Assembly (NCBI RefSeq): GCF_009720365.1
Contig: NZ_ML769319.1
Span: forward strand, 149,752-213,751
Reading direction: 5' to 3'
From: Catellatospora paridis
Lineage (GTDB): Bacteria; Actinomycetota; Actinomycetes; Mycobacteriales; Micromonosporaceae
DNA length: 64,000 nt
Shown here: one piece after another, positions 1 through 64,000 of the stretch
Position numbering within the stretch: the stretch's first letter is position 1
Layout: every line of letters starts with the position of its first letter
The notes under the pieces: generated by a model
The model's database searches: none
Told to the model about the DNA's origin: nothing
What the model saw: the letters and a program-made list of their open reading frames with translations, nothing else
Position numbers and translations under genes: made by a program

Positions 1-1600
<1,600 letters not shown>

Positions 1601-1665
1601 GCAGCATCCTGACACGCCCGGCCCGTCCGGCGGCACCCGCCACGCGCGTCAGTGAGAGTTGTTAC

Positions 1666-3036
1666 CTACATCGCGCGCAGTTCGACCAATGTGATATCCG
1701 GCGGCGCGCCGACCCGCACCGGCGGGCCCCAGAAACCGGCGCCGTTGGTGACGTACACCTGCGTGCCGTCGACCTCGCCGAGGCCCGAGATGACCGGCTG
1801 CTGCAGGGCCGCGATCAGGTTGAACGGGACCATCTGGCCGCCGTGCGTGTGCCCCGACAGCTGCAGGTCCACGCCGTGCTTCGCCGCCTCGAACGCCTGG
1901 ATCGGCTGGTGCGCCAGCAGCACCACGGGCTTGCCCGGGTCCCGGCCGTCCAGCGCCTTGCCGAAGTCGGGCCCGCCCTCGCCGAGGTCGCCGCCGCTGA
2001 CGTCGTTGACGCCGGCCAGGGTCAGCCCGCGGATGTCCAGCCGCTCGTTCTGCAGCGGCCGCATGCCCAGGCGCTCGACCTCGACGAGCCACTCCTCGGC
2101 CCCCGAGAAGTACTCGTGGTTGCCGGTGACGAAGTACGCGCCGTCGCGCGAGCGCAGCTCGGCCAGCGGCGCGGCCTCGTCGCCCAGCTCGGCGACGGTG
2201 CCGTCGACCATGTCGCCCGCGACGGCGATCAGATCGGCGTTCATGCCGTTGATCGAGCGGACGATGCGGCGGCTGTGCTCGATGCCGGTCAGCGGGCCCA
2301 GGTGGATGTCGCTGACCAGGGCGATCTTGTAACCGTCCATGCTGCGGGGGAGCTTCGCCAGCGGGATCTGCACCCGCTTGAGCACCGGGTCGCCGAGCGC
2401 GGTCTTGACGCCGTACGCGGTGATGCCGGTCGCGGTCAGCCCGGCGAAGATCGCCGCACTGCGCGCGATGAGCAGCCGTCGGCTCGGGTCGGCCGGCCCG
2501 CCGCGCGTCGGCTCGGCGCTTGATCCACCGACTTGCCCGGCACCCGTGGCGTTCGGGGTCTCGCTTTCGTCCACCTGCCCGGCAGGTCCGGTGATCTCGG
2601 CCGCCGCGGGCAGGCCGGGCTCGGCGAGCAGGGTCTGCGACCCGCCCGACCCGGTGCCGGGCGCCGCGGCGGGGACGGTCGCGGCGACGGAGTCGGCCGT
2701 GACCGGGGTTCGGGCGGCGGGGCGGCGGGCCCAGGTGCGGTTGGCGATCACGCGGGGGATCTCCAGCACCAGCAGCGTGACCATCAGGTAGAACAGGACG
2801 GCCAGCCACATGTAGCCGACCATCGGGATGACCCAGGACGCCTTCGCGCCGATCGCCCGCGGCACGATGAACGCGGCCAGCAGCGCCACCGCCAGCGCGA
2901 TGATCGCCACGGCGCCGATCCGGCGGCCGCGTTTCGTCGTGGTCGTGTCCTTGACCAGGCGTTTGTACAGGTACCAGTGGATCGGGCCGACGACGATCAG
3001 CACGATGCTGAAGAACATCAGCGCTTGCAGCACCAC
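1666..3036 (-). CDS. Membrane-anchored metallophosphoesterase (YkuE/YaeI type)
   Basis: 456 residues. The first ~125 hold about four hydrophobic segments, then a low-complexity Ala/Gly/Thr linker, then a calcineurin-like phosphoesterase domain with all expected metal-binding blocks: SDIHLG, GDMVDG, GNHEY, LAHQP and GHTHGG. The family includes enzymes acting on phosphodiesters such as UDP-diacylglucosamine, but the substrate here is unknown. The start chosen is GTG at 3036 (a second GTG follows at once), preceded by GAAAGGAAA. The gene lies 13 bases downstream of the moaD stop, so it is probably read through from the moaA-moaD transcript, although no role in cofactor synthesis is evident. Confidence 0.88.
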   Translation of the reverse strand: MVLQALMFFSIVLIVVGPIHWYLYKRLVKDTTTTKRGRRIGAVAIIALAVALLAAFIVPRAIGAKASWVIPMVGYMWLAVLFYLMVTLLVLEIPRVIANRTWARRPAARTPVTADSVAATVPAAAPGTGSGGSQTLLAEPGLPAAAEITGPAGQVDESETPNATGAGQVGGSSAEPTRGGPADPSRRLLIARSAAIFAGLTATGITAYGVKTALGDPVLKRVQIPLAKLPRSMDGYKIALVSDIHLGPLTGIEHSRRIVRSINGMNADLIAVAGDMVDGTVAELGDEAAPLAELRSRDGAYFVTGNHEYFSGAEEWLVEVERLGMRPLQNERLDIRGLTLAGVNDVSGGDLGEGGPDFGKALDGRDPGKPVVLLAHQPIQAFEAAKHGVDLQLSGHTHGGQMVPFNLIAALQQPVISGLGEVDGTQVYVTNGAGFWGPPVRVGAPPDITLVELRAM

Positions 3037-3049
3037 GGGGGTTTTCCTT

Positions 3050-3298
3050 TCAGCCGCCGGCGAAGGGCGGGAGCACGTCCACGGTCGCGCCGGACGGAAG
3101 CGGCGCACGGCGGTCGTGCCAGGCTAGCCCGTCAACCAGAAAGCTGGCTGAAAGCAGCACCCGGCTCAGGGCGTCCCCGTGCGCCGCGCCGAGTTCCTTG
3201 ATCAGCTGTGTCAGGTCCTGCCCGGCGGGCAGCTGCTCCTCGGTGACCCCGGCGGCAGCACGCGCTCCGGCGAAGTAGCGGATCGTCAGCACAGTCAT
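3050..3298 (-). CDS. moaD: MoaD, small sulfur-carrier subunit of molybdopterin synthase
   Basis: 82 residues with a ubiquitin-like beta-grasp pattern (MTVLTIRYFAGARAAAG at the start) and the obligatory C-terminal Gly-Gly (PPFAGG). In this family the terminal glycine is adenylated, converted to a thiocarboxylate, and donates sulfur to precursor Z (cPMP). Its ATG overlaps the moaA stop as ATGA, which indicates translational coupling. The MoaE partner, MoaC and MoeB are not in this window. Confidence 0.92.
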   Translation of the reverse strand: MTVLTIRYFAGARAAAGVTEEQLPAGQDLTQLIKELGAAHGDALSRVLLSASFLVDGLAWHDRRAPLPSGATVDVLPPFAGG

Positions 3299-4299
3299 CC
3301 TCCGATAGCGGACATCGGGCGCTCCGGCTGGAGGAACGACGGATCGTCGATGCCGTGGCCGGGCAGCTTGCCCCACATCGCCTCGCGCCAGCGCGCGGCG
3401 ATGTCCTCATCATCGGCCCCACCGCGCAGCAGTCCGCGCAGATCGGTCTCCCCGGTCGCGAACAGGCAGTTGCGCACCTGGCCGTCGGCGGTGAGCCGGG
3501 TCCGGTCGCAGTCGCCGCAGAACGGCCGGGTCACCGAGCCGATCACGCCGACCTTCGCCGGGCCGCCGTTCACCAGCCAGGTCTCCGCCGGGGCGCCGGC
3601 CCGCTCGGCCGGGTCGGGGCTGAGGTCGAACTCGGCCTCCAGCGACGCCAGGATCTCCGCGGCGGTGATCATCTGCTCACGGCTCCAGCCGTGCTGGGCG
3701 TCGAGCGGCATCTGCTCGATGAAGCGCAGCTCGTAGCCGTGTGCCAGGGCGAAGCGCAGCAGTGCCGGCCCCTCGTCGTCGTTGATCCCGCGCAGCAGCA
3801 CCGTGTTGAGCTTCACCGGGGTCAGCCCGGCCGCGGCGGCCGCGGACAGCCCGTCGATCACCTCGTCGAAGCGGCGGCGCAGCGCGATCGCGGCGAACCG
3901 CTCGGGGTCGATGGTGTCCAGCGAGACGTTGACCCGGTCCAGCCCGGCGTCGCGCAGTGGCACGGCCAGCCGGGCCAGCCCGATGCCGTTGGTGGTGACG
4001 GACAGCTTCGGGCGCGGGGTCAGCGCGGCGCTGCCCGCGACGATGCCGACGATGCCGGGGCGCAGCAGCGGTTCGCCGCCGGTGAAGCGCACCTCCTCGA
4101 CGCCCAGCCGGGTCACCGCGACGGTGATCAGCCGCAGCACCTCGTCGTCGGTGAGGATCTCCTGCTTGGGCAGCCAGGGCAGCCCTTCCGGGGGCATACA
4201 GTACGAACAGCGCAGATTGCAGCGGTCCGTCAGAGAGACCCGCAGATCCACAGCACGGCGTCCGTACCGGTCGATCAGGCCAGCCTGGGCAGAGGTCAC
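3295..4299 (-). CDS. moaA: GTP 3',8-cyclase MoaA (radical SAM, molybdenum cofactor step 1)
   Basis: 334 residues. The radical-SAM cluster ligands are C27, C31 and C34 in CNLRCSYC. The second, MoaA-specific 4Fe-4S cluster site is present near the C-terminus (FCGDCDRTRLTADGQVRNC), and the protein ends in the conserved Gly-Gly (SAIGG). The SAM-contact motif FTGGEPLLR is intact. The enzyme converts GTP to 3',8-cyclo-GTP for cPMP synthesis. It starts at a GTG and is divergent from hen1 with only 64 bases between them, so both promoters lie within that gap. It is first in the moaA-moaD-phosphoesterase transcription unit. Confidence 0.96.
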   Translation of the reverse strand: MTSAQAGLIDRYGRRAVDLRVSLTDRCNLRCSYCMPPEGLPWLPKQEILTDDEVLRLITVAVTRLGVEEVRFTGGEPLLRPGIVGIVAGSAALTPRPKLSVTTNGIGLARLAVPLRDAGLDRVNVSLDTIDPERFAAIALRRRFDEVIDGLSAAAAAGLTPVKLNTVLLRGINDDEGPALLRFALAHGYELRFIEQMPLDAQHGWSREQMITAAEILASLEAEFDLSPDPAERAGAPAETWLVNGGPAKVGVIGSVTRPFCGDCDRTRLTADGQVRNCLFATGETDLRGLLRGGADDEDIAARWREAMWGKLPGHGIDDPSFLQPERPMSAIGG

Positions 4300-4363
4300 C
4301 CCACGAACCTATCGCGTCGCAATCAGAATGCGCGGCCCAGCGCCACCTGGCAGGATCGCCGCC

Positions 4364-5770
4364 GTGTTGCTGACCCTCTCGACCACGCACTCGCCGGCCA
4401 CCGACCTCGGCTTCCTCCTCGTCAAACATCCCGACCGCGTGCACAGCTTCGAGCTGAGCCACGGCACGGCCACCGTGCTCTACCCGGAGGCGAGCGAGCA
4501 GCGGTGCACCGCCGCGCTGCTGCTGGAGATCGATCCGCAGCGGCTGGCCGACACCCGGGCCGACGGGCAGCAGCTCAACCAGTACGTCAACGACCGCCCG
4601 TACGCCGCGTCCAGCCTGCTGGCCGCCGCGCTGAACCGGGTCTTCCGCACCGCGGCGCGGGGTGTCTCCAAGGACCGGCCCGAGCTGGCCGCGAGCGCGA
4701 TCCCGCTGTCGATCCGGGTCCCGTCGCTGCGTGCCAAGGGCGGGTTGAAGCTGGCCGAGCGGCTGTTCGGCCCGCTGGGCTGGACCGTGCGCGGCGACGT
4801 GCTGCCGTTGGACCCCGCATTCCCGGAGTGGGGCGACAGCCGGTACGTCGACCTGACGCTCGACGGTGAGCTGCGCCTCGCCGACGCACTCAACCACCTC
4901 TACGTGCTGCTGCCGGTGCTCGACGACGCCAAGCACTACTGGGTGGCGCCCGACGAGATCGAGAAGCTGCTGCGGGCCGGGGAGGGCTGGCTGGCCGGGC
5001 ACCCGGAGCGCCCGCTGATCATCCGGCGCTACCTGGCGCACAGCCGCGCCCTGGCCGCCCAGGCCGACGCGGCGCTCGCGCCGCTGGAGGAGGCGCCCGC
5101 CGACGATTCCGTCGCCGAGGGTCCGGTGATCGAGAAGACCAAGCCCTTGAACGTACGCCGGCGCGCGGCCGTGCTTGCCGCGCTGGCCGAGACCGGGGCG
5201 ACCCGCGTCCTCGACCTGGGCTGCGGCGGGGGTGCCCTGCTGGGCGACCTGATCCGGGAGAAGCGGTACACCGAGATCGTCGGGGCGGACGTGTCGCCGA
5301 AGGTGCTGGAGATCGCCGAGCGGCGGCTGCGGCTGCACCGGCTGCCCGACCGGCAGCGGGCCCGGATCAAGCTGATCCAGTCCGCGCTGACCTACGTCGA
5401 CGAGCGGCTGCGCGGCTACGACGCCGCGGTGCTGATGGAGGTCATCGAGCACCTCGACCTGCCCCGGCTGCCCGCGCTGTGCGCCGCGGTGTTCGGCGAC
5501 GCCAAGCCCGGCGCGGTCGTGGTGACCACGCCGAACGTCGAGTACAACGTGCGCTACGAGACGCTGCCCGAGGGCGGCCACCGCCACGACGACCACCGCT
5601 TCGAGTGGACGCGAGCCGAGTTCACGGCCTGGTGCGACCAGGTCGCCGCCGAGTACGGCTACACGTACACGCTGCGTGGCGTCGGCGACGAGGACCCGGA
5701 GGTCGGCCCGCCGACCCAGCTCGCCCTGTTCACGAAGACCGGCACTGTCACCGAGGAGGTGCCCGCATGA
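4364..5770 (+). CDS. hen1: Hen1, RNA 3'-terminal ribose 2'-O-methyltransferase of the Pnkp/Hen1 repair system
   Basis: 468 residues. The N-terminal half (to about 240) matches the bacterial Hen1 domain that activates the Pnkp ligase (opening LTLSTTHSPATDLGFLLVKH). The C-terminal half is a SAM methyltransferase: SAM loop LDLGCGGG near 283, and the metal-binding set EVIEHL near 358, TTPN, and the His-rich GHRHDDH near 405 that distinguishes Hen1. It methylates the 2'-OH at a cleavage site before ligation so the repaired RNA resists re-cleavage. GTG start with AGGA 8 bases upstream; longer upstream in-frame sequence runs through the moaA gene and promoter and is rejected. Its stop overlaps the pnkp start as ATGA. 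Confidence 0.95.
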   Translation: MLLTLSTTHSPATDLGFLLVKHPDRVHSFELSHGTATVLYPEASEQRCTAALLLEIDPQRLADTRADGQQLNQYVNDRPYAASSLLAAALNRVFRTAARGVSKDRPELAASAIPLSIRVPSLRAKGGLKLAERLFGPLGWTVRGDVLPLDPAFPEWGDSRYVDLTLDGELRLADALNHLYVLLPVLDDAKHYWVAPDEIEKLLRAGEGWLAGHPERPLIIRRYLAHSRALAAQADAALAPLEEAPADDSVAEGPVIEKTKPLNVRRRAAVLAALAETGATRVLDLGCGGGALLGDLIREKRYTEIVGADVSPKVLEIAERRLRLHRLPDRQRARIKLIQSALTYVDERLRGYDAAVLMEVIEHLDLPRLPALCAAVFGDAKPGAVVVTTPNVEYNVRYETLPEGGHRHDDHRFEWTRAEFTAWCDQVAAEYGYTYTLRGVGDEDPEVGPPTQLALFTKTGTVTEEVPA

Positions 5771-8439
5771 GCGAGCGCAGCGAGGAGAAGGGCCGGACCA
5801 CCACGGTCGCGCTGCCTGAGCTGGCCCTGGTCGTGCTCGTCGGGATCTCCGGGTCCGGCAAGTCGACCTTCGCCCGGGAGCACTTCCTGCCGACCCAGGT
5901 GCTGTCCAGCGACGCCTTCCGCGGGCTGCTCGCCGACGACGAGAACGACCAGGCCGCCACCAAGGATGCCTTCGAGGTGCTGCACCTGGTCGCGGGCAAG
6001 CGCCTGGCGGCAGGGCGGCTCACCGTCGTCGACGCGACCAACGTGCAGTCGCACGCCCGCGCCGCGCTGGTCGAGGTGGCCAAGGCCCATGACGTGCTGC
6101 CCGTCGCCGTGGTCATCGACACCCCGGAGGCGGTCTGCTGGGAGCGCACGCAGGCCCGGCCCGACCGCGTGTTCGGCCGGGAGGTGCTCCGCCGCCAGCA
6201 CCGCGACCTGCGGCACTCGCTGAACAAACTGGCCCGCGAGGGCTTCCGCAAGGTGTACGTGGTCAAAGACCCCGCCGACGTCGAGCTGCGCTACGAGAAG
6301 CTGTTCAACGACCGCGCCGAGCTGACCGGTCCCTTCGACCTGGTCGGTGACGTGCACGGCTGCCGGGCCGAGCTGGAGCAGCTGCTCACCGCGCTCGGCT
6401 GGGAGCTGACCCGGGACGAGACCGGCCGGGCCGTGGACGCGAGCCACCCGCAGGGGCGTACCGCGGTGTTCGTCGGCGACCTGGTGGACCGTGGCCCGGA
6501 CTCCCCCGGCGTGCTGCGCCTGGTCATGAACATGATCGCCGGTGGCCGGGCGCTGTGCGTGTCCGGCAACCACGAGAACAAGCTGCTGCGCCACCTGCGC
6601 GGGCGCAAGGTGCAGCTCACACACGGCCTCGCCGAGACCGTCGCGCAGCTGGAGACCGACCCGGTCGACGGGCTGGCCTCCTTCCTGGACGGGCTGATCA
6701 GCCACTACGTGCTCGACGGCGGCCGGCTGGTGGTCGCGCACGCGGGCCTCAAGGAGGCCTACCACGGCCGGGCCTCCGGCCGGGTGCGCTCCTTCGCCAT
6801 GTACGGCGACACCACCGGCGAGACCGACGAGTTCGGACTGCCCGTGCGCTACCCGTGGGCGCAGGAGTACCGAGGCCGCGCCATGGTCGTCTACGGGCAC
6901 ACGCCGACGGTCACGCCCGAGTGGGTCAACAACACCATCTGCCTCGACACCGGCTGCGTGTTCGGCGGCAAGCTCACCGCGCTGCGCTACCCGGAGCGGG
7001 AGCTGGTCGAGGTCGACGCGGAGCGGGAGCACTACGCGCCCGCCCGGCCGCTGCACCCTGCCGCACCGCCCGACCGGGCCGCGGGCGCGCTGCGGCTGTC
7101 CGAGGTCACCGGCCGCCGCCACGTGCAGACCCTGCACGGCACCGTCACCGTGCCCGCCGAGCACAGCGCGGCGGCGCTGGAGGTGATGAGCCGGTTCGCG
7201 GTCGACCCGCGCTGGCTGCTGTGGCTGCCGCCGACCATGGCGCCGTCGTCGACGTCGGCCGTGGACGGATACCTGGAGCATCCCGCCGAGGCGCTGGCCG
7301 ACCTGCGGCACGCGGGCGTGCCCCGGGTGATCTGCGAGGAGAAGCACATGGGCTCCCGCGCGGTGGTCCTGGTCTGCAAGGACGCGTCGGTGGCGGCCAA
7401 GCGCTTCGTCGACGACGGCAGCACCGGTGTGATCTACACGCGCACCGGGCGGGCCTTCTTCGACCCGGAGCGCACCGAGCTGCTGCTGGCCAAGGTGCGC
7501 GACGCGGTGACCGCGGCGGGGCTGTGGGCCGAGCTGGACACCGACTGGCTGCTGCTCGACTGCGAGCTGCTGCCCTGGTCGGCCAAGGCGCAGACGCTGA
7601 TCCACCAGTACGCCGCCGTCGGCGCGTCCGGCCGGGCCGTGCTGCCCGCGGCCCTGGACGTGCTGTCGGCGGCTGCGGCGCGCGGGCTCGACACGGCCGC
7701 CCAGCGGGAGCGGCTCGCCGGGTCGCTGCGCGACGTGCAGGCGTTCACCGACGCCTACCGCCGTTACGTCGCCCCGACCGATGGGATCGCCGGGATCACG
7801 CTGGCCCCGTTCGCGGTGCTGGCCGCGCAGGGCAAGGCGTATGCCGACGCCGACCACGGCTGGCACCTGTCCGTCGCGGACCGGCTGGTCGCCGCCGACC
7901 CGGTCACCTTCACCCCGACCCGCCGCCTGGTCCTCGACCTGCCACCCCGGCCGGCCCCGGCGGACCGGACCACCGCGCCCGACCCGTCCACCGCCGACCC
8001 GTCCACCGCGGACGCGTCCACTGCCGACCCGGCCGTCGCGACCGGGGCGGCGGTCGCCGACGCGGCCTTCGCGGACGCGGTGGCGCGGGCGACGGACTGG
8101 TGGCTGGAGCTGACCGGCTCCGGCGGCGAGGGCATGGTGGTCAAGCCGTACGCGGGCCTGTCCGTGCGCGGCGCGAAGGGCCTCGTCCAGCCCGGGGTGA
8201 AGTGCCGCGGCCGCGAGTACCTGCGGATCATCTACGGCCCGTCGTACACCGAGCCCGCGCAGCTGGCCCGGCTCCGTCAGCGCAAGCTCGGCCGCAAGCG
8301 CGCCCTCGCCCTGCGCGAGCACGGCCTGGGCCTGGCCGCCCTCGACACGGTCGGCCGCGACGGCCCCCTCTGGCGGGTCCACGAACTCGTCTTCGCCATC
8401 CTCGCCAGCGAATCCGAACCCACCGACCCGCGCCTGTAG
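5767..8439 (+). CDS. pnkp: Pnkp, polynucleotide kinase-phosphatase-ligase for RNA repair
   Basis: 890 residues with three catalytic modules. The kinase P-loop GISGSGKST lies near 26-34. The binuclear metallophosphoesterase has GDVHG near 195, GDLVDRG near 237 and GNHEN near 267. The adenylyltransferase (ligase) nucleotidyl lysine is K526 in EEKHMG, with GGEGMVVKP further on. Pnkp trims the 2',3'-cyclic phosphate, phosphorylates the 5'-OH and, with Hen1, seals broken RNA such as toxin-cleaved tRNA. The start overlaps the hen1 stop, so the two are translationally coupled. An Ala/Thr/Pro-rich insertion with a 15-base tandem repeat interrupts the ligase domain near residues 735-765. A long perfect inverted repeat follows the stop. 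Confidence 0.95.
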   Translation: MSERSEEKGRTTTVALPELALVVLVGISGSGKSTFAREHFLPTQVLSSDAFRGLLADDENDQAATKDAFEVLHLVAGKRLAAGRLTVVDATNVQSHARAALVEVAKAHDVLPVAVVIDTPEAVCWERTQARPDRVFGREVLRRQHRDLRHSLNKLAREGFRKVYVVKDPADVELRYEKLFNDRAELTGPFDLVGDVHGCRAELEQLLTALGWELTRDETGRAVDASHPQGRTAVFVGDLVDRGPDSPGVLRLVMNMIAGGRALCVSGNHENKLLRHLRGRKVQLTHGLAETVAQLETDPVDGLASFLDGLISHYVLDGGRLVVAHAGLKEAYHGRASGRVRSFAMYGDTTGETDEFGLPVRYPWAQEYRGRAMVVYGHTPTVTPEWVNNTICLDTGCVFGGKLTALRYPERELVEVDAEREHYAPARPLHPAAPPDRAAGALRLSEVTGRRHVQTLHGTVTVPAEHSAAALEVMSRFAVDPRWLLWLPPTMAPSSTSAVDGYLEHPAEALADLRHAGVPRVICEEKHMGSRAVVLVCKDASVAAKRFVDDGSTGVIYTRTGRAFFDPERTELLLAKVRDAVTAAGLWAELDTDWLLLDCELLPWSAKAQTLIHQYAAVGASGRAVLPAALDVLSAAAARGLDTAAQRERLAGSLRDVQAFTDAYRRYVAPTDGIAGITLAPFAVLAAQGKAYADADHGWHLSVADRLVAADPVTFTPTRRLVLDLPPRPAPADRTTAPDPSTADPSTADASTADPAVATGAAVADAAFADAVARATDWWLELTGSGGEGMVVKPYAGLSVRGAKGLVQPGVKCRGREYLRIIYGPSYTEPAQLARLRQRKLGRKRALALREHGLGLAALDTVGRDGPLWRVHELVFAILASESEPTDPRL
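7981..8025 (+). repeat. Three tandem 15-base units inside the pnkp ligase region
   Basis: Three copies of a 15-base unit (GACCCGTCCACCGCC and close variants) encode DPSTA-DPSTA-DASTA. The unit is a multiple of three, so copy-number change would keep the frame. It sits in a low-complexity linker of the Pnkp ligase domain. Confidence 0.8.
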
Positions 8440-8448
8440 CGCGTGTCA

Positions 8449-8500
8449 TTTCGGGGAAACTGCTGCTTCGGCAGAGAACGAAGCAGCAGTTTCCCCGAAA
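8449..8500. terminator. Perfect 22-bp inverted repeat between convergent pnkp and kinase genes
   Basis: Arms 8449-8470 and 8479-8500 are exactly complementary around an 8-base loop. There is no T-run on either side. It lies between two convergent stop codons, as expected for a two-way terminator. Confidence 0.8.
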
Positions 8501-8511
8501 CTGTCGCTACG

Positions 8512-9405
8512 TCAGGCGGTCAGGTGAAGGCAGGCCGACGTGGTGTCGCGGACGCCGGGGGCGAAGGCCGCGCCGAACAGGGCGGTGTGCAGCAGGTACA
8601 TGGAGAGCTGGTGCAGCGGGACGCGGTCGGTCCAGCCCGCGGCGGGCGGCCAGGCTTCGGCGTACGCGGCGAGGATCCGGTCCGCGAACGGCGCGCCGCC
8701 CCACAGCCGCAGGTAGGCCAGGTCGGTCTCGCGGTGGCCGCCGTGCGCCGCCGGGTCGACCACCCGGCACCGGCCGTCCGCACCCCAGAGCAGGTTGCCG
8801 CTCCACAGGTCGCCGTGGATGCGGGCCGGCGGCTCGTCGCCGCCGACGCGGTCGAGACCGGCCAGGACGCGTTCGACGCGGGCCGTGTCGGCCGGCTCCA
8901 GCGCGCCCCGGTCCACCGACAGCCGCAGGTACGCGGCCAGCCTGCGCTCGCCGTACCACTCGTGCCAGGGGCCGGGGTGCGGCGTGTTGTCCATCGGGGC
9001 GGAGCCGTGGAACCCGGGCCAGGGTGCGCCGAACGCGGTGGCCCCGGCACGGTGCAGCCCGGCCAGCGCCCGGCCGAACTCCTCGGCCGCCGCGGCCGAC
9101 GGCTGCCCGTGCTCGATCCATGCCATGCCGAGCAGGTCCGGGGTGTCGACCAGCACCTCGGGCACCGCGACCGTGCCGGTCTCGGCGAGCCAGCGCAGGC
9201 CGTTGGCCTCGGCGGCGAAGAAGCCGTCCGGTGCCCGCCCCCCCGCCTCGGGCCACGACTTGGTGAAGATCGACTCGCCGTCGTCGAAGGTCAGCCTGCT
9301 GGTGTGGCAGATCGAGCCGCCGTCGACGGGCGTCTCCCGGATCCGCTGATGGTGCAGGAAGGTCGGCAGCAGGTGCGGATGCGCGCGCAGGTAGGCCAGG
9401 TCCAC
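8512..9405 (-). CDS. Fructosamine kinase family protein
   Basis: 297 residues. The catalytic loop HGDLWSGNLLW and the following VVDPAAHGGHRETDLAYLRLWGG-type block (Asp of the metal site plus the GHRE signature) are characteristic of fructosamine/ketosamine 3-kinases within the aminoglycoside phosphotransferase fold. Members phosphorylate sugar-amine adducts on proteins or small molecules, which triggers deglycation. I set the start at the GTG at 9405 (VDLAYLRAHPHLL); further upstream in-frame sequence lacks coding character. It is convergent with pnkp across a perfect hairpin. Confidence 0.88.
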   Translation of the reverse strand: MDLAYLRAHPHLLPTFLHHQRIRETPVDGGSICHTSRLTFDDGESIFTKSWPEAGGRAPDGFFAAEANGLRWLAETGTVAVPEVLVDTPDLLGMAWIEHGQPSAAAAEEFGRALAGLHRAGATAFGAPWPGFHGSAPMDNTPHPGPWHEWYGERRLAAYLRLSVDRGALEPADTARVERVLAGLDRVGGDEPPARIHGDLWSGNLLWGADGRCRVVDPAAHGGHRETDLAYLRLWGGAPFADRILAAYAEAWPPAAGWTDRVPLHQLSMYLLHTALFGAAFAPGVRDTTSACLHLTA

Positions 9406-9500
9406 GGTCCCATTCTGAGCCGTCGGCCGCGTGCCGCTTCGCGGGCGTGCCGTTCGCCGCCCGATCGCGCTGACGACCACGATTTCCGGGAAAAGGAGGC

Positions 9501-10553
9501 CTACCTTGCGGGCCAGGGACCGACGCTTCCAGGCGGTATGGCCTGGTCGAGCGCCTCGCCGAGCAGGTGCGCCAGGGTGTACGCCGGGTCGGCAAGCAGC
9601 GCCCGCCGCAACGCCGCGCCGGCCAGCATCCCGTTGCCGGACCGCCACGCGCACCAGGCCAGCAGGCTGGCGATCGGGGCCAGCAGCGCGGGCTCGCCGC
9701 GCCGGGTCAGGTCCAACCAGAGGTCGAGCTGCCAGGGCTCGATGTCGGTCAGCTGCCAGGCATGATCCCGGCAGCGCAGGTCGAGCAGGAGCACGGTGAG
9801 CCAGGCAGCCTGGTCGTCATCGAGCCGCCCACCCGCCTCGGCGACGCGCAGCGCATGCTCGACCGCCGCCCTCCCGGCGCGCACCAGCCTGTCGTCGGCC
9901 GCGTCCCCGCCGGAACCGCCTGCCCTGCTGGAACCACCCGACCCGCCGGAACCGTCGCGGCGGGGCTCGGCGGCGCCGTCGCGCACCAGCGCGTCGAGAC
10001 GTTCCTCGGCGCGGTCCACGGCCTGCGCCATCGCGATCGCGGCCGGCCCGCCGACGGGCTCGACCAGATGTTCGACCGCGGCCCGGTCGGGCTGCGCGAC
10101 CAGTCCCTGATACGTGGCGATCGCGGCCGCGGCGGTCCGGCTGAGGTCGAACGGGGCCCCCTCGGGCGGCGTGCAGTCGTCGCACTGCAGGCAGTGGTAG
10201 CGGTCGCCGGCATGCAGCAGCACCTCGCGCACGTGGTAGCCCCGGGCGTCGAGGGCGTTCGCCACTTCGCGCGTCGTGTCGGCAGCCGCCGGGTCGGGCC
10301 CGTAGCCGACGAGCAGCACCGAGGTGATCGCGGCTCGTCCTCCCCGACCCGCCGCGGTCAGCAGCCGGCCGAGCCGGCGCGCCGTCTCGGCGTGGGGGTG
10401 CCCGAGGTCGGCGCGGGCGACGACGCCGATCCGCCGGTCCGTCAGGCCGAGCACGACCACGCTGTCCGCCGGGTGGAAGCCGAGCAGGTAGGGCACGTAG
10501 CCGAGCAGGTCCGCGCGCTCGGTGAGGGTGTAGGTCGGGGAGTCGGTCGTCAT
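9501..10553 (-). CDS. DUF4192 family protein
   Basis: 350 residues, beginning MTTDSPTYTLTERADLLGY. The opening block, in which YVPYLLGFHPADSVVVL leads into a strand-rich segment, is the hallmark of DUF4192, an actinobacterial family of unknown function. A Gly/Ser-rich loop (roughly residues 190-210) separates the N-terminal domain from a helical C-terminal half ending in a tetratricopeptide-like segment (SLLAWCAWRSGNGMLAGAALRRAL). A CLQCDDC cluster might bind a metal. ATG start with GGGGAGG 8 bases upstream. It is divergent from the mobA-like gene. Confidence 0.85.
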   Translation of the reverse strand: MTTDSPTYTLTERADLLGYVPYLLGFHPADSVVVLGLTDRRIGVVARADLGHPHAETARRLGRLLTAAGRGGRAAITSVLLVGYGPDPAAADTTREVANALDARGYHVREVLLHAGDRYHCLQCDDCTPPEGAPFDLSRTAAAAIATYQGLVAQPDRAAVEHLVEPVGGPAAIAMAQAVDRAEERLDALVRDGAAEPRRDGSGGSGGSSRAGGSGGDAADDRLVRAGRAAVEHALRVAEAGGRLDDDQAAWLTVLLLDLRCRDHAWQLTDIEPWQLDLWLDLTRRGEPALLAPIASLLAWCAWRSGNGMLAGAALRRALLADPAYTLAHLLGEALDQAIPPGSVGPWPAR

Positions 10554-10649
10554 GTGCGGGAGCCTCCCCGGCGCAGCGCGACGAGGACAGCGATGATCGC
10601 TAACCTGTGGATGACACGCCGGTTCATCCACAGGGCGGGGAGCGAGCAG

Positions 10650-11285
10650 ATGATCTCGTACGCGGCGATGGTGCTGGCCGGGGGTGCTGCCCGCCGGATG
10701 GGCGGGGTCGCCAAACCGCTGTTGCCCGTCGGTGGGGTGCCGATGCTGCGCCGGGTGCTCGCGGCGGTCGCCGAGGCGAGCCCGCTGGTGGTCGTCGGCC
10801 CGCCTGAGCTGGCCGCCGAGTTGCCGCCCGGAGCCGTGCTGACCCGCGAGGACCCGCCCGGCGGGGGGCCGGTCGCGGCCGTCGCCGCCGGTGCGGCGGG
10901 TCTGCCGGAGACCGGCGACACCGGCCGGGTGCTGGTGGTCGCCGCGGATCTCCCCTTCCTGACCCGGGACGCGGTGGCGGCGCTGCTCGCGGTGGACGCG
11001 GATGTGGTGATGTTCACCGACGCGGACGGCCGCCGGCAGCACCTGTGCGCGGCGTGGCGGCTGGGCGCGCTGCGCGCCGCCCTGCCCGCGCGGCCGCACG
11101 GGGCTCCGATGCGGGTGCTGCTGGCGCAGGTCGACGTGGCCGAGGTGCCGTGGGCGGGCAGTGGGCCCGCGCCGTGGTATGACTGCGACACCCCGGACGA
11201 GCTGCGGCAGGCGGAGGCCGTGGACGAGCGGGCCGGTCCGGCGCGCGATCCTGGGCGAGCCGACCACCTGGATGCGCCGTCGTGA
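10650..11285 (+). CDS. mobA: MobA-like molybdenum cofactor guanylyltransferase
   Basis: 211 residues of nucleotidyltransferase fold. The nucleotide-binding signature LAGGAARRMGG begins near residue 9, followed by the KPLLPVGG lysine block, VAADLPFL (metal-binding Asp) and a C-terminal YDCDTPDELRQAE like MobA/MocA proteins. MobA couples GMP to molybdopterin; other members act on CMP or F420 precursors, so the exact nucleotide is not proven. The downstream DUF6457 gene supports the molybdenum assignment. Start ATG at 10650 with GGGGAG 7-12 bases upstream. Confidence 0.82.
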   Translation: MISYAAMVLAGGAARRMGGVAKPLLPVGGVPMLRRVLAAVAEASPLVVVGPPELAAELPPGAVLTREDPPGGGPVAAVAAGAAGLPETGDTGRVLVVAADLPFLTRDAVAALLAVDADVVMFTDADGRRQHLCAAWRLGALRAALPARPHGAPMRVLLAQVDVAEVPWAGSGPAPWYDCDTPDELRQAEAVDERAGPARDPGRADHLDAPS

Positions 11286-11312
11286 GGACGACGAGCGCGG
11301 CGAGGAGGAGTC

Positions 11313-11558
11313 ATGGGCGTGGACCTGCATGAGTTCACCGAGGCGGCCTGCGTTGAGCTTGGCGTGCCCCGCACGGACGTGGACGTGACGATGGTGTTGG
11401 ACCTGGCCCGGGAGGTGGCGCACCACGCGGTGCGGCCCGGTGCGCCCGTCGGCGCGTACCTGCTGGGGCTGGCGGTCGGGCGCGGTGGCGACCCGCAGGA
11501 GCTGGCGGCTCGCCTGACCGGCCTGGCCCACCGCCTCGCCGCAGCCGATCCGGACTGA
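11313..11558 (+). CDS. DUF6457 small protein, partner of MobA-like transferase
   Basis: 81 residues, mostly helical, opening MGVDLHEFTEAACVELGV. Small proteins of this type typically sit directly after MobA-like genes in actinobacteria or are fused to them. It follows mobA by 27 bases and has a strong GAGGAGGAG site. It probably acts with the guanylyltransferase; the biochemical role is unknown. Confidence 0.75.
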   Translation: MGVDLHEFTEAACVELGVPRTDVDVTMVLDLAREVAHHAVRPGAPVGAYLLGLAVGRGGDPQELAARLTGLAHRLAAADPD

Positions 11559-11760
11559 CGCCGCCGACCGCGGCTGCCGGGTGTGCCGAGGCGGTCAGGC
11601 CGTACGGGGGTGCCGACGCGGACAGGTCGCGCAAGGATGTGGAGGGTCGAAAGGCCGACTACGCGAATGCGCTTCCGGTCGGTAGTGTCTCGGTGACAGA
11701 GGACCCAGGTTTGTCCGACGGCGTGCCGGGATGAGCCAGGTTCGACGAGGAGGCGCACCC

Positions 11761-12789
11761 ATGTCGGAACTGTCGAACCCTGGCCTGGCGGAGGCCGGGC
11801 TGCTCGACGAACCCACCACTGCGGACCTGCATGCCAAGGTCGCCGAGGCGTGGCGGGAGTTCGCCAGATCGCTGGCCGCGGCCCTGCCGACGCTACCGGT
11901 CGGCAGCGAACTGGAACTGGCTCTGGACCCGACCGCGTCGGGCACCGGCTCCGCCGTGTACGGCGTGAGCGTGGAGTGCCTGGAGGACGGGTCGCTGCAG
12001 GCGCGGGCGGTCAGCAACGCGAACCTGCCGGACGGGTTCCGGCTGGAGCGGCCCGCGATCGCGGCGATGGTCGCGCTGGGCTGGTCGCCGCCCGGCGTGA
12101 TGGCCGGGTCGCGGGAGAACTTCGGCATGACCGGAGCGGGCGAAGGGCTCGCGAACGTGATCACGCGGACGCTGCGCGACGTGTACGGCGCCCCGCACCC
12201 CGCGTTCCTGGTCTACGAGGCGCACGACCGCGAGGAGGAGCCGGTCGCCATCGAGCCGCTGGGCACCGCGCGGCACGAGTCGACGGTGGACGCGTTCCTG
12301 CCCTCGATCGACTCGCTCGACGCCAGTGGGCTGGAGCTGGGCGACCGGGTGCGCATCGTGGTCTCCGCGATGCTCAAGTCCGACCCGGACGAGCTGCAGG
12401 TGGACGGCGACGGTGACATCGGCATCCGGGCCGGTTCGGCCATGGTGTTCGTACGCGTCCGCGAGAACCCGCCGCTGATCGACGTGTTCTCGCCGGTGCT
12501 GACCGACATCGAGCCGACCGAGAAGCTGTTCGTGAAGCTGTCCGAGCTGACCAACCGCATGCCGATCGGCCGCCTCTACTGCACCGCCGGCACGGTCTGG
12601 GCCTCGATCCCGGTGTTCGGTCGCGACTTCCAGGCCAGCCATCTGGCCCTGGCGATCCAGGTGATGACGGGTCTGGCCGACGAGCTGGACGACCGCCTGC
12701 ACGGCGAGTTCGGCGGCAAGCGCTTCTTCGGCGAGGGCGACAAGCCCGCCGGCAACATCCCCGAAGCCCGCATCGGCCAGTACCTCTGA
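11761..12789 (+). CDS. YbjN / type III-chaperone-like protein with C-terminal GQYL tail
   Basis: 342 residues in two related alpha/beta halves. The first (about 20-150) has VAEAWREFARSLAAALPTL, LGW and ENFGMT blocks seen in actinobacterial T3SS-chaperone/YbjN-type peptide-binding domains. The second (about 175-330) has DGDGDIGIRAGSAMVFVRV, TEKLFVKLSELTN and GRLYCTAGTVWASIPV typical of YbjN. The last four residues are Gly-Gln-Tyr-Leu, the same tail as Bpa in this window and as the mycobacterial proteasome ATPase Mpa. ATG at 11761 with AGGAGG 8 bases upstream; an ATG ten codons earlier lacks such a site. Function unknown; a substrate-handling role linked to the proteasome is my inference. Confidence 0.8.
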   Translation: MSELSNPGLAEAGLLDEPTTADLHAKVAEAWREFARSLAAALPTLPVGSELELALDPTASGTGSAVYGVSVECLEDGSLQARAVSNANLPDGFRLERPAIAAMVALGWSPPGVMAGSRENFGMTGAGEGLANVITRTLRDVYGAPHPAFLVYEAHDREEEPVAIEPLGTARHESTVDAFLPSIDSLDASGLELGDRVRIVVSAMLKSDPDELQVDGDGDIGIRAGSAMVFVRVRENPPLIDVFSPVLTDIEPTEKLFVKLSELTNRMPIGRLYCTAGTVWASIPVFGRDFQASHLALAIQVMTGLADELDDRLHGEFGGKRFFGEGDKPAGNIPEARIGQYL

Positions 12790-12801
12790 CCAGCCTGATC
12801 T

Positions 12802-12852
12802 GACGATCCTGGGCGGACCGCGGGGGTGACCCGCGATCCGCCCAGGATCGTC
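12802..12852. terminator. Long inverted repeat between convergent genes
   Basis: Perfect 16-base arms 12802-12817 and 12837-12852, with a further inner pairing CGCGGG (12820) to CCCGCG (12830). It sits just after the YbjN-like gene and before the end of the convergent lipoprotein gene. Confidence 0.75.
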
Positions 12853-12871
12853 GTGCTTCGGAGCGCCCGGG

Positions 12872-14692
12872 TCAGAGGGCGACCCGGGCCAGTTCGGCGG
12901 TGCCGGACAGGGTGGTGGCCACGGCCGCGGTGTCCGACACGACCCAGAGCGTGTCGTCGATGACGAGGCTGCGGCGCGGGTAGCCGCCGGGATTCACCTC
13001 GCCGGCCTTCTCCAGCGAGCCGGAGCCCACCCGGAACAGCAGGGCGCCGGTGCGCTCCTGCTTGTCGTACGCGGCGTACGGGACCACGAGCAGCCCGGTC
13101 GCCGGCCAGTAGAGGAACGCGTGCGGGTCGTACTCCGCCTCGCTCCAGCCGTGTGGGATCTTCTCCTGGTCGAGCCGCTTCGGGTCCGCGCCGCCGACGT
13201 CGAACAGCGACACCTGCAGCCCGGTCACCCGGCCCTGGCCGGTCGCGTCCTGGCCCACCCCGATGAGCCGGCCGTCGGCGACGGGGTGCAGGTAGCTGCT
13301 GTATCCCGGGATCTTCAGCTCCCCGGCGAGCACCGGGCGGGCCGGGTCGCGCAGGTCGATCGCGTAGAGCGGGTCGGTCTGGCGGAACGTGACCACGTAT
13401 CCGGTGGAGCCGAGGAAGCGCACGGCGTAGATCCGCTCCCCCTTGCCCAGGCCGCCGAGCTTGCCCAGCGGCTGGAGCTGCCCGCCGTTGCGGCGCAGCG
13501 TGTACACCGCGGACTCGCTGGTCTGCTCCCGCGGCCGCTGCCACTGCTGGCCGGTGGTGGTGGCCACCCGCAGCACGCCGTCGTGCTCGCTCAGCGAGTA
13601 CTGGTTGAGCAGCCAGCCCGGCACGCTCCCGGAGGCGGCGAAGACCGGGCGCGGTCCGGAGACGTCGAACAGGTACAGCTCGGTGCGGTCCCTCGCCTGC
13701 TCGCCCTTCCAGCCCTCGTCGTGGGCGAGGTACAGGCGGCCGCCGGTGCCGTACACGGTGCGGGCGTCGGCGAGCACCGCGGCCGGCAGGCCGTCGCCCA
13801 GCGCCGCGCGGTTCAGGTCGAAGCTGAGCACCGTCACCAGCGAGGTCCCGCTGAACTCGGCCGGCCTGCTGACCTGCCCGCAGTCGAGCCGCCCGCCGGT
13901 CCCGTCGGCGGTGTACGCGGGCAGCCACCGCTCCAGCGGCGTGCTGTCGATGACCTTCTGGTTGGCGGCGATGCGGTCCGCCTCGGTCCCCTTCTCCAGC
14001 CAGGTGAAGTCGATCATCGGGTGGGAGGTCACCACCACGCGGGCGGTGCCGTCGGCGAGCCGGGCGTCGGTCAGCTGGGCGCCGATCTCGTACTGGCCGG
14101 TGAATCGGGGCTCGCCGGTCAGCTCGACCAGCCGGAGCCGGGTCGACGACGGCCCGCCGCGCATGGGCATCCGGGCGTCCGCGATGCCGCCGTAGGTCAT
14201 CCCCTGCGTGGCGGTGAGCACGAGCGCGCGATCACCTTGCAGGAAGAGCTGGTGCATGCCGTAGCCGAGGTGCAGCGACCCGGTCGCCCGGCGGCTCGTC
14301 GCGTCGATGACCCGCAGCGTGTCGCCGAGCACGGTCACGATGCGCCGGCCGTCGGTCTTCACGATGTCCGGCTCGTCGACTCCCGCCTCGTGCGTGTTGG
14401 TGCCGGAGTAGGACTTGGCGGCGCCGTCCCCACCCGTCCGCGCGGCGTCCCCTGTGGCCGGCCGGGCGGACTGCTCGCGCATCCCCCAGCTGCTGCCGGG
14501 CAGGCCCCAGGAGGTCACCACGCGCTTGGCCGCCTCGCGCACCGACGCCAGCAGGTCGTCGCAGGAGTCGTACGACACCAGGCGCAGTTGCGGCGCGGGT
14601 CCAGGAACGGGGCGGTCCGCGATCGCGCCGCCGCCGGCCGTGCAGCCGGCCAGGGACAACGTGGTGAGCAGGCAGAGCACGCTTCGTCTCAT
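12872..14692 (-). CDS. Secreted beta-propeller lipoprotein
   Basis: 606 residues from MRRSVLCLLTTLSLAGCTAG: a short lipoprotein signal with lipobox LAGC, so the mature protein begins at that Cys and is anchored outside the membrane. The rest resembles the actinobacterial beta-propeller family (Beta_propel): EPDIVKTDGRRIVTV, HLGYGMHQLFLQGDRAL, YAVRFLGSTGYVVTFRQTDPLYAIDL and HGWSEAEYDPHAFLYWP are family-like blocks. The function is unknown. The start is uncertain; an ATG seven codons upstream is possible and neither has a strong ribosome site. Confidence 0.85.
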   Translation of the reverse strand: MRRSVLCLLTTLSLAGCTAGGGAIADRPVPGPAPQLRLVSYDSCDDLLASVREAAKRVVTSWGLPGSSWGMREQSARPATGDAARTGGDGAAKSYSGTNTHEAGVDEPDIVKTDGRRIVTVLGDTLRVIDATSRRATGSLHLGYGMHQLFLQGDRALVLTATQGMTYGGIADARMPMRGGPSSTRLRLVELTGEPRFTGQYEIGAQLTDARLADGTARVVVTSHPMIDFTWLEKGTEADRIAANQKVIDSTPLERWLPAYTADGTGGRLDCGQVSRPAEFSGTSLVTVLSFDLNRAALGDGLPAAVLADARTVYGTGGRLYLAHDEGWKGEQARDRTELYLFDVSGPRPVFAASGSVPGWLLNQYSLSEHDGVLRVATTTGQQWQRPREQTSESAVYTLRRNGGQLQPLGKLGGLGKGERIYAVRFLGSTGYVVTFRQTDPLYAIDLRDPARPVLAGELKIPGYSSYLHPVADGRLIGVGQDATGQGRVTGLQVSLFDVGGADPKRLDQEKIPHGWSEAEYDPHAFLYWPATGLLVVPYAAYDKQERTGALLFRVGSGSLEKAGEVNPGGYPRRSLVIDDTLWVVSDTAAVATTLSGTAELARVAL

Positions 14693-14770
14693 GCCCGTCT
14701 TCGACGCAGGCATCGAGCGGTCGGCTCCCGTCTGGGGCGAAGCAGCACCGTCCGGCCCGCCCGGACGAGG

Positions 14771-15202
14771 TCAGTCGACCAGGCGGGACAGGACGATCAT
14801 GCTCCGGGTGCTGGTGATGAAGGGCTCCGCGCGGAGCCGTTCCAGCGCCTGCTCCAGGTGGGAGATGTCGGCCGCGCGCAGGTGCACCAGCGCGTCGGCC
14901 TCGCCGGAGACGGTGTACGCCCCGACCACCTCGGGGTGGCGGCGGGTGGCCTGAGTGATCTGCGCGGGCGTGGTGCGCCCGGTGCAGAACAGCTCGACGA
15001 AGGCCTCCGTGCCGCCACCCACCGCCGCCGGGTCCACCACGGCGGTGAAGCCCTTGATCACCCCGCCGGAGCGCAGCCGGTCCACCCGTCGCTTGACGGC
15101 GGGCGCTGACAGCGACACCACCATGCCGATCTCGGCATACGTGGTGCGCGCGTCGCTCAGGAGCGCGGAGATAATTCGCTGGTCAACGTCGTCCAACTGC
15201 AC
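14771..15202 (-). CDS. Lrp/AsnC family transcriptional regulator
   Basis: 143 residues. An N-terminal winged helix-turn-helix (LDDVDQRIISALLSDAR then LSAPAVKRRVDRLRSGGVI) is followed by a RAM/ACT-like ligand-binding domain (GAYTVSGEADALVHLRA). This class senses amino acids. The GTG start overlaps the upstream gene's TAG by one base (TAGTG), so translation is coupled to the amino-acid-type binding lipoprotein. That pairing suggests the regulator may respond to what the lipoprotein captures. Confidence 0.88.
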   Translation of the reverse strand: MQLDDVDQRIISALLSDARTTYAEIGMVVSLSAPAVKRRVDRLRSGGVIKGFTAVVDPAAVGGGTEAFVELFCTGRTTPAQITQATRRHPEVVGAYTVSGEADALVHLRAADISHLEQALERLRAEPFITSTRSMIVLSRLVD

Positions 15203-16398
15203 TACCCGAGGGTAGCGAGGTCGCTGATCAGCACGTTCGACAGGATGGGGCCGTCCTTCTCGACCTTGCGCAGGTACCACTTCTGCTGCGGGGAACGCTG
15301 CTGGTTGAACTGCCAGTTGCCGCGGGGGCTGATCACCTGGCCGACGTTCGACAGCAGCGTGTTGACCTTCGGCGCGCTGAGCGTGCCGTCGCCGGCCAGC
15401 GTCAGCGCCTGGTCGAGCACCGCCGCGGCGTCGTACGCGGCGACCGCGAACGCCGTGGGGGAGCGCTGGAACTTGGCCTGGAACAAGGACGAGAAAGTGT
15501 GGTTGGCCAGGTTGTTGAGGTCGGCCGAGTAGTGCATCGCGGTGAAGAGCCCGCGGGCGCCGTCGGTGAGCTCGTCGAGCGCGCCGCCCTCGGCGATCGA
15601 GCCGGGGGCGTAGAGCTCGACGTCACGGCCCGGCTTGAGCCCGGCCTGGCTGAGTGCGTCCATGAACTTGACGATGTGCGAGCTCGGCAGATTGCAGAAG
15701 ATCGCCGCGGGGTGCTTCTCCGCGATCTGCCCCGCGTACTGCGCGTAGTCGCCGGTGGTCGGCTTGATGCCGCTCTTCACCGTGATGACGTCCTGCGAGC
15801 CGCTGCCGTAGACGCTGGTGAAGCCGAGCATCAGCTCCGCGCCGGCCGTTCCGGGCACGGTGATGAGGCTGACCCTTTCGCTGCCGTTGCCGAGGCGGCG
15901 GCGCAGGTAGTGCGCGATGGCGAGAGCCGGCTCGTCGGTGAGGTAGGAGGTGCGCCAGATGTACGGGGCGCTGGGCATCTCGGCCGGCGAGGCGTGCGCG
16001 GCCAGCAGCGGCACCTTCGCCTCCTCGACCCGGTCGCGGATGAAGGGCAGCAGATCCGGGTTGGCGACGCCGACCACGGCGAGCACCTGGGCCTTGTACA
16101 GGTTCTCCAGTGCCGCGGCACCCGACTTGGTGCTCTCGCCCTCGTCCTCCACCTCGATGCGCACCGTGCGGCCGCCGAGCTTGCCGTCGTGCAGGTCGAG
16201 GTAGAGCTTGAAGCCCAGCTCCAGGTCGGCGCCGACCTCCTTGTTCGCTCCGGTGGCGGGGACGAGGAGACCGATGCTGACGCCGCTGCGCTCGCTGGGC
16301 GTGCCAGCGCTCGAGCAGCCCGCGAGGCCGCCGGTCACGCCCGCAACGCCGACGCCGGTCAGCAGACCGAGCAGTCTGCGACGGTCAAGGCCGTCCAA
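15202..16398 (-). CDS. Branched-chain amino acid-type ABC substrate-binding lipoprotein (orphan)
   Basis: 398 residues from a TTG start with GGAGG 5 bases upstream. The N-terminus has a double-Arg pair (DRRRLLGLL), a hydrophobic stretch and lipobox LAGC, giving a lipid-anchored exported protein. The mature part is a type I periplasmic-binding fold of the Leu/Ile/Val family (GLLVPATGANKEVG, VVGVANPDLLPFIRD, AYDAAAVLDQAL). No permease or ATPase genes accompany it; instead an Lrp-type regulator overlaps its stop. It may be a scavenged subunit of a distant transporter or a sensor. Longer in-frame upstream sequence is possible but lacks a ribosome site. Confidence 0.85.
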   Translation of the reverse strand: MDGLDRRRLLGLLTGVGVAGVTGGLAGCSSAGTPSERSGVSIGLLVPATGANKEVGADLELGFKLYLDLHDGKLGGRTVRIEVEDEGESTKSGAAALENLYKAQVLAVVGVANPDLLPFIRDRVEEAKVPLLAAHASPAEMPSAPYIWRTSYLTDEPALAIAHYLRRRLGNGSERVSLITVPGTAGAELMLGFTSVYGSGSQDVITVKSGIKPTTGDYAQYAGQIAEKHPAAIFCNLPSSHIVKFMDALSQAGLKPGRDVELYAPGSIAEGGALDELTDGARGLFTAMHYSADLNNLANHTFSSLFQAKFQRSPTAFAVAAYDAAAVLDQALTLAGDGTLSAPKVNTLLSNVGQVISPRGNWQFNQQRSPQQKWYLRKVEKDGPILSNVLISDLATLG

Positions 16399-16594
16399 TG
16401 TGTCCTCCAGAGTGACATTCGGCCGGACGCGCGTACCGGTGGCACGGCCGTTGGGGGGTGACGCCAAAGCTGTGGGCGCGCGGTCTTATGACCCACTGTG
16501 GCGTTCTACCGTGTCCCGGCACTCCCGTCAATGATCAACATAGGCCTGTGTCTCGGGATCTAGGATGGGTGGGTTCGACGCTGAGGAGGTCGCG

Positions 16595-17125
16595 GTGAGC
16601 CAGCAGCATCCCGAGGAGAAGAGTGTCGTGGTCGTCGGTCCGGACGGACAACCCATCGGCACGGTCGAGGTCAACCCTGACGGCGCCACCGGGCGCGAGG
16701 AGGATCCAAGCCACCTCATCGAGCAACCAGCCAAGGTCATGCGTATCGGCAGCATGATCAAACAGCTGCTGGAGGAGGTACGCGCAGCACCGCTCGACGA
16801 AGCCGGCCGCCAGCGCCTGGTGGAGATACACCGGCGCTCGATCGTCGAGTTGGAGGACGGACTCTCCCCCGAGCTGCGTGACGAGCTGGAGCGCATCTCC
16901 GTCGACTTCACCGAGGGCGCGACTCCGTCGGAGTCCGAGCTGCGCATCGCGCAGGCGCAGCTGGTCGGCTGGCTGGAGGGCCTCTTCCACGGCATCCAGG
17001 CGGCCCTGGTGGCCCAGCAGATGGCCGCCCGCATGCAGCTCGAGCACATGCGCAACATGCCCGCCCTGCCGCCCGGCACCCACGCCGAGCCCGGCAAGTC
17101 CACCAGCACCGGTCAGTACCTCTGA
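16595..17125 (+). CDS. bpa: Bpa, ATP-independent activator of the 20S proteasome
   Basis: 176 residues. The central four-helix region (SHLIEQPAKVMRIGSMIKQL, LDEAGRQRLVEIHRRSI, ESELRIAQAQLVGWLEGLFHG) matches mycobacterial Bpa/PafE (DUF2587). The C-terminus GQYL is the HbYX-type tail that docks into 20S proteasome pockets and opens the gate. Bpa forms a dodecameric ring and feeds unfolded proteins such as HspR into the proteasome in mycobacteria. HspR is also encoded in this window. GTG start with AGGAGG 5 bases upstream. The mature tail and length agree with the family. Confidence 0.94.
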   Translation: MSQQHPEEKSVVVVGPDGQPIGTVEVNPDGATGREEDPSHLIEQPAKVMRIGSMIKQLLEEVRAAPLDEAGRQRLVEIHRRSIVELEDGLSPELRDELERISVDFTEGATPSESELRIAQAQLVGWLEGLFHGIQAALVAQQMAARMQLEHMRNMPALPPGTHAEPGKSTSTGQYL

Positions 17126-17253
17126 CCCCACCGGCCACACCCGGCCGGCCGTATGTCGCGAATCTTGAAGACCTGCGCCTTCGCCATCCGTCGAAAGGCG
17201 CGACCCTTCAAGATTCGCGGCCGGAACCGGCCGGGACCCGGCCGGTGGGGTCA
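17123..17253. terminator. Nested 131-base palindrome spanning both convergent stop codons
   Basis: Outer 14-base arms 17123-17136 and 17240-17253 are perfectly complementary and each contains a stop codon (bpa on plus, HAD gene on minus). Inner 14-base arms 17157-17170 and 17206-17219 are also perfect. The structure could terminate transcription from both sides. Confidence 0.75.
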
Positions 17254-18156
17254 GGCCGTGCGTTTGAGGAGATCGTCGAGGTAGACGGCGACACCGTCAC
17301 GGTCGTTGGAGAGGGTGACCTCGTCGGCCAGGGCCAGCACCTCCGGGTGGGCGTTGGCCACGGCCACCCGGTGGCCGGCCCACTCGAACATCGGGATGTC
17401 GTTCGGCATGTCGCCGAAGACCAGCACGTCGGCGGGGTCGATGCCCAGTTCGGCGGCGACCACGGCCAGCCCGGTCGCCTTGTCGACGCCGGGCGGGGTC
17501 ACCTCCACCCAGCCCAGGCCGGAGTGGGTGAACGCGGCCACCTCGGGCGCGACCAGACTCCGTGCCGTACGCAGCAGCGTGTCGGCGTCCGTGTCGTCGG
17601 TCTTCACGAACGCCTTGATCACGTCGTAGCAGAGTGATTCCTCGCGCGGCCGGAACTTCAGGTCGTCCGGGTACGGCCAGTCGTCGACGGCGTCGCCCCA
17701 CAGCGGCGCCCGCTGCGCGTCCAGCACCTCGACCAGCAGCTTCACCGGCCCGAGCCGGTTCTCCAGCGCCTCGACCAGCCCGGCGACGACCGGTCCGGGC
17801 AGCCGCGCGTCGCGCAGCACCCGCGGCGCGGACGGATCGCGCAGGTCCAGCACCCGCCCGCCGCCGCCCAGCACCAGCAGGTCCGCGTGCGGCAGGTCGA
17901 TCCGGCTCAGCTCCTCCAGCCGAGGGCCGCGGCCGGTGGCGCCCACGATGGGCACCCCGGCCGCGCGCACCCGGTCGAAGACGGCGTGGGTGAACCCGCT
18001 GACGGTCTCGTCCGACCGGACGACGGTGCCGTCCAGGTCGGTGGCGACCAGCTTCGGCAGCCCGCGCGGCCGCAGCCCGTCGCTGCGCAACCGGGCCCAG
18101 CCGGCCGTGTCGCGTGCCGGCACCTCGACGTGCCCCGATCCCCCGTGGTCGGGCAC
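17251..18156 (-). CDS. HAD-superfamily (Cof-type) phosphatase
   Basis: 301 residues. Motif I is TDLDGTVV (nucleophile Asp), motif II GATGR, the cap carries the Cof-type sequence between, and motif IV is GDMPNDIPMF. Such enzymes dephosphorylate sugar phosphates, nucleotides or flavin precursors; the substrate cannot be read here. The start is taken at GTG, 5 bases after the serS stop; another GTG lies 11 codons later. It is probably cotranscribed with serS. Confidence 0.88.
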   Translation of the reverse strand: MPDHGGSGHVEVPARDTAGWARLRSDGLRPRGLPKLVATDLDGTVVRSDETVSGFTHAVFDRVRAAGVPIVGATGRGPRLEELSRIDLPHADLLVLGGGGRVLDLRDPSAPRVLRDARLPGPVVAGLVEALENRLGPVKLLVEVLDAQRAPLWGDAVDDWPYPDDLKFRPREESLCYDVIKAFVKTDDTDADTLLRTARSLVAPEVAAFTHSGLGWVEVTPPGVDKATGLAVVAAELGIDPADVLVFGDMPNDIPMFEWAGHRVAVANAHPEVLALADEVTLSNDRDGVAVYLDDLLKRTA

Positions 18157-18161
18157 GCCGT

Positions 18162-19433
18162 TCAGGACCCTGCCTTGACGGGCTCCAGCACGTCGCGGCC
18201 GCCCACGAACGGCTGCAGCGCCTTGGGCACCCGCACCGAGCCGTCCGGCTGCTGGTGCTGCTCCAGGAGCGCCACGAGCATGCGCGTGGTGGCCAGCGTG
18301 CCGTTGAGCGTCGCGGCGGTCTGGGTGCGGCCGTCGGCGTCGCGGAAGCGGGTGTTCAGGCGGCGCGCCTGGAACGTGGTGCAGTTCGAGGTCGAGGTGA
18401 CCTCCATGTACCGGTTCTGGGTGGGCAGCCAGGCCTCGCAGTCGAACTTGCGCGCCGCCGACGAGCCGAGGTCGCCCGCAGCCACGTCGATCACCCGGTA
18501 CGCCAGCTCCAGTTTGCCGAGCATCTCCTCCTCCCACGCCAGCAGGCGCAGGTGCTCCTCGGCGGCCTCCGCCGGGTCGCAGTACGAGAACATCTCGACC
18601 TTGTCGAACTGGTGCACCCGGATGATGCCGCGGGTGTCCTTGCCGTACGAGCCCGCCTCCCGGCGGAAGCAGCTCGACCAGCCGGCGTAGCGCTGCGGCC
18701 CGGCGGCCAGGTTCAGGATCTCGTCCTTGTGGTACGCCGCCAGCGGCACCTCGCTCGTGCCGACCAGGTAGAGGTCGTCGGCGGGCAGGTGGTAGACCTC
18801 GGCCGCGTGCGAGCCGAGGAAACCGGTGCCCTCCATCGACTCCGGCTTGACCAGCACCGGCGGGATCATCGGGGTGAACCCGGCCTCCACCGACTGCCAG
18901 AGGCCCATCTGCAGCAGGCCGAGCTGCAGCAGCGCGCCGACCCCGGTCATGTAGTAGAAGCGGGCACCCGACACCTTCGCGCCGCGCTCGGTGTCGATGG
19001 CGCCGAGCAGCTCACCCAGGGCCAGGTGGTCACGCGGGTTGTCGAAGACCGGACGGTCGCCGACCTCGCGCAGCACGACGTAGTCGTCCTCGCCGCCGCC
19101 GGGCGCGCCGTCCTGCACCACGTTCGCGATGGCGAACTGCGCGGCCCGCAGCACCTGCTCGGCCTCGTTGACCGCGGCCTCGGCCGCCTTCACCTCAGCG
19201 GCGAGGTCCTTGGTGCGGGCCAGCAGCGCGGCCTTCTCGTCACCGACGGCCTTCGGCATCTGCTTGCCGAGCTGCTTCTGCTCGCCCCGCAGCGCCTCGA
19301 AGGACGCCACTGCGGACCGCCTCGCCTCGTCGGCGCGCAGCAGGTCGTCGACGGAGTCGACCGAGTCGCCGCGCAGGCGCTGGCTGGCTCGTACGGTCTC
19401 GGGGTCCTCGCGGAGCAGACGCAGATCAATCAC
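18162..19433 (-). CDS. serS: Seryl-tRNA synthetase
   Basis: 423 residues, normal length. The N-terminal long antiparallel coiled coil (about 30-105, [19 protein letters not shown]) contacts tRNA-Ser. The class II catalytic core shows motif 2 ([14 protein letters not shown]) and motif 3 ([16 protein letters not shown]), plus the serine-site [13 protein letters not shown]. It charges tRNA-Ser and also tRNA-Sec where present. GTG start ([12 protein letters not shown]). The HAD phosphatase gene follows within 5 bases. Confidence 0.97.
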
Positions 19434-19470
19434 GTCGAAAAGCGTACCGGCCCGCGTTCGGAGCTTCGCG

Positions 19471-20139
19471 TCAGTATTGCCGTAAGAACGGCGCGGCGGT
19501 GGTGACCGTCAATTCGATGTCGCCCGACCCGTCGTCGTCGGGCTCGGCGTCCTCGACCGCGGCGTGGCGGCCGACCGGCGGCTCGGGCTCGCGCCGGTGC
19601 GCGGACAGCATGGCGAGCCCCAGCAGAGCCACTGCGGCGAGCGCCGCCCACATACCGCGTCCGGGGCTGGAACTGAAGCGCGACAGCAGCTCGGAGTTCA
19701 TGAACCCGCCGAAGGCGCGTGGCAGTTCGCTGGTCGAGCTCAGCACGCTCGCCGTTGCCGCGAGCACCATGACCAGCACGGCCGAGGTGCCGAGCGCGGC
19801 CACCCGCGCGGTCGCCCGCGCCGCGACCGGGCCGAACAGCGCCACCGCGGCCGCCCCGCCGAGCAGCATCAGCCCGCCCAGGTAGGGCGTGCCGCCGGTC
19901 GCCGACCAGACCGAGCTGGTCACGTACGGAATGCTGGCGAAATACTCGTCGCCGGACCGGGTGGTGTCGATGACCTGCCACTCGCCCACCAGGGATGCGA
20001 CCGCCGCCGCGCCGCCGAGCACGACGAGGCCTGTGGTCAACCGGGTGTCTGTCGTCATCGCACGCCAGCCGGGGCGGCGGCGGGTCACCGGAGCAGCCGT
20101 GGCCGGGCCGAACTCCAACACATCGAGTTCCTCGGACAT
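19471..20139 (-). CDS. Predicted four-helix membrane protein of unknown function
   Basis: 222 residues. Hydrophobic segments lie near 36-50, 86-102, 113-132 and 162-178, with an acidic cytoplasmic C-terminus ([14 protein letters not shown]). An extracytoplasmic loop follows the first helix. I recognise no family. It lies 37 bases upstream of the serS start on the same strand, so it may lead the serS transcript. Confidence 0.7.
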
Positions 20140-20168
20140 GGGCGCATCATGCCACGGACAGATGAAAA

Positions 20169-20198
20169 GGCAGGCCCCTCCCGAAGGAGGAGCCTGCC
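20169..20198 (-). terminator. Hairpin after the AIM24 gene
   Basis: GGCAGGC pairs with GCCTGCC around an inner CCTCC/GGAGG stem and a short CGAA loop, between the AIM24 stop and the next start on the same strand. On the minus strand it is followed by CTTTTC. Confidence 0.65.
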
Positions 20199-20219
20199 GT
20201 CACGAACCCGTCCGCCGGC

Positions 20220-20957
20220 TCACTGGCCGAGCAGGCCGCCCAGCAGGCCGCCCTGCTGCTGCTGGCCGCCGCCGGTGCCGCCCGCGATGCCCGCCGGGGG
20301 CTCCTCGGACGGCTGCACCACGACGAAGCCCTGGCCCTGGAAGCTCATGGTGAAGGCCTCACCCGTGCTGCGGCCCAGCAGCGTGCCGATGCCCAGCTGC
20401 TCGGCACGGTGGTAGCCGGTCTGCAGGTTGGCCGACCAGCAGATCGCCGCCTGGGGGTCGGCGTAGGTGGGCGCGTCCACGGTCAGCACGACCGGGGTGC
20501 CCTTGGTGGTGATCGCGATCCGGCCCTGGCCCGAGAAGACGCAGTTGAACAGGCCGGCCGCGGAGAACATGCCCATGCCCTGGACCATCTTGATGTCGTA
20601 GTTCAGCGTCGACTCGAAGGCCAGCACGTTGGTGCCGTTGACGCTGAGGGCGTCGCCGGGACCGAGGTCGATCAGGTGCACGTCCGCGGCCCGGTCGGCC
20701 AGGAACACGTCACCACGGCCGGACAGCTTCATCAGCGGCACGCCCTCACCGGTGATCTTGCTCTTGAGCCACTTGGCCGCGCCTCCGGAACCGAGCGCCT
20801 GGAACTGCACCTGGCCCTGGTAGGCAACCATCGCGCCGGTGCGCGCCATGACCTCGCCGTTAAGCTCGATCTTCAGCATCTTCGAGTTCTGCAGCGTCAG
20901 ACCGGGAGTCGTGGACTCCTTCTCCAGGTTCTCAGCAGCGAAGAGTGCGCTCTGCAT
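20220..20957 (-). CDS. AIM24 family protein
   Basis: 245 residues of repeating beta structure typical of AIM24/TerD-independent beta-barrel proteins: SKMLKIELNGEVMARTGAM, GEGVPLMKLSGRGDVFLAD, VNGTNVLAFESTLNYDI. Bacterial AIM24 proteins are of unknown function; the yeast homologue supports inner mitochondrial membrane organisation. The C-terminal tail is Gly/Gln rich (GGTGGGQQQQGG). Start ATG at 20957 with GGAGGA 8 bases upstream. Confidence 0.87.
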   Translation of the reverse strand: MQSALFAAENLEKESTTPGLTLQNSKMLKIELNGEVMARTGAMVAYQGQVQFQALGSGGAAKWLKSKITGEGVPLMKLSGRGDVFLADRAADVHLIDLGPGDALSVNGTNVLAFESTLNYDIKMVQGMGMFSAAGLFNCVFSGQGRIAITTKGTPVVLTVDAPTYADPQAAICWSANLQTGYHRAEQLGIGTLLGRSTGEAFTMSFQGQGFVVVQPSEEPPAGIAGGTGGGQQQQGGLLGGLLGQ

Positions 20958-21093
20958 GTCGTCATCCTCCATAGAAACGGGGGCGGAGAAACGCACCGAG
21001 CGTAGTTGACCAGCACAAGAAAGAACGTCGTGTTGGTGACTCATCGGCAAAGGTCAGGGTGAAGATCCGGGAAACCACGGGCTACCCGGACCG

Positions 21094-21447
21094 TCAACCC
21101 CAGCCGAGGTCGTGCAGGCGGTGGTCGTCGATGCCGAAGTGGTGCGCGATCTCGTGCACCACGGTTACCGCCACCTCCTCGACGACGTCGTCGTCGGTGT
21201 CGCAGATGCGCAGGATCGGGTGGCGGTAGATGGTGATCCGGTCGGGCAGCACCCCGGCGTAGTCCCAACCGCGAGCGGTGAGCGCGTGGCCCTCGTACAG
21301 GCCGAGCAGCTCGGGCTCGCCGGGCGGCGACTCGTCCTCCACCAGGATGACGACGTTGCGCATCAGGTTGAGCAGCTCCTGCGGGACCTCGTCGAGGGCG
21401 TCGGAGACCAGCTCCTCGAAGCGTTCCCGGCTCATCTCGACCGGCAT
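21094..21447 (-). CDS. Small zincin-like metallopeptidase (DUF1025 type)
   Basis: 117 residues with the zinc motif HEIAHHFGIDD (HExxHxxGxxD), the signature of this minimal metallopeptidase family. The N-terminal SRERFEELVSDALDEVP block is also typical. Substrate unknown. It begins 3 bases after the pheA stop and is almost certainly cotranscribed; an internal ATG at 21435 is an alternative start. Confidence 0.9.
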   Translation of the reverse strand: MPVEMSRERFEELVSDALDEVPQELLNLMRNVVILVEDESPPGEPELLGLYEGHALTARGWDYAGVLPDRITIYRHPILRICDTDDDVVEEVAVTVVHEIAHHFGIDDHRLHDLGWG

Positions 21448-21450
21448 GGG

Positions 21451-22407
21451 TCAGGACAGCTCGCCCCGGCGCAGCCGGCCCAGCCAGGCGGCGGCGTCGG
21501 TGTAGTCCGGGTCGGACAGTCCGGCCGGCGGCGGCACCGGCCGCTCCGGCGCCGCGCCCGGCATGCCCGCCCGGGGGTACGAGCCGAGGAAGCGCACCCC
21601 GGCGCAGATCCGCCGCAGGCCCTGCAGCGCCTCGCCGACCCGCGCCTCGGCGACGTGGCCGGTGCAGTCGAGGAAGAAGACGTAGCGGCCGAGCCGCTCG
21701 CCGGTGGGACGGGATTCGATCCGGGTCAGGTTCACCCCGCGGACGGCCAGCTCGGTGAGGACCGCCAGCAGCGCCCCGACCCGGTCGTGGGAGATCCACA
21801 CGGCGAGCGAGGTGAGGTCGTTGCCGGTCGGCTCCGGTGGCGTGCCCGGCCGCGACAACAGCACGAAGCGCGTCGCGGCGTCCGGGTGGTCGGCGATCTT
21901 GTCGGCGAGCCGGCGCAGGCCGAACCGCTGGATGGCGATCGGCGCGCAGATCGCGGCGTCGAAGTCGCCCGCGGCCACCCCGGCCGCCGCGGCTCCGTTC
22001 GACAGCACGTCGACCACCGTCGCGTCCGGCGCGTACGCCCGCAGCCAGCCGCGGCACTGGGTGGACGCCTGCGGATGCGCCGCGATCGACCGTACGTCGG
22101 CCAGCGCGGTGGCCGACCGGGCGGCGAGCACGAACTCCACCGGGATGACCACCTCGCGGGTGATCACCAGCGGATCGCCGTCGACGAGCTCGTCCAGGGT
22201 CACGCCGACCGCGCCGCCGATCGAGTTCTCCCACGGCACGAGTGCCGAGTCGGCATCACCCGCCCGTACGGCCTCCAGCGCCTCGGGGACGCTGCGGGCC
22301 GGCGTCCGGATCCCCCGCTCGGCTGCCGGGATGGTGAGCAGCGCCTGCTCGGCGAAGGTGCTTTCCGGGCCGAGGTAGACGAAGCGGGTGGGCGGGACTC
22401 CAGGCAT
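21451..22407 (-). CDS. pheA: Prephenate dehydratase
   Basis: 318 residues. The catalytic domain has the LGPESTFAEQA opening, VPWENSIGGAVG and the catalytic TRF motif (DAATRFVLL). A C-terminal ACT domain (TSLAVWISHDRVGALLAVLT, NLTRIESRPTG) binds phenylalanine for feedback control. It converts prephenate to phenylpyruvate in phenylalanine synthesis. It is monofunctional, with no chorismate mutase domain, as usual in actinobacteria. The downstream gene is the small metallopeptidase. Confidence 0.95.
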   Translation of the reverse strand: MPGVPPTRFVYLGPESTFAEQALLTIPAAERGIRTPARSVPEALEAVRAGDADSALVPWENSIGGAVGVTLDELVDGDPLVITREVVIPVEFVLAARSATALADVRSIAAHPQASTQCRGWLRAYAPDATVVDVLSNGAAAAGVAAGDFDAAICAPIAIQRFGLRRLADKIADHPDAATRFVLLSRPGTPPEPTGNDLTSLAVWISHDRVGALLAVLTELAVRGVNLTRIESRPTGERLGRYVFFLDCTGHVAEARVGEALQGLRRICAGVRFLGSYPRAGMPGAAPERPVPPPAGLSDPDYTDAAAWLGRLRRGELS

Positions 22408-22453
22408 GAGATCAGCCTAAGCTGAGTTGTTGGTGGCCGCCTCCGCGGCCACG

Positions 22454-22544
22454 GCATTCGGCCTTGGAAGCCTCCCTTACCCGCCGGTCGCTCGTTCGCT
22501 GCGCGAACTTCCGCTCCTGGCGGGTGCGGTCGGCGGCCGAATGC
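22454..22544. repeat. Nested palindromic element upstream of pheA
   Basis: Outer arms GCATTCGGCC (22454-22463) and GGCCGAATGC (22535-22544), middle arms ACCCGCC (22479-22485) and GGCGGGT (22519-22525), inner arms GTTCGC (22494-22499) and GCGAAC (22503-22508) all pair about one centre. It lies between the stop of the small lipoprotein gene and the pheA start, both on the minus strand. It could be a terminator or a member of a dispersed palindromic repeat family. Confidence 0.65.
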
Positions 22545-22598
22545 GTTGTGGTCGCGGCCCTTTTTCTCAGGCTGCGTCTTTTCCGCAGGCTGCGTCGC

Positions 22599-23114
22599 TC
22601 AGCAGCCGGCGGCGATGCGGATGCCGGGCGGGGCGAAGTTGCGCACCTCGACCGTGCAGATGTCGGTGCCCGCGGTGACCAGGTCGAGCGCCGTGGGCGC
22701 GCCCTTGGTGACGACCTGCAGCGGCTCGCGGCCGGGCACGGTGAGCTCGGTGTACTGCCAGGTTCCGGCGCAGACGGGGGGCCTGGTCACGGTGATCGTG
22801 CCCGAGCCGGGCAGGACCGACGACTTGCGGCGTACGGCGGCGATGACCTGTTCGCCGGAGGGGCGGCCCTGGCAGTCGGTGACGGTCAGTTCGGGGAAGG
22901 GGCCGGGGCTGCTCGGCGGGGCCGAGGGCGGCAGGCTGAAGCTCGGCGGCAGGGTCACCGCACTGGGTGACACGGACGGCTGCGGCACGGTGCCGCCGGG
23001 CTTGGGCTGCAGCTCGGGCGGCACCCCGCAGCCACTGAGCAGAGCCACTCCGACCAGGCACGCGGTGGCGAGCGGCAGGGCCGGGTCGGACGGACGGGTT
23101 GGACGCAGGGGCAT
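22599..23114 (-). CDS. Small secreted lipoprotein, unknown function
   Basis: 171 residues from MPLRPTRPSDPALPL. A signal peptide ends in lipobox LLSGC, followed by a Pro/Ser-rich spacer (about 30-70) and a compact domain of about 90 residues with four cysteines (DCQGRP, VCAGTWQYTEL, DICTVEV, and the final Cys), suggesting two disulfides. I do not recognise the domain. It belongs to a minus-strand cluster with the PAS and NERD-like genes. Confidence 0.75.
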   Translation of the reverse strand: MPLRPTRPSDPALPLATACLVGVALLSGCGVPPELQPKPGGTVPQPSVSPSAVTLPPSFSLPPSAPPSSPGPFPELTVTDCQGRPSGEQVIAAVRRKSSVLPGSGTITVTRPPVCAGTWQYTELTVPGREPLQVVTKGAPTALDLVTAGTDICTVEVRNFAPPGIRIAAGC

Positions 23115-23151
23115 GGGCAACGAGACTAGCGCGCGTCGGCCGTACCCGCGG

Positions 23152-23580
23152 TCATACCGCGGCGAAGAAGCTGAGGGAGCCGACGACCTGGCCGCCCTGC
23201 CACAACGGCGTGGCCACGGCGTCGAGGGTGCGGCTGGGCGCGCCCTGCGGCGCACGCACCCGCAGCAGGCCTCGCGCGGGCCGCTTGGAGGTGAGCGCGA
23301 GCAGTGGGGGGATCTGCTCGCGCTCTGCTTCTCCCAGCTCGTTACCGGCGGCGGTGAAGTCGATCAGGCACAGCACGTTGAGCACGTGGTGGCCGGCCAG
23401 CTCACTGGGGCGCTCCACCGAGAGCAGCCGGACCCAGGGCGTGGAGGCGGCGACGATGACACCGTCGGCGTCGATGACCAAACACGACTCCTCGGCCGAG
23501 GAAACCGGGACCGACCAGCTGTGCAGCGGGTCGACGGCGATCGGCTCCAACGGGGAGAGGGAGAGCTCGATGTGGGTCAT
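23152..23580 (-). CDS. Stand-alone PAS-like domain protein
   Basis: 142 residues. A single PAS-like fold is suggested by ESCLVIDADGVIVAASTPWVRLL, the helix-rich middle and the C-terminal strands (VATPLWQGGQVVGSLSFF). No output domain is present, so it may be a partner of a separate signalling protein. ATG start; only 11 bases separate it from the upstream NERD-like gene. Confidence 0.72.
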   Translation of the reverse strand: MTHIELSLSPLEPIAVDPLHSWSVPVSSAEESCLVIDADGVIVAASTPWVRLLSVERPSELAGHHVLNVLCLIDFTAAGNELGEAEREQIPPLLALTSKRPARGLLRVRAPQGAPSRTLDAVATPLWQGGQVVGSLSFFAAV

Positions 23581-23591
23581 CGCTGCTCACG

Positions 23592-24326
23592 TTACCCGCG
23601 CGCAGTGCCCTTGTCACCGGGGGTCGCACCCTCCGGATGCCAGGTGTAACCGCTGCCCGCGGCGTATGGCTGATTGACCCAGATCGCGGGGTTGCGGGCC
23701 ACCTGCGACAGCTTCTCGGCGGTCGTGCCGGTGATCCGCCGGCCGGTGGAGTCGAGCACCTTGTCGAGCTCGCGATACGAGGTGACGATGCACTCCTTGG
23801 GCAGGCCGTTGACGCTGATCGGTCCACTCCCGACGAAGGCGAGCACGGCGAAGACCTTGATGTCCTGGCCGACCGCGGCGGAGATGGCCTTGGCGGCGCG
23901 CTTGGCGTCCCGCCTGGCCTGCGAGATGTACGGCGGGCGGCGGCCGCTGATCTGCACGACGTCACCGGCGATGAGCACGCGGCTGCGGCCGTGCTGCGCG
24001 ATGCAGACGCTGAAGATGCCACCCGGGCCGATGGCGAGGAAGCCGGCCGCGGAGGGTTGCGGCTTGGCCGTGCCGGCGGCCTGTGCCTGGCTGGTGAGCA
24101 GGGCGTGCGGCCACTCGATGACGTGCCAGTCGCGGCCGAGGCGGTGCACCGCGCGGTCCTCTGCGGCCGACATGCGCCGCACGGCGCGGTCGGCGCGGCG
24201 ACGGCGGGCCCAGTCCACCGGGGAGGCGGGCGGCGGGGCGGTGTCTGGTCCTGACGGCACCGGCAGGCTCGGGGAGCGTCCGAAGGTCGGGCGCAGGAAG
24301 GGCGCACGATCGGGATAGACGGTCAT
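23592..24326 (-). CDS. Degenerate NERD-domain-like protein
   Basis: 244 residues. After a Pro-rich, basic N-terminus (to about 50), the order AEDRAVHRLGRDWHVIEWP, FLAIGPGGIFSV, VLIAGDVVQISGRRPPYISQA and KVFAVLAFVG follows that of NERD (nuclease-related) domains. The expected Asp and Glu-x-Lys catalytic residues after the GPGG-I-F strand are replaced by CIAQHGR. It is therefore probably a non-catalytic member. ATG start with GGAGG 6-8 bases upstream. Confidence 0.6.
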   Translation of the reverse strand: MTVYPDRAPFLRPTFGRSPSLPVPSGPDTAPPPASPVDWARRRRADRAVRRMSAAEDRAVHRLGRDWHVIEWPHALLTSQAQAAGTAKPQPSAAGFLAIGPGGIFSVCIAQHGRSRVLIAGDVVQISGRRPPYISQARRDAKRAAKAISAAVGQDIKVFAVLAFVGSGPISVNGLPKECIVTSYRELDKVLDSTGRRITGTTAEKLSQVARNPAIWVNQPYAAGSGYTWHPEGATPGDKGTARG

Positions 24327-24553
24327 GGTGTGCCTCCGGGTGGAACGACACGCATTGAGTTAGGTGTCCCTTACCGTACGTGTTCGTTCGTCGATGTGTC
24401 AGGGGACAAATCTGGCACTCAGCACGAATGAATGGGTGAATGTCCGATTCAGCTTCATTCCCTGGGGCTCATGCGGCGGGTCCGCCGTCCACGCGCCGAC
24501 GAGATTTTCACGTGCCCGCCCGACGTTCGGTGAGCACATCGTGGGACACGGCT

Positions 24554-24583
24554 CCGCCCGTGCCGCCGGAGCAGCACGGGCGG
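24554..24583 (-). terminator. Hairpin after the DUF5926 gene
   Basis: Perfect 10-base arms 24554-24563 and 24574-24583 with a 10-base loop, about 25 bases past the stop codon on the minus strand. The rest of 24327-24607 shows no gene or RNA I can recognise. Confidence 0.6.
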
Positions 24584-24607
24584 TCGAAACGTACGTGAAA
24601 GGGCAGG

Positions 24608-25486
24608 TCAGCGCAGGGTGAGCTGGCGACCGAGCAGGCCCTGCCGCGCGCGGCGCTGGTCCGGCGTGAGCGGGGAGTCGACGCCCTTCGCCGTGGCATA
24701 CCGCGCCGCGACCGCGGCCAGCGACTCCTCCCAGGCCCCGGCCTCGGGCGCCGACGGCAGGTCCCACACCGGGACGAGCAGACCGTGCGCCCGGAACATG
24801 CCGGCGAACTTCGTCTCCTCGGTCAGCTTCAGCTCGCCCGCCGCGCTGAGCCGGGCCAGCGCGTTCAGCGCCACGTCCTCGCTGTCGGGCAGCACCCAGC
24901 GCACGTGCGACTTCTCCGGCACCCGGCACCAGTACGCGGCCGGCGCGGCCGCCATCCGGACGGTCGGGTAGACCGAGGCGTTGGCGGCGTCCAGCGACGC
25001 GGACACCTCGGCGTCGCGCTCCTGATCCGCGTCGAGCCAGAAGTCGAAGCCGTCGTGCACCGTGACCTCCAGCGGCGCGTCGACGAGCAGGTCCGCCAGG
25101 CGCGGACCCTCACCGGGCAGCGGGGGCACGTTCACCGGCGCACCGGGCTCGCCCTCGAGCGCGGACAACAGCGCCACGGCCAGGTCGCGGTTCACGTCGC
25201 CGGAGCGCTCGTGCCGCTGCAGGCCGAGCACGATGCGGCCGTCCGTCTTGGTCAGCGCGGGCCAGGCCATCGGCAGGATGGTGGCCAGCGTGACCTGCCG
25301 GTCGCCGTACTTCTCGACGTATTCCGGCGCCAGGGTGAGCGGGGCGGTCGCCGCGGGCACCAGCTCGCGCAGCGCCACCAGCTCGGTCTCGGCGGCCAGG
25401 CCCGCGAACGGGCGGGCCACGAAGACGTCACGCACCTTCGGCTGCTTGGGCTGCTGCTTCTTCTCGAGGCGATTCTTCTTACTCAT
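24608..25486 (-). CDS. DUF5926 family protein
   Basis: 292 residues. It begins with a Lys/Gln-rich tail (MSKKNRLEKKQQPKQPKVR) and continues with RPFAGLAAETELVALRELVPAATAPL, the conserved opening of this actinobacterial family of unknown function. The C-terminal region is helical (DQRRARQGLLGRQLTLR). AGGA lies 7 bases before the ATG. The basic N-terminus suggests nucleic acid or ribosome contact, but that is only an inference. Confidence 0.85.
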   Translation of the reverse strand: MSKKNRLEKKQQPKQPKVRDVFVARPFAGLAAETELVALRELVPAATAPLTLAPEYVEKYGDRQVTLATILPMAWPALTKTDGRIVLGLQRHERSGDVNRDLAVALLSALEGEPGAPVNVPPLPGEGPRLADLLVDAPLEVTVHDGFDFWLDADQERDAEVSASLDAANASVYPTVRMAAAPAAYWCRVPEKSHVRWVLPDSEDVALNALARLSAAGELKLTEETKFAGMFRAHGLLVPVWDLPSAPEAGAWEESLAAVAARYATAKGVDSPLTPDQRRARQGLLGRQLTLR

Positions 25487-25519
25487 CGACCGTTCCTAAG
25501 CTCGGCGTCGGATCACCGG

Positions 25520-25936
25520 TCAGCTTAGTTCCGCCCAGACGCTCTGCCCGAGACCGTCCCGCTCGACACCCCACCGGACGGCGAGCGCATCGACGATGGT
25601 GAGGCCCCGGCCGTCGGGATCCTCGGCTCCCGCCGTGCGGGGGCGGGGTAGCTGCTGCGCCCCGCCGTCGGTCACGCGGACCTCGATGACCTGCTTGGAT
25701 TCGACGGTACGCAGTCGCCAGGCGAGTCGGACCACCCCGCCCGGCAGCGGCTCGGCGTGGCGCACGGCATTGCCGACCAGCTCCGCGGCGACCGAGACGA
25801 CGTCGGCGAGCAGGGACGGCGTGACGGCTCCGGCGAGGGCGGCGGCGAGGCGGTGTCGCGCCTGCTGCGCGCCGCGCGCGTGGTGGGGGACCACCACGCA
25901 CCAGGCTCGCTCAGCGACAGCCATCGACACGATCAT
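25520..25936 (-). CDS. RsbW-like serine/threonine kinase ATPase (anti-sigma type)
   Basis: 138 residues. The GHKL fold shows the N box VSVAAELVGNAVRHAEP and the G1/G2 boxes VTDGG and DGRGLTIVDALA as in RsbW/SpoIIAB-like anti-sigma kinases. Such proteins bind sigma factors or phosphorylate antagonists. Its ATG overlaps the histidine kinase stop (ATGA), but a GTG six bases further on has GGGGAGG 7 bases upstream and may be the main start. Confidence 0.82.
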   Translation of the reverse strand: MIVSMAVAERAWCVVVPHHARGAQQARHRLAAALAGAVTPSLLADVVSVAAELVGNAVRHAEPLPGGVVRLAWRLRTVESKQVIEVRVTDGGAQQLPRPRTAGAEDPDGRGLTIVDALAVRWGVERDGLGQSVWAELS

Positions 25937-27156
25937 GCCTCCCCGGATGCGTGCGCATCCCTCTTCACGTCACCTCGCGGCAGCCGTACCTCTGCGACCG
26001 TACCTCCCCCATCCCGGGGACGTAAGGACACCCATCCGTTTTGTCGTTCAATAGTCTTTCGGACGAGATAAAGACCCAGACCGGCACCACCGTACCGCCG
26101 TCCGTCGCCACTGTCCGCCTGCCAGAACCGCTCGAACACCTGGTGAACCTGTTCGGGGGCGATCCCTATCCCCCGATCGAGTACCTGGAAGAACACCGTG
26201 CGCCGGTCGTTGCCGGCGGTCAGCACCACGGTCTGCTCGCGGGCGGAGTACTTGTCGGCGTTGGTGGCCAGCTCGGTGAGCACGTTCGGGATGGTGGCGC
26301 GGTCCCCGTAGGCCAGCGGCAGCCGCTCCGGCAGCTCCAGCCGGAACCGGCGGCGCAGGTCGGCAGGCAGGTTCGCCGCCGCGTGGCGAAGCGCTTCGAC
26401 GAGGTCGAACGGGCCGGGCGACAGGGTGCCGACCGCGGTGTCGGTGCTCGCCGCCAGCAACCGGTCGACCAGGCGGGCCAGCTCGTCGCTGCGCTGGCCG
26501 ATCACCCGGGCCGCCTCGCGGCGGGCCTTCTCGTCGAGCTGGCTCCAATGGTCGCGCAGCGTGTCCGCGTACCCCTTGATGACGGTGACCGGGGTGCGCA
26601 GCTCGTGGCTGGTGACGGCGATGAACAGCTCGCGGTCGGCCAGATCGTCCCCGGCGTGCTGCACCGGCAGCCCGGCCCGCTCGCTGTAGAGGCGGCCCAC
26701 GGTCGCCCCGAGCAGGGCCATCACCGCGAGCTGGTCGGGGCCGGCCGGCCGGTCGTCCGGCATGAACGCGCCCAGCATGGCGGGCGTGCGCCCGTCGAGG
26801 TCGATCCGGTGCAGCAGGATCCACCGGCTGCCCAGCGACACCAGCTGGTCGGAGGCCGCGTCGTCGATGGCGCCCAGTTCCACCCGGTAGGTCGCCGGGC
26901 CGGGGCGCAGGACGGCGGCCACCACCTCAGGCTGGACCGGGCGGCCCAGCGCCCAGTCGGCGCTGCCGGTGGCGGCGATGACCCGGCCCGCGCCGCCGGA
27001 GTCGTGCAGTTCGGACAGGGCCATGCCGGGCACGCCCAGCGCGTACTGGCCGATGTGCAGCAGGCGGTCGAGGGCCGGCAGGCCGCCACGGCCGGTCACC
27101 GGGTCGTTGAAGAGCGCGGCGATGCCCAGCGTCAGCTCGCGGTACGCCACCTCCAC
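25933..27156 (-). CDS. GAF-like/histidine kinase sensor
   Basis: 407 residues, no membrane segment visible. An N-terminal sensor region of about 160 residues (GAF-like: YALGVPGMALSELHD, GRVIAATG) precedes the dimerisation/phosphoacceptor helix, with H184 in SHELRTPVTVIKGYADTL, and a HATPase domain with N box ELATNADKYS, G1 DRGIGI, F box FERFWQ and G2 GGAGLGLYLV. A response regulator is not adjacent. GTG start. The overlapping RsbW-like gene suggests both act in one signalling route. Confidence 0.88.
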   Translation of the reverse strand: MEVAYRELTLGIAALFNDPVTGRGGLPALDRLLHIGQYALGVPGMALSELHDSGGAGRVIAATGSADWALGRPVQPEVVAAVLRPGPATYRVELGAIDDAASDQLVSLGSRWILLHRIDLDGRTPAMLGAFMPDDRPAGPDQLAVMALLGATVGRLYSERAGLPVQHAGDDLADRELFIAVTSHELRTPVTVIKGYADTLRDHWSQLDEKARREAARVIGQRSDELARLVDRLLAASTDTAVGTLSPGPFDLVEALRHAAANLPADLRRRFRLELPERLPLAYGDRATIPNVLTELATNADKYSAREQTVVLTAGNDRRTVFFQVLDRGIGIAPEQVHQVFERFWQADSGDGRRYGGAGLGLYLVRKTIERQNGWVSLRPRDGGGTVAEVRLPRGDVKRDAHASGEA

Positions 27157-27216
27157 ATGCAGGATCCTGCCTGCCGGAGCCGATCCGCGCCAGCGCTGTG
27201 ACCGATCGGTGATGAT

Positions 27217-27990
27217 TCAACGACCGAGGTGTGCCAGCACCTCCGCCGGGCGGTCCGTGATGATGCCGTCGACCCCGAGCTTGAGCAGCAGGTCCACGTC
27301 GTCCGTGGCGTTCACGGTCCACACGTACACCTGCTGGCCGCCCGCCTTCAGCCGCCGCACCAGGTCCGGCCGCCGGCGCACCAGCTCCAGGCCGGGGCCC
27401 GCGATGCGGGTGCCGAACGGCAGCCGCCGGATCCGCAGCCCCGGCGGCAGCAGGTCCATCAGCTGCACCGTGGGCAGCCCGGGCAGCAGCTCGCGAGAAC
27501 GGCGCACCGCCAGCGGCGAGAACGACATGACCGTCACCCGCACCGGCGTATCGGGGGAGGTGCTGGTCAGGCCGTGCCGGTTCAGCACCGCCCGCAGCCG
27601 GTACTCCACCGCCTTGCCGTACCGGTTGGGGTGCTTGGTCTCGATCAGCAGGCGCACCGGCCGCCCGGCCCGGCGCGCCGTGTCGAGCAGCTCCTCCAGC
27701 GTCAGCACGCCGGCCGGCTGCCCGCTGGCGTGCCAGGACCCGAAGTCGAAGGAACGCAGCTGGGCCAGCGTGTACGCGGCCACCGGCCCACGCCCGTCAC
27801 TGACCCGGTCCAACCGCCGGTCGTGCACGCAGACCAGGTGCCCGTCCCGGGTCAGGCGCACGTCGCATTCGACGCCGTCGGCGCCCTCGCGCAGCGCACG
27901 GGCGTACGCCCCGAGCGTGTGCTCGGGCAGGGCGGCCGACGAGCCCCGGTGGGCGAACACCAGCGGGGACGGGTCGGGGGTGCGGCTCAA
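27217..27990 (-). CDS. Glycerophosphodiester phosphodiesterase family protein
   Basis: 257 residues. TIM-barrel GDPD motifs are clear: FAHRGSSAALPEHT (catalytic His, metal Glu; Asn of the usual ENT is His here), GADGVECDVRLTRDG and VCVHD (second catalytic His), and C-terminal VWTVNATDDVDLLLKLGVDGIITDRP. It hydrolyses glycerophosphodiesters to glycerol-3-phosphate. No signal peptide, so cytoplasmic. TTG start chosen because GAGGAGAAGG precedes it. Confidence 0.92.
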   Translation of the reverse strand: MSRTPDPSPLVFAHRGSSAALPEHTLGAYARALREGADGVECDVRLTRDGHLVCVHDRRLDRVSDGRGPVAAYTLAQLRSFDFGSWHASGQPAGVLTLEELLDTARRAGRPVRLLIETKHPNRYGKAVEYRLRAVLNRHGLTSTSPDTPVRVTVMSFSPLAVRRSRELLPGLPTVQLMDLLPPGLRIRRLPFGTRIAGPGLELVRRRPDLVRRLKAGGQQVYVWTVNATDDVDLLLKLGVDGIITDRPAEVLAHLGR

Positions 27991-28055
27991 CGCCTTCTCC
28001 TCGAATCGCTGCCCGGCGACGTGGTCACCGGGTGGGACGGGTCGTTCGCGCACGA

Positions 28056-28391
28056 CTAGATGATCTGCGGCGGTAGGCCCTCGCCGGCGACCACCGGGCG
28101 GCCCGCGGCGGCCCAGCCCATCATGCCGCCGTCGACGTTGGTGACGTTGTCCCAGCCCTGCTGGCGCAGGTATGACACGACCTGCCCGGAGCGGCCGCCC
28201 ACCCGGCAGATCACGAAGACCTCCCGGTCCTGCGGCACCTCGGACATCCGGGCCGGGATCTGCATCATGGGCAGGTGGACAGCCTCGGGCGCGTGGCCGG
28301 CGGCCCACTCGTCGTCCTCGCGGACGTCGAGCAGGAAGGCGTCGGCGGGCACTTCGGCGACGGTGGCGGTGGGGATCTGCGCAGCGAACAC
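28056..28391 (-). CDS. Single-domain rhodanese-like sulfurtransferase
   Basis: 111 residues. FLLDVREDDEWAAGHAPEAVHLPM is the usual rhodanese start. The active-site Cys lies in ICRVGGRSGQ and the domain closes with GWDNVTNVDGGMMGW. It can transfer sulfane sulfur to thiols or cyanide; its physiological acceptor is unknown. GTG start; the upstream LCP gene ends 16 bases away on the same strand. Confidence 0.9.
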   Translation of the reverse strand: MFAAQIPTATVAEVPADAFLLDVREDDEWAAGHAPEAVHLPMMQIPARMSEVPQDREVFVICRVGGRSGQVVSYLRQQGWDNVTNVDGGMMGWAAAGRPVVAGEGLPPQII

Positions 28392-28407
28392 GCTGCAAGT
28401 GTAGAGG

Positions 28408-29628
28408 TCAGATCGAGTTGACCCATTCCGGATGCTGCTGCACCCAGGTGGCCAGGTCGGCGTCGCGCATGGCGCGGAACAGGTCCGCTGCCCCGTCCTG
28501 CAGCAGCACGTACGACACCCCGCCGATGCTCTGCACGTAGGACGGCACGCGGATCCCGGTGAGCGAGTCGGGCCTGATGTTGCGCAGCGCCACGATCAGA
28601 TCGGTCAGCGTGGCCTGGCCGGTGTCGAGGGTGAGCGAGTGCCCGATGCTGCGGATGAACTGGTCCAGCTTGACCGGATTGCGGGTGACCCCGCTGTCCA
28701 GCGCCTTGCTCAGGATCGCCTTGACCAGCTGCTGCTGGTGGCGCTGCCGGTCGAAGTCGCCGCCGGGCAGGCCGTAGCGCTGCCGCGAGTAGTCCAGCGC
28801 CTCCGCACCGTTCATCTGGCGGCAGCCGACGGTGAACAGGCGTTTGGTGTGGATCGACCGCAGCTCGGTGTCGACGCACATGTTCACCCCGCCAAGACCG
28901 TCGATGACCTGGGTGAACCCGCCGAAGTCGACGACCGCGGCACCGTCGAAGCGCATCCCGGTGAGCTGGGTCAGGGTGGCCGACAGCAGCTGCACCCCGC
29001 CGCTGCCGCCCCCGCCGAACTCGAACGCCGCGTTGATGCGCTGCTGTGCCCCACCGAACGCGGTGCCGCCGAACGCGGGGATCTCCACTCGCAGGTCGCG
29101 CGGGATCGAGATGACGTAGGCGTGGTTGAGCTCGCGGTCCACCTGGACGACGAGGATGGTGTCCGAGCGCTGCCCCGCGTCCGGGTTGGCCGAGCGCAGG
29201 TCGGAGCCGATGAGCAGGTAGTTCAGCGGGCCGCTGAGGCGGCGCCAGCCCACGTACGCGTCGCCGGTGTCCCGGGCGCTCGGATCGAGCAGCACGTCGC
29301 GGCTGATGCTCGACTCGTACCGGTGGACCAGTGCCTGCCCGGCGATCAGCCCGCCGCCGGCCAGCAGCACCAGGCCGACCAGGATCGCGGCCAGCGCCTT
29401 CGGCCAGCGCCGGGTGCTGCGGCGCGGTGGGACCGGCGGGGTCGTCGTGCGAAGCGTCCGGGCGGCGCGGTGGGTGTTGCGGCGCTCGCGCGCGGTCTCC
29501 GGCCAGCCGAGTCCGGATCGGGGCGAGGCGTGCCCGGGTGCGGCCGCCGTGGGGGAAGGCCAGCCGACGCCGGTGACTCGGGCCGAATCCCTCCCGCCGC
29601 CGCCGGACCGCCACACGGAGCTGGCCAT
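28408..29628 (-). CDS. LCP (LytR-CpsA-Psr) family cell-wall ligase, copy 1
   Basis: 406 residues: a Pro/Arg-rich cytoplasmic tail, one membrane helix near 80-97 (ALAAILVGLVLLAGGGLIAG) and an extracytoplasmic LCP domain with LLIGSDLR, VISIPRDLRVEIP, VDFGGFTQVIDGLGGV and ALDYSRQRYGLPGGDFDRQRHQQQ, which includes the Arg and Asp residues that hold the polyprenyl pyrophosphate. LCP enzymes attach glycopolymers to peptidoglycan. ATG start with GGGGAGG 5 bases upstream. It is the last of four tandem LCP genes. Confidence 0.93.
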   Translation of the reverse strand: MASSVWRSGGGGRDSARVTGVGWPSPTAAAPGHASPRSGLGWPETARERRNTHRAARTLRTTTPPVPPRRSTRRWPKALAAILVGLVLLAGGGLIAGQALVHRYESSISRDVLLDPSARDTGDAYVGWRRLSGPLNYLLIGSDLRSANPDAGQRSDTILVVQVDRELNHAYVISIPRDLRVEIPAFGGTAFGGAQQRINAAFEFGGGGSGGVQLLSATLTQLTGMRFDGAAVVDFGGFTQVIDGLGGVNMCVDTELRSIHTKRLFTVGCRQMNGAEALDYSRQRYGLPGGDFDRQRHQQQLVKAILSKALDSGVTRNPVKLDQFIRSIGHSLTLDTGQATLTDLIVALRNIRPDSLTGIRVPSYVQSIGGVSYVLLQDGAADLFRAMRDADLATWVQQHPEWVNSI

Positions 29629-29703
29629 GCCGCCTCCCCGGGAGCGAGAAATCCTCACTCTCAGCGTATGGACCGCTCACTCCAGTAGGCGTTGAATCCG
29701 AAA

Positions 29704-30987
29704 TTACTTCTCGTTATTGACGACCTCAGGATGCAGAAATACGAAGTTGCCCAGTTTGTCATTCTTCGCGGCGCGGAACATGTCCTTGGTCGTCTTGTCG
29801 AGGCCCTCGCCCTGGTACTGGCCGTTGACCATGACGCTCTCGTAGGTGCCCGCGTTGGTCTTGAGCAGCACGAGGTCGGTGCCCGCCAGGTCCTTCATGG
29901 TGAACAGGAAGTCCGTGACGCCCATCCCCTGGGGCAGGCTGAGCAGCATGGACTTGCCCACCGCGGAGATCAGCTCGTTGACCTTGCCGAAGTCGCTCAG
30001 CACGCCGACGGAACCGGCCTTCTTCGCCATCGCCTTGATCAGCTGCTGCTGGTGGCGCTGGCGGCCGTAGTCACCGGAGTCGTCCGGCAGGTAACGCTGG
30101 CGGGCGTAGTCCAGGGCCTGCCAGCCCGCCATCTCCGAGCAGCCCGGCTGGTGCAGGAACCGCGGGTTGCCGCTCCGGCGGGCGTAGCTGTCCGCCGCGC
30201 CTTCGTCCGCGATACCGCCGATGTACGTCGGCTTGCCCTTGACCACGAAGTGGTGGATCGACTCGGTAGGCGCCTCCACGCACATGGGCACCGTGCCGAG
30301 CGCGTCGATGAACGTCTTGAAGCCGCCGAAGTCGATGACCGCGGCCGCCTCGAACGTCATGCCGCCGGTCAGCTTGCTGATGGCCTTGGCCGCCGACCTC
30401 AGCCCGCCCTGCCAGTCGCCGTCGCCGCCCAGCCCGTTCGTGAACGCGCCGTTGATGCGCTGCTGGGTGCCGGGCACGTCCGCGTCGCGCGGGACCGACA
30501 TCAGGTATGCCTGGTCGTGGTTCTGCGACACGTGCAGGATCAGGATGGTGTCGGAGCGGGCGTTCGTCGCCTCCTGGCCGGCGCGCGTGTCGATGCCCAG
30601 CAGCAGGATGTTGAAGGCGCCGACGAACGCCTTGCCCGCCGGCGCGGCGGGCTTCGCCGAGGCCTCCGGGTCCACGAGGTCGTCGCTGCGGGACACCTGG
30701 ATGCTGCCCTCGAGGTTGCCGACGACCGACCTGACCCCGATGATCGCCGTTCCGGAGACCATCATCAGCAGCGCGCCGAACGTGATCGCCAGCTTGGCCG
30801 ACAGCGGGGCGCCGCGCCGCTTCTCGCGTTCGCGGGTCTCGGCAGCGGGCTGGTCCGCGTCGTCGCCATGCTCGGGGCGCTGCTGCGGAATCGTGCCGGG
30901 CTGCTCGTCGGTGTCGAGCGTCGAGGTGGCCACGTGGTTTTCCAGGTCCGGTGCGTCGGGTCGGTCGCCGTTGCGGAGCGCGGTCAC
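29704..30987 (-). CDS. LCP family cell-wall ligase, copy 2
   Basis: 427 residues: an acidic/basic cytoplasmic tail, one membrane helix near 63-85 and an LCP domain (LLLGIDTRAG, LMSVPRDADVP, IDFGGFKTFIDALGTV, ALDYARQRYLPDDSGDYGRQRHQQQ). The loop after the SVPRD motif is shorter than in its neighbours, which have the usual IP-rich stretch. The GTG start overlaps the stop of copy 3 by GTGA, so the two are translationally coupled. The tail MFRAAKNDKLGNFVFLHPE is shared with copy 3. Confidence 0.92.
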   Translation of the reverse strand: MTALRNGDRPDAPDLENHVATSTLDTDEQPGTIPQQRPEHGDDADQPAAETREREKRRGAPLSAKLAITFGALLMMVSGTAIIGVRSVVGNLEGSIQVSRSDDLVDPEASAKPAAPAGKAFVGAFNILLLGIDTRAGQEATNARSDTILILHVSQNHDQAYLMSVPRDADVPGTQQRINGAFTNGLGGDGDWQGGLRSAAKAISKLTGGMTFEAAAVIDFGGFKTFIDALGTVPMCVEAPTESIHHFVVKGKPTYIGGIADEGAADSYARRSGNPRFLHQPGCSEMAGWQALDYARQRYLPDDSGDYGRQRHQQQLIKAMAKKAGSVGVLSDFGKVNELISAVGKSMLLSLPQGMGVTDFLFTMKDLAGTDLVLLKTNAGTYESVMVNGQYQGEGLDKTTKDMFRAAKNDKLGNFVFLHPEVVNNEK

Positions 30988-32258
30988 TTCTCCCTGTTCA
31001 CAAACTCGGGGTTGAGCAGCGTGAACTGCCCCAGGGTGTCGTTCTTGGCGGCCCGGAACATCTGCATCGTGCTGGAGCTGATCGCCTCACCGCCGCTTCC
31101 CGCGCTGTTGTACCAACCCGCATTCGTCTTCAGCAGCACGAGGTCGGCGCCGGCCAGATCCTTCAGCGAGAACATGAAGTCGATCAGCGGCACCCCGTGC
31201 GTGTCCAGGATCATGGACTCGCCGACGGCCTTCATCAGGCTGTTGATCTTGTCGAGGTCGGTGAGCACGCCGCTCGAACCGGCCTTCTTCGCCATCGCCT
31301 TGATCAGCTGCTGCTGGTGGCGCTGGCGGCCGTAGTCGCCGTCGTCGAGGGACTTGCGGATGCGCGAGTAGTCCAGGGCCTCCCAGCCCGGCTTCTCCCG
31401 GCAGCCCTTCTTGTGCACGTACTCCTTGCCGATCAGGCCGAGTCGGTGCTCCACCGTCTTGTTGTCGCTGCCCGAGCCGGAGACGTACTTCGGCTTGCCG
31501 TCGATCATGAAGTAGTGGCTGGACTTGGTGTCTTCCTCGACGCAGACGTTCACCGTGCCCAGGGCGTCGATGATCTTCTTGAAGCCGCCGAAGTCGATGA
31601 CGGCCGCGCCGTCGAAGGTGACGCCGGTCAGCTTGGTGACCGTCTTCGCGGTCAGGGCCAGCCCGCCGGCCCGGCCGCCACCGTTCTGCGCACCGAAGTA
31701 GAAGGCTGCGTTGATCTTGTCCCTGCCGCCGCCGTACTTGGTCGCCGGGTTGCTCGGGATCTCGACCTGGGTGTCGCGCGGGATCGACATCAGGTAGGCC
31801 TGGTCGTGCGTGCCCGGGATGTGCAGCAGCAGGACGGTGTCCGCGCGGGCGTCGTCCACGTCCTGGGTGGCACGCGTGTCGATGCCGAGCAGCAGCATGT
31901 CGATCGGGCCCTTGAGGTCGTTGCCCTCCGGGCCGGTGTCGGCCTTGCCGGCGTCGCCCAGGACGTCGACCACCGAGACGTTCTCCGTCAGGTTGCCCTC
32001 GAAGGACCTGATGCCCACGATCGCGCCGCCGGCCACCATCATCAGCAGGGCGCCGAAGGTCAGCGTCAGCTTCGCCCAGAGCGGGGCGGTGCGCTTCGCC
32101 TTCTTCCTGCCCTTGGCCTTGCCCTTGCTCAGGGAGTGCCCGGTCTTGCGGCCGGCGGGTTCGTCGTAGGCGTCCGTATAGGGGTCCGCGGACTGTCGGC
32201 GGCTTCGCTGGCCCGGCACGGTGTTGTTCGCACCGCCTCGCCGCTGCTTGTTCGCCAC
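30984..32258 (-). CDS. LCP family cell-wall ligase, copy 3
   Basis: 424 residues from a GTG with GGGGGGAC just upstream. The cytoplasmic tail ends in a very Lys-rich block (KGKAKGRKKAKRT) before the membrane helix (about 64-83). The LCP domain is complete: LLLGIDTRAT, MSIPRDTQVEIP, IDFGGFKKIIDALGTV, ALDYSRIRKSLDDGDYGRQRHQQQ. It is the closest relative of copy 2 and overlaps its start, which points to recent tandem duplication. Confidence 0.92.
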   Translation of the reverse strand: MANKQRRGGANNTVPGQRSRRQSADPYTDAYDEPAGRKTGHSLSKGKAKGRKKAKRTAPLWAKLTLTFGALLMMVAGGAIVGIRSFEGNLTENVSVVDVLGDAGKADTGPEGNDLKGPIDMLLLGIDTRATQDVDDARADTVLLLHIPGTHDQAYLMSIPRDTQVEIPSNPATKYGGGRDKINAAFYFGAQNGGGRAGGLALTAKTVTKLTGVTFDGAAVIDFGGFKKIIDALGTVNVCVEEDTKSSHYFMIDGKPKYVSGSGSDNKTVEHRLGLIGKEYVHKKGCREKPGWEALDYSRIRKSLDDGDYGRQRHQQQLIKAMAKKAGSSGVLTDLDKINSLMKAVGESMILDTHGVPLIDFMFSLKDLAGADLVLLKTNAGWYNSAGSGGEAISSSTMQMFRAAKNDTLGQFTLLNPEFVNREK

Positions 32259-32381
32259 GCGTCCCCCCAGGGGTCTGGTTAGTCGTAGACCGAGCCACTG
32301 TAATGGCTCGGTCTGCGACATCGCGAGGACGCATAGAACAAATCAGATGGGTTTAGGCCGATTTGCGAGCAATTTTCATTG

Positions 32382-33854
32382 CTAGTTATTGACAGATGGT
32401 GACGGCGGCGGGCTCACGTTGGTCTCGTACCACTGCTTCATGGCGTCCCTGCCGACCGCCTCGTAGAGGGCGATGGCCTTCTCCTTGTCCGAGACGACCA
32501 CGCTCTCCCCGCCGACCATCTGGCTGCCCTTGTGCGGGCTGGTCAGGAAGATCAGGTCGTCGCTGCGGATGCCGCGGAACTGGATCGCCATGTCGATCAG
32601 CTTGAACTCCTGATCGACCGTGACCGCGCTGGTGACCGCCCCGAGAAAGTCGTTGAGCTTGCCCGGGCTGGTCAGGATGCCGCCGCTGGCGGCCTTGTCC
32701 AGCAGTGCCTTGAGCAGCTGCTGCTGGTGGCGCATGCGGGCGAAGTCGCCGTCCGGGAACTGCTTGCGCTGGCGTGCGTAGTCCAGCGCCTCCGCGCCGT
32801 TGAGGTGCATGGTGCCCTTGGTGAAGGTGCGCTTGGGCTTGTGGATCGAGGTGATGGTCTTCTCGATCTTCATGTCCACGCCGCCGATCGCGTCGACCAC
32901 CTCGGTGAAGCCGCCGAAGTCGATCAGCATCACGTGGTCCATCCGCACCGACGCGTAGCACTCGACCGTCTTCACCAGCAGCGGCATGCCGCCGAAGGCG
33001 TACGCGGCGTTCAGCTTCGCCTTGCGGGTGCCGCAGTCGGTCGCGGAGGCGTCCTTCGGGATGTAGACGTGCAGGTCCCGCGGCAGCGAGATGAGGTAGG
33101 CCCGGTCCTGGGAGGACGGGATGTGCATGATGATCATGGTGTCGGTGCGCCACTGGCCGCCCTGGTCGGTGGGCGCGTCCGGGTCCCGCGAGTCGCTGCC
33201 CACCAGCAGGATGTTCTGGCTGCCGTTGACCGTCTTGGGCGGCCGGCCGCCGGTGAGCGCCGAGAACGGGTCGGTGCGGGTGAGGTCGCCCTCGACGCTC
33301 TTGGCGTAGAGCCACGCGCCGCCGAGGCCGAGCCCGCCGCACAGCGCCAGCGCGATCACGGCCACCAGCGCGATCCGGCCCCACTTGGGCTGGATCTTCT
33401 TCTTGGCGGCGCCGTACGTGTTGCCGGCGCCGGCCACCGGCACCCGCGCCGAACTCGCGCCGCGCCCGCGCGACGAGGCGGACGACGGCCGCGCCGAGCC
33501 CGACGGTCCGGTCGGCACCGCGGCCCGCCCGCTCGTGGCCCGTGCGGCCGAACCGCGGCCCGCCGCCTTGTCGTCTGCCGCCTTGTCATCCGACGAGCCG
33601 CCGGAGGCGGCACGGCCGTAGACGCGCGCGGACGGCGTGCTCTTGTCGCCCGCCGACCCGCCGACCGACGGATACGGGCCGGTGGGGAGGTTGGCGAAGC
33701 CGCCCGGAGGCGGCGTCACCGAGGCACGGCCGACCGACGCCCGGCCGGTCGGGCGCTGTGCGGGCTTGGCCTCTGGCGTCGAGGACACGTCCTCGACCCC
33801 GGCGTCCCCAGCCTGGGGGGTGGCCTCGGGTTCGTCAGGCGTCTGCTGGGACAT
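32382..33854 (-). CDS. LCP family cell-wall ligase, copy 4, with long Ser/Ala/Gly-rich cytoplasmic tail
   Basis: 490 residues. The first 155 or so are low-complexity, rich in Ser, Thr, Ala, Pro and Gly with scattered Arg, a likely disordered cytoplasmic region and a plausible target for Ser/Thr kinases (inference). One membrane helix follows near 163-183, then the LCP domain: LLVGSDSRDPD, LISLPRDLHVYIP, IDFGGFTEVVDAIGGV, ALDYARQRKQFPDGDFARMRHQQQ. It is first in the LCP cluster. An ATG ten codons upstream is less well supported. Confidence 0.91.
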   Translation of the reverse strand: MSQQTPDEPEATPQAGDAGVEDVSSTPEAKPAQRPTGRASVGRASVTPPPGGFANLPTGPYPSVGGSAGDKSTPSARVYGRAASGGSSDDKAADDKAAGRGSAARATSGRAAVPTGPSGSARPSSASSRGRGASSARVPVAGAGNTYGAAKKKIQPKWGRIALVAVIALALCGGLGLGGAWLYAKSVEGDLTRTDPFSALTGGRPPKTVNGSQNILLVGSDSRDPDAPTDQGGQWRTDTMIIMHIPSSQDRAYLISLPRDLHVYIPKDASATDCGTRKAKLNAAYAFGGMPLLVKTVECYASVRMDHVMLIDFGGFTEVVDAIGGVDMKIEKTITSIHKPKRTFTKGTMHLNGAEALDYARQRKQFPDGDFARMRHQQQLLKALLDKAASGGILTSPGKLNDFLGAVTSAVTVDQEFKLIDMAIQFRGIRSDDLIFLTSPHKGSQMVGGESVVVSDKEKAIALYEAVGRDAMKQWYETNVSPPPSPSVNN

Positions 33855-33949
33855 GAGAACCAGCCTACGAGGCGTCTGCGACAACCCCCTGATACGCGAT
33901 GATCGTGGCGCGGCAGGTCACAGGCCGGTTGCCCCGCGATCCGACTCGA

Positions 33950-34450
33950 TCACGACAGTGTCGTGTACCTGCCACGGTGGTGCAGCAGCGGCGGCACGGC
34001 GTCACCGAGCGTGATCTCCACCAGGCTCGCCTCGACCAGCAGGCCCCAGCCGAACGGCCGGGAGCCGTCGAGCCGGCAGCCGGCCCAGGTCCCCGTGCCC
34101 GCCGGGATCGGCCCGTACGGCGTCTGCGTCCAGGCCTCCTGCTTGAACAGCCCGCCCGGGGCGGGCATCAGCCCGGCGAACCGGTCTGCCAGCTGCCGGT
34201 GCGGCTCCCCCAGCGGCGTCACCGCGAACACGCCCGCCCGCTCGATCGCCGGCCACAGCTCCGACTCGTCGTCGACGATGCCCAGCAGCCGTCCCGGGTC
34301 GCCGTCGGCCACCAGCGTCGACGACACCGTCAGCCCGGCCGGCCCCGGCGCGGTCCACAGGCACACCGTCATACCGAAACGACCCCGCAGCCGGCGCACG
34401 TTGCTGCGCGCCGACTCCGGGGTCGCGAACGGATCAGTGTCATGGATCAT
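33950..34450 (-). CDS. Flavin-reductase-like FMN-binding protein
   Basis: 166 residues of split-barrel flavin reductase fold: RRLRGRFGMTVCLWTAPGPAGLTVSSTL, ERAGVFAVTPLGEPHRQLADRFAG, WGLLVEASLVEITLG. Such proteins bind FMN and reduce it with NAD(P)H or use it in two-component systems; the partner is not evident. It lies downstream of the 2-oxoacid dehydrogenase operon but behind a strong hairpin. Confidence 0.8.
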   Translation of the reverse strand: MIHDTDPFATPESARSNVRRLRGRFGMTVCLWTAPGPAGLTVSSTLVADGDPGRLLGIVDDESELWPAIERAGVFAVTPLGEPHRQLADRFAGLMPAPGGLFKQEAWTQTPYGPIPAGTGTWAGCRLDGSRPFGWGLLVEASLVEITLGDAVPPLLHHRGRYTTLS

Positions 34451-34466
34451 GACGCTCGGCTCCTCA

Positions 34467-34532
34467 GGACGATCTCGCGCGGACCGGTTCCGGCACGGGT
34501 GTGCCGTGTGCGCGGTCCCCGCGAGATCGTCC
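34467..34532 (-). terminator. Hairpin after the E2 gene
   Basis: 20-base arms 34467-34486 and 34513-34532 pair with a single mismatch, placed between the E2 stop and the flavin-reductase-like gene on the minus strand. Confidence 0.72.
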
Positions 34533-34541
34533 CATCAGAGG

Positions 34542-35945
34542 TCAGGTCCAGGCGAGGAACATCGCCTCGGGGTCGGCGAGGAAGGCGCCGATGTCCCGGA
34601 GGAACTTCGAGCCCAGCTCGCCGTCGATGATGCGGTGGTCGAACGACAGACCCAGCGTGGTCACCTGGCGCAGCTTGACCTTGCCCTTGTGCGCCCACGG
34701 GGTCTCCCGTACGGCGCCGAAGGCCAGGATCGCGGCCTCGCCCGGGGGCAGGATCGGGGTGCCGGTGTCCACGCCGAACACGCCCACGTTGGTGATCGTG
34801 AACGTGCCGCCGGACATCGCCGACGGCGGCGTCTTGCCCGACTTCGCCGTCGCCACCAGGTCGGTCATCGCGTCGGCCAGCTCCCGCAGGGACAGCCGTC
34901 CCGCATCGGCGATGTTCGGCACGATCAGGCCGCGCTCGGTGGCCGCGGCGATGCCCAGGTTCACGTAGTCCTTGACCACGATCTCCTGCGCCGCCTCGTC
35001 CCACGACGAGTTGACCATCGGGTGGCGCTTGGCCGCGAGCAGCACAGCCTTGGCGACCAGCAGCAGCGGCGAGACGCGCACGTCCCGCCACTCGCGGTCG
35101 GCCTTGAGCCGCTCCAGCGCCTTCATCGACCGCGTCATGTCGACCGTCAGGAACTCGGTGACGTGCGGAGCCGTGAAGGCCGAGGCGACCATGTTGGCCG
35201 CGGTGAGCTTGCGTACCCCCTTGATGGGGACGCGGGTCTCGCGCGCGCCCGGCGCCATGACCACCCGCGTGCTCGGCGCCGCGGCCGGGGCCGCCAGTGC
35301 CGCCTGCACGTCGTCCCGGGTGATCGAGCCCTGCGGGCCGGTGCCGGTCAGCGTGGACAGGTCCACGCCGAGGGTGCGGGCCAGCATCCGGACCGGCGGC
35401 TTGGCCAGCACGCCGTGCCCGTTGGCGGCCGGAGCCGCCGGAGCGACGACAGCCGCCGGAGCGGGCGCGACCGGCGCGGGGGCCGGTGCGGCCACCGGAG
35501 CGGCGGCCACCGGGGCCGGTGCGGCGGGCGCGTCCTTGCGGGCGCGGCGCTTGGCGGCGGTGACCCGCGGGCCGTAGCCCACCAGCACCGCGGTGCGGCC
35601 GGACGCCGTAGTCTCGCCGATCAGGCCACCGGTCGCCTCCGCGGCCTTCTCGGCCTGCGCGGCGGCGCCCTGGGACATGTCGTCGGCGACCGGCGCGGAC
35701 GGGCCGCCGGTGTCGATCGAGATGATCGGGGAGCCGACCTCGACCACGGTGCCCTCGGGCACGTAGATCTTGACGACGGTGCCGGCCCACTTCGCCGGGA
35801 TCTCGACCGCCGCCTTGGCGGTCTCCACCTCGACGATGGGCTGGTTCAGCTCGATGACGTCGCCCTCGGCGACGAGCCACTTGAGGATCTCGCCCTCGGT
35901 CAGTCCTTCACCGAGGTCGGGCAGGGGAAACTGGTTGATCGCCAT
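34542..35945 (-). CDS. Dihydrolipoamide acyltransferase, E2 of a 2-oxoacid dehydrogenase complex
   Basis: 467 residues: one N-terminal lipoyl domain (lipoylated Lys in VETAKAAVE near 44), an Ala/Pro-rich linker, a peripheral-subunit binding domain (KPPVRMLARTLGVDLSTLTGTG) and a catalytic domain with DHRIIDG near the C-terminus. It moves acyl groups from lipoate to CoA. Together with the E1alpha and E1beta genes just upstream it forms a branched-chain 2-oxoacid or pyruvate dehydrogenase. The separate alpha/beta E1 favours the branched-chain type. No E3 gene is adjacent. Confidence 0.93.
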   Translation of the reverse strand: MAINQFPLPDLGEGLTEGEILKWLVAEGDVIELNQPIVEVETAKAAVEIPAKWAGTVVKIYVPEGTVVEVGSPIISIDTGGPSAPVADDMSQGAAAQAEKAAEATGGLIGETTASGRTAVLVGYGPRVTAAKRRARKDAPAAPAPVAAAPVAAPAPAPVAPAPAAVVAPAAPAANGHGVLAKPPVRMLARTLGVDLSTLTGTGPQGSITRDDVQAALAAPAAAPSTRVVMAPGARETRVPIKGVRKLTAANMVASAFTAPHVTEFLTVDMTRSMKALERLKADREWRDVRVSPLLLVAKAVLLAAKRHPMVNSSWDEAAQEIVVKDYVNLGIAAATERGLIVPNIADAGRLSLRELADAMTDLVATAKSGKTPPSAMSGGTFTITNVGVFGVDTGTPILPPGEAAILAFGAVRETPWAHKGKVKLRQVTTLGLSFDHRIIDGELGSKFLRDIGAFLADPEAMFLAWT

Positions 35946-35957
35946 AGGTCAGCCCCC

Positions 35958-36941
35958 TCAGAACCCGAAGGAACGGTCGACGGCCTCGAGCACGCGGTCC
36001 AGGTCGGGCAGGAACTCCTCCTCCACCCGGGAGGCCGGGTAGGGGATGTCGTAGCCGGTGACCCGCAGCACGGGAGCCTCCAGGGAGTAGAAGCACTCCT
36101 CGGAGATCCGCGCGGCGACCTCGGCGCCCAGGCCGATGTTGCCCGGAGCCTCGTGCACGACCACGGCCCGGCCGGTCTTGCGGACCGACTCGAACACCGG
36201 GGCCATGTCCAGCGGGGACAGCGAGCGCAGGTCGATGACCTCCAGGTTGCGGCCGTCCTCGGCCGCCGCGGTCGCGGCGTCCAGGCAGGTGCGCACCATC
36301 GGGCCGTACGCCAGCAGCGTCGCGTCGCCGCCGGAGCGCAGCACCCGCGAGCTGTGCAGCGGGTACGCGGAGGAAAGCGGCGCGGCCGTGTCGACCTCGC
36401 CCTTCTCCCAGTAGCGGCGCTTCGGCTCGAAGAAGATGATCGGGTCGTCGCTGGCGATGGCCTGCTGGATCATCCAGTACGCGTCGGACGGGTTGCTGCA
36501 CGCCACGACCTTGAGACCGGCCGTGTGCGAGAAGTACGCCTCGGGCGACTCCGAGTGGTGCTCGACCGCGCCGATGCCGCCGCCGAACGGGATCCGGATG
36601 ACCATGGGCAGGCTGACCTTGCCCCGGGACCGGTAGTGGAACTTCGCCACCTGACACACGATCTGGTCGTACGCCGGGTACACGAAGCCGTCGAACTGGA
36701 TCTCGACGACCGGGCGGTAGCCGCGCAGCGCCAGGCCGATCGCGGTGCCGACGATGCCGGCCTCGGCCAGCGGGGTGTCGATGACGCGCTCGTCGCCGAA
36801 GTCCTTCTGCAGGCCGTCGGTGATGCGGAAGACGCCGCCGAGCTTGCCGACGTCCTCGCCCATGATGAGGACCTTGCTGTCGTCCTCCATGGCGCGGCGC
36901 AGGCCCAGGTTGAGCGACTTGCCGAGGGTAAGCGTCTCCAT
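35958..36941 (-). CDS. 2-oxoacid dehydrogenase E1 component, beta subunit
   Basis: 327 residues. MEDDSKVLIMGEDVGKLGGVFR, DTPLAEAGIVGTAIGLALRGYRPV and IPFGGGIGAVEHHSESPEAYF are standard E1beta blocks that complete the thiamine diphosphate active site. The C-terminal domain binds E2. The E1alpha stop lies 2 bases upstream and the E2 start 12 bases downstream, so the three genes form one operon. Confidence 0.94.
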   Translation of the reverse strand: METLTLGKSLNLGLRRAMEDDSKVLIMGEDVGKLGGVFRITDGLQKDFGDERVIDTPLAEAGIVGTAIGLALRGYRPVVEIQFDGFVYPAYDQIVCQVAKFHYRSRGKVSLPMVIRIPFGGGIGAVEHHSESPEAYFSHTAGLKVVACSNPSDAYWMIQQAIASDDPIIFFEPKRRYWEKGEVDTAAPLSSAYPLHSSRVLRSGGDATLLAYGPMVRTCLDAATAAAEDGRNLEVIDLRSLSPLDMAPVFESVRKTGRAVVVHEAPGNIGLGAEVAARISEECFYSLEAPVLRVTGYDIPYPASRVEEEFLPDLDRVLEAVDRSFGF

Positions 36942-36943
36942 GA

Positions 36944-38086
36944 TCAGTGGCTCCCCTCGAACGAGGCGTGGTAGGTCTCGAACTCGGCGCGCTGCTTGTC
37001 GATCAGCGGCGAGCCGTTGGGGTAGACGTGGTCGAACATGGTCGCCGGGTCCGGGTCGGGCATCGACAGGACCCGCTCGCGCAGCGCCACCGCCTCGACC
37101 CTGGCCTGCTCGTCGACCGCGGCGAAGAACGCCTCGTCGGCGATGCCCTGCTTCTCCAGCAGCTTGCGCATGCGCACGACCGGGTCCTTGGCCTGCCACG
37201 CCTCGACCTCGCTGGCCACGCGGTAGCGCGTCGGGTCGTCGGAGGTGGTGTGCGCGCCCATCCGGTACGTGTACGCCTCGATCAGGGTCGGGCCCTGGCC
37301 GTGCCGCGCGTTGTCCAGCGCCGCGCGGGTCACCGCGTACGTCGCCAGCACGTCGTTGCCGTCGACCCGGATGCCGGGGAAGCCGAAGCCGGCCGCGCGC
37401 TGGTACAGCGGGATGCGGGTCTGGCGCTCCAGCGGCTCGGAGATCGCGTACTGGTTGTTCTGGCAGAAGAACACGATCGGCGCGTTGTACACGCTGCCGA
37501 AGATGAACGCCTCGTTGACGTCGCCCTGGCTGGTCGCGCCGTCGCCGAAGTAGGCGATGACGGCCTCGCTGGTCTCGTCGTCGTCGCCGACCTTGCCGTC
37601 CTTGACGATGCCCATGGCATAGCCGGTCGCGTGCAGCGTCTGCGCGCCGATGACGATCGTGTACATGTTGAACCGGTGTGCCACCGGGTCCCAGCCGCCC
37701 TGGTCCACGCCGCGGAACAGGCCCAGCGGCATGATCGGGTCGATGTTGCGGCAGTACAGGACGCCGTGCTCCCGATACGTCGGGAAGGCCATGTCCTGCT
37801 GGCGCAGCGCCCGGCCGGAGCCGACCTGCGCCGCCTCCTGGCCCAGCAGGCTGGCCCAGATGCCCAGCTCACCCTGCCGCTGCAGGGCGGTCGCCTCGGC
37901 GTCGAGCTTGCGCACCGTGACCAGGTCGCGGTACAGGCCGCGCAGCTCGTCATCGGTGAAGTCGACGGAGTAGTCGGGGTGTGAGACTCGCTCGCCCTCA
38001 GGGGTGAGGAGCTGTACGAACTCCGGCTCGGGGGGTCCCGAGCGCTTGCCTCCGCGGCGGGCTGCCGCGCGCTCGACCTTGGTCAT
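36944..38086 (-). CDS. 2-oxoacid dehydrogenase E1 component, alpha subunit
   Basis: 380 residues. The thiamine diphosphate motif GDGATSQGDVNEAF and the phosphorylation-loop-like region YRMGAHTTSDDPTRYR are clear. It decarboxylates a branched-chain 2-oxoacid or pyruvate with E1beta. ATG at 38086, with GGGAGA 9 bases upstream, is preferred; longer in-frame sequence upstream reads into the intergenic region. First gene of the E1alpha-E1beta-E2 operon. Confidence 0.93.
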   Translation of the reverse strand: MTKVERAAARRGGKRSGPPEPEFVQLLTPEGERVSHPDYSVDFTDDELRGLYRDLVTVRKLDAEATALQRQGELGIWASLLGQEAAQVGSGRALRQQDMAFPTYREHGVLYCRNIDPIMPLGLFRGVDQGGWDPVAHRFNMYTIVIGAQTLHATGYAMGIVKDGKVGDDDETSEAVIAYFGDGATSQGDVNEAFIFGSVYNAPIVFFCQNNQYAISEPLERQTRIPLYQRAAGFGFPGIRVDGNDVLATYAVTRAALDNARHGQGPTLIEAYTYRMGAHTTSDDPTRYRVASEVEAWQAKDPVVRMRKLLEKQGIADEAFFAAVDEQARVEAVALRERVLSMPDPDPATMFDHVYPNGSPLIDKQRAEFETYHASFEGSH

Positions 38087-38398
38087 CCGTGTTCTCCCTG
38101 TCAGTGGTGCGTCGGCGACGGGGTGTGTCTGCCGCGCATCGGTGGCGCCACGTCGTGTCCCTCGTGGGGGCAGAAGACGCCTGGCTGCGGCAGTAGTGGA
38201 CCGGAGTACGCGGTGACCACGGCCACGCTGCCGCCTGGCCCCCATACTGCCGTATCGGTGGCGGTAGTCACAGGCCGGGCAGGTGATATTGGCAACCGTC
38301 GGCGGAAAAACCTGGGTCCACGTATACCCCAAATACCCGGATCATGGCAGTGGTTGGGGCATTCTGGGCGAATTCCCCCGTGCCCTAGGAGCACTTCG
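38087..38398. other. Divergent intergenic region, E1alpha / Pro-rich gene
   Basis: 312 bases without a gene. It must hold promoters for both flanking genes. I see an imperfect inverted repeat (ACTGCCG to CGGTAGT, around 38246-38270) that could be an operator, and AGGAG at 38387 serving the plus-strand gene. No RNA gene or riboswitch is recognisable. Confidence 0.5.
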
Positions 38399-39679
38399 AT
38401 GCCCGACGACAATTTCCTGGAAGACCTGTTCGGATCCCCGCCACCGCCGCCACCGCCCCCCGCGGTGCCGGCCGCGTTCCGGGCCCGCCCCGCCCCGCCC
38501 TCCCGCCGATCCCCGTCCCGCCGATACGGACTCCTGGTCACGCTGCTGGTCGGGATCACCGCCATACCCAGCTGGATCGTGCTGCGGGCCGGCGTCGAAG
38601 GCGTCGACCCCGACTTCGGTGCCCGCCTGGCCGGCCCGGTCGAGCCCTTCGTGGTGCCCGGCGACCACTTCGCCCAGGCGCCGTTCCGGTTGCCCGAGCG
38701 CCCGCTCCGCCCCGCCCCGCAGGCCGACCCCGGACTGGCCCAACCCGGCGGACCCGCCGGGAAGAACAGCGAGGGCGACGATCGGCCCGACAACCACGCC
38801 GAACCCGTACTCGAACGCCGCCGCCAGCCGGTGACCCTGCCCATCCGCCCGATCTGGCGTCCCGGCACCGGCACCCCGGCCCCGCCGCGCCCTGCCCCGC
38901 CCGCCGGCGGCCCGTCCTCACCCGGCGGCCCGTCCTCACCCGGCGGCCCGGCCACGCCCGGCAGCCCGCCCTTCCCCGGCGGACCTTCGTTCCCGAGCGG
39001 ACCTTCCTTCCGCGGTGGACCGTGGACTCCTGATGGGCCCGATCGACCGGGCGGACACGGTTGGCCCGGCTGGCCGGGGCGTCCCGGCGGCCATCACGGG
39101 CCGCGCCCCGGCGACGACCCGTGCGCGCGGCCCGCGGCCGGCGGGCGTCCGGGGTCGGTACAGGCCCTGCCCCCACGGCCGGCGAGGCCGGCGGCCCGTC
39201 GCCCGTCCGGCCCCGATCTGGGGGCCACGGCCCGGCAGGGTCGACCGACCTGGCGGGCTTCGGCAGCCTCGGGCCTGCCCACCCGGCGCAGCCCGCTGAA
39301 GTCGCGGGCTTCCGCCGACTCGGTGTCGTCAGCCCGGCACGTGCTGCGAAACGCGGCCAGGCCGACCGACCGCAGCGCACCGAACGCCGCCGACGCCCAC
39401 CACCGGCCCGCACATGTGAAGGACGGCCATCGTGCGGCGGTGCGCCGACCGGAAGTGCGCCGACCGGAAGTGCGGCGCCCGGCCGTGCGGCAGGCGGAAG
39501 TGCACCGGACCCCGACACGTGGGGGTGACGGCGCGAGCAGGCGTCACCACGAGCACAAGGCGAAGGCGCAGCACGGCGGCGCGCACCGCGCCAAGCTCAA
39601 GACGCACCACGCCAAGCTCAAGACGCACCGGGCAAAGGCCGAGGGGCGCCACCACGACACTCGTCGCCGCGACCGCTGA
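38399..39679 (+). CDS. Pro/Gly/His-rich single-pass membrane protein
   Basis: 426 residues. A cytoplasmic acidic and poly-Pro start ([14 protein letters not shown] then eight Pro), one membrane helix near 44-61, then an extracytoplasmic region of low complexity: a period-six Gly-Gly-Pro repeat ([19 protein letters not shown], about 175-220), an Arg/Pro-rich middle, and a basic His/Lys-rich tail with [17 protein letters not shown] recognise no family. Codon choice is strongly GC3 through most of it, so I regard it as real. It may span or bind the cell wall, but that is inference. Confidence 0.65.
39440..39469 (+). repeat. Tandem 15-base repeat in the Pro-rich gene
   Basis: Two exact copies of GTGCGCCGACCGGAA (39440-39454, 39455-39469), encoding VRRPE twice, with a third degenerate copy after. 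Confidence 0.85.
39590..39629 (+). repeat. Direct repeat encoding AKLKTH twice
   Basis: GCCAAGCTCAAGACGCACC occurs at 39590-39608 and again at 39611-39629, giving a basic His/Lys repeat in the protein tail. Confidence 0.85.
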
Positions 39680-39731
39680 CCACCGCCCCGTCCTGAAGGC
39701 CTGCCCGCCGCGAGGACCCGTTCCGTGAACG

Positions 39732-39802
39732 GCGATGATCGCTGTCTCGTGTCGATTCGTGAGGTCAGACCTCGGGTTTCGACACGAGACAGCGATCATC
39801 GC
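39732..39802. terminator. Perfect 24-bp inverted repeat between convergent genes
   Basis: Arms 39732-39755 and 39779-39802 are exactly complementary. The loop carries a second small stem GAGGT/ACCTC. No T-run follows. It separates the Pro-rich gene from the convergent GTPase gene. Confidence 0.8.
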
Positions 39803-39809
39803 GGCCAGG

Positions 39810-41108
39810 TCAGCTCAGGGTGGTGCGGGAGCGTTCGTAGGCGGCGAGGGCGCGGCGGACCGGCTCGACGACGTACCGGAGGGCGACCTTGTCGATCTCG
39901 GCGCGCAGGACGATCTCGGTTTTCTGATCGGCGCGCTTCTTGCCGCCGGGCAGCCACATCCGCCGGGGTCGCTGGGCGTCGGCGAACGCGACGGCCTGGC
40001 CCAGGGCGGCGGGCAGCTCGTGCAGGCGGGACCGGGCGGCCTTGGCGACCGCGTGCGCCCAGGGGCCGGGCAGGCCGACCGCAGCGCTGCCGGCGTACGC
40101 CTGGATGGTCTGCTCGATGCGGGCGGGGTCGGTGCCGGCCGAGGACAGCCCGCGGACCAGCGGGTTGATCGACGGCGGGCTGGCCGGGCCGCCGGTCAGC
40201 TTGGACAGGTCGGCGATGCTCGCGGTGAGGTCGCGGTCGACGGACTCCTCGGCCAGCGTGCCGCGCAGGATGACCGGTTCGAGCACTGCGCGCAGCGCGG
40301 AGACGCCGGAGTGGCCGCGCGGGGAGCGCTCGGCGATGAACGGGCCGGGCTTCGGCTTGATCGGGCCGCGCTTGGCCGGCGGCAGGGCCGGCACCTCGCC
40401 GGTGGCCGACGTCGGCACCAGCGGGACCTTCGCCAGGCCGCCCTCGTCGAGCAACTGGCGCAGGTCCGCGCCGACCTTGGGCAGCTGTGCGGGCTGCAGC
40501 CGGTCGGTCTGGTTGAGCGCCACGATCAGGCCGTCCCGCGAGCTGGCGAGCTGGCGCAGGTAGCCCTCGTGGACGAGCTGGTCGCCGTACTTCTGCGGGT
40601 CGCAGATCCAGATCACCACGTCGACGAGGTGCAGCAGCCGGTCGACCTCGGCGCGATGGCGCGGCTCGACGGAGTCGACGTCGGGCAGGTCGAGCAGGAT
40701 CATGCCGCGCAGGCCGACCTCGTCGTTGGCGTCCAGCGCCGACTCCCGGGTGAACCGGCGGCGCGAGGAGACGCCGAGCCAGTCCAGCAGCTCGTCGGCG
40801 AAGGTGAGGCTGCCCCAGACGCAGGCGTACGGCTCGGAGGTGGTCGGGCGCAGGATGCCCGCGGGCGACCGGTCGATCGTGGTGAACGCGTTGAACATGC
40901 TGGACTTGCCGCTGCCCGTGGTGCCGGCCAGCGCGATGGTGGTGAATCCGCGGGCCAGCCGCAGCCGGTCGGCGGAGCGTTCCACCACCGTCCGCGCGTT
41001 CTCCAGCGCCGGCTCGCCGGCGAGGTGCTCGCCCGCCAGGTCGACGAACTGCTGGACCATGTCGAGCTTGGTGGTGACGGACTCACTGCCGGGGGTGGAG
41101 TGGGTCAC
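39810..41108 (-). CDS. Dynamin-like GTPase, larger member of a pair
   Basis: 432 residues. P-loop GTTGSGKSS at 62-70, G3-like LDLPDVD near 139-145 (Asp-x-Pro-Asp rather than Asp-x-x-Gly) and G4 NQTD at 199-202. The C-terminal half is helical and ends in a basic region (PGGKKRADQK) that may contact membrane. This layout fits actinobacterial dynamin-like or YfjP-type GTPases. GTG start with AGGAGG 5 bases upstream. It follows the second GTPase gene on the same strand. Confidence 0.82.
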   Translation of the reverse strand: MTHSTPGSESVTTKLDMVQQFVDLAGEHLAGEPALENARTVVERSADRLRLARGFTTIALAGTTGSGKSSMFNAFTTIDRSPAGILRPTTSEPYACVWGSLTFADELLDWLGVSSRRRFTRESALDANDEVGLRGMILLDLPDVDSVEPRHRAEVDRLLHLVDVVIWICDPQKYGDQLVHEGYLRQLASSRDGLIVALNQTDRLQPAQLPKVGADLRQLLDEGGLAKVPLVPTSATGEVPALPPAKRGPIKPKPGPFIAERSPRGHSGVSALRAVLEPVILRGTLAEESVDRDLTASIADLSKLTGGPASPPSINPLVRGLSSAGTDPARIEQTIQAYAGSAAVGLPGPWAHAVAKAARSRLHELPAALGQAVAFADAQRPRRMWLPGGKKRADQKTEIVLRAEIDKVALRYVVEPVRRALAAYERSRTTLS

Positions 41109-41186
41109 TGGTCCCTCCTCACGCTCTCCTCAGCCGACGCCGTGCCGACCTGAACCCTCGTCGCCCGCGGGAGCGGCCGTCCGGTG

Positions 41187-41810
41187 TCATCTTGACTCGG
41201 CAAGTTTCGCACTCGCGGTCTTGTCGAGGAACTCCCAGATCGGGGTGACCACTCGGTCCGAGAGCATGCCCTGCCGGTCGAGCGCCGATTCGGCCACCAC
41301 GAACAGTGGCACCGGTTCGCCGAGCAGCTGGGTCAGGTGCGGCAGGATCTCGTCCGCCGCCTCGGTGGGCAGCCGGTTGAGGATCACCGCCAGGTCGACC
41401 CGGCGCTGCTGCGCGGCCCTCAGGTGCCGCCACGCCTCGGCGTCAGCGTAGCGGCTCGCGGTGGTCACGAAGATCCAGAGGTCGGCCTGTTCGAACACGG
41501 CCTCGGTGACTGAGCGGTTCGTCTGGTCGATCGCGTTGAGGTCCGGCGCGTCGACGACGGCGACGTGCGAGGGCAGTGCGGGGGCGGCGATCGGGAGCAG
41601 GCCGGCCACGTGGGTCGCGGCCACGCTGCGCGGGTGGCAGACGAGGGTGGGCTTGCGGGTGGTGGGGCGAAGGATGCCGGTGGTGCTCACGGGTGACCGG
41701 ACCAGGCTGTTCACCAGCGTGGACTTGCCCGCGCCGGTCGGCCCGCCGACCACCACGAGCAGAGGGCCGGTCCGCGCCGCGCCCTCCTCGGTTACTCGTT
41801 GGTCATACAC
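41187..41810 (-). CDS. Short dynamin-like GTPase, divergent from dnaK
   Basis: 207 residues. P-loop GGPTGAGKST near 22-31, then SPVSTTGILRPTTRKPTLV as in its neighbour's IDRSPAGILRPTTSEP, and G3-like VDAPDLN. The G4 position reads NRLP instead of NKxD, so guanine specificity may be altered. It holds little more than the G domain, unlike its 432-residue partner. Start uncertain: GTG at 41810 chosen, GTG at 41843 possible; neither has a good ribosome site. It shares its upstream region, including two HspR boxes, with dnaK. Confidence 0.75.
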   Translation of the reverse strand: MYDQRVTEEGAARTGPLLVVVGGPTGAGKSTLVNSLVRSPVSTTGILRPTTRKPTLVCHPRSVAATHVAGLLPIAAPALPSHVAVVDAPDLNAIDQTNRSVTEAVFEQADLWIFVTTASRYADAEAWRHLRAAQQRRVDLAVILNRLPTEAADEILPHLTQLLGEPVPLFVVAESALDRQGMLSDRVVTPIWEFLDKTASAKLAESR

Positions 41811-41858
41811 AGGGGAAGCGTAAGCGGAAATGGGACAACTCACTAGGACACCGTCAAA

Positions 41859-41879
41859 CTTGAGTGTGACCGACTCAAC
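41859..41879. promoter_or_regulatory. HAIR box 1 (HspR operator) in the dnaK/GTPase region
   Basis: CTTGAGT-N7-ACTCAAC, one base off the HspR consensus CTTGAGT-N7-ACTCAAG. It lies 94 bases before dnaK and about 50 bases before the divergent GTPase start. Confidence 0.92.
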
Positions 41880-41886
41880 CTTCCGC

Positions 41887-41915
41887 TTGACACTTCCCGG
41901 TCTCATGTCAGTATT
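41887..41915 (+). promoter_or_regulatory. Likely dnaK promoter
   Basis: TTGACA (41887-41892) with CAGTAT/AGTATT 16-17 bases downstream resembles a vegetative sigma promoter. HAIR box 2 overlaps the -10 side and box 1 lies just upstream of the -35, so bound HspR would block polymerase. Confidence 0.65.
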
Positions 41916-41933
41916 GAGCCGTCCGGACTCAAC
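41913..41933. promoter_or_regulatory. HAIR box 2 (HspR operator) before dnaK
   Basis: ATTGAGC-N7-ACTCAAC, a clear HspR-type inverted repeat with 7-base spacing, overlapping the predicted -10/+1 region of dnaK. Confidence 0.85.
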
Positions 41934-41972
41934 TTGAATCTGCGGCAACCTTGATCTTGGAGGAACACGAAA

Positions 41973-43813
<1,841 letters not shown>

Positions 43814-43817
<4 letters not shown>

Positions 43818-44641
43818 CCGGAGCAGCACAGGGTGCCTCGCCGGCGGAGGAGCAGCCTCCCGCCGGCGAGCGCATCGTGATCAAGAACAAGCGCAAGATC
43901 AGCCCGAGCGGAGCGACCATGTCCGAGCAGCCGGCGACGCCGGCCGCCCCGGCGGCCGGCACCGAACAGCCCACTCCGGGGCAGGAGACCCCCGCCCCGG
44001 AGAGCAACGCGCAGAACCCGACCCCGGATGTCACCGACCAGACTGTCGGGGAGCAGGACACCGTCGAGGTGCCGGCCGCCCCGCAGCCCGAGGCGGCTGC
44101 CGAGGCCGAGCCGGACGCCGCCGAGGCGGTGGAGGGCGAGGTCGTGGAGGCCGAGCCGGTCACCGCGACGGCCGCGCCCGCGGCCGAGGCGGCCCCCGCG
44201 GCGCTGGGCGCGGAGCTCGCGCAGCTGCGGTCCGCGCTCGAGGAGCGCACCGCGGACCTGCAGCGGGTGACCGCCGAGTACGCCAACTACCGCAAGCGGG
44301 TGGAGCGCGACCGCACGGTCTCCGCCGAGCTCGCCACCGGCCAGGTGCTGTCGGCGCTGCTGCCGGTGCTGGACGACCTCGACCGGGCGCGCGAGCACGG
44401 CGACCTGAGCGGGCCGTTCGGCGCGGTGGCCGAGCAGATCGCCGCGGTGGTGGCGAAGTTCGGCCTGACCGCGTTCGGCGAGAAGGGCGACGCCTTCGAC
44501 CCGAACCGGCACGAGGCGGTGGCGCACCTGCCGTCCGCCGACGTCACCGAGCCGACGTGCATCGACGTGATGCGCCGCGGCTACCTGCTGGGCGAGCGCC
44601 TGCTGCGCCCCGCGATGGTGGCCGTAGCCGCACCGGAATGA
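43814..44641 (+). CDS. grpE: GrpE, nucleotide exchange factor of DnaK
   Basis: 275 residues, longer than usual. The first ~130 are disordered and Ala/Pro/Glu rich. The core begins with a long coiled coil ([31 protein letters not shown] split over residues 132-165) and ends in the beta domain ([29 protein letters not shown]). It releases ADP from DnaK. The GTG start overlaps the dnaK stop. An internal ATG at 43919 could give a shorter form. Confidence 0.95.
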
Positions 44642-44718
44642 CAACATGACCGGGGCTCTCTTCCCGTCCGATTCCGGGCGGGGAGGGAGCTTCGATCACG
44701 ACAGGGGGAGGGGGACGG

Positions 44719-45879
44719 ATGAGCTCGAAAGACTGGCTGGAGAAGGACTTCTACGCCGTGCTCGGAGTGGCCAAGGACGCCACGTCCAGCGAGATCAAGA
44801 AGGCGTACCGCAGGCTCGCTCGCGAGCTGCATCCTGACCACAACCCCGGCAACGCCGCCGCGGAGGAGCGGTTCAAGGCGGTGTCCGAGGCGTACGACGT
44901 GCTGTCGGACGAGAACCGGCGGCGCGAGTACGACGAGATGCGCTCGCTGTTCGAGGCCGGCGCGTTCCGGCGCAGCGCCCGCGGCGCGGGCGGCCAGCAC
45001 TTCGACGTGAACGACCTGTTCGGCCAGGGCGGTGGACGCCAGGGCCCGGACCAGCGGTTCGGTGGCGCGAGCTTCTCCGACCTGTTCGGCTCGATCTTCT
45101 CCGGCGGGGCCGGCACGGGGGCTCCGGCCCGCCCGGCCCGCGGCCGCGACGTCGAGGCCGAGATCTTCCTGGACTTCGCCGACGCGGTGCAGGGCACCAC
45201 CCAGCCGCTGACGCTGCGCACGCTGGGCGTGTGCGACACCTGCCACGGCGACGGGGCCAAGCCGGGCACCCGCCCGCGGGCCTGCCCGCACTGCCAGGGC
45301 ACCGGCGTGGTCAACCGCAACCAGGGCGCGTTCGGCTTCTCCGAGGCCTGCCGCGACTGCCAGGGCGTGGGCACGGTCGTCGACTCCAAGTGCCCGGAGT
45401 GCCACGGCACCGGCGGGGTGACCAAGACCCGCACGCTGACCGTACGCATCCCGGCGGGCGTCTCCGACGGGCAGCGCATCCGGCTGGCCGGGCGCGGCGA
45501 GCCGGGCGAGCGCGGTGGCGCCCCCGGTGACCTCTACATCCGCGCGATCGTGCGCCCGGACGCGATGTTCGGCCGCAACGGCGACGACCTCACCGTCACG
45601 GTGCCGGTCACGTACGCCGAGGCGGTGCTCGGCGCCGAGGTCCGGGTGCCCACTTTGGACGGCATGATGAAGGTCAAGGTGCCCGCCGGCACGGCCAGCA
45701 GACAACTGCTGCGGGTGCGGGGCAAGGGTGTGCCCAAACGTGATGGCCACAGCGGGGATCTGCTGGTTACCGTGGAGATAGTGGTGCCGCAGCAGCTCTC
45801 CGAGGAAGCCCGGGAGGCGTTGGCGCGCTTCACCGAGCTGGCCCCGCCGGTGCGGCGGGACCACCTGGAACGGAGGTGA
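44719..45879 (+). CDS. dnaJ: DnaJ, Hsp40 co-chaperone
   Basis: 386 residues. The J domain has the essential HPD at 38-40, followed by a Gly/Phe-rich region (about 90-135) and a zinc domain with four Cys-x-x-Cys-x-Gly-x-Gly-type repeats (CDTCHGDG, CPHCQGTG, CRDCQGVG, CPECHGTG). The C-terminal substrate domains follow. It delivers clients to DnaK and stimulates ATP hydrolysis. It is the third gene of the dnaK operon, and its stop lies inside the hspR ribosome site. Confidence 0.97.
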   Translation: MSSKDWLEKDFYAVLGVAKDATSSEIKKAYRRLARELHPDHNPGNAAAEERFKAVSEAYDVLSDENRRREYDEMRSLFEAGAFRRSARGAGGQHFDVNDLFGQGGGRQGPDQRFGGASFSDLFGSIFSGGAGTGAPARPARGRDVEAEIFLDFADAVQGTTQPLTLRTLGVCDTCHGDGAKPGTRPRACPHCQGTGVVNRNQGAFGFSEACRDCQGVGTVVDSKCPECHGTGGVTKTRTLTVRIPAGVSDGQRIRLAGRGEPGERGGAPGDLYIRAIVRPDAMFGRNGDDLTVTVPVTYAEAVLGAEVRVPTLDGMMKVKVPAGTASRQLLRVRGKGVPKRDGHSGDLLVTVEIVVPQQLSEEAREALARFTELAPPVRRDHLERR

Positions 45880-45882
45880 TCC
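45872..45882 (+). promoter_or_regulatory. Unusually long Shine-Dalgarno of hspR overlapping the dnaJ stop
   Basis: GGAGGTGATCC matches the full 3' end of 16S rRNA for 11 bases, and its TGA is the dnaJ stop codon. Ribosomes finishing dnaJ would be placed directly on the hspR site. Confidence 0.85.
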
Positions 45883-45885
45883 ACA

Positions 45886-46293
45886 GTGGATGAACAGGCG
45901 AAGGTGCTGCTCATCTCGGTGGCCGCGCAGCTTGCCGGCATGCACCCGCAGACGTTGCGGCAGTACGACCGGATGGGTCTGGTGGAGCCGGGCCGCTCCG
46001 CGGGCGGCGGGCGCCGCTACAGCCTGCGCGACGTGGAGCTGCTGCGCGAGATCCAGCGGCTGAGCCAGGAGGAGGGCGTCAGCCTGGCCGGCGTCAAGCG
46101 GATCATCGACCTCGAGCGCCTGGTGCTGGAGTTGCGCGAGCGGCTGGAGCAGGCTCAGCAGCAGCTGGCGTACGCCGAGCGGCGGCTGGCGCAGCTGGAG
46201 ACCATCTCCGCGTTCCCGCGCACCGATCTGTTGCCGAGCACGCGCACGTCGACGGCGCTGGTGGTGTGGCGGCCGCGTTCGGCCGAAGGCTGA
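45886..46293 (+). CDS. hspR: HspR, heat-shock repressor (MerR family)
   Basis: 135 residues. MerR winged helix: [44 protein letters not shown], then a dimerisation coiled coil (about 65-105). It binds HAIR boxes, three of which are in this window (two before dnaK, one before clpB), and uses DnaK as corepressor in related bacteria. GTG start with an 11-base Shine-Dalgarno match. Last gene of its own operon, giving autoregulation. In mycobacteria HspR is also a Bpa-proteasome substrate; bpa is encoded 29 kb away here. Confidence 0.96.
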
Positions 46294-46368
46294 GCCCGTA
46301 AGGTCGCCTGCCGGTATCCTCGATATGGGATCAGTCCGAATTGTCGGACAATCCCAGAGGGGGATGAA

Positions 46369-46584
46369 ATGGGCATGTTGGACAAGGCCAAGGACGCCCT
46401 GGGCATCGACGACAAGGCGGACCAGGCCTCGGACAAGGCCAAGCAGATGCAGGACAAGGCCAAGAAGACCGTCGACCAGGCCGGCGACGCGGTCGACAGC
46501 AAGACCGGCGGCAAGTACGCCGGTCACGTCGACAAGGCCCAGGACATGGCTAAAGACGCGATCGACAAGATGGACAAGAAATAG
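46369..46584 (+). CDS. Small antitoxin-like protein (MT0933/Rv0909 type)
   Basis: 71 residues, highly charged and probably fully helical: MGMLDKAKDALGIDDKADQ with repeated DKAK/DKAKK heptad-like units. It resembles the small proteins annotated as MT0933-like antitoxins in actinobacteria. No toxin gene is next to it, so the antitoxin role is doubtful; a hydrophilin-like stress protein is an alternative. ATG with AGAGGGGG upstream, and a strong hairpin follows. Confidence 0.75.
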   Translation: MGMLDKAKDALGIDDKADQASDKAKQMQDKAKKTVDQAGDAVDSKTGGKYAGHVDKAQDMAKDAIDKMDKK

Positions 46585-46595
46585 TCGTATCGCGC

Positions 46596-46632
46596 CACGG
46601 CTCCCCGCGGTCAGGTGCCGCGGGGAGCCGTG
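46596..46632 (+). terminator. Strong hairpin after the antitoxin-like gene
   Basis: Perfect 15-base arms 46596-46610 and 46618-46632 around a 7-base loop, 12 bases after the stop. Confidence 0.85.
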
Positions 46633-46728
46633 TGTGCGCAAGCCGATGGCGGTTGCCGGCCGCTCGGCGTCATGCGGAGCGAACGCGGAGCATGACGCCG
46701 ATCAAGGCCGCAGAGCCATCGGCGAATG

Positions 46729-47160
46729 TTACTGCAACCTGCGCGAGTGACGGACCAGGCCGCCCTCGCACCAGTCGTGGTAGTCGAAGAGTTGCGGTCG
46801 GGCCAGCAGCACGCGGGTGTTGTGGGCCCAGATCGCCATCTGCTCGTCGCCCTCCTCCTCGGCCTCCTCGACCATCTTGCGCAGCTTGCGCCGAGGGTGG
46901 GCCTTGAAGCCGGTGCGGATCGCGTCGGCGGCGTAGATGTAGAGGCAGTGCATGGTGAAGCGGCGGGCCGGGCAACTGGTGTCCATCGCCAGGTCGAACA
47001 GGGTCCCGATGAGCCGGTCACCGGAGACGAGCAGGTCCCAGTCCGGCGGCATGGCGGTGAGCGGCACGGAGTCCGGCGCGTAGGCCCAGGTGCGCAACTC
47101 GTGGGGGGTGGGGTCGACCGGGTTGGCGAATCCTCGGAACACCGCCGGGGGAGCGCTCAT
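46729..47160 (-). CDS. Hypothetical protein, actinobacterial
   Basis: 143 residues from MSAPPAVFRGFANPVDPTP. It begins with a Pro-rich segment, then helical blocks (DRLIGTLFDLAMDTSCPARRFTMHCLYIYAADAIRTG, split), a charged helix KLRKMVEEAEEEGDEQM and ends RLQ. I recognise no family. ATG with GGAGGAG 7 bases upstream. A perfect 12-base palindrome CACGCTAGCGTG lies 74 bases upstream (47234-47245) and could be an operator. Confidence 0.7.
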   Translation of the reverse strand: MSAPPAVFRGFANPVDPTPHELRTWAYAPDSVPLTAMPPDWDLLVSGDRLIGTLFDLAMDTSCPARRFTMHCLYIYAADAIRTGFKAHPRRKLRKMVEEAEEEGDEQMAIWAHNTRVLLARPQLFDYHDWCEGGLVRHSRRLQ

Positions 47161-47233
47161 CGTTATCTCCTCCGCTGTGATGACGCGGGATTTGTGGAAG
47201 ACGCGGCCAAAGTCAGCGGCGCTGCTGCCGCGA

Positions 47234-47245
47234 CACGCTAGCGTG
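47234..47245. promoter_or_regulatory. 12-base palindrome, candidate operator
   Basis: CACGCTAGCGTG in the 253-base gap between a minus-strand hypothetical gene and a plus-strand lipoprotein gene. The rest of the gap holds short GGTCAAGG direct repeats but no gene. Confidence 0.35.
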
Positions 47246-47413
47246 CTCTCCCAGGTCAAGGGAAGGTCAAGGCAAGGACTTTCATCAACCTGTTACGCAT
47301 TGCGACCAACCCCGCACGGCCGCTGGGCGTCAGGGGAGGGTGACGGCAGGCCATCGACGGCCGCGATCCCCCGTCCACGGGAACCGACGCGCCGGCTCAG
47401 GGCTCGACCCGGT

Positions 47414-48568
47414 ATGACTTCCACCAGCGTGAATCGATTCGCGGGCCGGGTACGGCCGCTGCTCGTCCTGGCGCTCGGGCTCGCGCTGATCGCGGCCTGC
47501 ACCCCGCGCGGCGAGGCGCCCTCCTCCTCGCCGCCCGCGGCGGTCCCCGGCGCGACCGGGTCCCCGCCCGCACGGGCCGCGGTGACCGAGCGCACGGCCG
47601 ACGTCGGCGTGCCACCGGACTACCAGCCGTTCGTCGAGTTCGCCGACGCCCGCCACGGCTACGCCGTCTTCACCGACTGCGGTGGCAGCGGGCCCTGCCG
47701 GGGCCGCCTGTTCGCGACCGCGGACGCCGGAGCCACCTGGCAGGCCCGACCGATGCCGCTGGCCGAGGACAAGAGCATCCAGCTGTACGTGGTCGGCCCG
47801 CGGCAGATGATGATCTGGGGTGAGGCGGCCGACGGTTACCACCTCTCCCGCGACGGCGGCCTGACCTTCACCTTCAGCCGCACGGTCCCGGCCGACTACC
47901 ACGCCGCCACCGGCGTCCGCTACGGCGTGGACTTCGCCGCGAACGAGCCGGTGCTGCGCGACTGGCAGACGGGTGAGCCGGTGCCGCTGCCCGACGGTTA
48001 CCAGGGTGCGGGCGCAGTGGCCACACCTGACGGCGCGATCTGGCTGACCAGGTTCGAGCCGGCGAAGGAGACCGCCCGCAGCGTCGACGGCGGGCGCACC
48101 TGGCAGCGGCTGGCCGTGCCGGAGCAGCCCGGCCGCAAACTGTGGATGCTGTCCGTGCGGGTCTCCCCCACCGGCGACGTCTGGCTCGTCGGCGAGCAGG
48201 ACATGATGTCCGCCGGCGGTGGCACCTCGCTGCTGCGCGGTTCGGTGCTCAAGGCCACCGGGCTGCCGCTGATCTGGCAGCTGATCGACGGTGCCTGGCG
48301 GGCCCGCCCGATCGAGGGTCTGCGGGAGCGGCCGAACCAGATGTACACCGTGGCCCCGGCCGGCGACGGGATGCTGGCCGTCGCGGGGCCGGACGCCGTC
48401 GGTTACCTCGCCGACCGCTACGTCGAGATTCCCGGCACGCCGCGTCTGGACTGGGTCAGCGAGCTGGCCGACGGGACGCTGTTCGCCCGTCAGGACTCGC
48501 CGGGCGAGTTCTATCTGGGCACCGGCCACGGCTGGCAGCGCGGTTGGGTGAAGGTCACACTGCGCTAG
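47414..48568 (+). CDS. Secreted lipoprotein with sialidase-like propeller repeats
   Basis: 384 residues. Signal peptide with lipobox LIAAC near residue 29, a Pro/Ser-rich spacer, then a beta-propeller with Asp-box-like repeats (TADAGATW, SRDGGLTF, SVDGGRTW), as in sialidase/YCF48-type folds. No catalytic sialidase residues are evident. It probably acts outside the membrane as a binding or scaffold protein. The start ATG has only a weak ribosome site. A HAIR box and clpB follow. Confidence 0.83.
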   Translation: MTSTSVNRFAGRVRPLLVLALGLALIAACTPRGEAPSSSPPAAVPGATGSPPARAAVTERTADVGVPPDYQPFVEFADARHGYAVFTDCGGSGPCRGRLFATADAGATWQARPMPLAEDKSIQLYVVGPRQMMIWGEAADGYHLSRDGGLTFTFSRTVPADYHAATGVRYGVDFAANEPVLRDWQTGEPVPLPDGYQGAGAVATPDGAIWLTRFEPAKETARSVDGGRTWQRLAVPEQPGRKLWMLSVRVSPTGDVWLVGEQDMMSAGGGTSLLRGSVLKATGLPLIWQLIDGAWRARPIEGLRERPNQMYTVAPAGDGMLAVAGPDAVGYLADRYVEIPGTPRLDWVSELADGTLFARQDSPGEFYLGTGHGWQRGWVKVTLR

Positions 48569-48601
48569 CCCGCCGGCGGATCCCGCCAGACTGGCCCGGA
48601 T

Positions 48602-48626
48602 AAGTTGAGTGCAGTAGGCTCAACTT
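48602..48626. promoter_or_regulatory. HAIR box 3 (HspR operator) before clpB
   Basis: GTTGAGT-N7-GCTCAAC, extended to AAGTTGAGT/GCTCAACTT. It lies 31 bases before the clpB ATG and matches the boxes at dnaK. Confidence 0.9.
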
Positions 48627-48656
48627 CGGTTCGGAGACCATCAGTCGAGGGAGCGT

Positions 48657-51236
48657 ATGGACACTCAGCGTCTGACCACGAAGAGCCGCGAGGTCATCAC
48701 GGAAGCGGCCGCGACGGCGCAGCAGCGGGGCCACGCCACGGTCGAGACGTGGCACCTGCTGCTGACCCTGCTCGACACCGGCGGGTCCACCGCCGCCGGG
48801 CTGCTGCGCGCCGTCGGCGCGAACCCCGCCGACGTACGCCGGGCCGCCGCGCGCGCGGTCGAGCAGCTGCCCACGGCACGAGGGTCGAGCGTGGCCGAGC
48901 CGAGCCTCTCCCGGGAACTGGTCAACGCGATCAACGCCGCCGAGCAGATCGCCCGCCCGATCGGCGACGAGTACGTCTCCACCGAGCACCTGCTGGCCGG
49001 CCTCGCCCGGGTCGGCGGCGCGGTCGGCAAAGCCCTCAAGCAGGCCGGCGCGACCGAGGAGGCCCTGGTCGCCGCGTTCCCGCAGATCCGCGGCGGGGAC
49101 CGCCGGGTCACCAGCCCCGACCCCGAGCAGCAGTACCAGGCGCTGGAGAAGTACGGCGTGGACCTGACCGCGCGGGCGCGCGACGGCAAGGTCGACCCGG
49201 TGATCGGCCGCGACGCCGAGATCCGCCGCGTGATCCAGGTGCTCTCCCGGCGTACCAAGAACAATCCGGTCCTGATCGGAGAGCCCGGCGTCGGCAAGAC
49301 GGCGATCGTCGAGGGCCTGGCCCAGCGCATCGTGGCCGGTGACGTGCCGGAGTCGTTGCGGGACAAGAAGCTGGTCAGCCTCGACCTGGGCGCGATGGTC
49401 GCCGGTGCGCAGTACCGCGGCCAGTTCGAGGAGCGGCTCAAGAGCGTGCTGGAGGAGATCAAGGGCAGCGACGGCCAGGTCATCACCTTCCTGGACGAGC
49501 TGCACACGGTCGTCGGCGCGGGCAAGGGCGAGGGCTCGATGGACGCGGGCAACATGCTCAAGCCCATGCTGGCCCGCGGCGAGCTGCGCATGGTCGGCGC
49601 GACCACGTTGGACGAATACCGCGACAACATCGAGAAGGACCCGGCGCTGGAGCGCCGCTTCCAGCCGGTGGTGGTCGGCGAGCCCACCGTCGAGGACACC
49701 ATCGGCATCCTGCGCGGCCTCAAGGAACGCTACGAGGTGCACCACGGCGTGCGCATCACCGACGGCGCGCTGGTCGCCGCGGCCGGGCTGTCCGACCGCT
49801 ACATCGCCGACCGCTTCCTGCCGGACAAGGCGATCGACCTGGTGGACGAGGCCGCCTCCCGGCTGCGTATGGAGATCGACTCCCGTCCCACCGAGGTCGA
49901 CGAGATCGAGCGCCAGGTGCGCCGCCTGGAGATCGAGGAGATGGCGCTGGCCAAGGAGCCCGACCCGGCCTCCGCCGAGCGGCTGAGCAAGCTGCGCGCC
50001 GAACTCGCCGACAAGCGCGAGCACATGGCCGCGCTGTCCGATCGCTGGCGCAACGAGAAGCAGCACATCCAGGCCATCTCGGCGGCCAAGGAGCAGCTGG
50101 AGGAGCTGCGCAACCAGGCCGACCGGGCCGAGCGCGACCTGGATCTCGGCCGGGCCTCGGAACTGCGCTACGGGCGCATCCCGGCGCTGGAGCGCGAGCA
50201 GGCCCGGGCCGAGGCCGAGCTGGCCGCGCTGCAGACCAACGGCGCGATGCTCAAGGAGGAGGTCGGCGCCAACGACATCGCCGAGGTCGTCGCCGCCTGG
50301 ACCGGCATCCCCGCCGGCCGCCTGATGGAGGGCGAGACCGAGAAGCTGCTGCGGATGGAGCAGTCGCTCGGCTCGCGCGTGATCGGCCAGGTGGAAGCCG
50401 TCGGCGCGGTCTCCGACGCGGTGCGCCGGGCGCGCACCGGTGTCGCCGACCCGGACCGGCCCACCGGCTCCTTCCTGTTCCTCGGCCCGACCGGCGTCGG
50501 CAAGACCGAACTGGGCAAGGCCCTGGCCGAGTTCCTCTTCGACGACGAGCGCGCCATGGTCCGCATCGACATGAGCGAGTACGCCGAGAAGCACTCGGTG
50601 GCCCGGCTGGTCGGCGCCCCGCCCGGCTACGTCGGCTACGAGGAGGGCGGCCAGCTCACCGAGGCGGTGCGCCGCCGCCCCTACTCGGTGGTGCTGCTCG
50701 ACGAGGTGGAGAAGGCCCACCCGGACGTGTTCGACGTGCTGCTGCAGGTGCTCGACGACGGCCGGCTCACCGACGGCCAGGGCCGCACGGTGGACTTCCG
50801 CAACGCGATCCTGATCCTCACCTCGAACCTGGGCTCGCACGCGCTCACCGACCCGGCGCTGAACGAGCAGCAGCGCGCCGACGCGGTGATGGCGATGGTG
50901 CGCTCGCACTTCAAGCCGGAGTTCCTGAACCGGCTCGACGACATCGTGGTGTTCCACGCCCTCACCCAGGACGAGCTGACCCACATCGTCGACATCCAGC
51001 TGGGCCGGCTGCGGCGGCGGCTGGCCGACCGCCGGCTCACCCTGGAGGTCTCCGAGGTGGCCCGCAAGTGGCTGGCGAGCCACGGCTACGACCCGGTGTA
51101 CGGCGCCCGCCCGCTGCGGCGGCTGGTGCAGTCGGCCATCGGCGACAAGCTGGCCAAGGCGCTGCTCGCCGGGGAGATCCGCGACGGCGACACGGTGATC
51201 ATCGATCGCGACGGAGACGCGCTCAAGCTGGCCTGA
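48657..51236 (+). CDS. clpB: ClpB, Hsp100 disaggregase
   Basis: 859 residues. N domain ([21 protein letters not shown]), first AAA+ module with Walker A GEPGVGKT near 209 and Walker [11 protein letters not shown], a middle coiled-coil region (about 400-530) for DnaK contact, and the second AAA+ module with GPTGVGKT near 612 and [15 protein letters not shown]. It extracts polypeptides from aggregates with DnaK. No ClpP-binding loop is expected. A HAIR box just upstream places it under HspR. Confidence 0.97.
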
Positions 51237-51290
51237 CCAGGGGATTTGCGGGGCGGCGCGAGTGGTCGCGAGCCGGTACAGTGCCGGGCC

Positions 51291-52175
51291 ATGACCACCC
51301 TCGTCGCCCCGTACGCGTTGCCTGACCAGGCGGCGGATCGCGGTCCCCGTCCCGCCACCGCCACCGTCGCCGTGTGGCTGCAGGGTGCCGCTGTGCTGCT
51401 CTGCGGGCTTCTGATCGGCCTCGCCTGGCTCGCCCACCTGCACATGACGGAGCTGATCGACGAGGCGGCGCGGCTCGCTCCCGGCACTGCCCCGGCCGTG
51501 GTCGCCGCGGAGCGCGACGCCGACCTGGTCGCGACGATCGTGATGACCGTGGTGCTGGGACTGATGACGGCGTGGTTCGGCGCGACCCTGGTGCCCCTGT
51601 GGCGCGGTGCCAACGTCGGCCGGATCATGTCGCTGGTGGGCGCCGGCCTGATCGCGTTCGGCGGCGTCGCGCTGAGCTGCCTGGGCCTGTTCTCCTTGCT
51701 CCTCCTGGCGCCGCTTTTCCTCCTCCCGATGGACCCGGCGGATCCGATGACGGACGGCACGGATCCGTTCGCGGATCTCGGCAGCGGCGACCCGTTCATC
51801 GACAAGCTGTACGAACTGTCCGGCGAGCAGCCGCACTGGACCGACGTCGCCCCCGGGCTGCTGCTGCCGTTGCTGGCGGCGCTGCTGCTGGCGACCTTCG
51901 TGCTGCTGCTGGTGCCGCCGTCGAACCGCTGGTACTCCCGGCGTCCCGCGCCGCCCCGAGGGATGTACCCGGGCCACCCGTATCCGGGCCACCCGTACCC
52001 CGGGTACCCGGTGCACCTGCACCCGGGCCAGCAGTACCTGTACCCGGGCCAGCCGTACCAGCCGGTCGAGCCGTACCCGCCGCACCCCGGTGCCGTGCAG
52101 GCGGCACCGCCGGAAGCGACGCCGCCCGCAGCGACGCCGGCCGCGGATCCCGGGCAGCCGGCGGCCGGCTCCTGA
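51291..52175 (+). CDS. Four-helix membrane protein with Pro/His/Tyr-rich tail (tandem family, copy 1)
   Basis: 294 residues. Hydrophobic segments near 27-47, 82-105, 114-140 and 182-206, then LLLVPPSNRWYSRRP and a cytoplasmic tail with PGHPYPGHPYPGYP-type repeats. Copies 2 and 3 downstream end their last helix in similar motifs (PPSNAYFRK, PAANEFFSR), so the three look like tandem paralogues. Function unknown. Short repeated proline tails often bind partner domains, which is only a suggestion here. Confidence 0.78.
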   Translation: MTTLVAPYALPDQAADRGPRPATATVAVWLQGAAVLLCGLLIGLAWLAHLHMTELIDEAARLAPGTAPAVVAAERDADLVATIVMTVVLGLMTAWFGATLVPLWRGANVGRIMSLVGAGLIAFGGVALSCLGLFSLLLLAPLFLLPMDPADPMTDGTDPFADLGSGDPFIDKLYELSGEQPHWTDVAPGLLLPLLAALLLATFVLLLVPPSNRWYSRRPAPPRGMYPGHPYPGHPYPGYPVHLHPGQQYLYPGQPYQPVEPYPPHPGAVQAAPPEATPPAATPAADPGQPAAGS

Positions 52176-52268
52176 GCCGGGCGGGCAGGGGATCTCCTCC
52201 TGAGGGGTGAGCGGCGATCGATCTGAGGTCGCAGGCGCTCGTGGCGGTCGGCGATTACGGTGTGCTGC

Positions 52269-52901
52269 ATGTCGTACACGCCACCTCCGAGCGGTTACCT
52301 CGTCCCCGCCGCGCCGGGCTCCAGCCCGCGTCCGAGCACGGTCTCCGTGTCCGCCCTGCTGCTCTATGTCATCTCGGCCGTGCTGGTGCTCAGTTCGGCG
52401 ATCTCCGTGTACACGTTCGCGTCGATGCCCGAGGGCCTCATCGAGGACATCTACCGTGAGGCGGGCATGGACGCCAACCTCGCGGAGACCAGCGCCGCCG
52501 CCGCGGCGATCGGCTCCTACGCCGGAGCCGCCGTCTACGTGCTGCTCGCCGTGCTCTTCGTCGTGCTCGGCCTGTTCGTGGGCCGCGGCAAGCAGTGGGC
52601 CCGGATCACCACCTGGGTGCTGGCCGGCATCGGCCTGTGCTGCGTCGGGTTCGGCCTGGCCTTCCAGTCGGTCGGCAGCAGCTTCGGCACGTCCAACACC
52701 GGCGGCATCGACCAGGCGGAGGTGACCGAACGGCTCGCCGACGCCATGCCGGCCTGGTCCACCACCGTGAGCACGCTGCTGAGCGTGGTGCTGCTGCTGT
52801 CGATGCTGGCCGTGATCATCATGCTGGCGCTGCCGCCGTCGAACGCGTACTTCCGCAAGCCGGCGCCCGAGTGGACGCCGCCGGCGTACCCGACCGTCTG
52901 A
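52269..52901 (+). CDS. Four-helix membrane protein (tandem family, copy 2)
   Basis: 210 residues. A short Pro-rich start (MSYTPPPSGYLVPAAPG), helices near 30-52, 82-106, 112-132 and 170-192, and a C-terminal ALPPSNAYFRKPAPEW. Between helix 1 and 2 lies an extracytoplasmic helix (EDIYREAGMD). I recognise no specific family; it shares layout and end motif with the flanking genes. A strong hairpin follows. Confidence 0.78.
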   Translation: MSYTPPPSGYLVPAAPGSSPRPSTVSVSALLLYVISAVLVLSSAISVYTFASMPEGLIEDIYREAGMDANLAETSAAAAAIGSYAGAAVYVLLAVLFVVLGLFVGRGKQWARITTWVLAGIGLCCVGFGLAFQSVGSSFGTSNTGGIDQAEVTERLADAMPAWSTTVSTLLSVVLLLSMLAVIIMLALPPSNAYFRKPAPEWTPPAYPTV

Positions 52902-52912
52902 CCTGCCACATC

Positions 52913-52943
52913 GCGGGGCCGGCGCACGTCGCGCCGGCCCCGC
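52913..52943 (+). terminator. Perfect 13-bp GC hairpin
   Basis: Arms 52913-52925 and 52931-52943 with loop ACGTC, 12 bases after the copy 2 stop. Confidence 0.82.
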
Positions 52944-53040
52944 GTGCTGTCGGCGATATCCTCAATCAGGCACATAGTCCCTGGTAGTGCGGGTAACTTC
53001 CGATCTGGAGCAATCTTCGGGCCGCATCGGGGGTACGCCA

Positions 53041-53700
53041 ATGTCGCAATCCGCCTCGTTTCCGGTGGAGCCGGTGTCCCCGGCCGGGCCCAGAGCGCTG
53101 GCCGGGCGACCCGCGGTGGTCACCGCGGCAGCCGCGATCCTCGCCCTGCTCGCCCTGCTCAACCTGGTGAACGCGCTGCTGCACCTGGCCGCGATCAGCA
53201 GCGTGCTCAACCGGTTCCGGGTACGGGCCGTGCTGGCGGGCGTGAACCCTGCCGACATGGGCGCCCTGGAGACCAGCCTCAAGGTAGGGCTCCTGGTCGG
53301 CGCCCTGATCCTGGTGGTCGCCGCGATCATCCTGCTGGCCCTGGCCTGGGGCGTCTGGCAGGGCAACCGGGTCGCCCGCATCCTCACCTGGATCGCCTGC
53401 GGCCTCGGCATCCTGCTGGCGTGTTGCGGCATCTCCGGCGCGGCCAGCCTGGGCTCGGGAAACGTGACCGTGCAGGGCGGCGGCGACCCGTCGGTGACCC
53501 GCGGGGCGCAGGCCCTCGTCGACTCCTTCCCCGGCTGGTGGGCCGGGCTCACCGGGCTCTCCTCGGCGGCCCAGGTTCTCGGCTACATTGCCACTGCGGT
53601 GCTGCTCGCCCTCCCGGCTGCCAACGAGTTCTTCAGCCGGACGCGGTCGCTGCCGCCGGGCCCCGACACCCCCGCGGTGCCCCCGCCGACGACCGCCTGA
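53041..53700 (+). CDS. Four-helix membrane protein (tandem family, copy 3)
   Basis: 219 residues from MSQSASFPVEPVSPAGP. Helices near 27-50, 82-104, 112-130 and 178-196, then ALPAANEFFSRTRSLPPGP. It has the same layout as copies 1 and 2. ATG preceded by GGGGG. The SDR gene starts 9 bases after its stop, so they may be cotranscribed. Confidence 0.78.
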   Translation: MSQSASFPVEPVSPAGPRALAGRPAVVTAAAAILALLALLNLVNALLHLAAISSVLNRFRVRAVLAGVNPADMGALETSLKVGLLVGALILVVAAIILLALAWGVWQGNRVARILTWIACGLGILLACCGISGAASLGSGNVTVQGGGDPSVTRGAQALVDSFPGWWAGLTGLSSAAQVLGYIATAVLLALPAANEFFSRTRSLPPGPDTPAVPPPTTA

Positions 53701-53709
53701 GGTGAACCG

Positions 53710-54585
53710 ATGTCCTCCTCCTCCGCCAGCACCGCCGTGCCCGCCACCGCGGCGGCACCCGAGACCACGCCGGAACCCGCGGGTGAACGCCGCACCGCGC
53801 TGGTGACCGGCGCGACCGCCGGCATCGGGCGCGCGTTCGCGGTCCGCCTGGCCACCGACGGGTGGGACGTGGTGCTCGTGGCCCGCGACGCCGGCCGGCT
53901 GGCCGACTTCTCCGAGGCACTGAGCAGGACATACGGCGTGCAGGCGAGTGTCATCTCGGCGGATCTGGCCACCACGGAGGGTTGCGAACTGGTGGAGGCG
54001 CGGCTGCGCGACTCCGCCCGGCCGGTGGACCTGCTGGTGAACAACGCGGGACTGTCGCTGAACACGCCGTTCCTGAAATCCACTGTGGAGCAGGAGCTGC
54101 ATCTGCTGGCCGTGAACGTGCAGGCGGTGATGCGGCTGACGCACGCGGCGCTGCCCGTCATGGCGGCGCGCGGCCGCGGAGATGTCATCAATGTCTCATC
54201 GGTGGCCGGGTTCGGCGCGGCGATGCCTGGTAGCACCTACCCGGCGAGTAAGGCGTGGGTCACCAACTTCAGCGAGTCGGTGGCTCTTTCGGTGGCGCAC
54301 CGCGGGGTGCGGGTGATGGCGCTGTGCCCGGGATTCACCCGTACGGAGTTCCACGACCGGGCCGGAATCAACATGACGAAGACGCCGCAGTGGCTGTGGC
54401 TGCAGGCCCCCCAGGTGGTCTCGGACAGCCTGCGTGACCTGCGGCGGGGCCGCACGGTGAGCGTCCCGAGCTGGAAATACAAAGTGCTTGTCGGGTTCAT
54501 GCGGCACACCCCGACGCGGCTGCTGCGGCGGCTCGCGCGGGGGGCGCGGGTGCGTACCGGCCGGGACACCGAATCCGACAGCTGA
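53710..54585 (+). CDS. Short-chain dehydrogenase/reductase
   Basis: 291 residues. An Ala/Pro/Ser-rich N-terminal extension of about 28 precedes the Rossmann domain: TGATAGIGRAF (cofactor loop), NNAGLS, catalytic Ser in NVSSVAG and YPASK (Tyr and Lys). The basic residue after the second strand (VLVARD) suggests NADP(H). The C-terminal stretch is basic and hydrophobic (LVGFMRHTPTRLLRRLARG), as in acyl-reducing SDRs. Substrate unknown. It has a TGAGGTGA ribosome site. Confidence 0.92.
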   Translation: MSSSSASTAVPATAAAPETTPEPAGERRTALVTGATAGIGRAFAVRLATDGWDVVLVARDAGRLADFSEALSRTYGVQASVISADLATTEGCELVEARLRDSARPVDLLVNNAGLSLNTPFLKSTVEQELHLLAVNVQAVMRLTHAALPVMAARGRGDVINVSSVAGFGAAMPGSTYPASKAWVTNFSESVALSVAHRGVRVMALCPGFTRTEFHDRAGINMTKTPQWLWLQAPQVVSDSLRDLRRGRTVSVPSWKYKVLVGFMRHTPTRLLRRLARGARVRTGRDTESDS

Positions 54586-54652
54586 CGAGTGTGGGGAGGT
54601 CAACGCACCCCCCTAGATCGAGCTCTCAGGATCGGCGGGTAGTGTCCCAGCC

Positions 54653-55183
54653 ATGTCCGACCGCGACGACCTGCGTAAATTCATCACTGACCTCGCGGTG
54701 GTTCGGGGAAAGGTGGTCCTGTCCTCCGGACAGGAGGCGGATTACTACGTTGATCTCCGCCGGATCACCCTGCACCACGCTGCTGCGCCCCTGGTCGGGC
54801 GCGTGCTGAACGAACTGACCGCGGACTGGGACTTCGACGCCGTGGGCGGTCTCACGCTCGGCGCCGATCCGGTCGCCGCCGCCATGCTGCACACCGCCTC
54901 GCGTCCGCTGGACGCGTTCGTGGTGCGCAAGGAGGGCAAGGCGCACGGGCTCCAGCGCCGCATCGAAGGACCCGAGGTGGCCGGCCGCCGCGTGCTCGCT
55001 GTCGAGGACACCTCGACTACTGGCGGTAGTGTTCTTGCCGCTATTGATGCACTGCGGGAGGCGGGTGCCGAGGTCATCGGTGTTGCGGTTATTGTCGATC
55101 GAGGCGCGGGCGATACGGTGCGTGCTGCCGGACTGTCGTACCGAGCCGCCTATACGTTGGCGGACCTTGGCCTGTCGGCCTAA
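54653..55183 (+). CDS. pyrE: Orotate phosphoribosyltransferase
   Basis: 176 residues. The PRPP-binding motif VLAVEDTSTTGGS and the catalytic-loop VVRKEGKAHGLQRRIEG are clear. It converts orotate and PRPP to OMP in pyrimidine synthesis. It is a stand-alone gene here, away from the pyr operon, and the next gene is an ArsR regulator. Confidence 0.94.
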   Translation: MSDRDDLRKFITDLAVVRGKVVLSSGQEADYYVDLRRITLHHAAAPLVGRVLNELTADWDFDAVGGLTLGADPVAAAMLHTASRPLDAFVVRKEGKAHGLQRRIEGPEVAGRRVLAVEDTSTTGGSVLAAIDALREAGAEVIGVAVIVDRGAGDTVRAAGLSYRAAYTLADLGLSA

Positions 55184-55205
55184 CGGAACTCCGATCTGTA
55201 CCTGC

Positions 55206-55211
55206 TAATAT
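55206..55211 (+). promoter_or_regulatory. Candidate -10 element before the arsR-family gene
   Basis: TAATAT stands out in this GC-rich sequence 40 bases before the start codon. ACCT and AGGT flank it symmetrically, which could be part of an operator. No clear -35 is visible. Confidence 0.35.
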
Positions 55212-55250
55212 GTAGGTGGATCGATGCTGTTGTTGGAAGGAAGAAATCAC

Positions 55251-55619
55251 GTGGGAACAGCTCTGGTGGAAACCCCGCTGCCTCAAATCTCGCCCCTCGC
55301 TGGTGAGCCGATCGAGCGTGCCGACGCGGAGCGCCTCGCCGGCGTCCTCAAGGCGCTGGCCGACCCGGCCCGTCTCCGGCTGCTCAGCCTTATCCAGTCT
55401 GCCCCCGAGGGCGAGGCGTGCGTCTGTGACCTGACCGCTCCGCTGGGCCTGTCCCAGCCGACGGTCAGCCACCACCTGCGCATCCTCACCGAGGCGGGCC
55501 TGCTCAACCGCGACAAGCGCGGTGTGTGGGCCTACTACAGCCTGGTGCCGTCCGCCATCGCCACCGTCGCCGAGCTGCTGACGCCGCCGCGCAAGCGCGC
55601 GACCAAGAAGGCTCGCTGA
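55251..55619 (+). CDS. ArsR/SmtB family metalloregulator
   Basis: 122 residues. The winged helix includes LKALADPARLRLLSLI, the ACVCDLTAPLGLSQPTVSHHL recognition region and GVWAYYSLVP. The Cys pair in CVCDL is in the position that senses arsenite or other thiophilic metals in ArsR/CadC proteins. No arsenic or metal-export genes are nearby. GTG start with GGAAGGAAG upstream. The aberrant poly-G region begins 20 bases after its stop. Confidence 0.9.
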   Translation: MGTALVETPLPQISPLAGEPIERADAERLAGVLKALADPARLRLLSLIQSAPEGEACVCDLTAPLGLSQPTVSHHLRILTEAGLLNRDKRGVWAYYSLVPSAIATVAELLTPPRKRATKKAR

Positions 55620-55955
55620 CCCTGGCAAGGCCCTGAAGCGGGGGGGGGGGGGGGCCGCCCCGGGGGGGGGGGGGGCCGCCGGCCGGGTTGGTGGGAGGGG
55701 GGGGCGCCACCGCCCCTCAGCCGGGGGGGGGGCCCCCGCCCCCCCGGCGTGGCCCCCCCCCCGGCGCTTTTCGTAGCCATGGACGGCCATAACGATCACG
55801 GAGCGCAGGCCGCCGCAACCGTGAGTGAAATTTGTCAACACCTGGTTGCGGTGGGCTGACAGGCATCTAAGCTGACGCCCAGTCAGGCGTGCAGCCGCCC
55901 CCGGTAACCCCCGCCGCGGGGCTCGGCGCCGCCGCCCCCTCACTGGGAGTCACCC
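55620..55955. other. Intergenic region with poly-G/poly-C tracts, possible artefact in a terminator
   Basis: No gene. From about 55640 to 55765 there are four long G runs, then several C runs, with little other sequence. The flanks (AAGCG at the left, GGCGCTTTT at the right) would pair as a terminator stem. From 55770 the sequence is ordinary and leads to the next gene. Runs this long are rare in real chromosomes, so sequencing or assembly error is likely. Confidence 0.7.
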
Positions 55956-57680
55956 ATGTCTGGACGCCATATCCGGCACGGCTGGGATGCCCCCGAGGCA
56001 CCCGCCCGCCGGACCGGCCTGTTCGGTCGCCGCGCCGTACGGATTCCCGTCATCATCGTCAGTGCCCTGTCCGTGTGCGGCCTGGCCACGGTCGTGCTGC
56101 GCTCGGTGAGCGCGGACGCCGACGGCTGCGGCAGCGCCGGCATCACCCTCACCGTGGCCGCCGACCCCGCCGTCGCGCCGGCCCTCACCGAGATCGGCTC
56201 CCGCTGGAGCGCCACCGGCCCGCTGGTCGGCGAGGACTGCGTCCGCGTCGAGGTCGTCGAGAAGCCGTCCTACGAGCTGGCCAACTCGCTGGGCACCTGG
56301 GCGGGCGGCTCGGTCGACGTGGCGGGCAAGGCCGCGCCCACGCCGTCCGAGTCCGAGCTGCCCGTGGTCTGGGTGCCCGACTCGTCGTACTGGCTGGGCC
56401 GGGTGCGGGCGGTGGACCGGGACATCTTCGACGCCGCGGCCCCGTCCGTGGCCGCCAGCCCGGTCGTGCTCGCCGTGCCGGAGACCGTCGCCCGGGAACT
56501 GTCCGACAAGCTCGGCACCGGCGTCGACGCGACGATGCTCAAGAGCCTGCTGTTCAGCAAGACGCCCGCGCTCAAGCTGGGTGTGGTCGAGCCGCGCCGC
56601 GACACGGCGGGCATGGTCGGCGCGATGATGCTGTCAGACGCGGTCGTCGCCTCCGAGGCGGACCTGCCCATGCTGGTCGCGGTGTACCGCGGCATCGGCG
56701 GACCGGTCGCGGACACCGGGGCGCTGTGGAAGGCGTACGCCGCCGGCATGACCGGCGCGCCGGTCAGCGAGCAGGCCGTGATCGCCTACAACGCAGCCAC
56801 GCCCAAGGCTCCGATGGCCGCGATCCCCCTGGCCCAGGCGCCGACGCTGGACTTCCCGTTCGCCGTGCGGGCCCGCCAGCCGCGCCCGCTGGCCGCCGCG
56901 GCGGCGCTGTTCTCGCAGGCGCTGCGCAGCGGCGACTACAAGTCGGTCTTCGCCGAGAAGGGTCTGCGCTCGCCGGAGGGCGAGGCCTCCACGGGCTTCC
57001 CCACCGGCCACGGCGTCACCTCGAACAACGTCTTCGTGCAGCCGCTCAACGACATGAACAAGGTCCGCGGCGCGATGACGGTCTGGGTCGCCGCGAAGAC
57101 CCCGTCCCGGGTGATCGCGCTGGTCGACGCCACCTCGTCGATGGGCCGCACGATGACCGGCGGCGGCAACACGGCGGTGCGGATGCAGGTGCTGCGCAGC
57201 GCCGCGGAGAAGGGCCTGCGGCTGTTCACCGACGACAGCGAGGTCGGCCTGTGGGCCTTCGCCGGCAAGGGCCACGCGCCCCTGGTGCCGCTGGCCGAGC
57301 TGACCAGGTCGCAGCGCGACAAGCTGAACGGGGCCGTCCAGCAGGCCGCGCCCTCGCCGACCGACGTCTGCCCGCTCTTCGCGTCGATCCTCGACGGGTA
57401 CCGCGAGCTGATCAAGGGATACGACCCGAGCCGCAGCAACACGCTGGTGATCTTCACCGACGGCCGGGACAGCTCCGGCATGCAGCTGCGCGCGATGCAG
57501 CGCGAGCTGGAGAAGCTGGCCGACGTGACCAAGCCGGTCCGGGTGGTGCTGCTGGGCCTCGGCCCGGACGTCAAGCTGTCCGACCTGCAGGCGGTCGCCG
57601 ACACCACCGGCGGCGCGGCGTTCCAGGTCACCGACCCGAGCCAGATGGAAGCGATCTTCCTGAAGGCGCTTCTTGCCTGA
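55956..57680 (+). CDS. Membrane-anchored substrate-binding/VWA protein
   Basis: 574 residues. One N-terminal membrane helix near 31-49, an extracytoplasmic solute-binding-like domain (about 60-350: ITLTVAADPAVAPALTEIG, VPDSSYWLGRV, SPVVLAVPE) and a C-terminal von Willebrand A domain from about 385. The metal site starts with D391 in DATSSMG (Asp-x-Thr-x-Ser rather than the usual Asp-x-Ser-x-Ser); FTDGRDSS follows. Such two-domain proteins are found in actinobacteria; ligand and partner unknown. Confidence 0.85.
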   Translation: MSGRHIRHGWDAPEAPARRTGLFGRRAVRIPVIIVSALSVCGLATVVLRSVSADADGCGSAGITLTVAADPAVAPALTEIGSRWSATGPLVGEDCVRVEVVEKPSYELANSLGTWAGGSVDVAGKAAPTPSESELPVVWVPDSSYWLGRVRAVDRDIFDAAAPSVAASPVVLAVPETVARELSDKLGTGVDATMLKSLLFSKTPALKLGVVEPRRDTAGMVGAMMLSDAVVASEADLPMLVAVYRGIGGPVADTGALWKAYAAGMTGAPVSEQAVIAYNAATPKAPMAAIPLAQAPTLDFPFAVRARQPRPLAAAAALFSQALRSGDYKSVFAEKGLRSPEGEASTGFPTGHGVTSNNVFVQPLNDMNKVRGAMTVWVAAKTPSRVIALVDATSSMGRTMTGGGNTAVRMQVLRSAAEKGLRLFTDDSEVGLWAFAGKGHAPLVPLAELTRSQRDKLNGAVQQAAPSPTDVCPLFASILDGYRELIKGYDPSRSNTLVIFTDGRDSSGMQLRAMQRELEKLADVTKPVRVVLLGLGPDVKLSDLQAVADTTGGAAFQVTDPSQMEAIFLKALLA

Positions 57681-57719
57681 AGGAAGCGGCGGCTCAGCCT
57701 GAAGGCGCTGCTGGCCTGA
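57660..57719 (+). repeat. Duplicated 3' end of the VWA gene
   Basis: CTGAAGGCGCTTCTTGCCTGA (57660-57680, the end of the gene) recurs at 57699-57719 with two changes, separated by 18 bases. Both copies read LKALLA-stop. Confidence 0.8.
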
Positions 57720-57731
57720 GTACAGACGTGA

Positions 57732-57766
57732 AAGAGGGGGTACGGCCGACGGCCGTACCCCCTCTT
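57732..57766. terminator. Perfect 16-bp hairpin between convergent genes
   Basis: Arms 57732-57747 and 57751-57766 with a 3-base loop, between the VWA gene and the convergent DedA gene. Confidence 0.85.
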
Positions 57767-57776
57767 CGCGTGCTGG

Positions 57777-58538
57777 TCAGCCGATGTCGACCTTGCTCAT
57801 GACGACGGTCTCGTCGCCGCCGTGCCGGCCGCGCTTCTTGGCCTGGCGCTCGCGGATGATCTCGATGAAGACCGGGATCAGCGACAGGAACACGATCAGG
57901 AACACCATCGGCAGGATGTACTTGTCGATGTGCTCGGGGCCGCCGATCGCGCTGATGATCTGCTCGGCGAGCAGGTAGCCGGCCAGCAGGATGCCATCGA
58001 CCCAGAGGATCGCGCCGACCACGTTCCACACGAAGAACTGCTTGGCCGGCATGCCCAGCACGCCCGCGACCGGGTTCATGAAGGTGCGCACGATCGGGAT
58101 GAAGCGGGCCAGCACGATGGCCTTGCGCGGGCCGAACTTCTCGAAGTAGTGCTCGGCCTTGCGCACGTACTCCTGCTTGAACAGGCGGGAGTCGGGCTTG
58201 TTGAACATCTTGGGACCGTATTTCGCACCCAGCCAGTGCCCCAGCTGCGCGCCGATGATCGCGCAGATCGGGCCGAGCACCAGCAGCCAGCCGATCGGCA
58301 GCTGGACGCCCTTGGACTCGAGGAAGCCGGAGGCGAAGACGCCCGCGATGAACAGCAGCGAGTCGCCGGGCAGGAAGAAGCCGACCATGAGGCCGGTCTC
58401 GGCGAACAGGATGAAGCAGACGCCGAACAGCGCGGCCGGTCCGAACAGGTTCAACCAGTCCGTCGGATTCAGGGGATTGAAGTCGGCGGCGGCCAGCGGG
58501 GGCGCGGCCAGGGCCTGGAGAGTGTCGACTACGGTCAC
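57777..58538 (-). CDS. DedA family membrane protein
   Basis: 253 residues, about five to six hydrophobic segments. Conserved blocks: ETGLMVGFFLPGDSLLFIAGVFA, GAQLGHWLGAKYG, FGPRKAIVLARFIPIVRTFMNPVAG and GAILWVDG. DedA proteins are undecaprenyl-phosphate or phospholipid flippases. The charged Glu and Arg residues characteristic of the family are present. GTG start chosen without a strong ribosome site. Divergent from the sigma factor gene, 66 bases apart. Confidence 0.92.
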   Translation of the reverse strand: MTVVDTLQALAAPPLAAADFNPLNPTDWLNLFGPAALFGVCFILFAETGLMVGFFLPGDSLLFIAGVFASGFLESKGVQLPIGWLLVLGPICAIIGAQLGHWLGAKYGPKMFNKPDSRLFKQEYVRKAEHYFEKFGPRKAIVLARFIPIVRTFMNPVAGVLGMPAKQFFVWNVVGAILWVDGILLAGYLLAEQIISAIGGPEHIDKYILPMVFLIVFLSLIPVFIEIIRERQAKKRGRHGGDETVVMSKVDIG

Positions 58539-58604
58539 GCCGCACAACAGTACCGGGCAATGTTCTGAACACCCGGACACGTCCTGTGAGTCGAGGAGGT
58601 GGCT

Positions 58605-59102
58605 GTGACGTACGAGGAATTCGTCAACTCGCGACTCGGCGCGCTCGCGCGCTATGCGCTGATGCTCACGGGTGACCAGCACACGGCCCAGGACCTCGTC
58701 CAGGAGACGATGGTCCGGGTCCAGCTCAACTGGCGCAGGGTGGCCCGGGCCGACGCGCCCGAGCGCTACGTCAAGCGCATGATGATCAACCAGTACGTGG
58801 ACTGGCGGCGCGGATCCTGGCTGCGCCGGGTGTTCCTGCGGCCCGACGCCGACGAGGCGGTCGCCGTACCCGTGGATCATGCGCAGCGCTCGGCGGACCG
58901 CGACCTGGTCTGGTCGGTGCTGGCGACGCTGCCGCGGCAGCAGCGGGCGGCGCTGGTGCTGCGCTACTACGAGGACCTGCCGGATGCGGAGATCGCCGAG
59001 ATGCTCGGCTGCACCGTCGGCACGGCCCGCGGTTACATCTCGAAAGCGCTGGCCCGGTTGCGGGAGTCGGCGGAGCGGCTGAGCCTGGGAGGAGTCCGAT
59101 GA
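58605..59102 (+). CDS. SigE-family (ECF-like) RNA polymerase sigma factor
   Basis: 165 residues. Region 2 (TAQDLVQETMVRVQLNWRRV) and region 4 (LPRQQRAALVLRYYEDLPDAEIAEML, VGTARGYISKALARL) define a SigE-type sigma-70 factor. GTG at 58605 with AGGAGG 6 bases upstream. Its stop overlaps the following LCP gene start (ATGA), placing an LCP protein where an anti-sigma gene would normally be. Confidence 0.92.
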   Translation: MTYEEFVNSRLGALARYALMLTGDQHTAQDLVQETMVRVQLNWRRVARADAPERYVKRMMINQYVDWRRGSWLRRVFLRPDADEAVAVPVDHAQRSADRDLVWSVLATLPRQQRAALVLRYYEDLPDAEIAEMLGCTVGTARGYISKALARLRESAERLSLGGVR

Positions 59103-60136
59103 TCGAAGAAGAACTGCGCGGAGCGTTCGCCCGCCACGAGGAGCAGGCGCCCGCGCTGGAACCGCTGCGCCGGGCCATCGACGCGCTGGCCGCACGGCGT
59201 CGCCGCCGCCGCACGGCGACCCGCACCGGGGCCGCCGCCGTGGTCGTCGCGCTGGCGCTGGCGCTGCCGGTGCAGCTGTGGCGGGGCGAGCTGACCCTGC
59301 CGGCTCAGCTGGGCGGCACGGGGATACCGGTCGCGGTGCCGCAGGGCCCGCTGAACCTGCTGCTGCTTGGACTCGACGAGGGCGGCCCGAACAGCACGAA
59401 CCGCTCCCGCGCCGACACGTACATGCTGATCCACCTGCCCGCAGACGGGAGCCAGGCCTACCTGGTCTCCATCGAACGGGACGTCATCACGGACACCCCT
59501 GGCATGGGCAAGATCAAAATCGCTGGGACGTACGCCCTCGGCGGCGCCGAAGGCGCACGACAGGCTGTCGAACAGCTCACCGGCGTGCGGGCCGACGCCG
59601 TGGCGGAGGTGAAATTGTCGGCCATGCAGTCGGTGACCGACGCCCTGGGCGGCCTGTCGGTCTGCCTGCCCGAGACGGTGAAGTCGAGCCACACCGGCAA
59701 GGCCTACCCGGCGGGCTGCCGGAAGTACTCCGGCACCCAGGTGGTGGACCTGGCCCGCCAGCGCCGGAACCTGCCTAACGGTGCCTACGACCGCGACCGC
59801 ATCGTCCAGCGGGTGCTGCTGGCGCTCGCGAAGGAGGCAAGCGACCGGGCCCTGCTGAGCAACATCGGCCTGGTGAATCAGCTGGTCGGTACCCCGGGAA
59901 TCACGCTGCACACCGGCGACCTCAGCGTGCTCGGCCTGGCCGTGCGGCTGGACCGAGTCGAGGCGGCGGGCATCATCGGTGTCAGCCAGCCGACGTTCCT
60001 GTCCCTCCAGCTCGGCAATGGTGAAATAGTCGAGCAACTTGATCCGAAGGTCGCGCCGGACCTGTCAGCGGCGCTGCGGGACGGCACCATGAACGACTTC
60101 GTCAGCAAGCACCCGAGCTGGGTGCTTCAGGAGTAG
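59099..60136 (+). CDS. LCP family protein coupled to a SigE-type sigma factor
   Basis: 345 residues. The N-terminal 40 residues (EEELRGAFARHEEQAPALE, then RRRRRR) resemble the cytoplasmic tail of sigma-partner membrane proteins. One membrane helix lies near 43-60. The LCP domain has LLLLGLDEG and a SIERD in place of the usual SIPRD, and DLARQRRNLPNGAYDRDRIVQ, where the normal double Gln after the second Arg block is absent. Catalysis may be altered. The overlapping start with the sigma gene suggests it controls or is controlled with it. Confidence 0.88.
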   Translation: MIEEELRGAFARHEEQAPALEPLRRAIDALAARRRRRRTATRTGAAAVVVALALALPVQLWRGELTLPAQLGGTGIPVAVPQGPLNLLLLGLDEGGPNSTNRSRADTYMLIHLPADGSQAYLVSIERDVITDTPGMGKIKIAGTYALGGAEGARQAVEQLTGVRADAVAEVKLSAMQSVTDALGGLSVCLPETVKSSHTGKAYPAGCRKYSGTQVVDLARQRRNLPNGAYDRDRIVQRVLLALAKEASDRALLSNIGLVNQLVGTPGITLHTGDLSVLGLAVRLDRVEAAGIIGVSQPTFLSLQLGNGEIVEQLDPKVAPDLSAALRDGTMNDFVSKHPSWVLQE

Positions 60137-60345
60137 TCCTCGTCGGCGGGCACGACCACCACGTTCTGCTCGATCTTGTCCCACTCGGAGGCCGGCGGCA
60201 CCGGCTCGTCCGGCTCTCCGAGTGGCTCCTCCGGGAGGGCGTTGTTGCGGTCCTCGGCGTCCGCCAGGGGATCCGCCGGCGTCGACTGCTCGAGCGCGTC
60301 GGCTTCGGGCACGTCGTACGCGTTCCCTGCCACGTTCTCGGTCAT
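60127..60345 (-). CDS. Small acidic protein, unknown
   Basis: 72 residues, strongly acidic (MTENVAGNAYDVPEADALE ... VVVVPADEDYS), likely disordered. Its 3' end overlaps the end of the convergent LCP gene by 10 bases. I recognise no family, but codon use and length suggest a real gene. Confidence 0.6.
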   Translation of the reverse strand: MTENVAGNAYDVPEADALEQSTPADPLADAEDRNNALPEEPLGEPDEPVPPASEWDKIEQNVVVVPADEDYS

Positions 60346-60413
60346 CGTTTCACGGTATGACTCGCCTGCGATATTCGCCAGCAGATGTGGGTTTCGGCGT
60401 AGAAGATGACCAT

Positions 60414-60794
60414 ATGGGCTTTCTGATCCGCTGGGTGATCAACGCAGTAGCGCTCTGGGTCACCACTCTGATCGTCTCGGGCATCGAGATCACCGCGGCG
60501 ACCACCACGCGCAGCATCCTGACCCTCATCGCGGTCGCGCTGATCTTCGGCCTGGTCAACGCGATCCTGAAGCCCGTCATCCACCTGCTCGGCTGCGTCT
60601 TCTACGTGATCACGCTGGGCCTGTTCGCGCTGTTCGTCAACGCTGGGCTGTTCCTGCTCGTGGACTGGCTGGCGACCGTGTTCAAGCTGCCGTTCGAGAT
60701 CGACGGGTTCTGGCCCGCGTTCTGGGGCGCCATCGTGATGGGCATCGTGAGCTGGGCACTCAGCCTGCTGGTGCCGGACGGCGACGAGGGCTGA
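60414..60794 (+). CDS. Phage holin family / four-helix membrane protein
   Basis: 126 residues with four hydrophobic segments: FLIRWVINAVALWVTTLIVSG, LTLIAVALIFGLVNAILKPV, FYVITLGLFALFVNAGLFLLV and FWGAIVMGIVSWALSLLV. The FGLVNAILKPV and NAGLFLLVDWL blocks match the Phage_holin_4_2 family, widespread in bacterial chromosomes and not tied to phage. Start ATG at 60414. Confidence 0.88.
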   Translation: MGFLIRWVINAVALWVTTLIVSGIEITAATTTRSILTLIAVALIFGLVNAILKPVIHLLGCVFYVITLGLFALFVNAGLFLLVDWLATVFKLPFEIDGFWPAFWGAIVMGIVSWALSLLVPDGDEG

Positions 60795-60944
60795 CGCGGC
60801 GGGAGGGGCCGATTCGCCAGGTCAAGTGACGTAGGCAATACTCCTGTAACGAGGACATCGCGGTCTTCCCGCAGCCATCGGGCGCGGCGACGCGCACCGC
60901 CGCGGCCATCCGCGTCACTGCACGCACGCTAGGAGCGTTCACAG

Positions 60945-61967
60945 ATGCCTATCGCATCCCCTGAGGTCTACGCCGAGATGCTCGACCGCGCCAAGGCCGG
61001 CGCGTTCGCCTACCCCGCGATCAACGTCTCCTCCTCGCAGACGCTGCATGCCGCGCTGCAGGGCTTCGCGGAGGCCGAGAGCGACGGGATCATCCAGGTC
61101 TCGACCGGCGGCGCCGAGTACCTGTCCGGCCCGACCATCAAGGACATGGTCTCCGGTTCGGTCGCGTTCGCCGCGTTCGCGCACGAGGTCGCCAAGAAGT
61201 ACTCGGTGAACGTCGCGCTGCACACCGACCACTGCCCCAAGAACAAGCTGGACGGCTTCGTCCGCCCGCTGCTGGCGATCTCCGCCGAGCGCGTGGCGCG
61301 CGGTGAGAACCCGCTGTTCCAGTCGCACATGTGGGACGGCTCGGCCGTGCCGCTGGACGAGAACCTGCAGATCGCCGAGGAGCTGCTGGCCCTCACCCAC
61401 GCCGCGAAGATCGTCCTCGAGATCGAGGTCGGTGTCGTGGGCGGCGAGGAGGACGGCGTCGTCGGCGCGATCGACGAGAAGCTGTACTCCACCGTCGAGG
61501 ACGCGCTGGCCACCGCCGCCGCGCTGGGCCTGGGTGAGAAGGGCCGCTACATGACCGCCCTCACCTTCGGCAACGTGCACGGCGTCTACAAGCCGGGCAA
61601 CGTCAAGCTCCGCCCGGAGATCCTCAAGGAGATCCAGGAGCAGGTCGGCGCCAAGTACGGCAAGGACAAGCCGTTCGACCTGGTGTTCCACGGCGGATCG
61701 GGCTCGCTGCTGTCGGAGATCCGCGACTCGCTCGACTTCGGCGTGGTCAAGATGAACGTCGACACCGACACGCAGTACGCCTTCACCCGCCCGGTCGCCG
61801 ACCACATGCTGCGCAACTACGAGGGCGTGCTGAAGGTCGACGGCGAGGTCGGCAACAAGAAGCAGTACGACCCGCGCGCCTGGGGCAAGGCCGCCGAGGC
61901 CGGCATGGCCGCCCGCGTGGCCCGGGCCTGCCAGGACCTGCGCTCCACCGGCACCCGGATCAAGTAA
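60945..61967 (+). CDS. fbaA: Class II fructose-bisphosphate aldolase
   Basis: 340 residues. Zinc and catalytic residues lie in HTDHCPKN (D95, H96), EIEVGVVGGEEDG and FHGGSGS. It splits fructose-1,6-bisphosphate in glycolysis. ATG with AGGAG 9 bases upstream. A hairpin follows at 62017. Confidence 0.96.
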   Translation: MPIASPEVYAEMLDRAKAGAFAYPAINVSSSQTLHAALQGFAEAESDGIIQVSTGGAEYLSGPTIKDMVSGSVAFAAFAHEVAKKYSVNVALHTDHCPKNKLDGFVRPLLAISAERVARGENPLFQSHMWDGSAVPLDENLQIAEELLALTHAAKIVLEIEVGVVGGEEDGVVGAIDEKLYSTVEDALATAAALGLGEKGRYMTALTFGNVHGVYKPGNVKLRPEILKEIQEQVGAKYGKDKPFDLVFHGGSGSLLSEIRDSLDFGVVKMNVDTDTQYAFTRPVADHMLRNYEGVLKVDGEVGNKKQYDPRAWGKAAEAGMAARVARACQDLRSTGTRIK

Positions 61968-62016
61968 TCCGCCACGCGCGGGCCGCTGCGGTCCGCGAGT
62001 TGGCACAAGATCGCCG

Positions 62017-62061
62017 AACGCGGTCGTGATCTGCGGCTCGATCGCAGGTCATGACCGCGTT
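62017..62061 (+). terminator. Hairpin after fbaA
   Basis: 19-base arms 62017-62035 and 62043-62061 pair fully in RNA if two G-U pairs are allowed, with a 7-base loop. Confidence 0.75.
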
Positions 62062-62171
62062 TCGCGTTCCCGGCGTGTTTCGCCGCGCGCGTGTCGTCCC
62101 GGGTCCCCGCGTAACCTGACGGGAATCGGTACGATCGTCCGAATCCGCGTCTCAGGGCAGGAGGTCCGCAC

Positions 62172-62690
62172 GTGCTGGGCATCGACGGGTACGACCCGGT
62201 CTGGCACCACGATGCCGGTGCGCTGGCGGCGGCGCACCGCAACCGCTTCGCCCGCGTCATCGGACAGCCGCTGGTCGGCTCCTGGCTGGTGTGGGACCTG
62301 GACGCCGAGGCCTGGTTCACCGGCGGCCCCGTGGTGTTCGGGTTCCCCGACGCCAACATCGAGATCACCCACCGCAAGTTCGACGAGTGCGCGATCAGCT
62401 GGGACACCATCGATCTGCAGGCCCAGCTCGACTGGCCCGGCCTGCGTTTGGACTGGTGGGCCGACACCCACCCGGCCATCCTGTCGGCCCGCGGCCGCCC
62501 GCTGACCCGGGTCAACCTCATCGAACGGATCAGCCCCACCGCCTGGCGCCCGCACGTGCTGCACGCGCTCGAATTCTTCTTCGGCGACCTGCGCGTCGCC
62601 CTGTTCAACGCGATGGACGAGAACGGCCTCACCGGCGAACCCGAGGTCAACCTCCCGGTCGGCTTCTGGCGCCGCATCCCCGTCGCTTAG
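62172..62690 (+). CDS. Hypothetical protein, possible actinobacterial family
   Basis: 172 residues from GTG with AGGAGG 8 bases upstream. LGIDGYDPVWHHDAGALAAAHRN opens a Trp-rich sequence (GSWLVWDLDAEAWFTGGPVV, LDWWADTHPAIL, FFFGDLRVALFNAMDENGL). No membrane segment or known motif is evident. I do not assign a function. Confidence 0.75.
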   Translation: MLGIDGYDPVWHHDAGALAAAHRNRFARVIGQPLVGSWLVWDLDAEAWFTGGPVVFGFPDANIEITHRKFDECAISWDTIDLQAQLDWPGLRLDWWADTHPAILSARGRPLTRVNLIERISPTAWRPHVLHALEFFFGDLRVALFNAMDENGLTGEPEVNLPVGFWRRIPVA

Positions 62691-62728
62691 CAGCGAGCGT
62701 TCGCCCTGCTCGCGTCTGGTGCAACGTC

Positions 62729-62777
62729 AGGAAGGGCACCTTCCCTCCACGCATGGCGATGTGAAGGTGCCCTTCCT
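62729..62777. terminator. Perfect 15-bp hairpin between convergent genes
   Basis: Arms 62729-62743 and 62763-62777 with a 19-base loop, next to the stop of the LOG gene. Confidence 0.8.
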
Positions 62778-63881
62778 TCAGTTGCAGAGGATGGCGAGGG
62801 CTTCGTCGACGTCGTCGGTGACGTGGACGAGGTCGGCCAGGGCAGCTCCGTTGAGCAGGGTGCGCAGGAGTTCGGTCACCGGGAGTTCTTCGGTCCAGAA
62901 GCGGCGGCCGAGGAAGACGAAGGGGCCGCTCTCGCCGTCGGTGGCGTAGTAGGTCTTGGTGGCGGCCTGGAAGACCTCCTGCACGGTGCCCGCGCGGCCG
63001 GGGGCGAACACGATGCCGCCGCGGGCCGCCTTCAGGATCACGTCCTCGCGGATCGCGTTCGAGAAGTACTTCGCGATCTGGCCCGCGAAGACGTTCGCCG
63101 GTTCGTGGCCGTAGAGCCAGGTCGGCACGGACAGGCCGCCCGCCCACGGGTCCGCCGCCGGGAACTCGGCCAGTACGTGCAGCGCGACCTTCGTGTACGG
63201 GTCGTGCGCGTGGAAGTCCGGCTCCGCGGCCAGCCGGCCGATCGCCTCGGCCAGCACCGCCGCCGGGTACGCGGCCAGGTAGGACCCAAGGTTCGCGGCC
63301 TCCATGACACCGGGGCCGCCGCCGGTCAGCACCAGGCGGCCGTGCCCGCCCAGCGCGTGGCCGATCGCCGCGGCCATCCGGTACGCGTCGCTGCCGCGTA
63401 CTTCGGCGTGGCCGCCCATGATGCCGATGCGCCGCCGCGGCTCGATCGCGGCCAGGGCGTCGTGCAGCGCGTTGTCGATGCCGTGGTCGTGCAGCCGCTG
63501 CGCCAGCGCCTCCCGGACCGCCGCGTTCGGGCCGCCCGCGGCCACGAAGTGCCGGTACACCACGCTGTCGTACATGCCTGCGAAGCCGCTCTCGGCGAAC
63601 CCCGCGGTCAGGTCGGCGGCCGTGTAGAGGCGCGCCGGATGTGTCGGGTACGGCACCCAGTCGGCCACCGGCACGACGTGCGCGCCCCGGCGCACCAGCG
63701 CCGCCTCCGCGGCCAGGCTCGGGAACGTGCAGCCGATGAAGACCGCGTCGTTCACCTTGATCCGGGACAGGTCGGCGGTGATGGTCAGCCCCTGCACCGT
63801 CAGCCCGGCCAGGCTCTTCTCGGCCAGCCGTTCGGCCAGCTCCTCCAGGGATTCGATCTCCAACGGGGTAGCAGCAGACAT
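62778..63881 (-). CDS. LOG family / Rossmann-fold nucleotide-binding protein
   Basis: 367 residues. RRRIGIMGGHAEVRGSD and VLTGGGPGVMEAANLG form the nucleotide-binding fold. The second LOG motif, usually PGGxGTxxE, reads PGRAGTVQE here, so the family's nucleoside-monophosphate phosphoribohydrolase activity may be changed. An N-terminal domain of about 150 residues precedes it, longer than in classical LOG proteins. ATG start. Confidence 0.85.
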   Translation of the reverse strand: MSAATPLEIESLEELAERLAEKSLAGLTVQGLTITADLSRIKVNDAVFIGCTFPSLAAEAALVRRGAHVVPVADWVPYPTHPARLYTAADLTAGFAESGFAGMYDSVVYRHFVAAGGPNAAVREALAQRLHDHGIDNALHDALAAIEPRRRIGIMGGHAEVRGSDAYRMAAAIGHALGGHGRLVLTGGGPGVMEAANLGSYLAAYPAAVLAEAIGRLAAEPDFHAHDPYTKVALHVLAEFPAADPWAGGLSVPTWLYGHEPANVFAGQIAKYFSNAIREDVILKAARGGIVFAPGRAGTVQEVFQAATKTYYATDGESGPFVFLGRRFWTEELPVTELLRTLLNGAALADLVHVTDDVDEALAILCN

Positions 63882-63956
63882 CAGGCGAGTATGCCCGTGA
63901 CGAAACCCTCAGCGCAGCGCGGGGACATCGGCACCCCGGCCGGGTTGAATGGCCGT

Positions 63957-64000
63957 ATGCAGAACCTGATGCCCGAACCTCCTGCCACGCTGCTGCCCGC
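63957..64000 (+). CDS. Start of a gene continuing past the window, possibly DUF3151
   Basis: Only 14 codons are present (MQNLMPEPPATLLP). The opening fits DUF3151 proteins, which often follow fbaA in actinobacteria, but this rests on few residues and on remembered gene order. Confidence 0.4.
   Translation, partial: MQNLMPEPPATLLP

Follow-up and report, generated by a model that had tools for sequence, protein, structure and literature searches.

The window analysed here, a 64,000-nucleotide stretch of contig NZ_ML769319.1 from Catellatospora paridis, contains on its plus strand a gene for a two-domain TY-Chap protein at positions 11761-12789. Inspection of the sequence reveals a GAGGAGG stretch that closely precedes the ATG at 11761, and the translation of 342 residues ends in ARIGQYL followed by a stop codon, in agreement with the length and the IGQYL terminus given in the initial annotation. 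That annotation had placed the C-terminal tail at 12778-12789; the GQYL motif is present, but its codons occupy 12775-12786, and positions 12778-12789 specify Gln, Tyr, Leu and the stop. The earlier description of the protein as YbjN-like or type III chaperone-like was right. Residues 29-150 (11845-12210) match the TY-Chap3 domain (PF22552, 83.9 bits) and residues 193-324 (12337-12732) match TY-Chap1 (PF22551, 145.3 bits), a domain with the T3SS class I chaperone/YbjN fold, and both scores exceed by far the curated Pfam cut-off of 27. A linker of about 14 residues (12733-12774) separates TY-Chap1 from the GQYL tail, which is a putative docking motif for the alpha-ring of the 20S proteasome.

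When tested, the protein displayed the T3SS chaperone/YbjN fold (alpha-bbb-alpha-bb-alpha). In the AlphaFold model the TY-Chap3 block (residues 31-150) has pLDDT values of 76-95, and the linker and tail have low pLDDT and are predicted to be disordered. Because the full-length model was poor (62.1) and a fold search with it gave no significant match, the best being CesT at E 0.1, the C-terminal domain was modelled alone. Judged by its fold, the protein is more likely a monomer or dimer than a ring of the Mpa or Bpa type. A Pfam search at E 0.1 returned no match to PF10759 (Bpa), to AAA ATPases or to PAC2, and kinship with Bpa, the ATPases or PAC2 proteins was rejected on that ground. To our knowledge, neither the T3SS class I chaperones (CesT, SycE, ExsC) nor YbjN carry a proteasome tail. 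The initial annotation knew of no YbjN-type proteasome partner, and a literature search likewise found no publication linking a YbjN or TY-Chap protein to the proteasome among open-licence papers screened by title and start of abstract, an absence which is no proof.

The gene for the bacterial proteasome activator Bpa (16565-17125, plus strand; PF10759, 242.7 bits) lies 3.8 kb downstream of the TY-Chap gene, and its product ends in GQYL as the initial annotation had stated. Bpa accompanies the TY-Chap gene at 75 of 80 loci (the best 80 of 144 relatives), and in the five others the contig stops 1.2-6.0 kb past the TY-Chap gene. This linkage falls within generally conserved synteny, the neighbours being MobA-like, DUF6457, beta-propeller, Lrp and Bpa genes. 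An operon of TY-Chap with Bpa was rejected, since three opposite-strand genes lie between the two and no Bpa lies near two copies from another order (f22), around which no proteasome gene or Bpa occurs within 9.8 and 19 kb. ADP-ribosylation genes (ARG, macro, NADAR) are absent from the neighbouring genes scanned, a scan that covered part of the window's ORFs, and PADLOC gave only a chance-level match. The TY-Chap gene has no phage match and no relative on a viral contig. A phage or plasmid origin was rejected, as the one plasmid relative found is distant and tail-less; this relative (L199:6031-6981, OZ026885.1), from a plasmid of the methanotroph Candidatus Methylocalor cossyra, lies near transposition genes.

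The host genome (8.97 Mb) encodes PrcA, PrcB, ARC, Pup and Bpa. Host ARC ends in TGQYL, and host PrcA retains the pocket residues R26 and K52 (alignment to 3h6f, positions counted by eye), which are described in PMC11953334 as contacting the Tyr and the Leu of GQYL, respectively. Among proteasomal ATPases of the pup_AAA type, 14 of 15 end in GQYL; of the 19 loci read, four were left out, two being truncated at the end of a contig and two being other proteins that matched weakly. The host itself supplies the exception, a divergent second ATPase of proteasomal type (L197:6201-8006, corresponding to G000:C5:192437-193942; TIGR03689, 749 bits), which ends in SRSNYG. One of 16 genomes surveyed lacks Bpa, and the Bpa proteins of the other 15 end in GQYL (seven), GMYL (four), GPYL (two), GLYL (one) or GQYI (one). 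Bpa tails other than GQYL occur in several lineages (L139, L135, L130, L132, L133, L134, L140, L137), and all 75 Bpa genes near the TY-Chap orthologues at the best 80 of 144 loci encode GQYL. Since the Bpa tail varies in this way and published work describes the Gln of GQYL as changeable without loss (PMC6017811, PMC12288473), GMYL is, on sequence grounds, a credible docking tail as well.

A match of four residues may arise by chance, as the initial annotation had cautioned, and this caution was borne out for a single genome. The degenerate pattern GGNCARTAYYTNTRR, which covers GQYL plus stop and a few other readings, has five sites in the 8.97-Mb genome, compared with four for the reversed control, so that GQYL taken from a single genome carries no significance of its own. 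ARC, Bpa and the TY-Chap gene account for three of these sites. The fourth site marks the C-terminus of a small protein from a family in which G[QP]Y[LV] is conserved there; the fifth closes an ORF of poor appearance with an ending similar to that of the small family. The small proteins, of about 84 residues and without a significant Pfam match (L172/L106 at G000:C28:13729-14058, minus strand; relatives L173-L183), have the G[QP]Y[LV] ending in all 12 copies and are patchily distributed, occurring in 10 of 121 genomes of the Micromonosporaceae. It is possible that they are a further GxYL-type interactor of the proteasome. The ORF at the fifth site (L102, G000:C5:16471-16485) ends in NVVSVGVPKTDSSSPGQYL, like the small family, and has an unconvincing upstream frame; perhaps it is a decayed copy.

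Conservation of the tail among orthologues had been named beforehand as the key test of the docking idea, and it was found in every orthologue read. Every one of the best 80 of 144 relatives, all of them Micromonosporaceae orthologues, ends in GxYL (72 GMYL, eight GQYL); the best-matching named ones, from Catellatospora species, are 87-98% identical to the query. A further 23 genomes were re-queried, namely the 17 lowest-scoring ones and six that have a second copy, and all 23 orthologues end in GxYL (21 GMYL, one GQYL, one GLYL), the tail of G405 being read from the C-terminal piece of a gene split over two frames. These genomes and the 80 loci may share species, and so the two counts are not additive as independent observations. 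Both of the f22 copies, which carry extra N-terminal sequence, end in GGYL. Within the family, the last four residues were inspected at the 80 loci, in the 23 re-queried genomes and in G000, G095 and G196. Six of six paralogues read in the family lack a GxYL end (further paralogues in G355 and G339 were left out); those at L165-L168 have a TY-Chap1 domain close to that of the query, followed by a long additional C-terminal region.

The constancy of the tail stands against the variability of the sequence that leads to it. Between the RFF motif and GxYL, the best 80 of 144 orthologues have 59 distinct stretches of 14-21 residues, whereas the G, Y and L of the tail are fixed in orthologues down to E 1e-109. 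In the same 80 sequences (best 80 of 144) the tail codons vary silently (Gly as GGC, GGG or GGT; Tyr as TAC or TAT; Leu as CTC, CTG, CTA or TTG), and all three stop codons follow the tail. Among stop-to-stop ORFs of at least 100 codons at these loci, GxYL ends number 156 of 7069, made up of 80 TY-Chap proteins, 75 Bpa proteins and one other, which is the only such end in the remaining 6914 ORFs; the loci (best 80 of 144) are related, so that these counts are not independent. The possibility that the tail is a chance or inherited identity without function draws on the pattern counts in one genome, which are near background and would be insufficient to dismiss it. It becomes very improbable given the fixed residues, the rewritten linkers, the silent codon changes and the single other GxYL end, and a chance match was rejected on the basis of conservation. 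As far as sequence comparison goes, the GxYL tail has been shown to be kept under selection within the orthologous group, in hosts that have a 20S core.

Selection on a C-terminus need not mean docking on the proteasome. When the C-termini of ten other neighbouring families were compared across loci, seven drifted (Lrp has 54 kinds in 78, DUF6457 61 in 78) and three were well kept, namely AIGG of MoaA (50/50), LLSR of a HAD protein (64/75) and ATLG of a periplasmic-binding-like protein (47/60). Since three of ten neighbouring families also have conserved ends, C-terminal conservation alone is no proof of docking. The tail could instead be a conserved signal for a partner other than the 20S core, such as another protein with a suitable pocket, or could pack on the protein's own domain. 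Conservation of Arg at position -6 (76 of the best 80 of 144) fits such a signal, and co-occurrence with the proteasome is uninformative on this point, as PrcB was found in all 40 genomes tested (16 + 24). Nevertheless, a signal of this kind is unlikely, since ARC and Bpa of the same genomes end in the same four-residue class and Thr at position -5 (60 of the best 80 of 144) is also the residue that precedes GQYL in ARC and in many Bpa proteins. Packing on the protein itself is further disfavoured by the predicted disorder of the tail and by the variable linker. Taken from its sequence, the tail is best described as a real, selected, proteasome-type end on a protein of chaperone fold.

The distribution of the protein centers on the Micromonosporaceae, where it was matched in 170 of 200 genomes. 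Among the matches listed for these 170 genomes, all reach the last profile position; three matched genomes (G352, G363, G379) fall outside both the matches listed and the re-queried set. The other 30 genomes have no match, and PrcB is kept in 20 of 20 tested among them, some of these genomes being incomplete, down to 69%. The protein therefore looks dispensable, and a housekeeping role is disfavoured. One genus of the family (g125, e.g. G305 and G342), with genomes of about 4.4-6.2 Mb, has PrcB in 13 of 13 tested and no TY-Chap match in the 13 listed. A search of 296 genomes of the class gave 19 matches, comprising three family members ending in GxYL, the two f22 copies and 14 rows that represent 12 more distant ORFs from proteasome-bearing actinomycetes; the profile had no match in the third f22 genome, G060, which is 78% complete. 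None of the 12 distant ORFs ends in GxYL (three of them, L088, L091 and L093, matched over both domains), which shows that the wider family does not generally carry the tail. The large neighbouring family f2 of the same order, which we take to be the mycobacterial family, yielded partial matches only. PrcB is present in 16 of 16 class genomes with a match; among the genomes tested for PrcB no proteasome-less genome with an orthologue was encountered, but the orthologues are confined to proteasome-bearing lineages.

Beyond the class, a search of 396 genomes of the phylum added three distant matches in other classes, which end in GAYL (G546), in GGYL (G527) and without the tail (G675). According to Pfam, the two with GxYL ends are single-domain TY-Chap1 proteins; these TY-Chap1/YbjN proteins terminate in GHGAYL (L187:5131-5586) and PGGYL (L188:9053-9568). 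The comparison with proteasome-less lineages consists of one gammaproteobacterial two-domain (TY-Chap3 plus TY-Chap1) relative, that of the Ca. Methylocalor cossyra plasmid, which stops soon after the domain and has no GxYL tail. We know of no gammaproteobacteria with 20S proteasomes. On a tree of the TY-Chap1 domain, GxYL must have been gained or lost at least three to four times. The tree has poor resolution and was built from sequences that still included part of the tails; all that it supports is that tail-bearing and tail-less TY-Chap1 proteins are interspersed.

We consider it reasonably probable (about 0.6) that the TY-Chap protein acts on the 20S proteasome of actinobacteria as a docking factor of the non-ATPase kind. 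It likely docks through its tail, and the free GxYL end would insert into the pocket between a pair of PrcA subunits, in the manner of the Mpa/ARC and Bpa tails. The TY-Chap domains may, like T3SS chaperones, bind clients along extended peptide segments, a weaker suggestion that comes from the fold. The protein would then keep clients that are unfolded or peptide-like tethered to the alpha-ring, or compete there with ARC and Bpa, and it is probably a client-delivery adaptor. The initial annotation had suggested a third kind of activator or a delivery factor, an idea that is partly supported. A tether or adaptor is more likely than a full gate-opening ring because a protein of this fold would probably be monomeric or dimeric and offer one or two tails, and full gate opening of the kind produced by the Mpa or Bpa rings is not expected of it.

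Eukaryotes provide a precedent in PI31, a non-ATPase HbYX protein which sits on the alpha-ring and blocks its pockets; the folds of PI31 and Pba1-Pba2 are not known to be related to TY-Chap. Pba1-Pba2 are likewise non-ATPase HbYX proteins on the alpha-ring and influence the gate through two sites (PMC9065996), but they are eukaryotic, and the TY-Chap protein has no PAC2 match. Alternatively, the TY-Chap protein could be a 20S assembly factor, an inhibitor or a regulator of the gate or of pocket occupancy, its tail docking on the precursor or mature alpha-ring in the way of the eukaryotic Pba1/Pba2 HbYX tails, or blocking the pockets like PI31, without delivery of clients. This is possible, though clearly less probable than docking with delivery: a compact chaperone body with a flexible docking tail has the matching anatomy, and HbYX-dependent assembly factors occur in eukaryotes and archaea, a bacterial one being left open in the relevant passage of PMC4254994. 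On the other side, the protein lacks a match to a PAC2-type domain, a peptide-binding chaperone fold would suit clients better than ring assembly, and all 20 proteasome-bearing genomes of the family tested manage without it, so that 20S formation does not in general depend on it. An obligatory assembly factor is accordingly disfavoured.

Among bacterial systems, the proposed docking factor resembles Bpa (PafE), which is ATP-independent, has a flexible linker followed by a GxYL tail and naturally ends in GMYL in 4 of 15 genomes. Bpa differs in being a four-helix bundle that assembles into a 12-mer ring (PMC11953334), whereas the TY-Chap protein consists of two chaperone-family domains with no BPA match. 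The likeness to Mpa/ARC lies in the host ARC tail, TGQYL, but Mpa/ARC is a hexameric ATPase (PMC12288473) and the TY-Chap protein has no AAA domain. Cpa, the Cdc48-like protein of actinobacteria, is also an accessory 20S interactor, but it belongs to the AAA ATPases and lacks a classical HbYX terminus (PMC6017811). The same TY-Chap1 and TY-Chap3 families have been described as predicted peptide-binding chaperones of ADP-ribosylation conflict systems (PMC9503650). There they sit with ARG/ADPr genes, and the passages of that paper which treat them leave the proteasome unmentioned; the neighbours found here differ.

The bacterial proteasome activators named in part of a 2025 review are Mpa/ARC, PafE/Bpa and, more loosely, Cpa, and the same part states that nothing is known about how activator association is regulated (PMC12288473). 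Mpa/ARC, Bpa and Cpa are also the bacterial 20S interactors named in the relevant sections of PMC4254994, PMC12288473, PMC6017811, PMC11953334 and PMC8223512. Bpa first came to light when the M. tuberculosis genome was scanned for a C-terminal motif (PMC4254994), a scan which probably missed this type of protein because the matches in f2 are only partial. ProEnd, a database of HbYX-ended proteins, holds 982 from Actinobacteria, and its main text contains no mention of YbjN, GQYL or Micromonospora (PMC11475706); the TY-Chap protein could be in its list, unremarked. Bacterial 20S proteasomes might be served by an overlooked group of accessory proteins that dock through GxYL, all acting as substrate adaptors for a pupylation-independent route, a proposal that is tentative at best. 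Its members would be T3SS-chaperone/YbjN-fold proteins, in the two-domain form of the Micromonosporaceae and one other order and in the single-domain TY-Chap1 forms ending in GAYL or GGYL, together with the separate G[QP]Y[LV] family of about 84 residues. If docking by the TY-Chap protein is true, the protein would be an unrecognised partner of the proteasome, and peptide binding of the T3SS-chaperone type would be tied to proteasome function.
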